Source: Alphaproteobacteria bacterium (GTDB lineage Bacteria > Pseudomonadota > Alphaproteobacteria > Thalassobaculales > Thalassobaculaceae). Taken from it: DNA of 34,994 bases. The notes below the pieces were generated by a model that did not search any database, was not told the DNA's origin, and worked only from the letters and a program-made list of their open reading frames with translations. A program made the position numbers and the translations under genes. Location: contig JANSYC010000042.1 of the NCBI GenBank assembly GCA_024742605.1, positions 1 through 34,994 on the forward strand, in the 5' to 3' direction. Of the stretch, positions 1-34,994 are shown in pieces; position 1 is the stretch's first letter, and every line of letters begins with the position of its first letter.

Positions 1-464
1 AGCTTCGGATAGGTCGGGGCCGAAAGGGGACCCACAGCGGAGATCAGGTAACGCGCGGTATGACGGCTGCCATCCTCAAGCGTGAGGGTCCAGAGCCGGC
101 TGTCGTCGTCAAAATGGGCGGATGAGACCCGAGCGGAGAACTGAATGTCGCGGCGCAGATCGAATTTGTCCGCGACCAGGTTGAGATACCGCTCGGTCAC
201 CGGCTGCGGCGAGAAATTCTCGGTCCAGTCCCATTCGTCCAGCAGCTCCTGGCTGAAGGAATATCCGTAGGACCAGCTTTCGGAGTCGAAGCGGGCGCCG
301 GGATAGCGGTTCCAGTACCAGGTTCCGCCCACGCCGGTGCCCGCCTCGAAAACCCGAATTTTCAGTCCGAGCTGCCGCAGCAGGTGCAGTTGATACATGC
401 CGGAAATACCGGCGCCGATGATCAGAGCGTCATAATCCGGCGCCGGCGTTCGTCTTTCTGTCAC
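1..464 (-). CDS. Baeyer-Villiger-type flavin monooxygenase, N-terminal part (partial)
   Basis: This is the first ~154 residues of an FAD/NADPH flavoprotein monooxygenase; the rest lies beyond the left edge. The reading begins VTERRTPAPDYDALIIGAG. A Rossmann FAD fingerprint, GAGISG, sits near residues 18-23, and a GGTWYWNRYPGAR segment typical of type I Baeyer-Villiger monooxygenases and their close relatives follows about 25 residues later. Known enzymes of this family insert one oxygen atom next to a ketone carbonyl, or oxidise N or S atoms; the substrate here cannot be told. The start is GTG at 464-462, one base after the TGA of the molybdenum subunit gene (468-466), so translation is probably coupled and this is the fourth gene of that operon. 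A co-transcribed ring or side-chain hydroxylase suggests degradation of a cyclic or aromatic ketone, which is inference. Confidence 0.85.
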   Translation of the reverse strand, partial: MTERRTPAPDYDALIIGAGISGMYQLHLLRQLGLKIRVFEAGTGVGGTWYWNRYPGARFDSESWSYGYSFSQELLDEWDWTENFSPQPVTERYLNLVADKFDLRRDIQFSARVSSAHFDDDSRLWTLTLEDGSRHTARYLISAVGPLSAPTYPK

Positions 465-465
465 G

Positions 466-2721
466 TCATTCCGCCGCTTGCAGGGTTCCCTCGTCCAGCC
501 CTTCCAGCACCTTCGGCGGTGACATGGGAAGGCTGAAAAAGCGTTTGCCGACCGCATCGTGAATGGCATTGGCGACCGCCGCCATCACCGGCACCAGCGG
601 CACCTCGCCGACGCCGCGGACCCCTTGGGGATGTTTCGGGTTCGGAATTTCGATCATCACCGCGTCCAGCATCGGCATGTCGGAGCAGACCGGCATCCGG
701 TAATCGAGGAAGCTGGGATTATCCACCTGACCCTTGGCGTTGTAGATGTATTCCTCGTTGAGCGCCCAGCCGATGCCCTGGACGGCGCCGCCTTGGATCT
801 GCCCCTCCACATAGGCCGGGTGGATGGCCCGCCCGACATCCTGAAAGGAGGTGTAGCGGATGACCCGCACGATCCCGAGATCGACATCGACCTCGACATC
901 GCAGATATGGGTGCTGAAACCGCCCTCCGCCCCGGTGGTGTTGAGCTGCACGCCGGCGCCGATCGGCCCGCCGGTCGCGGTCGCCTTCGCGGCGATCTCC
1001 GCCAATGTCATGGTCGGAAAGTTCCCGGTGTGATCGCCGCTGGGGCGTGCCTCACCGTTCTCCCAGACCACGGCGTCGGCCTCGATTCCCCAGAGCTTGG
1101 CGGCCCGGGCCTTGAGTTGTCCGATCACCTGTTCGGCCGACTGGGTCACGACCATGGCCGAGGCGAACAGAACCCGGCTGCCGCCGGTCAGGTTGCTGTA
1201 GCCGATCGTGGCCGTATCCCCGATCAGGACCGACACCCGCCGATAGTCGATGCCGAGCAGTTCGGCCGCGATGTTCGCGATCGCCGCGCGGGACCCACCG
1301 ACATCGGGATGCCCGGTGGTCACCACGACATTGCCGTCTTCGGTGATGTTGACCTGCGCGCTGGACTCGCCACCGGCGTTGAACCAGTACCCGCTGGCCA
1401 CGCCCCGGCCTTGGAACTTTCCGAGGGGGGCTTTGTAGTGCGGATGCGCCTTGGCGGCCTCCATGGTCTCGAGCAGGCCGATGCGAGGATAGACCGGGCC
1501 GTGCGCCGCCTTGGTGCCTTCGCGGGCCGCGTTCCTGATGCGGAGGTCAAGCGGGTCGATGTTCAGGGCCTCGGCCAGCTCGTCCAGGACACATTCCACG
1601 GCATGGGCGCCGATCGGGGCACCCGGGGCACGGTAGGCCGCGACCTTTGAGCGATTTGAGACCACGTCGAACCCACGCGAGACGACATTGGGGATATCGT
1701 ATGGCGCGAAGGCGCATCCGGCGGCCCCGCGGATCGGCGAGCCGGGCAGGGCGCCCGCCTGCAGGTAGAACACGCCTTGGGCGGCGACGATCTTGCCGTC
1801 TTTGGTGGCGCCGATGCGCACGGTGCTCATCGACCCGGAGGTCGGACCCGTGGCCCGCATCACCTCCTCGCGGGTCATCACCATCTTGACCGGGCGGCCG
1901 GACTTCTTCGAGAGAATGGTCGCCAGCGGCTCGAGATAGATGATGGTCTTGCCGCCGAAACCCCCGCCGATCTCCGCCGGAATGGCGCGGATATCGCTTT
2001 GCGGCAGGCCCGTCAGAAAGGAGGTCATCGCCCGGACCATGAATTGGCCCTGACTGGAGCTCCAGATCGTGGTCCTACCGTCCGAGGCCACGCTGACCAG
2101 ACAGGCGTGGTTCTCGATATATCCCTGATGGATCGGGCGGGTGTTGAAGTCGCGCTCGATCACCACATCGGCTTTGGCGAAACCGGCGTCGATGTCGCCC
2201 AGCTTATGCTCCAGCGTGCCGGCGATATTTGACGGCTTGCCTTCGAACTGGATGAAGTCGTGAAGGATCGGCGCATCCGGTTTGATCGCGTCTTCGATTT
2301 CGATCGCCCAGGGCAGAACCTCGTAGTCGACCTCGATCAGCTTGCACGCCTCGGCGGCGATCGCCTCAGTGGTGGCGGCGACAGCGGCGATCGGGTGGCC
2401 GTGAAACAGGGCCTTCTCCCGCGCCATCACGTTACGGCACATCCATCGCATGTCCTGAATACCCAGCGGCACAGGCGTGTCGACCGGGAAGTCGACGATG
2501 TCTTTCGCGGTGACGACGGCCTTCACCCCGGCCAACGCCTCCGCCTTGGATGTGTCGATCGAGATAATCCTGGCATGTGGATGCGGGCTGCGCAGAACCT
2601 TGCCCCAGATCATTCCGGGCATGTTGGTGTCGGCGGCGTAGGCGGCCCGTCCGGTGACCTTGTCGGCGCCGTCGGGACGGATCGTGCTTTTGCCGATCCA
2701 GCTGTTGGTCATCTCGTTCAT
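466..2721 (-). CDS. Molybdenum-binding large subunit of xanthine dehydrogenase/CO dehydrogenase-family hydroxylase
   Basis: A 751-residue catalytic subunit of a heterotrimeric molybdenum hydroxylase. The start is the ATG at 2721 (MNEMTNSWIGKS), with GGGAGG seven bases upstream; the frame stays open far upstream, but that part overlaps the 2Fe-2S gene out of frame. Family landmarks are an aldehyde-oxidase a/b-hammerhead domain near the N terminus, the molybdopterin loop EIGGGFGGK, the active-site segment AYRAPGAP, and the C-terminal GVGEVPLVP carrying the base-catalytic Glu. The active-site loop lacks the AYxCSFR signature of true form I CO dehydrogenase, so this is an organic-substrate hydroxylase of unknown specificity. 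ATGA overlaps the preceding 2Fe-2S gene. Gene order is M-S-L, as in cox operons. Confidence 0.93.
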   Translation of the reverse strand: MNEMTNSWIGKSTIRPDGADKVTGRAAYAADTNMPGMIWGKVLRSPHPHARIISIDTSKAEALAGVKAVVTAKDIVDFPVDTPVPLGIQDMRWMCRNVMAREKALFHGHPIAAVAATTEAIAAEACKLIEVDYEVLPWAIEIEDAIKPDAPILHDFIQFEGKPSNIAGTLEHKLGDIDAGFAKADVVIERDFNTRPIHQGYIENHACLVSVASDGRTTIWSSSQGQFMVRAMTSFLTGLPQSDIRAIPAEIGGGFGGKTIIYLEPLATILSKKSGRPVKMVMTREEVMRATGPTSGSMSTVRIGATKDGKIVAAQGVFYLQAGALPGSPIRGAAGCAFAPYDIPNVVSRGFDVVSNRSKVAAYRAPGAPIGAHAVECVLDELAEALNIDPLDLRIRNAAREGTKAAHGPVYPRIGLLETMEAAKAHPHYKAPLGKFQGRGVASGYWFNAGGESSAQVNITEDGNVVVTTGHPDVGGSRAAIANIAAELLGIDYRRVSVLIGDTATIGYSNLTGGSRVLFASAMVVTQSAEQVIGQLKARAAKLWGIEADAVVWENGEARPSGDHTGNFPTMTLAEIAAKATATGGPIGAGVQLNTTGAEGGFSTHICDVEVDVDLGIVRVIRYTSFQDVGRAIHPAYVEGQIQGGAVQGIGWALNEEYIYNAKGQVDNPSFLDYRMPVCSDMPMLDAVMIEIPNPKHPQGVRGVGEVPLVPVMAAVANAIHDAVGKRFFSLPMSPPKVLEGLDEGTLQAAE

Positions 2722-3200
2722 CGTGCTGCCTCCCGCATTTCGGCGGCCGTATCGAGCACCGCGTGGACAATCTTGTCGTAGCCCGTGCACCGGCACAGGT
2801 TGCCGGCGAGCCAATACCGGACCTCTGTTTCCGTCGGGTTCATATTCTGCTCCAGAAGGGACTTCGCCGCGACCAGCATGCCCGGCGTGCAGATGCCGCA
2901 CTGCAGGGCCGCCAACTCCAGGAACTTCTGCTGCAGGGGATGAAGTTTCTCGCCTTGGGACATGCCCTCGATCGTCTCGATCTCGGCCCCGTCGGCCTCC
3001 ACCGCCAGCATCAGGCAGGCGCAGACAAGACGGCCGTCCAGTGTGACGCTGCAGGCACCGCAATCGCCGGTCGCACAGCCTTCCTTGGACCCGGTCAGGC
3101 CCAGAGGACCGCGCAGCACGTCCAGCATGGTGTCGCTCGCCTCGCAGAGGAACTCCGACGGCTCGCCATTTACCGTTGTTGAAACATGAAGCTTTGCCAT
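2718..3200 (-). CDS. 2Fe-2S subunit of molybdenum hydroxylase (CoxS/XdhC-type)
   Basis: A 160-residue iron-sulfur subunit that passes electrons from the Mo centre to FAD. The N-terminal plant-type ferredoxin domain shows GCATGDCGAC followed by a fourth Cys in VCACL. The C-terminal helical [2Fe-2S]-binding domain shows CGICTPG and LCRCTGY. All eight expected cluster cysteines appear to be present and the length is normal for the family. The start is ATG at 3200, four bases after the end of the FAD-subunit gene; the stop overlaps the large-subunit start as ATGA. It is certainly part of the same enzyme as its two neighbours. Confidence 0.95.
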   Translation of the reverse strand: MAKLHVSTTVNGEPSEFLCEASDTMLDVLRGPLGLTGSKEGCATGDCGACSVTLDGRLVCACLMLAVEADGAEIETIEGMSQGEKLHPLQQKFLELAALQCGICTPGMLVAAKSLLEQNMNPTETEVRYWLAGNLCRCTGYDKIVHAVLDTAAEMREAAR

Positions 3201-3204
3201 GATC

Positions 3205-4089
3205 TTAACTCCTTCCAGCGCGGTCAGCGGCGATGCCGGCAGTGCGCTTCAGCAGCACGCCGGCCACCTTCGTGCGATAAACAATGGTCCCACGCTTGTC
3301 GTCGATCGGATGACAGGCGGCGCGGCAGGCGGTGGCTGCGGCTTCCAGTGCCGCATCGTCCAGTTTCGAGCCGATCAGCGCCTTGGCCGCGTCCTCGACC
3401 AGCACCACGGTCGGCGCAACGGCGCCGAGGGCCACTCTGGCCGCGGTGCAGACACCGTCCTTCATGGATAGGTTCACGCCACATCCGACCACGGCAATAT
3501 CCATTTCCGTACGTGGGATCATCCGAAGATAGGCGTCGCTCGAGCCCGGCGCCCGCGGCGGCAGGGTGAAGCTGACCAGGATCTCGCCGGGGGCGAGGTT
3601 CGTGCGGCCGGGACCGACCGGCACCGCTTCCACCGGTATGTCGCGTCGCCCGCCCGGACCTTGCACGGTCACGGTGGCGCCGGCCGCGATCATCGCAGGA
3701 ACACTGTCGCCGGCGGGAGACCCGTTGCAGAGATTTCCCCCTGCGGAGGCCCGTCCCTGTATCTGGGTCGAGCCGATCAGGTTCAGGGCTTCCAGAACCC
3801 CGGGCCAGACCTTGCCGAATGTCGGGTGCTCCGCCAGAACGGCGCCGGACACCGCGGCCCCGACACGGAATCCACCTTCCGGTGTTTCTGATATTTCAGT
3901 GAGTTCTGAAATTTTCTTAATGTCTAATATCAGACCTGGGCTGATCATTCCGGACCGCATTTGCACCAAGAGGTCGGTGCCTCCAGCCAGAATGCGCGCG
4001 GCCCCCGCCGCGTCGGCGTATGCGCTGACCGCTTCGTCGAGCGTGTGCGGCGCCAAATATCGGATATCGGTCATGAGGCTTCCCGTCAT
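3205..4089 (-). CDS. FAD-binding middle subunit of molybdenum hydroxylase (CoxM-type)
   Basis: A 294-residue FAD subunit, first gene of the operon. The N-terminal domain contains ARILAGGTDLLVQMRSG, matching the FAD-binding AGGTDL motif. Further along, GNLCNGSPAGDSVPA matches the second flavin-contact loop of the family (usually GGNxxxxSPxxD). The C-terminal CO-dehydrogenase flavoprotein domain follows. Two starts are possible: ATG at 4089, with AGGA a few bases upstream, or ATG at 4074 (MTDIRYLAPHTL), which matches usual family N-termini better. The upstream 260 bases are shared with a divergently transcribed SDR gene. Confidence 0.92.
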   Translation of the reverse strand: MTGSLMTDIRYLAPHTLDEAVSAYADAAGAARILAGGTDLLVQMRSGMISPGLILDIKKISELTEISETPEGGFRVGAAVSGAVLAEHPTFGKVWPGVLEALNLIGSTQIQGRASAGGNLCNGSPAGDSVPAMIAAGATVTVQGPGGRRDIPVEAVPVGPGRTNLAPGEILVSFTLPPRAPGSSDAYLRMIPRTEMDIAVVGCGVNLSMKDGVCTAARVALGAVAPTVVLVEDAAKALIGSKLDDAALEAAATACRAACHPIDDKRGTIVYRTKVAGVLLKRTAGIAADRAGRS

Positions 4090-4348
4090 CGTTTCCTGAG
4101 CCCGTCTTCCCTCCTTGGATCGGAGATTTTGTCATTTCAAATTCGCGGGCCGGACAAGGCTACGCCGGTACGGTCGACAGGAACAGTCCCTTGCGCCGGA
4201 ACGAGTGCCCTCACGATGGGAGACGGATGACCGGCACGGCAAGACAGGCGCTCGGGCCATTGATCCGTGCTCACTCGTCGAACTCCCCTTACGGTAGCGT
4301 CGCGGCATCTGGTCCGTCATGCTGGCGTCCAAAGATCGGGAGAATGAC
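4090..4348. promoter_or_regulatory. Divergent intergenic region between hydroxylase operon and SDR gene
   Basis: About 260 bases separate the starts of two divergent transcription units and must hold both promoters. The segment near 4125-4150 is more AT-rich than the surroundings. I could not assign convincing -35/-10 boxes, and no regulator gene lies next to it. Confidence 0.4.
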
Positions 4349-5131
4349 ATGGACGAGTGGAAGCCGAATTTCAGTTTGGACGGGCGGGTCGTTCTGGTGA
4401 CCGGCGGGTCTCGCGGGTTGGGACAGGCGATGGCACGGGCCTTGGCGGCCAGCGGCGCTACGGTGGTCTTGAACGGCCGCTCGTGTGGACCGTTGGAGCA
4501 GGAGCGCGACGCCATCCGGGCCGCCGGCTATAACGCGGATTTCGCGGCGTTCGCCGTTGACGACGCCGCTGCCGCGAAGGCTGGCATACACGAGGTGGCA
4601 AAGCGCCATGGCGGGCTGTACGGGCTGGTGAACAATGCGGGGCATCAGCGGCGGCACCCGATCGAGGAGATGACCGATGAGGCCTTCGAGGACGTGGTCG
4701 CGGTTCACCTGACGGCTGCATTCCGCCTGATGCGGGAAGCGGTCGCAATCATGCGGGCCAATCCCGGCGGCCCGATCGGCCGGATCGTCTCGACCAGTTC
4801 GGTGACCGCCTCCCATGGCCGCAAGAACGTTTATCCCTATGCGGCGGCGAAATCTGGTTTGGAGGCGATGGCGCGGGTCGGGGCGGCCGAGTTCGGGGCC
4901 GAGGGCATAACCTGCAACGCGATCGCGCCCGGATATTTCTTGACTGAGATCAACACGCCCTTGCTGGACGACAAGGCCTTCACCGACTGGGTGACAGGCC
5001 GGACGCCCGCCGGACGCTGGGCCGACCCGTCGGAACTGGGTGGGGCGGTCACCTTTCTGATGTCGCCGGCAGCCTCCTACGTCAACGGTCATGTCTTGGT
5101 CGTGGATGGGGGCATGACGGCCGTTCTCTAG
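4349..5131 (+). CDS. SDR-family NAD(P)-dependent oxidoreductase
   Basis: A classical short-chain dehydrogenase of 260 residues. It has the cofactor motif TGGSRGLG (residues 18-25), the NNAG structural motif, a serine-rich strand (STSSVTAS), and the catalytic YAAAK (Tyr164, Lys168), then the usual C-terminal VDGG. The start is ATG at 4349 (MDEWKPNFSLDG), preceded by GGGAGA; an in-frame ATG at 4319 lacks such a site. Closest functional labels would be 3-oxoacyl-ACP reductase-like or gluconate 5-dehydrogenase-like, but specificity cannot be read from sequence. It is 105 bases upstream of glxB on the same strand and may be co-transcribed. Confidence 0.9.
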   Translation: MDEWKPNFSLDGRVVLVTGGSRGLGQAMARALAASGATVVLNGRSCGPLEQERDAIRAAGYNADFAAFAVDDAAAAKAGIHEVAKRHGGLYGLVNNAGHQRRHPIEEMTDEAFEDVVAVHLTAAFRLMREAVAIMRANPGGPIGRIVSTSSVTASHGRKNVYPYAAAKSGLEAMARVGAAEFGAEGITCNAIAPGYFLTEINTPLLDDKAFTDWVTGRTPAGRWADPSELGGAVTFLMSPAASYVNGHVLVVDGGMTAVL

Positions 5132-5236
5132 GCCCTTTCGGAGGATGTGCAAGGGGGTTTCCACGGGCACATTTTGCCTTATTGTGGCGCAGCGGGACGG
5201 CAGGAGCCGCCGGGTGTCTTTTGTGTGGGAGCGACC

Positions 5237-6133
5237 ATGTGCGGGATTGTCGGGCTCTATCTGAAATCCGAAACGTTGTCTGACGATCTGGGCCGATTGA
5301 CGGCATTGATGCTGCACGAGATGCGGGGACGCGGTCCCGATTCAGCCGGTTTTGCGGTCTATGGGAGCCCGGAATCCGGCTCGAAGCTCGTCTTGCTGTC
5401 GGAGACGGACGCGGTTAACTGGACAGAGATCGGACACCGTCTTGAGGCGGCTCAGGGGGCTGCGATCGACATCTCGCCGATCGCCAATCATGCGGTGCTG
5501 CGGACGGAAGGCGACGGGCAGGCGGCGCGGGATTGGCTGATCGCGCATGCGCCGGAGGTGACTGTCCTTTCGGTCGGACAATCCATTGAACTGTTCAAAG
5601 GCATCGGCGACCCGGATCTGGTGGCGGAGCGGTTCGGTCTGGCGGGTCGGTCCGGAACCCATGCGATCGCGCATACCCGCATGGCGACGGAGTCCGCCGT
5701 GACCACTGCGGGCTCCCATCCGTTTTCCACCGGCGCGGACACCTGTCTGGTCCACAATGGGTCGCTCTCCAATCACAACGGGCTGCGCCGTCGGCTGGAG
5801 AATTCCGGCGAGCGGTTCCAGACCGAGAACGATTCCGAGGTGGCGGCGGGCTATCTCGCCGCCCGGATGCGGTCCGGCGACACCCTGTCGGAAGCGGTTA
5901 AGGCAGCGCTGAAGGATCTCGACGGGTTCTACACCTTCGCGATCGGGACCGCTGAGGGTTTCGCCGTGGTACGGGATCCCATCGCCTGCAAGCCGGCGGT
6001 GATGGCGGAGACCGACGACTGGGTCGCGATGTCTTCGGAGTTCCGTGCAATCGCCAAGCTCCCGGGGGTTGAGCACGCGCGGATCTGGGAGCCGAAACCC
6101 TCACAGATCTATTCCTGGAGCCGATCGGCGTGA
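5237..6133 (+). CDS. glxB: Class II glutamine amidotransferase subunit (GlxB / N-methylglutamate synthase MgsA-like)
   Basis: A 298-residue N-terminal-nucleophile glutaminase domain. The start is the ATG at 5237 with GGGAG upstream, because class II amidotransferases need Cys2 exposed after Met removal and the protein begins MCGIVGLY. RGPDSAG, HTRMATES, VHNGSLSNH and TENDSE are the expected glutamine-site motifs. In GltB these functions are part of one polypeptide; here glutaminase, GXGXG and FMN domains are three genes, as in glxBCD of rhizobia and mgsABC of methylamine users. It overlaps glxC as GTGA. It likely supplies ammonia or handles a glutamyl amide within a GlxBCD complex in the cytoplasm. 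Confidence 0.9.
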   Translation: MCGIVGLYLKSETLSDDLGRLTALMLHEMRGRGPDSAGFAVYGSPESGSKLVLLSETDAVNWTEIGHRLEAAQGAAIDISPIANHAVLRTEGDGQAARDWLIAHAPEVTVLSVGQSIELFKGIGDPDLVAERFGLAGRSGTHAIAHTRMATESAVTTAGSHPFSTGADTCLVHNGSLSNHNGLRRRLENSGERFQTENDSEVAAGYLAARMRSGDTLSEAVKAALKDLDGFYTFAIGTAEGFAVVRDPIACKPAVMAETDDWVAMSSEFRAIAKLPGVEHARIWEPKPSQIYSWSRSA

Positions 6134-6825
6134 GTGTCGAAACCCTGAGCAATACAGCCCTCGATCTCAGCACTTTGTCGGTGCGCGAGATCAACCGAAC
6201 CCTTCATGCGGCCGAGACGGGCGCCTTTACCCTCCTGCACCCGAACGGCGCCCATGCGCTGGCGTGTGGGCTGAACGCGCCGATCGACGTTTCGATCCAG
6301 GGACATGCCGGCTACTACTGCGCTGGCATGAACAAGGCCGCCACGGTCACGATCGACGGCACCGCCGGAACGGGGCTCGCCGAGAACATCATGTCCGGCA
6401 CCGTGCGGGTGACCGGTGACGCGAGCCAGTCAGCCGGCGCGTCGGGCCATGGCGGGCTGGTGGTGATCGAAGGTGATGCCTCCGCGCGCTGCGGCATCTC
6501 CATGAAAGGGGTCGATATCGTGGTCGGCGGATCCGTCGGTCACATGTCGGCCTTCATGGCGCAATCGGGCATCCTGGCGGTCCTGGGCGACGCGGGCGAG
6601 GCCCTGGGGGACTCGATCTACGAGGCCCACATCTATGTCCGCGGCACGGTCGCGGGCCTCGGCGCGGATTGCATAGAGAAGGAGATGCGGGCCGAGCACG
6701 TTGCCGAACTGCGCGCGCTGCTGGACCGGGCCGGATATCCGGATATCGAACCGGCCAGCTTTCGGCGCTACGGATCCGCCCGCAGCCTCTACCATTTCAA
6801 CGTCGACAATGTCGGCACCTACTAA
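6130..6825 (+). CDS. glxC: GXGXG-domain subunit (GlxC / MgsB-like)
   Basis: A 231-residue protein of the glutamate synthase C-terminal right-handed beta-helix (GXGXG) type. Repeating glycine patterns such as GTAGTGLAENIMSGTVRV and GHGGLVVIEGDASARCG run through residues ~60-190. It starts at GTG (6130), whose GTGA overlaps the glxB stop, so translation is coupled. In GltB this domain is structural and links the glutaminase and FMN sites; the split subunit presumably does the same in the GlxBCD/MgsABC complex. Confidence 0.9.
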   Translation: MSVETLSNTALDLSTLSVREINRTLHAAETGAFTLLHPNGAHALACGLNAPIDVSIQGHAGYYCAGMNKAATVTIDGTAGTGLAENIMSGTVRVTGDASQSAGASGHGGLVVIEGDASARCGISMKGVDIVVGGSVGHMSAFMAQSGILAVLGDAGEALGDSIYEAHIYVRGTVAGLGADCIEKEMRAEHVAELRALLDRAGYPDIEPASFRRYGSARSLYHFNVDNVGTY

Positions 6826-6834
6826 GGCTTCGCG

Positions 6835-8169
6835 ATGACCGCTGCTCCGAAGAACCCACGAACCGCTCCCCGCAAATCCGCGACCTTCGACGAGCACACC
6901 TTATCGGAGATCAGGCGGGCGGCGGCGACGGGGATTTACGATATCCGCGGCGCGGGGGCCAAGCGGGCGCTGCCGCATTTCGACGATCTGCTCTTTCTCG
7001 GCGCGTCGATCTCCAGGTATCCGCTGGAAGGGTACCGCGAGACCTGCAGGACCGATGTGGTGCTGGGCGACCGGTTCGCCTCCAAGCCGATCCATCTGAA
7101 GATTCCGATCACGATCGCCGGGATGAGCTTTGGCTCCCTCTCCGCCCAGGCCAAGGAGGCGCTGGGGCGCGGGGCGTCGGCGATGGGGACCTCGACCACC
7201 ACCGGCGACGGCGGCATGACAGAGGAGGAGCGGGGCCACTCGAGCCAACTGGTCTACCAGTATTTGCCGTCCCGCTACGGCATGAACCCGGACGATCTGC
7301 GTCGCGCCGATGCGATCGAGGTGGTGATCGGCCAGGGAGCGAAGCCGGGCGGAGGCGGCATGCTGCTCGGTCAGAAGATCGGGGCCCGTGTTGCCGAGAT
7401 GCGCAACCTGCCCGAGGGGATCGACCAACGCTCGGCCTGTCGCCATCCGGACTGGACCGGCCCCGACGATCTTGAGATCAAGATCCAGGAACTCCGGGAG
7501 ATCACAAACTGGGAGAAGCCGATCTACGTGAAAGTCGGCGCCTCGCGGCCCTATTACGACATTGCGCTCGCGGTCAAATCGGGAGCCGATGTGGTCGTGC
7601 TCGACGGCATGCAGGGCGGGACGGCGGCGACCCAGGACGTCTTCATCGAACATGTCGGTATTCCAATACTCGGCGCGATCCGCCCGGCGGTGGCGGCCCT
7701 GCAGGAATTGGGCATGCACCGCAAGGTTCAGCTTGTGGTCTCGGGCGGGGTCCGAAACGGGGCCGATGTCGCGAAATGCCTGGCGCTGGGGGCGGACGCG
7801 GTCTCCATCGGGACGGCCGCCCTGGTGGCCATCGGCGATAACGACCCGCGTTGGGAGGCCGAGTACAACGCGCTCGGCACCACGGCAGGGGCCTACGATG
7901 ATTGGCACGAGGGCAATGATCCGGCTGGAATCACCACCCAGAATCCCGAATTGGCCTCCCGGCTCGATCCGATTGAGGCGGGCCGGCGCCTTGCCAACTA
8001 TTTGGCCGTTCTGACATTGGAGTGTCAGACCATCGCGCGGGCCAATGGCAAGTCGGATGTGCGCAATCTGGAGCCGGAGGATCTTGTGGCCCTGACGGTC
8101 GAGGCGGCGGCGATGGCACGGGTGCCGCTGGCGGGCACCGACTGGATACCGGGTCACAACGGCCGTTAG
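6835..8169 (+). CDS. glxD: FMN-binding glutamate synthase-like subunit (GlxD / MgsC-like)
   Basis: A 444-residue FMN-binding TIM barrel of the glutamate synthase family. AGMSFGSLSAQAKEAL, GQGAKPGGGGMLLGQK, VVLDGMQGGTAATQ and LVVSGGVRNGADVAKCL match the FMN/2-oxoglutarate-binding barrel segments of GltB. By recalled family pattern, GltB then carries three cysteines for a 3Fe-4S cluster just before a P-x-G-[IV]-x-T-Q segment; here the stretch before DPAGITTQNP contains none (TTAGAYDDWHEGN). This suggests a different electron route and is usual for the GlxD/MgsC branch as far as I recall. The start is ATG at 6835, nine bases after the glxC stop, with AAGG upstream. Confidence 0.9.
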   Translation: MTAAPKNPRTAPRKSATFDEHTLSEIRRAAATGIYDIRGAGAKRALPHFDDLLFLGASISRYPLEGYRETCRTDVVLGDRFASKPIHLKIPITIAGMSFGSLSAQAKEALGRGASAMGTSTTTGDGGMTEEERGHSSQLVYQYLPSRYGMNPDDLRRADAIEVVIGQGAKPGGGGMLLGQKIGARVAEMRNLPEGIDQRSACRHPDWTGPDDLEIKIQELREITNWEKPIYVKVGASRPYYDIALAVKSGADVVVLDGMQGGTAATQDVFIEHVGIPILGAIRPAVAALQELGMHRKVQLVVSGGVRNGADVAKCLALGADAVSIGTAALVAIGDNDPRWEAEYNALGTTAGAYDDWHEGNDPAGITTQNPELASRLDPIEAGRRLANYLAVLTLECQTIARANGKSDVRNLEPEDLVALTVEAAAMARVPLAGTDWIPGHNGR

Positions 8170-8218
8170 GGCACGAGCCGGAGGTTATCTCGAATCAACT
8201 GCGAAGAGGGGCGGCGGA

Positions 8219-9526
8219 ATGGCGATCAATCTGGCGAGTGAGGCGAAGAAGCGTGGCATCGAGTATTTCCTGATTTCCTTCGTCGATCTGTTCGGTGTGA
8301 TGCGGGCCAAGCTGGTCCCGGCCTCGGCAATCGCCGACATGGCGAAAGACGGTGCCGGCTTCGCGGGGTTCGCCGCCTGGCTGGATCTGAATCCCGCCCA
8401 TCCGGATATGTTCGCCATTCCCGACCCCGATAGCCTGATACAGCTGCCGTGGAAGCCGAGTGTCGGTTGGGTGGCGGCGGATCTGTACATGGACGGCAAA
8501 CCGCTGGACCAGGCCCCCCGCAACACCCTCAAGCGTCTGGTCGCAACCGCCGCAAAGCAGGGCTACCGCCTGAAGCACGGGGTGGAGTGCGAGTTCTTCC
8601 TGATCACGCCGGACGGCCGGTCGCTCGCCGATGCACAGGATTCCCAGGGCAAGCCCTGTTACGATATCGAGGCGCTGATGCGCCGGTACGACGTGATCAC
8701 CGAGATCTGCGACGCCATGCAGGCCCTCGGCTGGGGGCCGTATCAGAACGATCATGAGGATGCCAACGGCCAGTTCGAAATGAACTGGGATTACGCCGAC
8801 TCCCTGGTGACCGCCGACCGGCACGCGTTCTTCAAGTACATGGCGAAGTCGATTGCCGAGAAGCACGGGCTCCGCGCAACCTTCATGCCGAAACCCTTCA
8901 GCCATCTCACCGGTAACGGCTGCCATGCCCATGTCAGCCTGTGGGACACCGCCGGCAAGAAAAGCCTTTTCTCGGATTTCAAGGGCGAACTCGGGATTTC
9001 CGAGCTGGGCTATCACTTCCTGGGTGGCGTGATGGGACATGCGGCCGCCCTGTGCGCCATCGCAAATCCGACCGTTAATTCCTACAAGCGCCTGAACGCG
9101 CCGGTCACAGCCTCGGGTGCGACCTGGTCGCCGAACACCATCACCTATGGCGGCAACAACCGGACTCATATGGTTCGGATCCCCGATGCCGGGCGGTTCG
9201 AGGTGCGTCTGGCCGACGGTGCTGTGAATCCCTATCTGCTGCCGGCGGCCGTCTTGGCGGCGGGGCTCGACGGGATCGCCAAGAAGTCCGATCCCGGAAA
9301 ACGCATCGATCTCGATATGTATGCGGAACGGGACAAGGTTCGGGGTGTCAAAATGCTGCCACTGAACCTGCTGGACGCCCTGCGCGCGCTCGAGAAGGAC
9401 CGGACCCTGAGGTCCGTGATCGGGGAGGAGACCATGTCTGCGCTGATCAAGCTGCGCATGCAGGACTGGAACGCCTATTCCCGTGAACTGACGGAGTGGG
9501 AGCGCGCGAACACCCTCGATTGCTGA
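8219..9526 (+). CDS. glnT: Type III glutamine synthetase-like ligase (GlnT / gamma-glutamylmethylamide synthetase GmaS-like)
   Basis: A 435-residue ATP-dependent glutamate-amine ligase of the glutamine synthetase fold. Visible metal and substrate segments are VECEFFLITPDG, NDHEDANGQFEMNW, FMPKPFSHLTGNGCHAHVSL, and NNRTHMVRIPDAGRFEVRLAD near the C terminus. Together with the N-terminal KRGIEYFLISFVDLFGVMRAKLVP they fit the GlnT/GmaS branch rather than GlnA. GmaS joins methylamine to glutamate; GlnT-type enzymes use ammonia. The two are not separable by eye. It sits 49 bases after glxD, which is how gmaS accompanies mgsABC. Its end faces the convergent amidohydrolase gene with a 9-base gap. Confidence 0.9.
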   Translation: MAINLASEAKKRGIEYFLISFVDLFGVMRAKLVPASAIADMAKDGAGFAGFAAWLDLNPAHPDMFAIPDPDSLIQLPWKPSVGWVAADLYMDGKPLDQAPRNTLKRLVATAAKQGYRLKHGVECEFFLITPDGRSLADAQDSQGKPCYDIEALMRRYDVITEICDAMQALGWGPYQNDHEDANGQFEMNWDYADSLVTADRHAFFKYMAKSIAEKHGLRATFMPKPFSHLTGNGCHAHVSLWDTAGKKSLFSDFKGELGISELGYHFLGGVMGHAAALCAIANPTVNSYKRLNAPVTASGATWSPNTITYGGNNRTHMVRIPDAGRFEVRLADGAVNPYLLPAAVLAAGLDGIAKKSDPGKRIDLDMYAERDKVRGVKMLPLNLLDALRALEKDRTLRSVIGEETMSALIKLRMQDWNAYSRELTEWERANTLDC

Positions 9527-9535
9527 GGGCTGCGC

Positions 9536-11194
9536 CTACGCGTTCCTGCTGAATACGGTTGTCCCGCCGATCAGGGTCTGCTCGACCTGAATGTCGCGGA
9601 TCTCGGCATGGGGGATCGAGAAGTAGTCCCGGTCGAGGATGGCGATGTCCGCGAGTTTCCCGACTTCGAGGGAACCCTTGAGATGCTCCTCCCGGCCGGA
9701 ATGCGCTCCGAGCCAGGTATAGGCGTTCAGCGCCTCGGTCGGGGTGATGGCTTGGCTGGAGTCGAGATCACCGCCGGTATCCGACTTGCGGTTGACCATC
9801 GACCAGAGGGCCAGGAACGGGTTGGCCTGACACACCATGGCATCGGAATGGCCGGGAGCCGGAATACCGGCATCGATCATCGCGCGATGGGGCCACATCC
9901 TGGCCATCGCCTGCTGCCCACGGTTGGCGATATAGGCATCCCCCAGATCGTACATGAACCCGGTGGCGGAACTGTCGATCACGCCCAGGGTCTTCAGACG
10001 TTTCTCGAGCGGCTCGGTGACATAGCAGCAGTGTTCGACCCGCATCCGGTGGTCGGCTACCGGGTGCTGTTCCAGACAATGCTCAATCGCATCCAGGGCG
10101 AAGTCGATTCCGCGATCCCCAACACCTTCGATCATCACCTGCAACCCGGCCTTGTGAGCGGACAGCGCCCGATCTTTCAAATCGTCCAATTCGTAAAGGA
10201 GCACTCCGGTGTTCGGGTCCGGCTCGCCCGCAACCTTCTTGCCGACATAGGGATCGTGGTAGGCCGCCGTCCGGCCGGAGGTGGAGCAGTCGGGGCACCA
10301 TTCGACCCCGATGATCCGGACCCGGTCGTCGCCGAAACCGGACCGGATACCGGCCGCGATATAGGATTCGACCAGGCCGATCTCCCGGCCCGAGACGATG
10401 ATCCCGACCCGCATGGCAAGCCGTCCTTCGTCCTTCATCATCTGATAGGCCTGGATCGCCTTTGAGGGCGTCAGCGAGTTGTAGACCGAGGTTATTCCCA
10501 AGGCCGTCCACTCGGCGAAAACACGCTCCAGACCCGACGCGATCGAGGCGGTGGTATCCCCGGCATGCACCCGGTCGAGGAACAGGTGCGCCGCCGTCTC
10601 ACGGACCAGCCCCGTCAGTTTTCCGGTCTCAGGGTGCAGGTCGAAGCTGCCGAATGGCGGCGGGGTGGTGGTCTCGTCGATGCCGAGCTCCGCGAAGGCC
10701 CGGCTGTTGGCGAGACCGATATGGCCATCGGTTCTGAGGATGAACAGCGGTCGTCCCTTGGCGGCCGCGTCCAGTTCGGCGAGGGTCGGGTAGCCGCCCG
10801 ACTTATTCTCGTTCAATCGATATCCGGCGATCCAGTCGTCCGGTCCCAGGTCATCAGCGACCGAGGCGATCCGGGCCAGCAGGGCGTCCCGGCTCTGAAT
10901 GCGGTCCGGACTCAGCAGTTCCCAGGACGCAAGCCGTGCGGCATAGGCGTCCGGATGGCAGTGGCTGTCGACGATGCCGGGAATGGCTGTCCGGCCGGCC
11001 AGGTCAATCCGTTCGGTGCCGGTCCCGATCAGCGCCTCGATCTCCGCATCGGATCCGAGCGCGATGATCCGTCCATCGCGCGCGGCCAGCGCCTGCACGA
11101 AGCCGCCGCCGTCTCCGACACCGTCCGGCGCCATGGTCGCGATCTTTCCGGATGTCAGAACGAGATCGGCGGCGAGGGAGGCCGGGACGGGCAT
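9536..11194 (-). CDS. YtcJ-type amidohydrolase (amidohydrolase family 3)
   Basis: A 552-residue metal-dependent hydrolase with the composite N/C-terminal beta-sandwich and TIM barrel of family 3. DSHCHPD gives the beta-1 HxH metal pair, RTDGHIGLANS is the family loop, MRVEHCCYV the beta-6 His, and PGHSDAMV the beta-8 Asp. The beta-5 segment usually reads HAIGDRA but here is IEGVGDRG, so a Glu (residue 356) replaces a metal-ligand His. Members hydrolyse N-substituted formamides and other amides; the substrate here is unknown. The start is ATG at 11194 with AGGAG eight bases upstream. The gene runs opposite to its neighbours and shares a short divergent promoter with the isochorismatase-family amidase. 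Confidence 0.88.
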   Translation of the reverse strand: MPVPASLAADLVLTSGKIATMAPDGVGDGGGFVQALAARDGRIIALGSDAEIEALIGTGTERIDLAGRTAIPGIVDSHCHPDAYAARLASWELLSPDRIQSRDALLARIASVADDLGPDDWIAGYRLNENKSGGYPTLAELDAAAKGRPLFILRTDGHIGLANSRAFAELGIDETTTPPPFGSFDLHPETGKLTGLVRETAAHLFLDRVHAGDTTASIASGLERVFAEWTALGITSVYNSLTPSKAIQAYQMMKDEGRLAMRVGIIVSGREIGLVESYIAAGIRSGFGDDRVRIIGVEWCPDCSTSGRTAAYHDPYVGKKVAGEPDPNTGVLLYELDDLKDRALSAHKAGLQVMIEGVGDRGIDFALDAIEHCLEQHPVADHRMRVEHCCYVTEPLEKRLKTLGVIDSSATGFMYDLGDAYIANRGQQAMARMWPHRAMIDAGIPAPGHSDAMVCQANPFLALWSMVNRKSDTGGDLDSSQAITPTEALNAYTWLGAHSGREEHLKGSLEVGKLADIAILDRDYFSIPHAEIRDIQVEQTLIGGTTVFSRNA

Positions 11195-11269
11195 GGAGGG
11201 AACTCCTGATCTTGCGGGAAACGAACGAGGTGGTGATAGTATTCATGTATTCATCCGAGGATCGCAAGA
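11195..11269. promoter_or_regulatory. Short divergent promoter region with interrupted inverted repeat
   Basis: Only 75 bases separate two divergent hydrolase starts. An inverted repeat frames it: ATCTTGCG at 11209-11216 and CGCAAGAA at 11263-11270, the latter running into the amidase start codon. The right arm, ATCGCAAGAA, is the exact reverse complement of TTCTTGCGAT at 12801-12810 upstream of the Pot-type operon. A shared regulator is possible but unproven. Confidence 0.35.
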
Positions 11270-11965
11270 ATGAACCCGTCCGACCCGTCGATCCAAGTCC
11301 TCGCCGATCCCTATCCCTGGCCGCTCGAAGACCTCCCCGCGGTCCAGATGGCCCTGGTCGTCATCGATATGCAGCGGGATTTCTGCGATCCCGGCGGCTA
11401 TGTGGCGGGATTGGGTGCCGACCTGGCACCCTTGCGGGCTCCGATTGCGCCGATTTCCCAGTGCCTCGCGGCAGCGCGGGCCGCCGGTCTCCTGGTGGTC
11501 CACACCCGCCAGGGTTACCGTGCCGATCTGTCCGACCTGCCGGCCTGGCGCCGCCTGAAATTCGACAGGTTCGGATCCGCCGTCGGCAAGCCGGGACCGT
11601 TGGGCCGGGTGCTGATCCGGGGTGAAGCCGGATTCGAGACCATCGAGGAGCTTGCGGCGCTGCCGGGCGAACCCATGGTCGACAAGACCGCCAACGGGGC
11701 CTTCACCGGCACCGACCTGGATGTGGTTCTGCGGGCCAGGGGCGTGCGGGCCATAGCCTTCGCCGGCAACACGATCGATGTCTGCGTGCACACGTCGCTT
11801 CGGGAGGCGAACGACCGGGGCTACCAGTGTCTGCTCCTGTCCGATTGCTGCGGCGCGATCGAGCCCGGGTTGCACGACTGGGCGATCCGATCCGTACAGA
11901 TAGAGGGCGGGGTGTTCGGCTCGGTCGGCACCTCTCGGGATTTCGTTTCAGCACTCTCCAGCTAG
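11270..11965 (+). CDS. Isochorismatase-family cysteine amidohydrolase (biuret hydrolase/RutB-like)
   Basis: A 231-residue cysteine hydrolase. The catalytic triad is visible: Asp33 in VVIDMQRDF, Lys139 in VDKTANGAF, and Cys172 in NTIDVCVHTS, preceded by the cis-peptide region of the family. HTRQGYRADLSDLP, GPLGRVLIRGE and REANDRGYQCLLLSD resemble the biuret hydrolase and ureidoacrylate amidohydrolase (RutB) branch, which hydrolyses carbamoylated amines or ureido compounds to ammonia and CO2. The start ATG at 11270 has GAGG nine bases upstream. It sits 18 bases before a metallo-beta-lactamase-fold gene. Exact substrate is inference from family and from a neighbouring guanidino-modifying enzyme. 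Confidence 0.88.
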   Translation: MNPSDPSIQVLADPYPWPLEDLPAVQMALVVIDMQRDFCDPGGYVAGLGADLAPLRAPIAPISQCLAAARAAGLLVVHTRQGYRADLSDLPAWRRLKFDRFGSAVGKPGPLGRVLIRGEAGFETIEELAALPGEPMVDKTANGAFTGTDLDVVLRARGVRAIAFAGNTIDVCVHTSLREANDRGYQCLLLSDCCGAIEPGLHDWAIRSVQIEGGVFGSVGTSRDFVSALSS

Positions 11966-11983
11966 ACCAAAAGGGACTCACAC

Positions 11984-12787
11984 ATGCTTCCAGGCCCGAC
12001 GTTTCCGAACATGCCGACCGCCAGCAACTGGTTCGCGATTGAATGGCTGCCGCACGGAATCCTGCGCATCTGGGAGCCTCATGTCTCGCGGCTGCTGCGG
12101 GCGAACATGTTCCTGGTACGCGGCCGGGACCGGGATCTCCTGGTCGATTCCGGAATGGGTGTGTGCAGTCTTCGGGAGTTCCTGCAGCCGTTTCTGGACA
12201 AGCCGCTGATTCATGTGGTCAGCCATACCCATGTCGATCACATCGGCTCGACCCATGAATTCGGTGCATCGGGGTTCGACGGCGAGATCGTCATGCATCC
12301 GATTGAGGCACCGAAGCTGGAACTCGGTATCACGGACATGAAACTGTCCTATGACGGCTACTCCGCCGAACGAAAGGAGGAGCTGCGGCGATCGGGTTTC
12401 GACGTGTCCGGCGCTCTGATCGCAGCGCGCCCCAGCCCTGATTTCGACCCGGACTCCTGGAGCATTCCCGGTGTGTCGCCAACGCGTCTGGTCGAGGAGG
12501 GTGATGTGATCGACCTCGGCGACCGCAGCTTCGAGGTTCTGCACACGCCGGGTCATAGTCCCGGTTCGATCTGCCTTTGGGATCCGTCGCTCGGAATTCT
12601 GATCGGCGGAGACGCGATCTATGACGGGTTGCTGATCGACACGCTGCCCGATAGCGATCCCGCTATCTATTCCGAGACTATAAGGAAATTAAGACAACTA
12701 AAAGTTAAAACAGTTCATGGCGGTCATAGAGAAAGCTTTGGATCAGAAAAATTCCTGGCCTTGATTGATAATTATTTAGGCAAATAA
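11984..12787 (+). CDS. Metallo-beta-lactamase-fold hydrolase
   Basis: A 267-residue MBL-fold protein with the full metal set: HTHVDH (His81, His83, Asp85, His86), His191 in TPGHSPGS, Asp210 in GGDAIYDG, and His248 in HGGHRESF. Family members hydrolyse thioesters, lactones, phosphodiesters and other bonds, so the reaction is not assignable. The start ATG at 11984 follows AAAGGGA. The last ~37 codons (from about 12677) switch abruptly to AT-rich codons (ATA, AGG, AGA, TTA, CTA) unlike the rest of the gene, although the protein stays in family register and still supplies His248. An inverted repeat spans the stop codon. Confidence 0.88.
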   Translation: MLPGPTFPNMPTASNWFAIEWLPHGILRIWEPHVSRLLRANMFLVRGRDRDLLVDSGMGVCSLREFLQPFLDKPLIHVVSHTHVDHIGSTHEFGASGFDGEIVMHPIEAPKLELGITDMKLSYDGYSAERKEELRRSGFDVSGALIAARPSPDFDPDSWSIPGVSPTRLVEEGDVIDLGDRSFEVLHTPGHSPGSICLWDPSLGILIGGDAIYDGLLIDTLPDSDPAIYSETIRKLRQLKVKTVHGGHRESFGSEKFLALIDNYLGK

Positions 12788-12795
12788 TGCCTAAA
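12775..12795. repeat. Perfect 7-bp inverted repeat spanning the MBL stop codon
   Basis: TTTAGGC (12775-12781) and GCCTAAA (12789-12795) are perfect complements around a 7-base spacer that includes the TAA at 12785-12787. There is no following T-run, so a factor-independent terminator is unlikely. It may be an operator or an RNA-processing hairpin at the boundary between the amidase-MBL unit and the transporter operon. Confidence 0.5.
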
Positions 12796-12866
12796 CTACG
12801 TTCTTGCGATTAGTTTGCCCAAACAGTTAGCATCCATCTGGACGTCATCGAGAGAGGGGAAGCGCA
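12788..12866 (+). promoter_or_regulatory. Probable upstream control region of the Pot-type transporter operon
   Basis: An AT-rich gap of 79 bases. It contains the inverted repeat GTTTG-CC-CAAAC at 12813-12824 and the decamer TTCTTGCGAT at 12801-12810, which recurs inverted at 11261-11270. The AT-richness extends back into the MBL coding region. AGGGGA near 12855-12860 is the ribosome-binding site for the GTG start at 12867. No clean sigma70 -10 box was found. Confidence 0.4.
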
Positions 12867-13970
12867 GTGCCGGATGGATCAAATGGAACTCGGTCCGGTC
12901 ACGCACTGTCGCTGCGGTCCTTGTCCAAGCATTACGGCTCCTTGGCGGCGGTCGACAATGTCGACCTGGATATCCCGCACGGCTCCTTTCTGACGCTGCT
13001 GGGACCGTCCGGATCGGGAAAGACCACGATCCTGATGTCGATTGCCGGGTTTGTGGAACCGAGCGGCGGCCAGATCCTCCTCGACGATACCGACATTACG
13101 CGCCGCCCCCCCGACAAACGAAACTTCGGGATGGTGTTCCAGGGCTACGCGCTGTTTCCGCACATGACCGTCGCGGAAAACATCTGGTTTCCGTTGAAAG
13201 TCCGGGGCATCTCCAAATCTGCGGCCGGCGACAAGATCCGAGCGGCGCTCGAACTCGTGCAGTTGGGGCATTTGGCGGATCGTTACCCGTCGCAATTGTC
13301 GGGCGGTCAGCAGCAGCGCGTTGCCCTGGCCCGGGCGCTCGTGTTCGAACCGGATCTGCTGCTGTTGGACGAGCCGCTCTCGGCGCTCGACAAGAAACTG
13401 CGTGCCGATCTGCAGTGGGAGCTCAAGTCTCTGCACCAGCGCTTGGGCACCACGTTCATCTACGTGACCCACGATCAGGAAGAAGCGCTCTCGATGTCGG
13501 ACGAGATCGTGATCCTCCGTGACGGCAAGATCGAACAGCAGGGTGGCCCCGGGTTGCTCTACGAGAAGCCGGCCACGCGGTTTGTCGCGGATTTTCTTGG
13601 CAAGTCGAACTTTCTGACGGGCAAGATCACTGAGATAACGGCCGATGGATTTGCCTACGACGTGGGTGGTCACAGCCTTGTCCAAGACGGCAAACCCGCG
13701 GCCTCTCTCCACGACACGGTGCTGGTGGCCCTGCGCCCCGAGAAGATCAGCCTGTCGCCGGACCGCTCTCAGATGCCCAACGCCCTGCAGGGGCGGATTT
13801 CCGCCTTCAACTATTTCGGCGCCGCCTATCACTTTCAAATTCAGACCGAGGGTTTGGGTGAGGTGATCGCAACCGTGCCCGCCTGGACTTGCGCCATAGA
13901 CCCCACGGTCGGCGGTGAGATCTGGCTGGGCTGGGAACCGAACGCGTCGGTGACGGTGCGCGAAAGTTAG
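12867..13970 (+). CDS. potA: Spermidine/putrescine-type ABC transporter ATP-binding protein (PotA-like)
   Basis: A 367-residue ATPase of the CUT1/polyamine class. Walker A is GPSGSGKT, the Q-loop FQGYALFPH, the signature LSGGQQQRVALARAL, Walker B LLLLDEPLSALD, and the H-loop VTHDQEEAL. A TOBE_2-type domain with LRPEKISL follows in the C-terminal third. The start is GTG at 12867 (reading MPDGSNGTRSG), about six bases after AGGGGA; no nearer ATG gives this N terminus. It energises the permeases encoded at 15257-16920. PotA-like is a family label; the transported compound could be any small cation or amine conjugate. Confidence 0.9.
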   Translation: MPDGSNGTRSGHALSLRSLSKHYGSLAAVDNVDLDIPHGSFLTLLGPSGSGKTTILMSIAGFVEPSGGQILLDDTDITRRPPDKRNFGMVFQGYALFPHMTVAENIWFPLKVRGISKSAAGDKIRAALELVQLGHLADRYPSQLSGGQQQRVALARALVFEPDLLLLDEPLSALDKKLRADLQWELKSLHQRLGTTFIYVTHDQEEALSMSDEIVILRDGKIEQQGGPGLLYEKPATRFVADFLGKSNFLTGKITEITADGFAYDVGGHSLVQDGKPAASLHDTVLVALRPEKISLSPDRSQMPNALQGRISAFNYFGAAYHFQIQTEGLGEVIATVPAWTCAIDPTVGGEIWLGWEPNASVTVRES

Positions 13971-14026
13971 GACTTGAAGCAACGCGTGCCGCGCCACTGT
14001 CGGGACGCAAACCAAAGGAGTCTGTG

Positions 14027-15217
14027 ATGAGTTTGATCAAAACGCTCTACGAGAAAGATCTTTATCCCGAGATCGAGGACAGCGCGGAGAGCGATTTCGC
14101 GCGGGACTGCATCCAGATCGCCTCCGAGCGTCTGGCAAAGGGCGAAATCGACCGTCGGACCTTCATGAAGGCGATCGCCTTTTTGGGAGCGGCCCCCGCT
14201 GTGATGACGCTTGGCGGCAAGACCGCGCAGGCGGCCGAGGAAGTGGTCGTCGTGAACTGGGGCGGCCCGGCCGTTGAAGCCTATACGCAAGCCTTCGGCG
14301 TTCCGTTCGAGAAGGCGACCGGCGTGAAGGTCGTGATCGACGGAACCGGCCCGCTCGGCTCCAAGATCAAGGCGATGGTCGACGCGAATGCCGTGACCTG
14401 GGACGTCTGCGACACCGGTACCGGCACCACACTGGTCCTCGAGAAGCAGGGCGTGCTTCAGAAGATCGACTACGGCATCGTCGACAAGTCGAAGATGCAG
14501 GAGAAGTTCGCCTACGAGTACGGCTGCGCGAACTACATGTTCAGCTTCATCCTGGCCTACAACAAGACCAAGGTGCCGTCCGCTCCGACCGGCTGGGCGG
14601 ACTTCTGGGATCTCGAGAAGTTCCCAGGCTACCGGACCCTTCGGAAGCAGCCGAACGGCATGCTGGAAGCCTGCATGATGGCCGCCGGCAAGGATAAGGA
14701 CTCGATCTATCCGATCGATCTCGATCTGGCCATCGGCAAGCTGAAGGAGATCAAGGACTACGTCATCGCATGGGGATCGGGTTCGCAGAGCCAGGAGCTG
14801 TTCCGGACCGGCGAAGTCATCATGGGCGACATCTGGCACACCCGCGCCAATCTGTTGAACCAGGAAACCAATGGCGACGTCACCTGGACCTGGGAACAGG
14901 GAATCGTGACCGCCGGAATGTGGAACGTTCCGAACAACAATCCGGCAGGAACCAAGACCGCGATGGAGTTCATCGCGTCCGCGCAGGACCCCGAGCAGCA
15001 GCTTGTGCTGTTCAACGCGATGGGCAACGGCCCGGCCAATCCGGCCGCCGCTGCCCAGGTCCCGGACGACAAGAAGTACATCGACCCGGGCCAGCCGGAG
15101 AACCTTGCCAAGCAGGTCCTGCAGAACGGTCCCTGGTACCAGGAAGACAGCGGCGTTCGGAACCTGACCAACGACGAGTTGTCCCGCGAGATGTGGCTCG
15201 ACGCCTTGTCGTCCTGA
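14027..15217 (+). CDS. Tat-exported extracellular solute-binding protein (PotD-like)
   Basis: A 396-residue periplasmic binding protein. AAAGGAG at 14014-14020 places the ATG at 14027 at good spacing; a GTG at 14024 is too close. The N terminus is unusual: about 42 mostly acidic and polar residues precede a twin-arginine signal, DRRTFMKAIAF (Arg43-Arg44), with a hydrophobic stretch and likely cleavage after AQA (~residue 69). The mature part begins EEVVVVNWGG, typical of PotD/PotF-type polyamine-binding proteins. A Tat route implies folding before export or avoidance of metal mis-loading. It lies between the ATPase and permease genes of the same operon. Confidence 0.88.
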   Translation: MSLIKTLYEKDLYPEIEDSAESDFARDCIQIASERLAKGEIDRRTFMKAIAFLGAAPAVMTLGGKTAQAAEEVVVVNWGGPAVEAYTQAFGVPFEKATGVKVVIDGTGPLGSKIKAMVDANAVTWDVCDTGTGTTLVLEKQGVLQKIDYGIVDKSKMQEKFAYEYGCANYMFSFILAYNKTKVPSAPTGWADFWDLEKFPGYRTLRKQPNGMLEACMMAAGKDKDSIYPIDLDLAIGKLKEIKDYVIAWGSGSQSQELFRTGEVIMGDIWHTRANLLNQETNGDVTWTWEQGIVTAGMWNVPNNNPAGTKTAMEFIASAQDPEQQLVLFNAMGNGPANPAAAAQVPDDKKYIDPGQPENLAKQVLQNGPWYQEDSGVRNLTNDELSREMWLDALSS

Positions 15218-15256
15218 TCTCGGTCCGACCTAGCAACGAGCATCAGCGGGTCCCGC

Positions 15257-16093
15257 ATGCACGCCTCATTGTCCCGTGTCTATTGGCTTCTGATCGCGCC
15301 TGCGGTCCTGCTGATGCTCGTCTTCTACATCTATCCGCTGGTCCAGGTTCTCTGGATCAGCGTTACGGATCCGGTGCCTGGATTCGGCAACTATATGGAG
15401 CTGATTGATCGGCCGCTGATCCACCGGATTTGGATCACCACCCTGCGGATCTGCGTGATCACCACCTCAATCACCGTGATCGCCGGGTATGCCGTCGCCT
15501 ATGCCATGGCCCAGGTGGGAGAGCGTCAGCGCACCTGGATGATGTTCTGCCTGCTGCTGACCTTCTGGCTCAGCGTTCTGATCCGGGCTTTTGCCTGGGT
15601 GATGCTGCTGCGGACCCAGGGCATCGTGAACACCGGTCTGCAGGAAATGGGGCTGATCGACGAGCCGCTGCGCCTGGTTCGGAACGAGTTCGGGGTGATC
15701 GTCGGCATGGTGCATTTCATGCTGCCGCTAGCGGTGCTGCCGATCTACTCGAACATGACGGGGATCGAAGCCCGTCTGGTCAGCGCCGCCCGCGGGCTCG
15801 GCGCGTCCCCCTTCGAGGCGTTCTTCAATATCTATCTCCCGCTCAGCAAGCCGGGGATCATCGCTGCCACCATCCTGGTTTTTGTGTTTTCCCTCGGCTT
15901 CTTCATCACGCCGGCGCTGTTGGGTGGCGGCAAGGTGGTGATGATTTCGGAATACATTCAGGTCAGTTTTGAGGAGACCCTGCGCTGGGGGCAGGCGACC
16001 ATGCTGGCGTCCACGCTGCTGTTCTCTGTGCTGCTCTCGCTCGCGCTGGTCGCGCGCTTCGTGGATCTGAAGAAAGTGTTCGGTGCGCGATGA
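15257..16093 (+). CDS. potB: ABC transporter permease (PotB-like)
   Basis: A 278-residue inner-membrane permease with about six transmembrane segments. The EAA loop, SAARGLGASPFEAFFNIYLP, lies at residues ~175-195 and contacts the ATPase. The first helix starts right after MHASLSRVYW. It is 39 bases after the binding-protein gene, and its stop overlaps the next permease start as ATGA. Confidence 0.9.
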   Translation: MHASLSRVYWLLIAPAVLLMLVFYIYPLVQVLWISVTDPVPGFGNYMELIDRPLIHRIWITTLRICVITTSITVIAGYAVAYAMAQVGERQRTWMMFCLLLTFWLSVLIRAFAWVMLLRTQGIVNTGLQEMGLIDEPLRLVRNEFGVIVGMVHFMLPLAVLPIYSNMTGIEARLVSAARGLGASPFEAFFNIYLPLSKPGIIAATILVFVFSLGFFITPALLGGGKVVMISEYIQVSFEETLRWGQATMLASTLLFSVLLSLALVARFVDLKKVFGAR

Positions 16094-16920
16094 AGAAGGA
16101 TCCCCGCGTCGTCTTCGGCCGCTGCATGATGCTTGGACTTGCCTGGACCGTGCTGGCCTTCCTGGTCGTGCCGATGGCGATCGTGGTGCCGGTCTCGTTC
16201 ACCGACCAGTACTTTCTGTCCTTGCCCAAGGAAGGTCTGTCTCTGCAGCATTATGCTGCCTTCTTCGAGAAGGACATTTGGATCTCGGCGACCCTGGACA
16301 GCCTGATCGTCGCGATTGCCTCGACCATATGTGCGCTGTTCCTCGGCACCCTGTGCGCCATCGGATGCTGGCGGCTGGCCAGCAACCGGGCCGAAATGGT
16401 GCGCACATTCATGCTGACCCCGATCATTGTGCCGACCATCGTTCAGGCCCTGGCGATGTACCGGTTCTGGATCGATCTCGGAATCATGGACACATATTTC
16501 GGCCTGATCCTGGCGCACACCCTGATCGCGGTCCCCTATGTGGTGGTGACGGTCTCGTCGTCGCTGGCGAATTTCGACGTGCGGTTGGAGCAGGCGTCGC
16601 GAAATCTGGGCGGGTCGACCTCCCAGACGATCCGCTGGGTGATTGTTCCAAGCATCATGCCGGGCATATTGTCCGGCGCGTTGTTCGCCTTCACCATCTC
16701 GTTCGACGAGATCGTGGTGGCGCTCTTCATCACCAGCCGCAATGTCTACACCCTGCCCAAGCGGATCTGGGACGGTATTCAGGATCACCTCGATCCCACA
16801 ATCGCCTCGATCGCGACCATGCTGATCGCGATCACCCTGGCGCTGTTGCTGACGGAGCTTTGGGCCCGGCAGAGACAGCGCGCCAAACGGACCGCCAGGA
16901 TCGACATCGGCGGCGAATGA
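16090..16920 (+). CDS. potC: ABC transporter permease (PotC-like)
   Basis: A 276-residue second permease with about six transmembrane helices. The EAA-type loop reads QASRNLGGSTSQTIRWVIVP, and the segment around it has the FTISFDEIVVALF pattern common in PotC. The basic C terminus (RQRQRAKRT) should be cytoplasmic. The ATGA overlap with potB fixes the start. With the three preceding genes it completes an importer of the polyamine/opine class. Confidence 0.9.
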   Translation: MKKDPRVVFGRCMMLGLAWTVLAFLVVPMAIVVPVSFTDQYFLSLPKEGLSLQHYAAFFEKDIWISATLDSLIVAIASTICALFLGTLCAIGCWRLASNRAEMVRTFMLTPIIVPTIVQALAMYRFWIDLGIMDTYFGLILAHTLIAVPYVVVTVSSSLANFDVRLEQASRNLGGSTSQTIRWVIVPSIMPGILSGALFAFTISFDEIVVALFITSRNVYTLPKRIWDGIQDHLDPTIASIATMLIAITLALLLTELWARQRQRAKRTARIDIGGE

Positions 16921-16982
16921 TGGACGGCGTTCACGACCCGGCCCCGGCGACCGCTGGAGGACGGCCCTAGACGGAGACGACA

Positions 16983-18581
16983 ATGGCCGCGGATATCTCA
17001 CCCGCAAAGCGGACCGCCATCGACTGGGTCGATGCGCAGGCGGACTCCCTCTCGCGCGACCACATGGAGATCTGGCATCTGCATGAACCGTCCTGGCGCG
17101 AGTACAAATCGGCAGCTTGGTATGTCCAACGGCTACGCGCGGAAGGGTTCGAGGTCGAGGCCGGATCGGCGGGGATGCCGACGGCCTTCTGCGCGACCTG
17201 GGAGTCTGGAACCGGCGGACCGACGATTTCCTGCTATGCCGAGTACGATGCCGTGGTCGGGAGCAGCCAGGACCCGGTTCCCTACCGCAAGCCCAGGGAC
17301 GGGGTGCATCCTTACGCTGCGGGCCACACCGATCCCCATTCGGCCCTGGGACTGGGCGGATTGACCGGTGCGTTGGCCATGCAGGCGGCGATGAAGGCGC
17401 ACAACATCGCCGGGCGGATCAAATTCTTCGGTGAGCCGGCAGAAAAGATGTGCGGCTCCAAACCGATACACGCCTCCCATGGGTATTACGACGATATCGA
17501 CGCGCTGATCAGCTTCCATCCGACCTCTCTTCCGGCGCTGTCGAACACGGTGATCTGGGACACCCATTGCGGCTGCTACTGGTCGAAGATCTACACCTTC
17601 GAATGCCGCGATCCCGAGACCTGGGGGTCAGCGGGGGAGCGGGCCGGCGCGCGCAACAGCCACTCCATCGCCCGCGCCCCGGCGGCGATGGACGCCCTGT
17701 GCCTGATGTACACCACGACGAAATACACCAAGGAGAACATGCTGCCGCACCATGGCAGCTGGACCCTGAACGAAGCGGTGCTGAACGGCGGCTTTGCGAC
17801 CGCCGACAATCTGCCGCCGCGTTTCGCGCAGATCCAATACGCCTGGCGGTGCCCCTCGATCGAAATGGCGGAGTCGATCGAGCGGGTGCTGGACGGCAAT
17901 GCCGAACATGTCGGACGGTTGACCCACTGCGACTGGCGTTCGGATTGGGTCACCAAGACGCGGCCGGGGATGGCCAATCACGCGCTGGCCGAGATCACTT
18001 ACGAGAATTTCAAGACGGTCGGCGCTCCAAGGTTCTCCGAGGAGGCCAAGGAATTCGGCCGAGAGATGATCCGCAATCTCGGCTATGACGCACCGGACGA
18101 GCCGTTCCCGGAAATTCTCGAGGAACTGGTCGATCCGCGGGACGGTGAGGCGCAACTGCGCGCCATGCTGCCGTCCTGGCAGACCAATTACACCTCCGAC
18201 GACTACACCGATATGACGTGGCATACGCCGACGGTCCGGCTCTATGTCGGCCGGGCCGCCTTGAAAGCCCCGGCGCCCGGCGTGCGGGTGCCGCATTGGT
18301 GCCATTGCGCGCTGGGCGGACTGCCTGCGGCGATGGACCCGATGTTCCTGACGGCGGGGAAGGTGATCGCCACGACCGGGCTGGAGCTGATGCTCGACCC
18401 CGAAGCTCTGGCCGGGTGCCGAACGGAATTCGAGGGGCGCACCGGCGGCGGGGTCGGCGGAACCGCTTGGGTGCCGCCTCTGCTGGGCAAGAACTGTCCC
18501 GCTCCGATTCACTATCCGTGGCCGGAGTACATTGAAACGGAGCGGGGCCGCGAATGGATGCTGCCGACGCCGCCCGTCTGA
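16983..18581 (+). CDS. M20-family amidohydrolase (AbgB-like)
   Basis: A 532-residue metallo-aminoacylase/carboxypeptidase-type enzyme, longer than most M20D members (~390-480). CYAEYDAVVG carries a typical Asp/Glu metal region, YAAGHTDPHSALG stands where the HxCGHD/N motif is expected, and FFGEPAEKMCGSK contains the catalytic PAE. A GGGVGGTAW segment lies near the C terminus. Homologues split p-aminobenzoyl-glutamate or N-acyl amino acids. The start is ATG at 16983 with GGAG upstream, 62 bases after potC, so it probably shares the transporter transcript and acts on the imported compound. The substrate is unknown. Confidence 0.87.
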   Translation: MAADISPAKRTAIDWVDAQADSLSRDHMEIWHLHEPSWREYKSAAWYVQRLRAEGFEVEAGSAGMPTAFCATWESGTGGPTISCYAEYDAVVGSSQDPVPYRKPRDGVHPYAAGHTDPHSALGLGGLTGALAMQAAMKAHNIAGRIKFFGEPAEKMCGSKPIHASHGYYDDIDALISFHPTSLPALSNTVIWDTHCGCYWSKIYTFECRDPETWGSAGERAGARNSHSIARAPAAMDALCLMYTTTKYTKENMLPHHGSWTLNEAVLNGGFATADNLPPRFAQIQYAWRCPSIEMAESIERVLDGNAEHVGRLTHCDWRSDWVTKTRPGMANHALAEITYENFKTVGAPRFSEEAKEFGREMIRNLGYDAPDEPFPEILEELVDPRDGEAQLRAMLPSWQTNYTSDDYTDMTWHTPTVRLYVGRAALKAPAPGVRVPHWCHCALGGLPAAMDPMFLTAGKVIATTGLELMLDPEALAGCRTEFEGRTGGGVGGTAWVPPLLGKNCPAPIHYPWPEYIETERGREWMLPTPPV

Positions 18582-18609
18582 GCCAGAGAATCCAAAGGAG
18601 CCAAGCCAA

Positions 18610-19623
18610 ATGGGTGCCGTAAGCGAGTTCGAATACCGCTACAACATGACCATCAAGGCCTTCCCGTCCCATGCCGAACCGGTCTTCGAGAGCCCGGCTC
18701 AGCAGGAGACGGTCTGGGGTCGGAACTGGGGGTGCGACAATGATGTCGGGCAGCTTCGCACGGTTCTGATGCATCGCCCCGGCGAGGAAATGAAGATCCT
18801 GGATCCCAGCAAGCGGCTGGAACATCTCGGATCCTATGGCGATCCGGACGGACAGACCTGGTATTGGCGCGGCGATGTGATCCATACGATGGAGGAGTTG
18901 CAGGAGCAGCACGACGGCCTTGCCGATGCGCTCCGTGCCGAAGGTGTCGAGGTCGTCTACCTCAAGCGCTGCGCACCCGGAAAGCACAAGGCGATCTACA
19001 CCCGCGATTCCTGCATCGGCGTGAAGGGCGGGGCGATCGTCACCCGGTTGGGCCCGATCGTTCGCCGGGGAGAGGAGGCACCGGTCACCGAGACTCTGGG
19101 CTCAATCGGAATGCCAATCCTTCGGACAATCCATGGATCCGGTCTGATGGAAGGCGGCAGTTTTGTCTTGCTGAATCCGAAGACCGCCGTGATCGGCCGC
19201 TCCTCACGGGTCAACGAGGAGGGTACCCGTCAGGTCGAGGAAGTGCTCAACGCCGAGGGTGTCGAGTTGCTCCGGGTCGACCTGACCGGCTATCGGCTCC
19301 ACATCGACGGGGCGCTGGTTATGGTCGATGTGGATACCGCCATCGTCAATCCGACCCAGCTTCCGTTCTGGTTCCTGGAGAAACTCAAGGAACTGAACAT
19401 TCGCACCATCGAAGTTCATCCGGACGACCCGACCGGTGTGGTGAATTGCCTCGCCGTCAAGCCGGGGCGGGTGATCATGGAGGCCGGCGTGTCGCCGCGC
19501 ACGGCGGAGACCATGGACAAGCTGGGCATCGAGATCGTGAATGTCGCCTACGACAAGGTGTTCCAGGGCGGCGGCGGCATTCACTGTTCGACCTCGCCGC
19601 TGATCCGCGACCCGATCGGGTAA
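18610..19623 (+). CDS. Amidinotransferase/arginine deiminase/DDAH-superfamily hydrolase
   Basis: A 337-residue guanidino-group-modifying enzyme of the pentein fold. The likely catalytic triad is visible: Glu181 in LMEGGSF, His231 in YRLHIDGAL, and Cys326 in GGIHCSTSP near the C terminus; YTRDSCIG resembles the substrate-carboxylate loop of deiminases. The family splits arginine (to citrulline and ammonia), methylated arginines (to citrulline and methyl- or dimethylamine), or transfers amidino groups. Which applies is not decidable by eye. AAAGGAG about nine bases before the ATG at 18610 fixes the start. It is last in the Pot-type operon and its stop is 4 bases from the end of the convergent deacetylase gene. 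Confidence 0.87.
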   Translation: MGAVSEFEYRYNMTIKAFPSHAEPVFESPAQQETVWGRNWGCDNDVGQLRTVLMHRPGEEMKILDPSKRLEHLGSYGDPDGQTWYWRGDVIHTMEELQEQHDGLADALRAEGVEVVYLKRCAPGKHKAIYTRDSCIGVKGGAIVTRLGPIVRRGEEAPVTETLGSIGMPILRTIHGSGLMEGGSFVLLNPKTAVIGRSSRVNEEGTRQVEEVLNAEGVELLRVDLTGYRLHIDGALVMVDVDTAIVNPTQLPFWFLEKLKELNIRTIEVHPDDPTGVVNCLAVKPGRVIMEAGVSPRTAETMDKLGIEIVNVAYDKVFQGGGGIHCSTSPLIRDPIG

Positions 19624-19627
19624 CGGA

Positions 19628-20524
19628 TCAGCCGTCCAGACCTGATCCGCCGGTGCCGTCGGCGGCCACGAACCAGTCGCCGATCTCGCTCGAGGTCATG
19701 AAGACCACGTCGTCGCGTGCCAGCAGCAGGTCCAGACAGCGCTCGAACTGGTAGGCCAGGTGCGGCACCCCGATCAGATGCGGATGCAGAGCCAGGGTCA
19801 GGACTTTCGGTTGGGTGACGGTCTCCCGGTCGAAGATCGCCAGAGTGCCTTCCAGGCGGCGGAACATCTCGTCCGTAGAGCTGTTCTGAACTGCGTAGAT
19901 CGGCACGTCGTTAAGCTCGAACGTGTAGGGCATGGCGACCATTGGGCCGTGTTCGGTCTTCATCCAGCATGGAAGGTCGTCCAGCAGCCAGTCATGGAGG
20001 AACTCGATCCCGTGTTTCTTCAGCAGATCGGGCGTCTCAAGAGTCTCGCCTATGCCTGGGCCGAGCCAGGCCCTGACGGCCTGACCGGAGAGGCCGCGCA
20101 GCCGGTCCAGGGATTTGATGATATCGGCTTCCTGATCATCGGACTGCTTCAGGGACTGCTGGAACCAGCCATGGCCGACAAACTCCCACTCCGCTCTCAG
20201 CACCGCGTCCGCGATCGCCGGGTAGATGTCGGCGACCTGCGCGTTCATCAGGGCGGAGACCGGCAAGTCACGGGAGCCGACAGCCTCGATGAACCGGGGA
20301 AGGCCGCAACGAAGACCGTATTCGACCCATGCGAAGTTCGGCACATCCGGCGGATCGCTTGGCTTCCCATGCGGCGGCGGCAACACGCCCCGCGGCATCG
20401 GCCGGTCGAACGGCCAATATTCGATGTTCATTGCCAGATTGACCATGATCGGCTTGCCCGTGTAGGGGGCGAGCGGAGCGCGGTCGCTCGACAGAGAGAA
20501 CGGGACGCGAGGGTTGGACCACAT
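19628..20524 (-). CDS. Polysaccharide deacetylase-family protein (PuuE/allantoinase-like)
   Basis: About 298 residues with the NodB/polysaccharide-deacetylase barrel of the cytoplasmic amide-hydrolase branch. Landmarks are VNLAMNIEYWPFD, where the classical first Asp is replaced by a NIEY pattern as in PuuE-like proteins, PNFAWVEYGLRCG, EFVGHGWFQQ with the metal His, WLGPGIGETLET, and LALHPHLIG. This branch includes cofactor-independent allantoinase PuuE, so a C-N bond in a ureide or amide is a more likely target than sugar. The start is uncertain: ATG at 20524 (MWSNPRVPFSL) matches relatives; ATGs at 20614 and 20656 are in frame. No signal peptide is seen. Confidence 0.8.
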   Translation of the reverse strand: MWSNPRVPFSLSSDRAPLAPYTGKPIMVNLAMNIEYWPFDRPMPRGVLPPPHGKPSDPPDVPNFAWVEYGLRCGLPRFIEAVGSRDLPVSALMNAQVADIYPAIADAVLRAEWEFVGHGWFQQSLKQSDDQEADIIKSLDRLRGLSGQAVRAWLGPGIGETLETPDLLKKHGIEFLHDWLLDDLPCWMKTEHGPMVAMPYTFELNDVPIYAVQNSSTDEMFRRLEGTLAIFDRETVTQPKVLTLALHPHLIGVPHLAYQFERCLDLLLARDDVVFMTSSEIGDWFVAADGTGGSGLDG

Positions 20525-20806
20525 GGCAGCAGGGCTCCGGAAGTGCTGAGGATGGCCGACGTCGGCCGGAAAGCGACGACTCGATGCCGACGGATCTTCG
20601 ATCATCGCTGTCATCGTCGGTCGGGGCAATGCTGTCGGACGGTTCGGAGGCGTCATCGGGTATCCGGTGTCCTTCGGCCATGCGGACAGGCCGAAATATC
20701 TGACCCGGTATGGCGTTTGGTCTGGGATGCCGGGATCAACCTGTTTAAGAACAACAGATATTGGTCGACGCCGGTCGGTCGAAGGCACAATTCGGAATCG
20801 TGGTAG
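20525..20806. promoter_or_regulatory. Divergent intergenic region, deacetylase / livH
   Basis: About 280 bases between two divergent starts. The left ~130 bases could instead be the N terminus of the deacetylase if an upstream ATG is used. The right part around 20740-20765 is AT-richer and holds CTGTT-7 bases-AACAG, a weak inverted repeat. No binding-protein gene for the Liv transporter is present here. Confidence 0.35.
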
Positions 20807-21724
20807 ATGTCCCTCATCCTCCTCATCGAGCAGGTTCTTAACGGTCTCCAGTTCGGCGTCATGCTGTTCCTGATGTCGGCGGGGCTGACACTGATTTTCG
20901 GCGTGATGGGATTGATCAATCTGGCGCATGGCTCGCTCTACATGATCGGGGCGTTCGCCGCCGCCGCAGTCGCGGGGGCGACCGGGTCCTTCGTGCTGGC
21001 CTTGGCAGCCAGCCTTGGTGCCGCTGCCGCAGCCGGTGCGATCATCGAGGTCACGGTGATCCGGCGGCTCTACGATCGGGACCATCTGGATCAGGTGCTG
21101 GCCACCTTCGCCCTGATCCTGATCTTCTCCGAGGGAACCCGCTGGGCCTTCGGGTCGTTTCCGCTCTTTCTCGATATTCCGGATTACCTGTCCGGCCCGA
21201 CTACCCTGCCGGGCGGCATCCAGTACCCGCTGTATCGGCTGGCGATCATTGTCGTGGGGCTTGCGGTGGCGGCCGGCCTGTTCGCGCTGATCGCCTGGAC
21301 CCGTATCGGCATTCAAATCCGCGCGGGGGAGAGCGACCGGGAGATGATCGGCGCACTTGGCGTCAATATTTCGCGGCTCTACACTCTCGTTTTTGCCTTG
21401 GGGGCCGGCCTGGCCGGTCTTGCGGGCGCCTTGATCGGCGCCATCCAGTCCGTCCAGGTGGGCATGGGAGAACCGGTCCTGATCCTGGCGTTCGTCGTGA
21501 TCGTGATCGGTGGCATCGGGTCCGTGAAAGGGGCGCTGATCGGCGCGCTCCTGGTCGGGCTGACGGATACGCTGGGACGGTTCCTGCTGCCGGTCGTGTT
21601 CGGTGCGTTCATGGAGCCATCTGCCGCCACCTCGATCGGCTCGGCGCTGGCGTCGATGGCGATCTACATTCTGATGGCTTCGGTGTTGATCGCAAGACCC
21701 CGCGGCCTCTTCGGAGCGGCGTGA
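20807..21724 (+). CDS. livH: Branched-chain amino acid-type ABC transporter permease (LivH-like)
   Basis: A 305-residue permease with about eight hydrophobic segments. EQVLNGLQFGVMLFLMSAGL and FGVMGLINLAHGSLYMIGAF at the N terminus are diagnostic of the LivH family, as is FVVIVIGGIGSVKGALIGAL near the end. It precedes livM by 1 base. The Shine-Dalgarno sequence before ATG 20807 is poor. Liv-type systems carry branched-chain amino acids, but also urea, amides and aromatic acids. Confidence 0.92.
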   Translation: MSLILLIEQVLNGLQFGVMLFLMSAGLTLIFGVMGLINLAHGSLYMIGAFAAAAVAGATGSFVLALAASLGAAAAAGAIIEVTVIRRLYDRDHLDQVLATFALILIFSEGTRWAFGSFPLFLDIPDYLSGPTTLPGGIQYPLYRLAIIVVGLAVAAGLFALIAWTRIGIQIRAGESDREMIGALGVNISRLYTLVFALGAGLAGLAGALIGAIQSVQVGMGEPVLILAFVVIVIGGIGSVKGALIGALLVGLTDTLGRFLLPVVFGAFMEPSAATSIGSALASMAIYILMASVLIARPRGLFGAA

Positions 21725-21725
21725 G

Positions 21726-22709
21726 ATGCGCCGAGAAACCTGGGTCGGAATCATCCTCGTGCTGGGCTTGCTCGCCGTTCCGCTCTGGGCGCTGGCTGTG
21801 GATGAGCCGTATACCATTACGCTTGCCACCCGGGTCGTCATCCTGGCTCTGGCCGGGGTCGGGCTGAACGTGGCGCTGGGGTTGGGCGGACTGGTCAGCC
21901 TGGGCCATGCGGTGTTCTTTGGTCTCGGCGGTTACGCCATGGGCATCCTGGCAAGCCACGCGCAGAGCTACACGCCGCTCGCCGAGTGGCCGATCCTGAT
22001 CGAGGGCAGCAAATCGATGCCGGTGATCTGGCTGGTGGCGTGCGCCGTCTCCGGTCTGGTCGCACTCGCCATCGGAGCGCTCAGTCTGCGGACATCCGGT
22101 GTCTATTTCATCATGATCACGCTCGCATTCGGGCAGATGTTCTATTTCTTTTCGATCAGTTGGCCGGCCTATGGCGGTGAGGACGGGTTGTCGATCTATG
22201 TTCGGAACGAATTTCCCGGGCTGAACACATTGGATCCGATCCAGTTCTTCGGCGTCTGCTATGTGATCCTGTGTCTGGCCCTGTTGCTTGTATCCAAGCT
22301 CTCTCGATCGTCCTTTGGACTGGCGTTGGTGGCGGCGCGGCAGAATGCGGAGCGGGTTCAGGCTGTCGGAATCGAGCCCTATCGGTTGCGACTGGTGGCG
22401 TTCGTGATCTCCGGGGTGATCACGGGCCTGGCCGGGGCGCTGTTCGCCGATCTGAACCGGTTCGTCAGCCCTTCGATGTTCACCTGGCAGACATCCGGTG
22501 AAATCATGATCTTCGTCATTCTAGGCGGTGTCGGGCGGGTCATGGGACCGGTCGCTGGAGCGATCATGTTCATTCTGCTCGAACATTTTCTCGGCGGATT
22601 GAGCGAGTATTGGCACATCTACCTCGGGGCCCTTTTGCTGGGCGTCGTGCTGTTCGCCCGCGGAGGGCTGATCGGGGTGTTGGCGGGACGAGAGGTCGCC
22701 CATGACTGA
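21726..22709 (+). CDS. livM: Branched-chain amino acid-type ABC transporter permease (LivM-like)
   Basis: A 327-residue second permease of the HAAT class. LALAGVGLNVALGLGGLVSL and the GHAVFFGLGGYAMG segment are LivM hallmarks, and FVILGGVGRVMGPVAGA is the conserved late loop. About nine to ten membrane segments are visible. Its end overlaps livG by 8 bases, which points to tight translational coupling. Confidence 0.92.
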   Translation: MRRETWVGIILVLGLLAVPLWALAVDEPYTITLATRVVILALAGVGLNVALGLGGLVSLGHAVFFGLGGYAMGILASHAQSYTPLAEWPILIEGSKSMPVIWLVACAVSGLVALAIGALSLRTSGVYFIMITLAFGQMFYFFSISWPAYGGEDGLSIYVRNEFPGLNTLDPIQFFGVCYVILCLALLLVSKLSRSSFGLALVAARQNAERVQAVGIEPYRLRLVAFVISGVITGLAGALFADLNRFVSPSMFTWQTSGEIMIFVILGGVGRVMGPVAGAIMFILLEHFLGGLSEYWHIYLGALLLGVVLFARGGLIGVLAGREVAHD

Positions 22710-23457
22710 AGCTCTGCTCGAGGTACGAGAGATCTCCAAGAGCTTCGGTGCGGTCTTGGCGTGCGCCGATGTCTCGCTTGATCTGCGCATCGGAGAGATT
22801 CATGCCCTGATTGGCCCCAACGGGGCAGGCAAGTCGACGCTGATCAGGCAGATTGCTGGCAATCTCAAGCCCGACGCCGGATCAATCCATCTGGCCGGCC
22901 GAGACGTCACGGGGTGGGACACCGCGTCTCGATCTCGGGCCGGACTCTGTCGAACCTTCCAGATTTCATCACTGGCGATGGAGATGACGGTGCTCCAGAA
23001 CGTCGTTCTCGGGGCGCTCGGTCGTCGCGGTGACGTATTCCGGTTCTTTCATGATCCTCTGAAGGACACAGGTTTGGTTGAGGCCGGTATGCACGCCTTG
23101 GAACGGGTCGGCTTGCGGCATGTGGCGCGAGATCGCACAGCCGACCTTTCCCATGGTCAGCGGCGGCAGCTTGAAGTTGCGGTGGCCCTGACCCTCTCTC
23201 CGAAGGTGTTCCTGATGGACGAACCCATGGCCGGACTGGGCATGGAGGGCTCGCGGACGATGACGGCGGTACTGGACGGACTGCGTGCCGAGGCCCCCAT
23301 TCTCCTTGTCGAGCACGATATGGATGCGGTTTTCGCCCTCGCCGATCGGATCAGCGTCCTGGTCTATGGCGAGATCATCGCAACGGGAACGGGTGCCGAG
23401 ATTCGAGCCGATCCTTTGGTCCGCAGTGCCTATCTCGGTGAGGAGGCGACCGTATGA
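22702..23457 (+). CDS. livG: Branched-chain amino acid-type ABC transporter ATPase (LivG-like)
   Basis: A 251-residue ATPase. Walker A is GPNGAGKS, the signature is LSHGQRRQLEVA, Walker B VFLMDEPMAGLG, and the H-loop LLVEHDMD. The C-terminal VRSAYLGEE is the usual LivG ending. The stop overlaps the livF start as ATGA. Confidence 0.93.
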   Translation: MTEALLEVREISKSFGAVLACADVSLDLRIGEIHALIGPNGAGKSTLIRQIAGNLKPDAGSIHLAGRDVTGWDTASRSRAGLCRTFQISSLAMEMTVLQNVVLGALGRRGDVFRFFHDPLKDTGLVEAGMHALERVGLRHVARDRTADLSHGQRRQLEVAVALTLSPKVFLMDEPMAGLGMEGSRTMTAVLDGLRAEAPILLVEHDMDAVFALADRISVLVYGEIIATGTGAEIRADPLVRSAYLGEEATV

Positions 23458-24143
23458 GCCTGCTGGAACTGTCCTCTGTCTCCGCCTTCTACGGCCCGGC
23501 CCAAGCCCTGTTCGATGTGAACCTGGATGTGGAAGAGGGCGAAGTCGTGGCCGTGATGGGGCGCAACGGAATGGGAAAATCCACCACCATCAAGGTCATC
23601 TGCCGCCTTTTGAAGAACACCAGCGGGACGGTCGCGTTCGCAGGACAGGACCTCGACCGCGTTCCGGCCTATCAGGCAGCACGGAGTGGGATCGGGCTGG
23701 TGCCGGAGGGCAGGCGCTGTTTTCCGAATCTGACTGTCCGCGAGAACCTCATCGCGGCGGCCCGGCCTGGGATGTGGGATCTACCGGCAGTCTTCCGGCT
23801 GTTTCCTCGGCTCGGAGAGCGCCTTGATCAACGCGCCTCCTCCTTATCCGGGGGCGAGCAGCAGATGCTGGCGATCGGGCGAGCCTTGATGACGAATCCT
23901 CGGCTTCTGATCCTGGACGAGGCGACGGAGGGGCTGGCGCCTGTTGTGCGGCAAGAGATCTGGGCCGCGATATCTTTGCTGAAAGCCGAGACAGGGATGG
24001 CGATTCTGGTTGTGGACAAGTCCTTGAAAGAGCTTGGCGGGGTCGCCGACAGGGCTGTTATCCTTGAGAAGGGCAGCTCAGTCTGGGCTGGCGCTTTCGC
24101 GGATATCACGCCTGAAATCGCCACCCTTTATCTCGGTGTCTGA
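23454..24143 (+). CDS. livF: Branched-chain amino acid-type ABC transporter ATPase (LivF-like)
   Basis: A 229-residue ATPase. Walker A is GRNGMGKS, the signature LSGGEQQMLAIGRAL, and Walker B LLILDEATEGLAP. After Walker B the usual LVEQN of LivF is LVVDKSLKELG, which I recall from a LivF subgroup in alphaproteobacteria. The C-terminal ATLYLGV is typical. It ends the liv operon; the stop at 24143 is 3 bases from the end of the convergent dehydrogenase. Confidence 0.92.
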   Translation: MSLLELSSVSAFYGPAQALFDVNLDVEEGEVVAVMGRNGMGKSTTIKVICRLLKNTSGTVAFAGQDLDRVPAYQAARSGIGLVPEGRRCFPNLTVRENLIAAARPGMWDLPAVFRLFPRLGERLDQRASSLSGGEQQMLAIGRALMTNPRLLILDEATEGLAPVVRQEIWAAISLLKAETGMAILVVDKSLKELGGVADRAVILEKGSSVWAGAFADITPEIATLYLGV

Positions 24144-24146
24144 TAG

Positions 24147-25244
24147 CTAGTCGGGTTGCGGCGGAATCAGAACGAAGTTTCCGAAATGCCGTTTCTCCAT
24201 GAACTCGGCTTGAGCTGCCGCGATTTGGTCGAGCGGGAATGTCTTCGCGAGCAAGGGCCGGATTTCTCCCCGTTCGATGTAGGAGATCAGATTGCGGAAT
24301 ACCGGTTCATCCCATCCGGTGCTGCCGAACAGGGTGATATCCTTGAGATACATGTCCCGCATGTCGAGCTGTACGATCGGACCGGCGATCGCACCGGACG
24401 ATGCATAGCGGCCTCCGCGCCTCAGAACCTTCAGGAGCGTGGGAAATCCCGGCCCCGCCACATTGTCGACGACCACATCGACCGCGTCCGCGCCGAGGAC
24501 TTCAAGCAGATCATCGTTGCGATCGAGGATTGCGTCGGCTCCTAGTCCCTTGAACTGCTCGGCTTTGCTGGCGCTGGAGATTGCTGTGACCCGGCAATTG
24601 CGTCGCTTTGCCAATTGCACTGTGGCGGACCCGACTCCGCCCGATGCACCCGTGACGAGCACATGTGCGCCGGTCGGAACACCGGCGCGATGGAGCATGT
24701 TCTCCGCCGTCCCATAGGCGCAGGGGATCGTCGCCAGCTCCGCGTCGCTCCAGTCGCAGTCGACCGGGAACACGTCTGTGGTCGGAACCGTGACGTATTG
24801 TGCGAAGGCACCGTCGAAATCCGACCCGAGCCAGACGTTCTCCGGATCGTCATAGCCCTTCAGACGCATGCAGGACCGGACCAGCACCCGGGCGCCCAGC
24901 ATATCCATCGACGTGTTCGGGCCGACCTGAACGACGCGCCCGCAACAGTCGGTGCCCTGAATGAAGGGGAATGGCGTGGCGGAATTCCAGCCGCCATCGG
25001 CTCGGTCCTCGAGAGCGGTGCCGCCGGTGCCCTCGGTTACGGAGGAAGCATACCAGCCGAGACGGGTGTTGATCTCGGTGTTGTTGACCCCGGCGGCGAG
25101 AACCTGGATCAAGACTTCCCCTCGATTGGGGACCGGAACGGGGACCGCGCGATAGACAAGCTTCTCGTAGCCGCCGGTTCCGGTTGTCACGACGGCCGTC
25201 ATGGCCTCGATGCCGTCGGTTACCTCGAACCTGTCTGCGCTCAT
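24147..25244 (-). CDS. MDR-superfamily alcohol dehydrogenase / quinone oxidoreductase
   Basis: A 365-residue medium-chain dehydrogenase. A GroES-like N-terminal domain with GEVLIQVLAAGVNNTEINTR precedes a Rossmann domain with VTGASGGVGSATVQLA, the NADP-binding pattern of quinone oxidoreductases. The Cys/His/Glu ligands of zinc alcohol dehydrogenases are not obvious, favouring the zinc-free QOR branch. The start is ATG at 25244 (MSADRFEVTDG) with AAAGGGA upstream; a TTG six bases further up is less likely. It is the last gene of a minus-strand group that may start with the small protein or the phosphatase. Confidence 0.87.
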   Translation of the reverse strand: MSADRFEVTDGIEAMTAVVTTGTGGYEKLVYRAVPVPVPNRGEVLIQVLAAGVNNTEINTRLGWYASSVTEGTGGTALEDRADGGWNSATPFPFIQGTDCCGRVVQVGPNTSMDMLGARVLVRSCMRLKGYDDPENVWLGSDFDGAFAQYVTVPTTDVFPVDCDWSDAELATIPCAYGTAENMLHRAGVPTGAHVLVTGASGGVGSATVQLAKRRNCRVTAISSASKAEQFKGLGADAILDRNDDLLEVLGADAVDVVVDNVAGPGFPTLLKVLRRGGRYASSGAIAGPIVQLDMRDMYLKDITLFGSTGWDEPVFRNLISYIERGEIRPLLAKTFPLDQIAAAQAEFMEKRHFGNFVLIPPQPD

Positions 25245-25263
25245 CGCCAAGTTCCCTTTAACG

Positions 25264-25575
25264 CTATGGTGTGGTGTGAACGAGCAGAAAAGCCCGGCGC
25301 CCGTCGTCGTAATAGGCTTGGGCCCGGCCCGGTCCTAGATACTCAAGGGCGAAGCTGTTCGTTGTGCCGTCCCGGAACGTCTCATAGGTGGTCCAATAGA
25401 CCGCATCGGTGAAACCGTAAACTCCGGCATCAACGACCTTGGTGTCCAGGTGTTCGATCCGGCAGGTGTCGCCTGGATCATAGGAGATCAGCGCGACCAC
25501 ATTCATGGTTTCCGGATCTATTGCCTGTACGGTTTTCCCAAGAATAAACTCACGCACTTCATCCGGCGACATCAT
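25264..25575 (-). CDS. Small uncharacterised protein
   Basis: A 103-residue protein without a family I recognise. It begins MMSPDEVREFILGKTVQAID. No signal peptide or membrane segment is visible. It is rich in aromatic residues (YWTTYETF, AQAYYDDGRRAFLL) with alternating hydrophobic stretches, suggesting a small beta-rich fold of the calycin/MoaF type, which is a guess. AGGA lies about nine bases before the ATG at 25575. It fits tightly between the phosphatase gene (30 bases) and the dehydrogenase gene (19 bases), supporting a real co-transcribed gene. Confidence 0.65.
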   Translation of the reverse strand: MMSPDEVREFILGKTVQAIDPETMNVVALISYDPGDTCRIEHLDTKVVDAGVYGFTDAVYWTTYETFRDGTTNSFALEYLGPGRAQAYYDDGRRAFLLVHTTP

Positions 25576-25605
25576 GTGGGTCTGTCCTGTATGTGGAAAT
25601 GGATG

Positions 25606-26277
25606 TCAGCACGCTTGACGCGCGTCCCGTTCGGCAAGAAGGAACCTCTGCAGCACTGCAACATCATCAAATTGAAGGACGCTTGGAAAGGCGTCTTCGC
25701 CGCCTTTCGGGTAGCCGCCGGTGAAGAAGGCAAAATCGACACCTGCCGACCTGGCCGTCTCGGCATCGACGACACTGTCTCCGACGTAGACGCCGTCCTC
25801 CGCTGAAACTCCCAACAGTGCCAATGTGTGCAGAAGCGGGGCTGGGTCCGGCTTCCGGCTGGGCAGCGTGTCGCCGGCCACCACAGCCTGAAACGCTGAC
25901 TCGAGCGACAGATCCGACAGGACGCGCCCGGTCATGGCCGATGGCTTGTTGGTGCAGAGGCCGACCGGTACTCGATGATCCGACAGGCTGGCGAGAAGGC
26001 CCCGGACGCCGGGATAAAGGGCTGTCTGTGCGGTGGGATGTGTCAGATAAAAGTCTTCGAACAGCCGGAAGCCGGTCTCGAAGAGATCATCCGGCACTCC
26101 GGCGTCCTCCAGACAGAGTCGGACGAGGTTGGGCACACCGTTTCCGATGAATGACACGGTCCGGTCCACACCGATCGGCGGCGCGTCGAGGGCCGTCAGC
26201 ATGTGAACTGCGGCAGCGTGAAGGTCGGGTGCACTGTCGATCAAAGTTCCGTCGAGATCGAACACGACTGCTTTCAT
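25606..26277 (-). CDS. gph: HAD-superfamily phosphatase, phosphoglycolate phosphatase-like
   Basis: A 223-residue haloacid-dehalogenase-fold phosphatase. Motif I is FDLDGTL (Asp7 nucleophile, Asp9), motif II falls at LCTNKP, motif III Lys at RKPDPAP, and motif IV at VGDSVVDAETA. The helical cap between residues ~15 and 80 is of the Gph type. The start at 26277 (MKAVVFDLDG) fits the family; an 18-residue longer form from an upstream ATG is possible. Gph removes 2-phosphoglycolate, but paralogues act on other phosphates. It is separated from the upstream B12 protein gene by 201 bases. Confidence 0.87.
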   Translation of the reverse strand: MKAVVFDLDGTLIDSAPDLHAAAVHMLTALDAPPIGVDRTVSFIGNGVPNLVRLCLEDAGVPDDLFETGFRLFEDFYLTHPTAQTALYPGVRGLLASLSDHRVPVGLCTNKPSAMTGRVLSDLSLESAFQAVVAGDTLPSRKPDPAPLLHTLALLGVSAEDGVYVGDSVVDAETARSAGVDFAFFTGGYPKGGEDAFPSVLQFDDVAVLQRFLLAERDARQAC

Positions 26278-26478
26278 GAGGTCCGTCTCGGTTGGGTTTC
26301 GAAGTCGGATTGCCACAACCTGACCCATACGTGTCGCGAGGGAAAGGGCGCAGCCGGGCTGCAGACACGGCCGCCGATTGGCGACGTTCAAGCACGGCTC
26401 TGCATCTGCGGCCGGCCGTGGATTCCAGTCACCTTTGAGCAGGCCGGCTTCCGACAATCGGTAATCAGGCGATCGGCC
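26278..26478. other. Intergenic gap between B12-protein gene and phosphatase gene
   Basis: About 200 bases with no supported gene, between two minus-strand genes. A short hairpin (CCGA-CAA-TCGG) lies near 26450-26462 just beyond the B12-protein stop, without a clear T-run. It probably contains the phosphatase promoter or the N-terminal extension of that gene. Confidence 0.35.
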
Positions 26479-27339
26479 CTACATGTCCGATGTCGGGGCC
26501 CATCTTTCGAGCAGAAGCTCGGAGAAGCGATCCATCTCGGTGATCGCCGACGCGGCGTCGAAGGCGATACCGTCGGCGCCGACGATCTGCATCAGATCCC
26601 GCTGTGTGTCCGCGAGCTGGCCGCTCACCAGAATCAGCAGCCATGGTTTGCTGATGCGAAGGGCGACGATCAACCGGCTGAGCGCGACGATCTTATCCTC
26701 GCTACCGGCCGACAGCCCGACGATCGGATAGTCGGTATTGTCGACGACCTCCAAGATCTGGTCGTGGGACAGTCCCACCTCCAGATCGATATCCCATGAC
26801 CGTCTCGAGAACATATCTGCTGCCATGGTGATTCCGATGGCGTGCTCTTCGCCGGGCGCGGTGGCGAATAAGGCGCGCTTCTCCGGCTTTGCCAAGGATG
26901 GTGTGAAATCCCCTCGAAGGCCGCGCAGGATTCCGAACATGCGCCCGGCCGCCACTGTCATATCGAACAGGCTTATCTCGTCGTCATCCCACCGCGTTCC
27001 CAATTGCGTGGCCGCCTGACCGATATAGCCGAGATAGACGATGTCGATGGGAACACCGGTCAACCGCTCCTGCAGAATCATGTTTGCCGCCGCATCCGGG
27101 TCATCTCCGACGAGCGCATCACACAAAGCGTCGATTCTCGCGGAGAGCAACGGCACGCCACCGGCTTTTCTGGGGGCGGATGCGCGCCTGACCAGGACAT
27201 TGACGACTTCTTCGGCTATGGCCCGAACGGAATCATGCGGAAGGCGGTCGGACGCACTGGAGAAGAATCTCGTGGCCTCCATGAAGGCGCCATGATCGAA
27301 CTCTTCGTAAACAACCGGTGACTTCTGCAATTGCCTCAC
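26479..27339 (-). CDS. Cobalamin-binding regulator of the AerR/PpaA type
   Basis: About 286 residues: a helical N-terminal domain (to ~150) followed by a Rossmann-type B12-binding domain. ATAPGEEHAIGITMAADMF supplies an E-x-H-x-x-G version of the B12 DxHxxG motif (His166), followed by SHDQILEVVDNTDYPIVGLS and a C-terminal AITEMDRFSELL. AerR/PpaA proteins are B12-dependent, light-responsive antirepressors of CrtJ/PpsR in purple bacteria. No DNA-binding or LOV/BLUF domain is seen. The GTG start at 27339 abuts its GAAGG site; TTG at 27330 and ATG at 27282 are alternatives. A TGT-N12-ACA site lies about 50 bases upstream. Confidence 0.8.
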   Translation of the reverse strand: MRQLQKSPVVYEEFDHGAFMEATRFFSSASDRLPHDSVRAIAEEVVNVLVRRASAPRKAGGVPLLSARIDALCDALVGDDPDAAANMILQERLTGVPIDIVYLGYIGQAATQLGTRWDDDEISLFDMTVAAGRMFGILRGLRGDFTPSLAKPEKRALFATAPGEEHAIGITMAADMFSRRSWDIDLEVGLSHDQILEVVDNTDYPIVGLSAGSEDKIVALSRLIVALRISKPWLLILVSGQLADTQRDLMQIVGADGIAFDAASAITEMDRFSELLLERWAPTSDM

Positions 27340-27630
27340 CCTTCGCGTCTATATCTCCACTTATTTTTTGTGGATTTAGACTGCATGTTCTTAAGCATTC
27401 ACAATTTAAACACTAGATACACTTCACGGCTATGTACAGGTGCTTAATGCATACTGGGTCGATGCCTTCAAGCCACGGTAATTCATATTCAAAAATCTAT
27501 ATTCTTCTAGGAATCATACGAAAATTAGTTCGCGGATAGCCGTGTTTGGAAGGCGTCATGTCCCTTCACAGCAAGGCGTGTGGCTTCGCACGCCACTTCA
27601 TGAAGAGCTTGAATCCTTGCTCTCGAACGC
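27340..27630. promoter_or_regulatory. AT-rich control region upstream of the B12-protein gene
   Basis: About 290 bases, strikingly AT-rich from 27350 to 27540 against GC-rich surroundings. No coding potential is seen on either strand apart from frames antisense to the next gene. It holds the TGT-N12-ACA motif and a loosely similar second block (TGCTTAATGCA near 27441-27451). The right part follows the stop of the ferric-reductase-like gene. Confidence 0.5.
27386..27403. promoter_or_regulatory. TGT-N12-ACA motif (PpsR/CrtJ-type operator candidate)
   Basis: TGT at 27386-27388 and ACA at 27401-27403 are separated by exactly 12 bases. This is the known consensus of the CrtJ/PpsR repressor, whose partner is AerR/PpaA, the family of the gene it precedes by 47 bases. 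Six fixed bases in an AT-rich stretch of this size could occur by chance at roughly the few-percent level, so this is only a candidate. Confidence 0.4.
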
Positions 27631-28242
27631 TCAGGAGCGGTTCCGTGAAAACGCCGTCCATATTCTGAGATCTGCCCCGGCTTTCAAGGTCGCCAGAATG
27701 GCTATGGTCGACAGCACCGCCTTTGTTGCGGTTTCCATCGCACCCTGGACCGGAATCACATGAGCTACGGTCAGCAGAACGGTTGCCGTGGCGAGGGTTG
27801 TGTGCACAAGCCGCCATGTCCTCGGCCGGAGCGCCGTCTGGCGGCGAAAAGCGGCCACAAGCGCTGCCGCAAATACAGTCCACATGGCGAGTACGCCCCA
27901 GACGGAAAACAGGGTCGGGGCTCGGAAGAGAAGGGCGTCCAGCGCGTCGGGCGGACTTGTGATCCAAAGAGCCACGACATGGAGGATCACCGCTCCGACC
28001 ACCGCCCCGCCAAGACCACGATGCACGCGTCGACTGTGCTGCGCCGACAGCCCTGGCAGATAGCCTCCCGCCAGCAAGGGCTGAAAGAGAAGAAAGACCA
28101 GCGCAAGAATGCCCGCGAAGGTGGCGGCGATATAGATCGGACTGCGCCATGCCAGCAGGGGACTCGCTGCGGCCGCCGCTATCGGCACCACGACGACAGC
28201 CCCTAGAACGGCCCATATCAAGGCCGCGCGGGTCCGCCCCAT
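27631..28242 (-). CDS. Ferric reductase-like transmembrane cytochrome b-type protein
   Basis: About 203 residues with some five to six hydrophobic helices. Two helices carry spaced histidines, HRGLGGAVVGAVILHVVAL and VHTTLATATVLLTVAHVIPV, the pattern of the ferric-reductase-like haem b domain. I use ATG at 28242; a TTG at 28257 in frame would add five residues. It follows the Tat-exported intradiol-like gene by about 20 bases and is likely its membrane electron partner. No flavin or NAD domain is attached, so the electron donor is unknown. Confidence 0.78.
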   Translation of the reverse strand: MGRTRAALIWAVLGAVVVVPIAAAAASPLLAWRSPIYIAATFAGILALVFLLFQPLLAGGYLPGLSAQHSRRVHRGLGGAVVGAVILHVVALWITSPPDALDALLFRAPTLFSVWGVLAMWTVFAAALVAAFRRQTALRPRTWRLVHTTLATATVLLTVAHVIPVQGAMETATKAVLSTIAILATLKAGADLRIWTAFSRNRS

Positions 28243-28262
28243 TCCGGTCGAAGCCAACGCAG

Positions 28263-28751
28263 CTAGACCGGCCTCAGAACGAAGTCTGCTTCCAGACTGG
28301 TATCTTGCGGACTGTTCATGACGGGACGCAAGAAAACGGTTTCGAAGTCTCCGCTGTCATAGGCGAGATGCCCGTGCGGTTGGCCGAATGCCGGGACGAT
28401 CTGCGGCATTTCAAGACGGAAAACCCCGTTCTCGTCGGTCAGCGTGGCGCCGTGGCTCTGCGGGTCCCGTTCATATCCTTCGGTCGTATGTGCCCAGATC
28501 TGAATGCGCTGACCCGGGAGCGGTGCGCCGTCGCCCGCGCGGCGGACGGTGCCGGTCATCCAAAACCCTCCGCCACCTATGCGGTCGACGATTGGCGCGC
28601 CCGGACGATAGTTGTTCGAGCCGCCGCGCATCGAGGGCGTCGGAGCGAGTCCCTTGGCCTGAGCCGGCATGAAGACGCTGGTCGCTCCAGTTGCCATAAC
28701 GGCGCCAGCGCTTGCGATAAGGGCTCGGCGCGTGATCAGCGTGCTGGTCAT
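28263..28751 (-). CDS. Tat-exported intradiol dioxygenase-like protein
   Basis: A 162-residue protein with a twin-arginine signal, ITRRALIASAG (Arg8-Arg9) then a hydrophobic core and AQA cleavage near residue 32. The mature part shows GTVRRAGDGAPLPGQRIQIW and GATLTDENGVFRLEMP, matching the beta-sandwich of intradiol ring-cleavage dioxygenases, and QPHGHLAY (His126, His128) at the place of the iron-binding HxH. The second iron Tyr, usually in a Pro-Gly-x-Tyr segment before HxH, is not seen (IVPAFG). It may bind metal without being a dioxygenase. AGGAGG seven bases before the ATG at 28751 is a strong start. Confidence 0.72.
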   Translation of the reverse strand: MTSTLITRRALIASAGAVMATGATSVFMPAQAKGLAPTPSMRGGSNNYRPGAPIVDRIGGGGFWMTGTVRRAGDGAPLPGQRIQIWAHTTEGYERDPQSHGATLTDENGVFRLEMPQIVPAFGQPHGHLAYDSGDFETVFLRPVMNSPQDTSLEADFVLRPV

Positions 28752-29192
28752 AAGGTGTCCTCCTGACGGGGCGGGTACTGCGCACCCATGTGGCTTGGCC
28801 GGAATCGTTTGCTAAAATTTAGGGGCCAACCTGCGAGAACCAAGGGCTGTGACCGGCTGGCCAGGGAATAATCCGGGGTCACGATCCTGTGATGCCGCGC
28901 CGGCGACCCGACCCGCCAGCAGGCCGCACTGCCTGCACCCGCCTCCGGAGCGGGCGTGACGCTGATCCGCGTTGAGTGAGAAGTCAGCAGACAGGGGCTT
29001 CGGTCCTACGATCCTCACGCCGACCTTGCTGAAGACCGCGAAGCTGGGACGGGAGCGTGAATTCAATCGTACAGCGCCTCTCGGACATGCCACTGTCCGA
29101 TCGTCGGCTGATTTTCATCGCAGTCCGGCTATCGTTGCAGTCATCACAATGCCGTTCCGGTGTCGTGTCGCTGCGTCTTGGAAGGAATCACA
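28752..29192. other. Intergenic region between divergent genes
   Basis: About 440 bases without a supported gene; long frames here look like non-coding GC-rich artefacts. A GC-rich hairpin (CCCG / CGGG around CTCCGGAG, 28938-28954) and a perfect hairpin at 29081-29100 are present. It must contain the promoter of the minus-strand exported pair and of the small plus-strand gene. Confidence 0.4.
29081..29100 (+). repeat. Perfect 7-bp hairpin in the leader of the small lysine-rich gene
   Basis: TCGGACA (29081-29087) pairs with TGTCCGA (29094-29100) around a six-base loop. It lies ~92 bases before the ATG at 29193. A four-T run is present ~11 bases downstream. It could be a 5'-leader structure or a weak terminator. 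Confidence 0.45.
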
Positions 29193-29327
29193 ATGGGCAA
29201 GGGCAACAATCAGCGCGGTAACAAAGAAGCCAAAAAGCCGAAGCAGGACAAACAAAAAATCCCGGCGACCGCGAATTCATTTGCGCCAAAACCGTTGGCC
29301 TCGCTCGGGGGAAAGAAGGTCAAGTAG
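29193..29327 (+). CDS. Small lysine-rich protein (44 residues)
   Basis: A short gene opened by AAGGA eight bases before the ATG. It encodes a very basic, low-complexity protein: it begins MGKGNNQRGNKEAKKPKQ and ends GGKKVK, with no membrane segment or signal. I recall similar short proteins starting M-x-KGN-x-x-RGNKEAKKPK in alphaproteobacteria, of unknown function, so this is likely a real conserved gene despite its size. The charge suggests nucleic-acid or ribosome contact, which is inference. Strong codon bias to AAG/AAA and the clean ribosome site support translation. Confidence 0.75.
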   Translation: MGKGNNQRGNKEAKKPKQDKQKIPATANSFAPKPLASLGGKKVK

Positions 29328-29779
29328 CAGGACAATGACGAAAGTTCGGCCAATGTCAGCGTGAAACTGAAGATGCGAAGCGGCCTGCCTCCAGGCTCCG
29401 GACCGGTCAACGGGTCCAGAGCCTGACTGGGGTGGGTTTTGGAATTGGCCGAAACCGCTATGTGTTTCCTAAGACCGTCGTGACCAGGCTCTGAGGAAAT
29501 CGGACGTCGAGTGAGCGATTGATCGCGGGGCAATCGAGGCCAACATTGATCTCCGGGCTGTCGAGCCCAACTTGGAATCATCAGGCTGGTTTCCGGTTGT
29601 TTGGTTGATTGGCGCGACAGGCCCGCCACGTCTGCCCATTGGACCCGCTTGCCATCTCATCAACAACACGCCATCAATCGATGCTCGAACTCACCTGATA
29701 GGCGGTCGCAGCGCAGGTCTATCTGTCTCTGCCGTATCACCGGCCAAATACAGAATTAGAAGAAAGATCGTTTCAAATC
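29328..29779. other. Intergenic region between small protein gene and helicase gene
   Basis: About 450 bases with no gene I can support. It contains three mutually related segments (29392-29404, 29413-29425, 29485-29493) able to form alternative hairpins. The 29500-29700 stretch has long stop-poor frames on both strands and may be the decayed end of an older gene or repeat element, but I recognise no family. Confidence 0.35.
29392..29425 (+). terminator. Stem-loop downstream of the small lysine-rich gene
   Basis: CAGGCTCCGGACC (29392-29404) pairs with GGTCCAGAGCCTG (29413-29425) with one C-A mismatch and an 8-base loop, 65 bases after the small gene's stop. A GGGTTTT run follows about 12 bases later. 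As a factor-independent terminator it is imperfect because the T-run is not adjacent. Confidence 0.45.
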
Positions 29780-31594
29780 ATGCAGCTCCGCCGTTGGCAG
29801 CAAAGTGTTATCGACGACTTCTTGTCCATACGCGATAGCTACAAGCGCTTCATTCTGAAAGCGCCAACCGGGGCGGGGAAAACGGTTCTCGCCCGGGAAA
29901 TAATCGATCGGTTCTATGAGGGCAAAAAGGTCGTCGTTCTCTGCCATCGCTTGATCCTGCTGGACCAGCTTCAGCGGGCCCTGAACAAGGGACGTCGGGT
30001 CAAAACCTTGAAAATCTCCGACAAAGGGGAGGCTTTTAAGGATTACGATATTCTTCTTTCCACCAGTATGCGGGCGCGAGACGTACTCGAAGACGCCATT
30101 CCGAAAGCAGACCTGATCATCGTGGATGAGGCGCACCGGGTGTCGCCGAATGGGCGAGGGTATCGGCGCATCATCGATCTGTTTCGCGATCAGGGAAAAC
30201 GCGGCGCCCATTTCATGGGATTAACGGCCTCGCCCGAGCGGCGGACCGGCGATCAGCGCGACCAGTTGAGCCTGGCTTTCGATGCTATCATAGATTGTGC
30301 GGATATTCAGGACCTGATTGAGGAGGGTATCCTGGTGCGGCCGCGATACCGGCCCCATTTCATTCACGATCTGAACCTCGACGGTATTGACGTCAGCTCC
30401 GGTGAATTTCCAGTCGCCAGACTGACGGACGAAATCATCAAGTCTTCCATGCTGGATAGCGCCGTCCGGGCCTATTTGGATGAGCGGACCAAAGTCCTTC
30501 CGATCCCGATATCGGCCTGGTTCTGCCCGGATATCCGGGTCGCGGAAGTTACGGAAGAGCGGCTTAAGCAGACGGGCATTCGCTCGGCGACGATTACGGC
30601 CGGAACGCCCATGCGAGAGCGCCGCCGCATTCTCGCGGCCCATGAGAAAGGCGAAATCGAGGCCCTGGTGTCCGTCGGGGTCCTGATCGAAGGATGGGAC
30701 AATCCCGACTGCAATATCATCGTTCACATGCGGCCGACACTCTCGAAAGTATTGTGGGGCCAATCGATCGGCCGTGGTCTCCGGTCGTCGCCAAAGAAAA
30801 CCGAATGTGTGGTTATCGACGTGAGTTCGAACTGGACGACGTTTGGCCCGGTCGAGAAGCTGAAATGGACCCTCTGGAGCCCGCCGCGATCCTTCCTGCA
30901 ATTTCAGAACCGGTTCAATTGGATCGGGCAACAGCAAGACGATGAGACCAACCCGGAGACCTATCTGCTCTGCAAGAACGAGATAGAACCGGGGGTGGCC
31001 TGCTCTCATATCTACAGGAAAGACAGTTTCGACGGGGACACCTGTCCTGCGTGCAACAAGTATGCGGCGGTCGATATTTATAAGGCCCAGAAGCTGAACT
31101 TAACGATCAATGACAATAAATTGCATAATATTTTCTTTTCCCGGGTTCCGGAAATCTATGAGAGCCTCAACATCTCCGTTTGGGAAAGCCTCGAGGACAA
31201 CGCCTGGCGCACGGCCAATGACAAGGAGATCGTCTATCTTCTGTTCTGTTTGGCTTTTGTGAAGTCATCCTCTCATGTCGCGGTCGACGAGGGTCAGTAC
31301 TGGGAGGATACCCTGAAAACGGAGGCGGAAATCCGCCGTGAGCTGATAGACGAACGCCGATATGTCGCCAAGAAAATGGAGTTCGACCTGAGCTGGCTGG
31401 CGGATGGATTGGATTCCCGCCGCGAGGTGCGGACCCTGCAGGCCAATTTCGGTGTCTCGATCACCGGGCCGGTCCTAAACGCTTTGAGTCGCCCGGAATG
31501 CGAGGCGAAGTACCAGCGTGCGATAAAAATCACCGAGAGGATTGTCACGCTGGGATGTTCGCCCAAGGACGATCTGCCGTATTTCGTGGCCTAG
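29780..31594 (+). CDS. SF2 DEAD/DEAH-box helicase with zinc-ribbon-like insert
   Basis: A 604-residue superfamily 2 helicase. Motif I is APTGAGKT, motif Ia/b near VVLCHRLILLDQL, motif II DEAH, motif III TASPERR, motif V in VSVGVLIEGWDNP, and motif VI QSIGRGLRSSP. After the second RecA domain comes a likely metal site: Cys398, Cys408, Cys422 and Cys425 (C-x9-C, C-x2-C). The C-terminal ~180 residues are alpha-helical and unrecognised. The arrangement resembles SSL2/RadD-type stand-alone helicases. It is monocistronic, with a weak ribosome site, and its codon use is somewhat less GC-biased than the metabolic genes. Repair or defence are both possible. Confidence 0.85.
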   Translation: MQLRRWQQSVIDDFLSIRDSYKRFILKAPTGAGKTVLAREIIDRFYEGKKVVVLCHRLILLDQLQRALNKGRRVKTLKISDKGEAFKDYDILLSTSMRARDVLEDAIPKADLIIVDEAHRVSPNGRGYRRIIDLFRDQGKRGAHFMGLTASPERRTGDQRDQLSLAFDAIIDCADIQDLIEEGILVRPRYRPHFIHDLNLDGIDVSSGEFPVARLTDEIIKSSMLDSAVRAYLDERTKVLPIPISAWFCPDIRVAEVTEERLKQTGIRSATITAGTPMRERRRILAAHEKGEIEALVSVGVLIEGWDNPDCNIIVHMRPTLSKVLWGQSIGRGLRSSPKKTECVVIDVSSNWTTFGPVEKLKWTLWSPPRSFLQFQNRFNWIGQQQDDETNPETYLLCKNEIEPGVACSHIYRKDSFDGDTCPACNKYAAVDIYKAQKLNLTINDNKLHNIFFSRVPEIYESLNISVWESLEDNAWRTANDKEIVYLLFCLAFVKSSSHVAVDEGQYWEDTLKTEAEIRRELIDERRYVAKKMEFDLSWLADGLDSRREVRTLQANFGVSITGPVLNALSRPECEAKYQRAIKITERIVTLGCSPKDDLPYFVA

Positions 31595-31653
31595 AGTTCG
31601 ATCTCAGACCCGTCCGGCACCGCAATCGCATCGCGCCCTGCCTCCCGCGCGAA

Positions 31654-32199
31654 TCAAGCCGCGCTCTTCCATTTGAGTGGCGTCATGTAGACGATGCGAT
31701 CACCTACACTGACCATCACATCGCCGTCCTGAATATTGATCTGGAGCCTCATCCCGCGGCTCGCCAATTTTGCCAGCTCACCTGTGTCTTTCTCGGGAAA
31801 ACTTATCACTTGAAGGTTTTCAAAACGGGTGGTGCTGTTTTTGATCTTGTCCCACCACATCTCGGCCGTCCTGCCGCCATAGGGATAGATAATCACCTTG
31901 CCGGCCTTGCCACAGGATTGACGCATCACCTTCTCGCTGGGAAGCCCGAGGGCCACCCACACATCAAGCGCACCATTCAGGCTTTTCTGCCAAATGTCGG
32001 GCTCGTCATCCGTTGACAGCCCCTTGGTCATTTCCAGATTCTCATGTGCGTTCAGCGCAAAGGCGACAATACGCACCATCAGCCGTTCATCTGTTTCAGA
32101 TGGATGCTTTGCCACGGTCAGTTTGTGGGTCTCATAGTAGTGACGGTCCATGTCGGAGACCGACAGCTCGACTTTGTAGATGGTGGCCTTTTGCGCCAT
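31654..32199 (-). CDS. yaeQ: YaeQ family protein
   Basis: A 181-residue YaeQ protein, a PD-(D/E)xK nuclease-like fold of uncertain activity known from E. coli as a multicopy suppressor linked to RfaH. MAQKATIYKVELSVSDMDRH at the N terminus and SETDERLMVRIVAFALNA, DEPDIWQKSL and VWVALGLPSEKVMRQSC are diagnostic; the D-E-P-D and later Lys (GKVIIYPYG) fit the nuclease core. AGGGTGA just before the ATG at 32199 supports the start. It converges on the helicase gene with a 59-base gap. Confidence 0.92.
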   Translation of the reverse strand: MAQKATIYKVELSVSDMDRHYYETHKLTVAKHPSETDERLMVRIVAFALNAHENLEMTKGLSTDDEPDIWQKSLNGALDVWVALGLPSEKVMRQSCGKAGKVIIYPYGGRTAEMWWDKIKNSTTRFENLQVISFPEKDTGELAKLASRGMRLQINIQDGDVMVSVGDRIVYMTPLKWKSAA

Positions 32200-32413
32200 G
32201 AGTCACCCTGGAACTGCGAAGATTGCGATGCTTACAGGGTCCGGCGACCTTGTGAAAGCAGATAAAGGGGCTGGTCCTGCCTGTATCCATCTGGGCTTTG
32301 ACTGATCCGCACGTCGTGACAGCCACGTCATGTTCGTGGAACGCACAAATCAGCATTCGTCTGAATACCTGCCGAAACGATGCCGACCTGTCGGATCGCC
32401 CCGTCAGGCCCGA
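32200..32413. other. Intergenic gap between yaeQ and the peptide ABC operon
   Basis: About 210 bases holding the yaeQ promoter region and the 3' end of the peptide-transporter operon. A short inverted repeat CCGAC-CT-GTCGG lies near 32384-32397. No gene or clear terminator is seen. Confidence 0.35.
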
Positions 32414-33451
32414 TCAGCGCGCGTGAGCCGCTTCCAAAGGCTCAAACGGCCTCGCCGTTTCCTCGGTCGTTTCCAACTTGTCGGCATGATGGCAGGCCAC
32501 GGTGTGACCGCTTGAGCCCAGGTCGCGCAGGACCGGAACGGATTGGGTGCATTCCGACGTCGCCATCGGACAGCGGGTGAGAAAGACACAGCCGGACGGC
32601 GGGTTAAGGGGGCTGGGCGGATCGCCGTCGAGCGGCGCCCCCTGACGGCGCGCCCTGGGGTCCGGCTGCGGCGCGGCGGCGATCAGCGCCCTGGTATAGG
32701 GATGGCTTGGGGCCGAGAACACCTCCGCCGTCGGGCCGGTCTCGACCATACGCCCGAGATACATGACCACGACCCGATCGCAGATGTGCCGCACGATTCC
32801 GAGGTCGTGCGAGATGAACAGATAGGTCAGGCCATGGGCCTCCTGCAGGTCGAGCAGCAGGTTCACGACCTGGGCCTGGATCGAGACGTCGAGGGCGGCA
32901 ACGGCTTCGTCGCAAACGATGAAGCTCGGCGACACCGCGAGCGCACGGGCGATCACCGCGCGCTGCAACTGACCGCCGGACATCTGGTGCGGATAACGTT
33001 CCAGCATATGCGCTTCCAGGCCCACGGATTGCAGCAATTCTGCCAATCGTCGCGGTCGATCCGCCGCTTCGCCGATGGCATGTGTGTCCAGGATCTCGCT
33101 GATCTGCGTGCCGATCTTCAGGCGCGGGTTCAGGGCGCCGAACGGGTTCTGGAACACCATCTGCATCTGTCGCCGCATTTGCCGCCATTCCGCGCTCCCC
33201 CGCCGTGCCGACACCTCACGGCCACGAAAGCGCACCGTACCGCCGCTCGGGGCGAGAAGGCCGAGCACCAGCTTGCCGATCGTGGACTTGCCGCAGCCGC
33301 TCTCCCCCACCAGCCCCAGGGTCTCCCCCTGATGGACCTCAAAGGAAACGTCGTGGGCCGCGGTCACCACGCGCTGGGCGCCGACGAACGGGATCGCCCG
33401 GCCAACCGGAAACCATCGGGTCAGATTCTGGACATCGACCAGGACCGTCAT
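32414..33451 (-). CDS. Dipeptide/oligopeptide ABC transporter ATPase (DppF/OppF-like)
   Basis: A 345-residue ATPase. Walker A is GESGCGKS, the signature MSGGQLQRAVIARAL, Walker B IVCDEAVAALD, the H-loop ISHDLG. The C-terminal oligopeptide/dipeptide extension has SHPYTRALIAA and the cysteine cluster FLTRCPMATSECTQ. In Walker B the family DEPVSALD has become DEAVAALD; Ala in place of Pro is a minor variant seen in some members. The start ATG at 33451 overlaps the DppD stop (TGATG). It is the last gene of the operon. Confidence 0.92.
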   Translation of the reverse strand: MTVLVDVQNLTRWFPVGRAIPFVGAQRVVTAAHDVSFEVHQGETLGLVGESGCGKSTIGKLVLGLLAPSGGTVRFRGREVSARRGSAEWRQMRRQMQMVFQNPFGALNPRLKIGTQISEILDTHAIGEAADRPRRLAELLQSVGLEAHMLERYPHQMSGGQLQRAVIARALAVSPSFIVCDEAVAALDVSIQAQVVNLLLDLQEAHGLTYLFISHDLGIVRHICDRVVVMYLGRMVETGPTAEVFSAPSHPYTRALIAAAPQPDPRARRQGAPLDGDPPSPLNPPSGCVFLTRCPMATSECTQSVPVLRDLGSSGHTVACHHADKLETTEETARPFEPLEAAHAR

Positions 33452-34500
33452 CAGGCATCTCCATTCAGCGGATGGTGGCACGCAACACGACCGGCCGCCC
33501 CCGCGGTCGGAGTCAGGTGGGGTGGGATGATCCGACAGCGATCGCTGGCCTGCGGACAGCGCGGCGCGAACCGACAGCCGACGGGATAGTCGCGCGGGGC
33601 CGGAACGGAGCCTTCGATGAGCGGCAACCTGCGGCTGACGGTGGCTCGGCCGGGCAGAGAGCGCAGCAGGCCGCGGGTGTAGGGGTGGCGGGGCGCTTCG
33701 AAGATCTGCTCGACCGGACCGGTCTCCACCAGACGGCCGGCATACATCACCGCCACGTCGTCCGCCGTCTCCGCGACCACCGCGAGGTCGTGGGTGACCA
33801 GGACCACGGCGGTGCCGATATCGGTCGCCAGGCGACGCATCAGGTCGAGGATCTGGGCTTGGATGGTGACGTCTAACGCGGTGGTCGGCTCGTCGGCGAT
33901 CAGCAGCCGGGGCTTGCAGGCGAGCGCCATGGCGATCATCACCCGCTGGCACATGCCGCCCGAGAGCTGGTGCGGAAAACTGCGGGCCCTCGACGCCGGA
34001 TCCGGAATGCCGACAAGACGCAGCATCTCGACCGCCCGCTCCTCTGCGGCCTGCAGGGACAGTCCCTCGTGCAGGTGGAGGGCTTCGGCGATCTGCCATC
34101 CTACCCGTTTGACCGGATTCAGCGAGGACATCGGATCCTGGAAGATCATCGCCACGTCGCCACCCCGCAGCGCCTGCATCTCCGGCGGGCTCAGTTCAGT
34201 CAGATCCCGGCCGTCGAAGCGAATGCGACCGGAGAGGATCCGACCGCGCTCCGGCAGCAGCCGCAGGATCGACAGGCAGGACACCGATTTGCCGGAGCCG
34301 CTCTCGCCGACGAGGCCCAGCGTACGGCCTGCTCCGACGTCCAGATCGACGCCGTCGACGGCGACCGTGGTCTCACTGCCATCGGCGGCGGTGAACCCGA
34401 CGCGCAATCCGGACACCTGAAGCAGTGGGGGCACTGTCCGGCGTTCGGCATGGATCGTCGGGATGGCGCTTTCACCGTCCATGGGGACAAGGTCACTCAT
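33451..34500 (-). CDS. Dipeptide/oligopeptide ABC transporter ATPase (DppD/OppD-like)
   Basis: A 349-residue ATPase. Walker A is GESGSGKS, the Q-loop [10 protein letters not shown], the signature [15 protein letters not shown], Walker [14 protein letters not shown]-loop VTHDLAVV. The C-terminal region has [13 protein letters not shown] and [15 protein letters not shown], the Fe-S or metal-binding cysteine cluster of the Dpp/Opp family. The ATG at 34500 overlaps the permease stop as ATGA. Confidence 0.93.
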
Positions 34501-34994
34501 CTCAGGCTCGGGTCCAGATGGTCGCGCAGCCAGTCGCCGAGGATCGAGATCGACAGGGTGATGAAAAAGATCGTCATGCCCGGCACGACGGCGATCCATG
34601 GGGCCTGGAGGAGATAGTCGCGGCCGTAGCCCAGCATCTGACCGAGGCTGGTCATGGGCGGTTGCACGCCGAGGCCAAGGAAGCTCAGCGAGGTCTCCAG
34701 CAGGATGGTGCCGGGCAGGTTGATCGTGAATTGGATCATCAGCGCTGGCAGGATGTTCGGCAGGAGATGGCGGGTGTAGAGTTTCCAGGTCGGTACGCCA
34801 AGGGAACTCACCGCTTCGATATAGGTGGCCTGGCCGCTGGACAGAGCCATCCCGCGGGCGAGACGGGCGTAGCGTTCCCACCCGTCGATGCCGACGACGA
34901 TCACGAGCACCCAGAAGTTCCCGGAGAAGAACGCCAGCACGGCGAGGGCGAAGATGATGAAGGGCAGGGAGGACTGGGCGTCGACGAGCATCAT
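34497..34994 (-). CDS. Dipeptide/oligopeptide ABC transporter permease (DppC/OppC-like), C-terminal part (partial)
   Basis: The last ~165 residues of a permease whose N terminus lies beyond the right edge (family length ~270-300). The visible part begins in the conserved [16 protein letters not shown] segment. The EAA loop [20 protein letters not shown] and the [19 protein letters not shown] segment identify DppC. The C terminus [14 protein letters not shown] is the typical DppC ending. DppB and the binding protein are expected upstream, outside the window. Confidence 0.93.

Follow-up and report, generated by a model that had tools for sequence, protein, structure and literature searches.

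The window, which is the whole 34,994-nucleotide stretch of DNA that was analysed, contains an open frame for an AerR/PpaA-like B12-binding protein. We refer to it as AerR2, a label coined in this analysis for the second AerR/PpaA branch. The locus has the following features.

26479–27339, minus strand: AerR2, encoding the AerR/PpaA-like B12-binding protein; 286 codons (amino acids) counted from GTG 27339.
26842–26844, minus strand: codon of His166, in PGEEHAIG, the equivalent of AerR His145 in the 7te2 alignment; the codon was counted from the residue number.
27323–27381, minus strand: a 59-base block with the leader and start codon, a candidate operator or leader hairpin.
27386–27403, plus strand: the flagged TGT-N12-ACA match, TGTTCTTAAGCATTCACA, 46 bases before GTG 27339 (offset −64).
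25606–26277, minus strand: a HAD-type phosphatase gene 3' of AerR2, starting MKAVVFDLDGTLIDSAPDLH.

TTG 27330, preceded by AAGGGTGAGG, is a likelier AerR2 start than GTG 27339 because the GTG abuts AAGG. PF13419 matches the longer open frame 25606–26457 (E 6e-30), which gives the phosphatase assignment. An orthologue 88% identical to AerR2 was found in a second genome of the same genus (G001, contig C753), where the order of AerR2 and the phosphatase gene is the same, and the closest named record belongs to an uncultured Rhodospirillaceae bacterium. Elsewhere in the window, genes for the large and FAD subunits of a CO-dehydrogenase type molybdenum hydroxylase lie at 466–4089 (minus strand), and tandem glutamate-synthase-like and glutamine-synthetase-like genes lie at 6835–9523 (plus strand). 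The order of the latter pair suggests an N-methylglutamate (methylamine) pathway.

The AerR2 protein matches the Pfam B12-binding family PF02310 with an E-value of 8e-10 (39 bits against a cut-off of 32.1). Its best relative of solved structure is AerR (7te2; E 1.2e-13 over residues 78–269); other cobalamin proteins with solved structures reach E 3e-4 at best. A Pfam scan found no DNA-binding domain in AerR2 and no methyltransferase family among the scanned neighbours. In AerR, His145 is the lower cobalt ligand, Trp94 and Phe101 form a cap over the upper ligand, Gly220 belongs to a GG pair, and His10 of the long form (LAerR) is the light-dependent upper ligand (PMC9144470). These roles were mapped onto the window protein by counting along the 7te2 alignment, and conservation was compared in 87 rows consisting of 36 AerR2 and 51 other AerR/PpaA sequences. 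The lower-ligand His (window His166) and the cap Trp (window Trp117) are invariant, each being present in 36/36 AerR2 and 51/51 other rows. Cap residue Phe101 corresponds to Leu124 in the window protein; this position is Phe in 26/36 and Leu in 4/36 AerR2 rows, and Phe in 51/51 others. The first Gly of the GG pair is Ser in the window protein and is Gly in 9/36 AerR2 rows compared to 51/51 others, with the second (Gly220) kept. Window His16 resembles His10 of LAerR, in a column that is His in 3/36 AerR2 rows. Phe158, Ala173, and Pro232 each occur in 36/36 AerR2 rows, compared to 4/51, 8/51, and 13/51 of the other rows, respectively. A structure predicted from the two-sequence alignment had a mean pLDDT of 36.9, which is too poor for a fold search. 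The sequence-only reading had called the protein AerR/PpaA-like, and the PF02310 match, the 7te2 relationship, and the retained ligand His bear it out.

The host genome (4.47 Mb, 187 contigs, completeness 100, contamination 1.09) carries the reaction-centre genes pufL and pufM, both on contig C35. A single PpsR/CrtJ protein scored above the curated cut-off (472.9 bits compared to 275.4) and is encoded at C169:24380–25708. A canonical AerR adjoins ppsR (C169:25943–26491) and shares 35% identity with residues 95–273 of the window protein. The window AerR2 lies on contig C126. Since the host has a separate canonical aerR beside ppsR, the window gene is a second, unlinked AerR-type gene; it does not adjoin ppsR and is therefore an AerR/PpaA family relative rather than the canonical aerR. 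These data agree with the earlier statement that the gene lies away from photosynthesis genes. The photosynthetic status that the sequence-only reading left open is answered by PpsR and pufL/M: the host genome is that of a phototroph, and the missing PpsR homologue that was named as counting against CrtJ/PpsR-type control is not the case here. A near-palindromic PpsR-type sequence, CGTAAACTAAAATTTACA (L025 10658–10675; score 14.5), lies at some distance upstream of the host's canonical aerR.

The TGT-N12-ACA match reported by the sequence-only reading is present upstream of AerR2 and is barely beyond chance. The pattern occurs six times in the whole window compared to 3.06 ± 1.90 expected, and 12/100 shuffles reach six. 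When the 226-base intergenic stretch was shuffled, 97/2000 shuffles held at least one match. The flagged motif does not have the TGTC...GACA form. Two matrices were used for scoring. The 12-site PpsR matrix consists of photosynthesis-linked, ChIP-mapped R. sphaeroides sites, rows 1–12 of the 19 in Table 2 of PMC4344238, and the 18-site matrix also contains some sites that begin TGTG and were tied to no photosynthesis operon. The flagged motif scores 2.9 on the 12-site matrix, the 55th percentile of control upstreams, compared to 14.8–20.9 for the training sites and 12.0–16.1 for the photosynthesis-cluster sites of the host. On the 18-site matrix, where it is less clearly a poor site, it scores 6.1 and places the window upstream at the 92nd percentile of controls; training sites score 13.8–20.1 and host cluster sites 10.6–15.8. 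Shuffles of the 300 bases upstream of AerR2 scored as well as the flagged motif in 703/1000 cases, and 64% of random TGT-N12-ACA sequences equal it on the inner 12 bases with a matrix of the relatives' sites. No second TGT-N12-ACA that might act as a tandem partner was found within 350 bases upstream of the window AerR2.

The flagged motif was compared between the host and G001. Its ends read TGG for TGT and AAA for ACA in G001, so both are broken, and 10/18 bases are kept. By comparison, 5/5 photosynthesis-cluster sites keep 16–18 of their 18 bases with the ends intact. Four of these five host sites are TGTC-N10-GACA, and one of the five, at 5987, falls within an open frame. Two pairs of host sites, in the crtD/prenyl synthase gap and before bchC, are 26 bases apart from start to start. 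The same spacing is found in the tandem CrtJ operator of bchC, where binding is tandem (PMC6199135), whereas the flagged motif stands alone. TGTC-N10-GACA occurs at 86 places in the host genome compared to 27 for the reversed pattern, so it is not specific by itself; the places inspected closely were those in C35. The best-scoring stretch in the 160 bases upstream of AerR2 in G001 is the aligned place (score 2.2, same offset of −64), so the flagged motif may be a decayed site. Together, the chance counts, matrix scores, shuffles, and loss in G001 led us to reject the bare TGT-N12-ACA pattern as evidence of an operator. The flagged motif is probably not a working operator but a chance match or a decayed site. 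A bare TGT-N12-ACA needs an extended consensus and neighbour species before it is named an operator.

The 59-base block next to the flagged motif is the better conserved element at the AerR2 start. It is 54/59 identical in G001, whereas identity is 47/90 in the adjacent upstream stretch and 61% for third positions of codons. A dyad, GTCTAAATCCAC-N9-GTGGAGATATAGAC, lies inside the block at 27347–27381. A 71-nt stretch of the region folds as a hairpin at −14.3 kcal/mol (z −2.69), and 3/200 shuffles folded equally well. Two of the five G001 substitutions in the block break end pairs of the hairpin and none compensates, so the comparison with G001 gives no support to an RNA structure. We rejected the idea that the leader holds a known RNA such as a cobalamin riboswitch, as Rfam gave no match at E ≤ 5 in 26000–28400; the whole window had no Rfam match at the gathering score. 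Exact copies of the block were absent from 151 loci apart from the window and G001 stretches. AerR2 expression in the window's genus is more likely set through this block than through the flagged motif.

Searches with the window protein covered 41 relatives, the 36 genomes of its own family (the order-level set is the same 36), 385 genomes of the class, and 394 genomes of another family, f23. In the first three sets the only close AerR2 orthologue came from the second genome of the window's genus, and tree assignment likewise places AerR2 in only the two genomes of that genus among the 36 of the family. A nearly full-length relative, 41% identical, was found in f23 (genome G285), and 76/394 f23 genomes have an AerR2-type best match. 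A best match was called AerR2-type when its E-value was under 1e-22; a tree was used to place 30 of these 76, and the rest were assigned by score alone. Two further genomes that passed (G416 and G607) were left out, their match being a canonical gene adjoining ppsR. The clade also appears in plasmid records of Sulfitobacter guttiformis, S. alexandrii, Sulfitobacter sp. S190, and Rhodobacteraceae bacterium SC52. These are 4 of 21 records matched; the other records are 25–32% identical. The named plasmid records place the clade in the Rhodobacterales, so f23 is probably Rhodobacteraceae.

Two trees were used to place the clade. A FastTree analysis of 83 rows put the window and G001 proteins in a group of 32 with a support of 0.957. 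A mixture-model tree of 62 of the 87 rows had a branch dividing the 36 AerR2 rows from the others (SH-aLRT 88, not starred). Both trees put the window pair among the f23 rows. The topology with the pair outside those rows has an AU p of 0.368, so horizontal gain and loss are both compatible with the data. The trees and counts indicate that AerR2 is a distinct clade of the AerR/PpaA family, frequent within one large family of the Alphaproteobacteria. At L017, L062, L065, L067, and L130, AerR-like proteins were also seen with no ppsR in the short flank, and other orphan branches may exist.

PpsR (E ≤ 1e-50) was detected in 74/76 AerR2 carriers compared to 165/394 f23 genomes overall (Fisher p 8e-31, with genomes that are not independent). 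The four weakest of the 76 carriers (G572, G724, G790, and G793) all have PpsR. The two carriers without a detected PpsR are G421, with a completeness of 100, and G436. AerR2 and PpsR may co-occur simply because both track phototrophy.

Upstream regions of AerR2 were scanned for PpsR-type sites at 34 loci, 300 bases each. These were 30 f23 loci and the four plasmids, which are the most window-like ones rather than a random sample. TGT-N12-ACA gave 21 hits in 18/34 AerR2 upstreams, whereas spacings of 4–11 and 13–23 gave 0–4 hits. The same pattern was found in 25/286 upstreams of mechanical frames of at least 280 codons from 20 contexts. With the 12-site matrix, 19/34 AerR2 upstreams reached a score of 10 compared to 2/210 control upstreams, and 15/34 were below the threshold. 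Because the 210 controls are richer in G+C (0.63 compared to 0.577) and many are not promoters, extra controls were added. One of 58 low-GC controls (GC ≤ 0.60) reached 10, and when the 34 AerR2 upstreams were themselves dinucleotide-shuffled 60 times, a mean of 0.63 per round reached 10, with at most 3. The 18-site matrix gave 18/34 AerR2 upstreams compared to 2/210 controls. The canonical ppaA loci of f23 (450 bases each) served as a positive control, and 18/19 were positive. The exception, L130, has no ppsR in the stretch, and a twentieth locus that gave no match was not counted. One AerR2 orthologue carries TGTCAGGCTTGATTGACA in its upstream. These scores make it plausible that the aerR2 genes of many relatives are PpsR targets. 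The earlier suggestion of PpsR-type autoregulation is plausible for the relatives, where 19/34 upstreams have strong sites, and is not supported for the motif on which it was based, which scores 2.9 and is broken in G001. Absence of the motif from orthologous promoters had been named as evidence against that suggestion; it is absent within the genus, in G001, and PpsR-type sites are present in the wider family.

The genomic context of AerR2 differs among relatives. On the three Sulfitobacter plasmids, AerR2 borders the photosynthesis cluster, with a c-type cytochrome gene and chlG as neighbours, and these clusters also hold a BCD transporter, geranylgeranyl reductase, idi, dxs, and puf genes. 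On the SC52 plasmid, AerR2 neighbours the genes of a PQQ dehydrogenase and of a 4Fe-4S protein, and no photosynthesis gene is annotated in the 20.8 kb around it. Of 21 f23 AerR2 contexts of 14–17 kb, 19 do not contain ppsR. In the other two, L116 (6203–9072) and L123 (5890–8740), a PpaA-type gene, ppsR, and AerR2 are contiguous, with AerR2 convergent to ppsR. One repressor gene is flanked by two AerR-type genes at these loci, and the coordinates in G782 also put AerR2 and ppsR adjacent and convergent. Five contexts (L105, L106, L107, L119, and L121) have a sigma-32 gene (NCBIfam RpoH) 2–4 kb upstream of AerR2 on the same strand, with an oxidoreductase-like gene between the two. Apart from an ABC-transporter family, no neighbours are common to the f23 contexts and the window.

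AerR-type proteins bind cobalamin and alter the action of PpsR/CrtJ at promoters (PMC9144470, PMC6199135, PMC10890935). A second B12 co-regulator with feedback is the simplest account of AerR2 because the ligand is kept, PpsR co-occurs, and PpsR-type sites lie upstream. It is probable, in our estimate, that AerR2 is a second B12-dependent PpsR co-regulator that is PpsR-controlled in many relatives, here probably not through the flagged motif. AerR2 would most likely bind cobalamin between the helical cap and the Rossmann domain, with His166 below and Trp117 above. It would then bind PpsR in a B12-dependent and perhaps light-dependent manner and change the hold of PpsR on photosynthesis promoters. 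PpsR would in this way receive two inputs, one from AerR2 and one from the canonical AerR whose gene adjoins ppsR. The aerR2 promoters of many relatives are in turn probably occupied by PpsR, which would create a feedback loop comparable to the ppaA loop. For the window's genus, this loop would probably not run through the flagged motif, and expression would more likely be set via the 59-base block. We put forward more tentatively a broader proposal that the second AerR/PpaA branch, found in about one-fifth of genomes and nearly one per genus of one family, is a PpsR-controlled, B12-dependent photosystem co-regulator that in the window's genus has been freed from PpsR and come under a leader element.

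Other readings were weighed against the same data. AerR2 may have left PpsR, binding B12 and regulating another partner by B12, light, or redox. This is unlikely but deserves consideration, as the window copy is an orphan, 19/21 contexts of relatives (14–17 kb) have no ppsR, and two carriers have no detected PpsR. The rpoH and oxidoreductase-like genes 1–4 kb upstream in five f23 contexts would also suit another partner, and an R. rubrum family member acts beyond photosynthesis (PMC10734443). The presence of PpsR in 74/76 carriers, the PpsR-type sites upstream, the photosynthesis-cluster location on three plasmids, and the position adjoining ppsR in two genomes instead tie AerR2 to PpsR. We consider it highly improbable that the window protein, rather than being a regulator, serves as the corrinoid protein of an MtgC/MtbC-type methyltransferase system. 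A weak MtgC match (E 0.0018, 17.8 bits compared to a cut-off of 370) would fit this idea, and the much better match to AerR (other cobalamin structures reach E 3e-4 at best) and the lack of a methyltransferase family among the scanned neighbours argue against it. The AerR2 trees hold AerR-type rows only, and a corrinoid protein falls outside their scope.

The remaining readings concern the flagged motif. An ancestral PpsR operator at this place may be in the course of being lost in the window's genus. The best stretch of G001 being the aligned one (2.2 at −64) and the many relatives with a strong site between −60 and −160 fit such decay, but both scores are at the background level of the 12-site matrix, and two related sequences do not separate decay from chance; we judge decay to be unlikely. 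That PpsR also represses aerR2 in this genome by binding 27386–27403, with the motif acting as a weak or solitary site, is quite unlikely. The half-sites are exact, the offset of −64 is in the range of the relatives (for example, −62, −63, and −70), and the AerR2 family overall is tied to PpsR-type sites. The pattern arose in only 97/2000 shuffled intergenic stretches, and the score of 6.1 reaches the 92nd percentile on the 18-site matrix, in which some sites begin TGTG. Binding at this motif is contradicted by its score of 2.9 at the 55th percentile beside 12.0–16.1 for the host's own cluster sites, by the 703/1000 upstream shuffles and 64% of random patterns (inner 12 bases) that equal it, by the lack of a second match within 350 bases, and by its broken core in G001, where 5/5 cluster sites are kept.

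The B12 domains of CarH/LitR and AerR2 have an E-x-H-x-x-G type signature. CarH/LitR shares the B12-binding domain with AerR2, in which no DNA-binding domain was found by Pfam scan, and NCBIfam CarH gave 13.7 bits with the window protein against a cut-off of 400. The closest known system is AerR (LAerR/SAerR) of Rhodobacter capsulatus, whose structure is 7te2. The two proteins have the same kind of B12 domain, with the ligand His, the cap Trp, and Gly220 in common, whereas the window protein has Leu for Phe101 and Ser for the first Gly of GG. The window gene also differs in not being linked to crtJ/ppsR, and its clade is apart from the sampled ppsR-linked rows. PpaA of Cereibacter (Rhodobacter) sphaeroides and Dinoroseobacter shibae belongs to the same family, and its gene has PpsR-type sites upstream, as do many AerR2 genes. 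However, ppaA is located upstream of ppsR and AerR2 is usually elsewhere. The window's genome carries an AerR/PpaA gene in addition to AerR2, as do those f23 genomes that have a second match. Two-hybrid binding of D. shibae PpaA to PpsR requires B12 (PMC10890935). HP1 (Rru_A0625) of Rhodospirillum rubrum is likewise an unusual family member and affects pigment synthesis, but it adjoins ppsR, has 181 amino acids, and has lost the cobalamin motif (PMC10734443), whereas AerR2 keeps the motif and is a second copy. Our literature search, whose reach did not extend to the survey of Vermeulen and Bauer 2015, found no description of a second AerR/PpaA branch.

AerR2 is a ready knock-out target. Deletion of ppaA in R. 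sphaeroides has little effect (PMC5362033), and AerR2 could bear on this weak effect if it occurs there. A widespread, mostly unlinked AerR branch with PpsR-type sites would add a missing input to the light/redox circuit. If the proposed role is true, many phototrophs read cobalamin through two separate AerR-type sensors.
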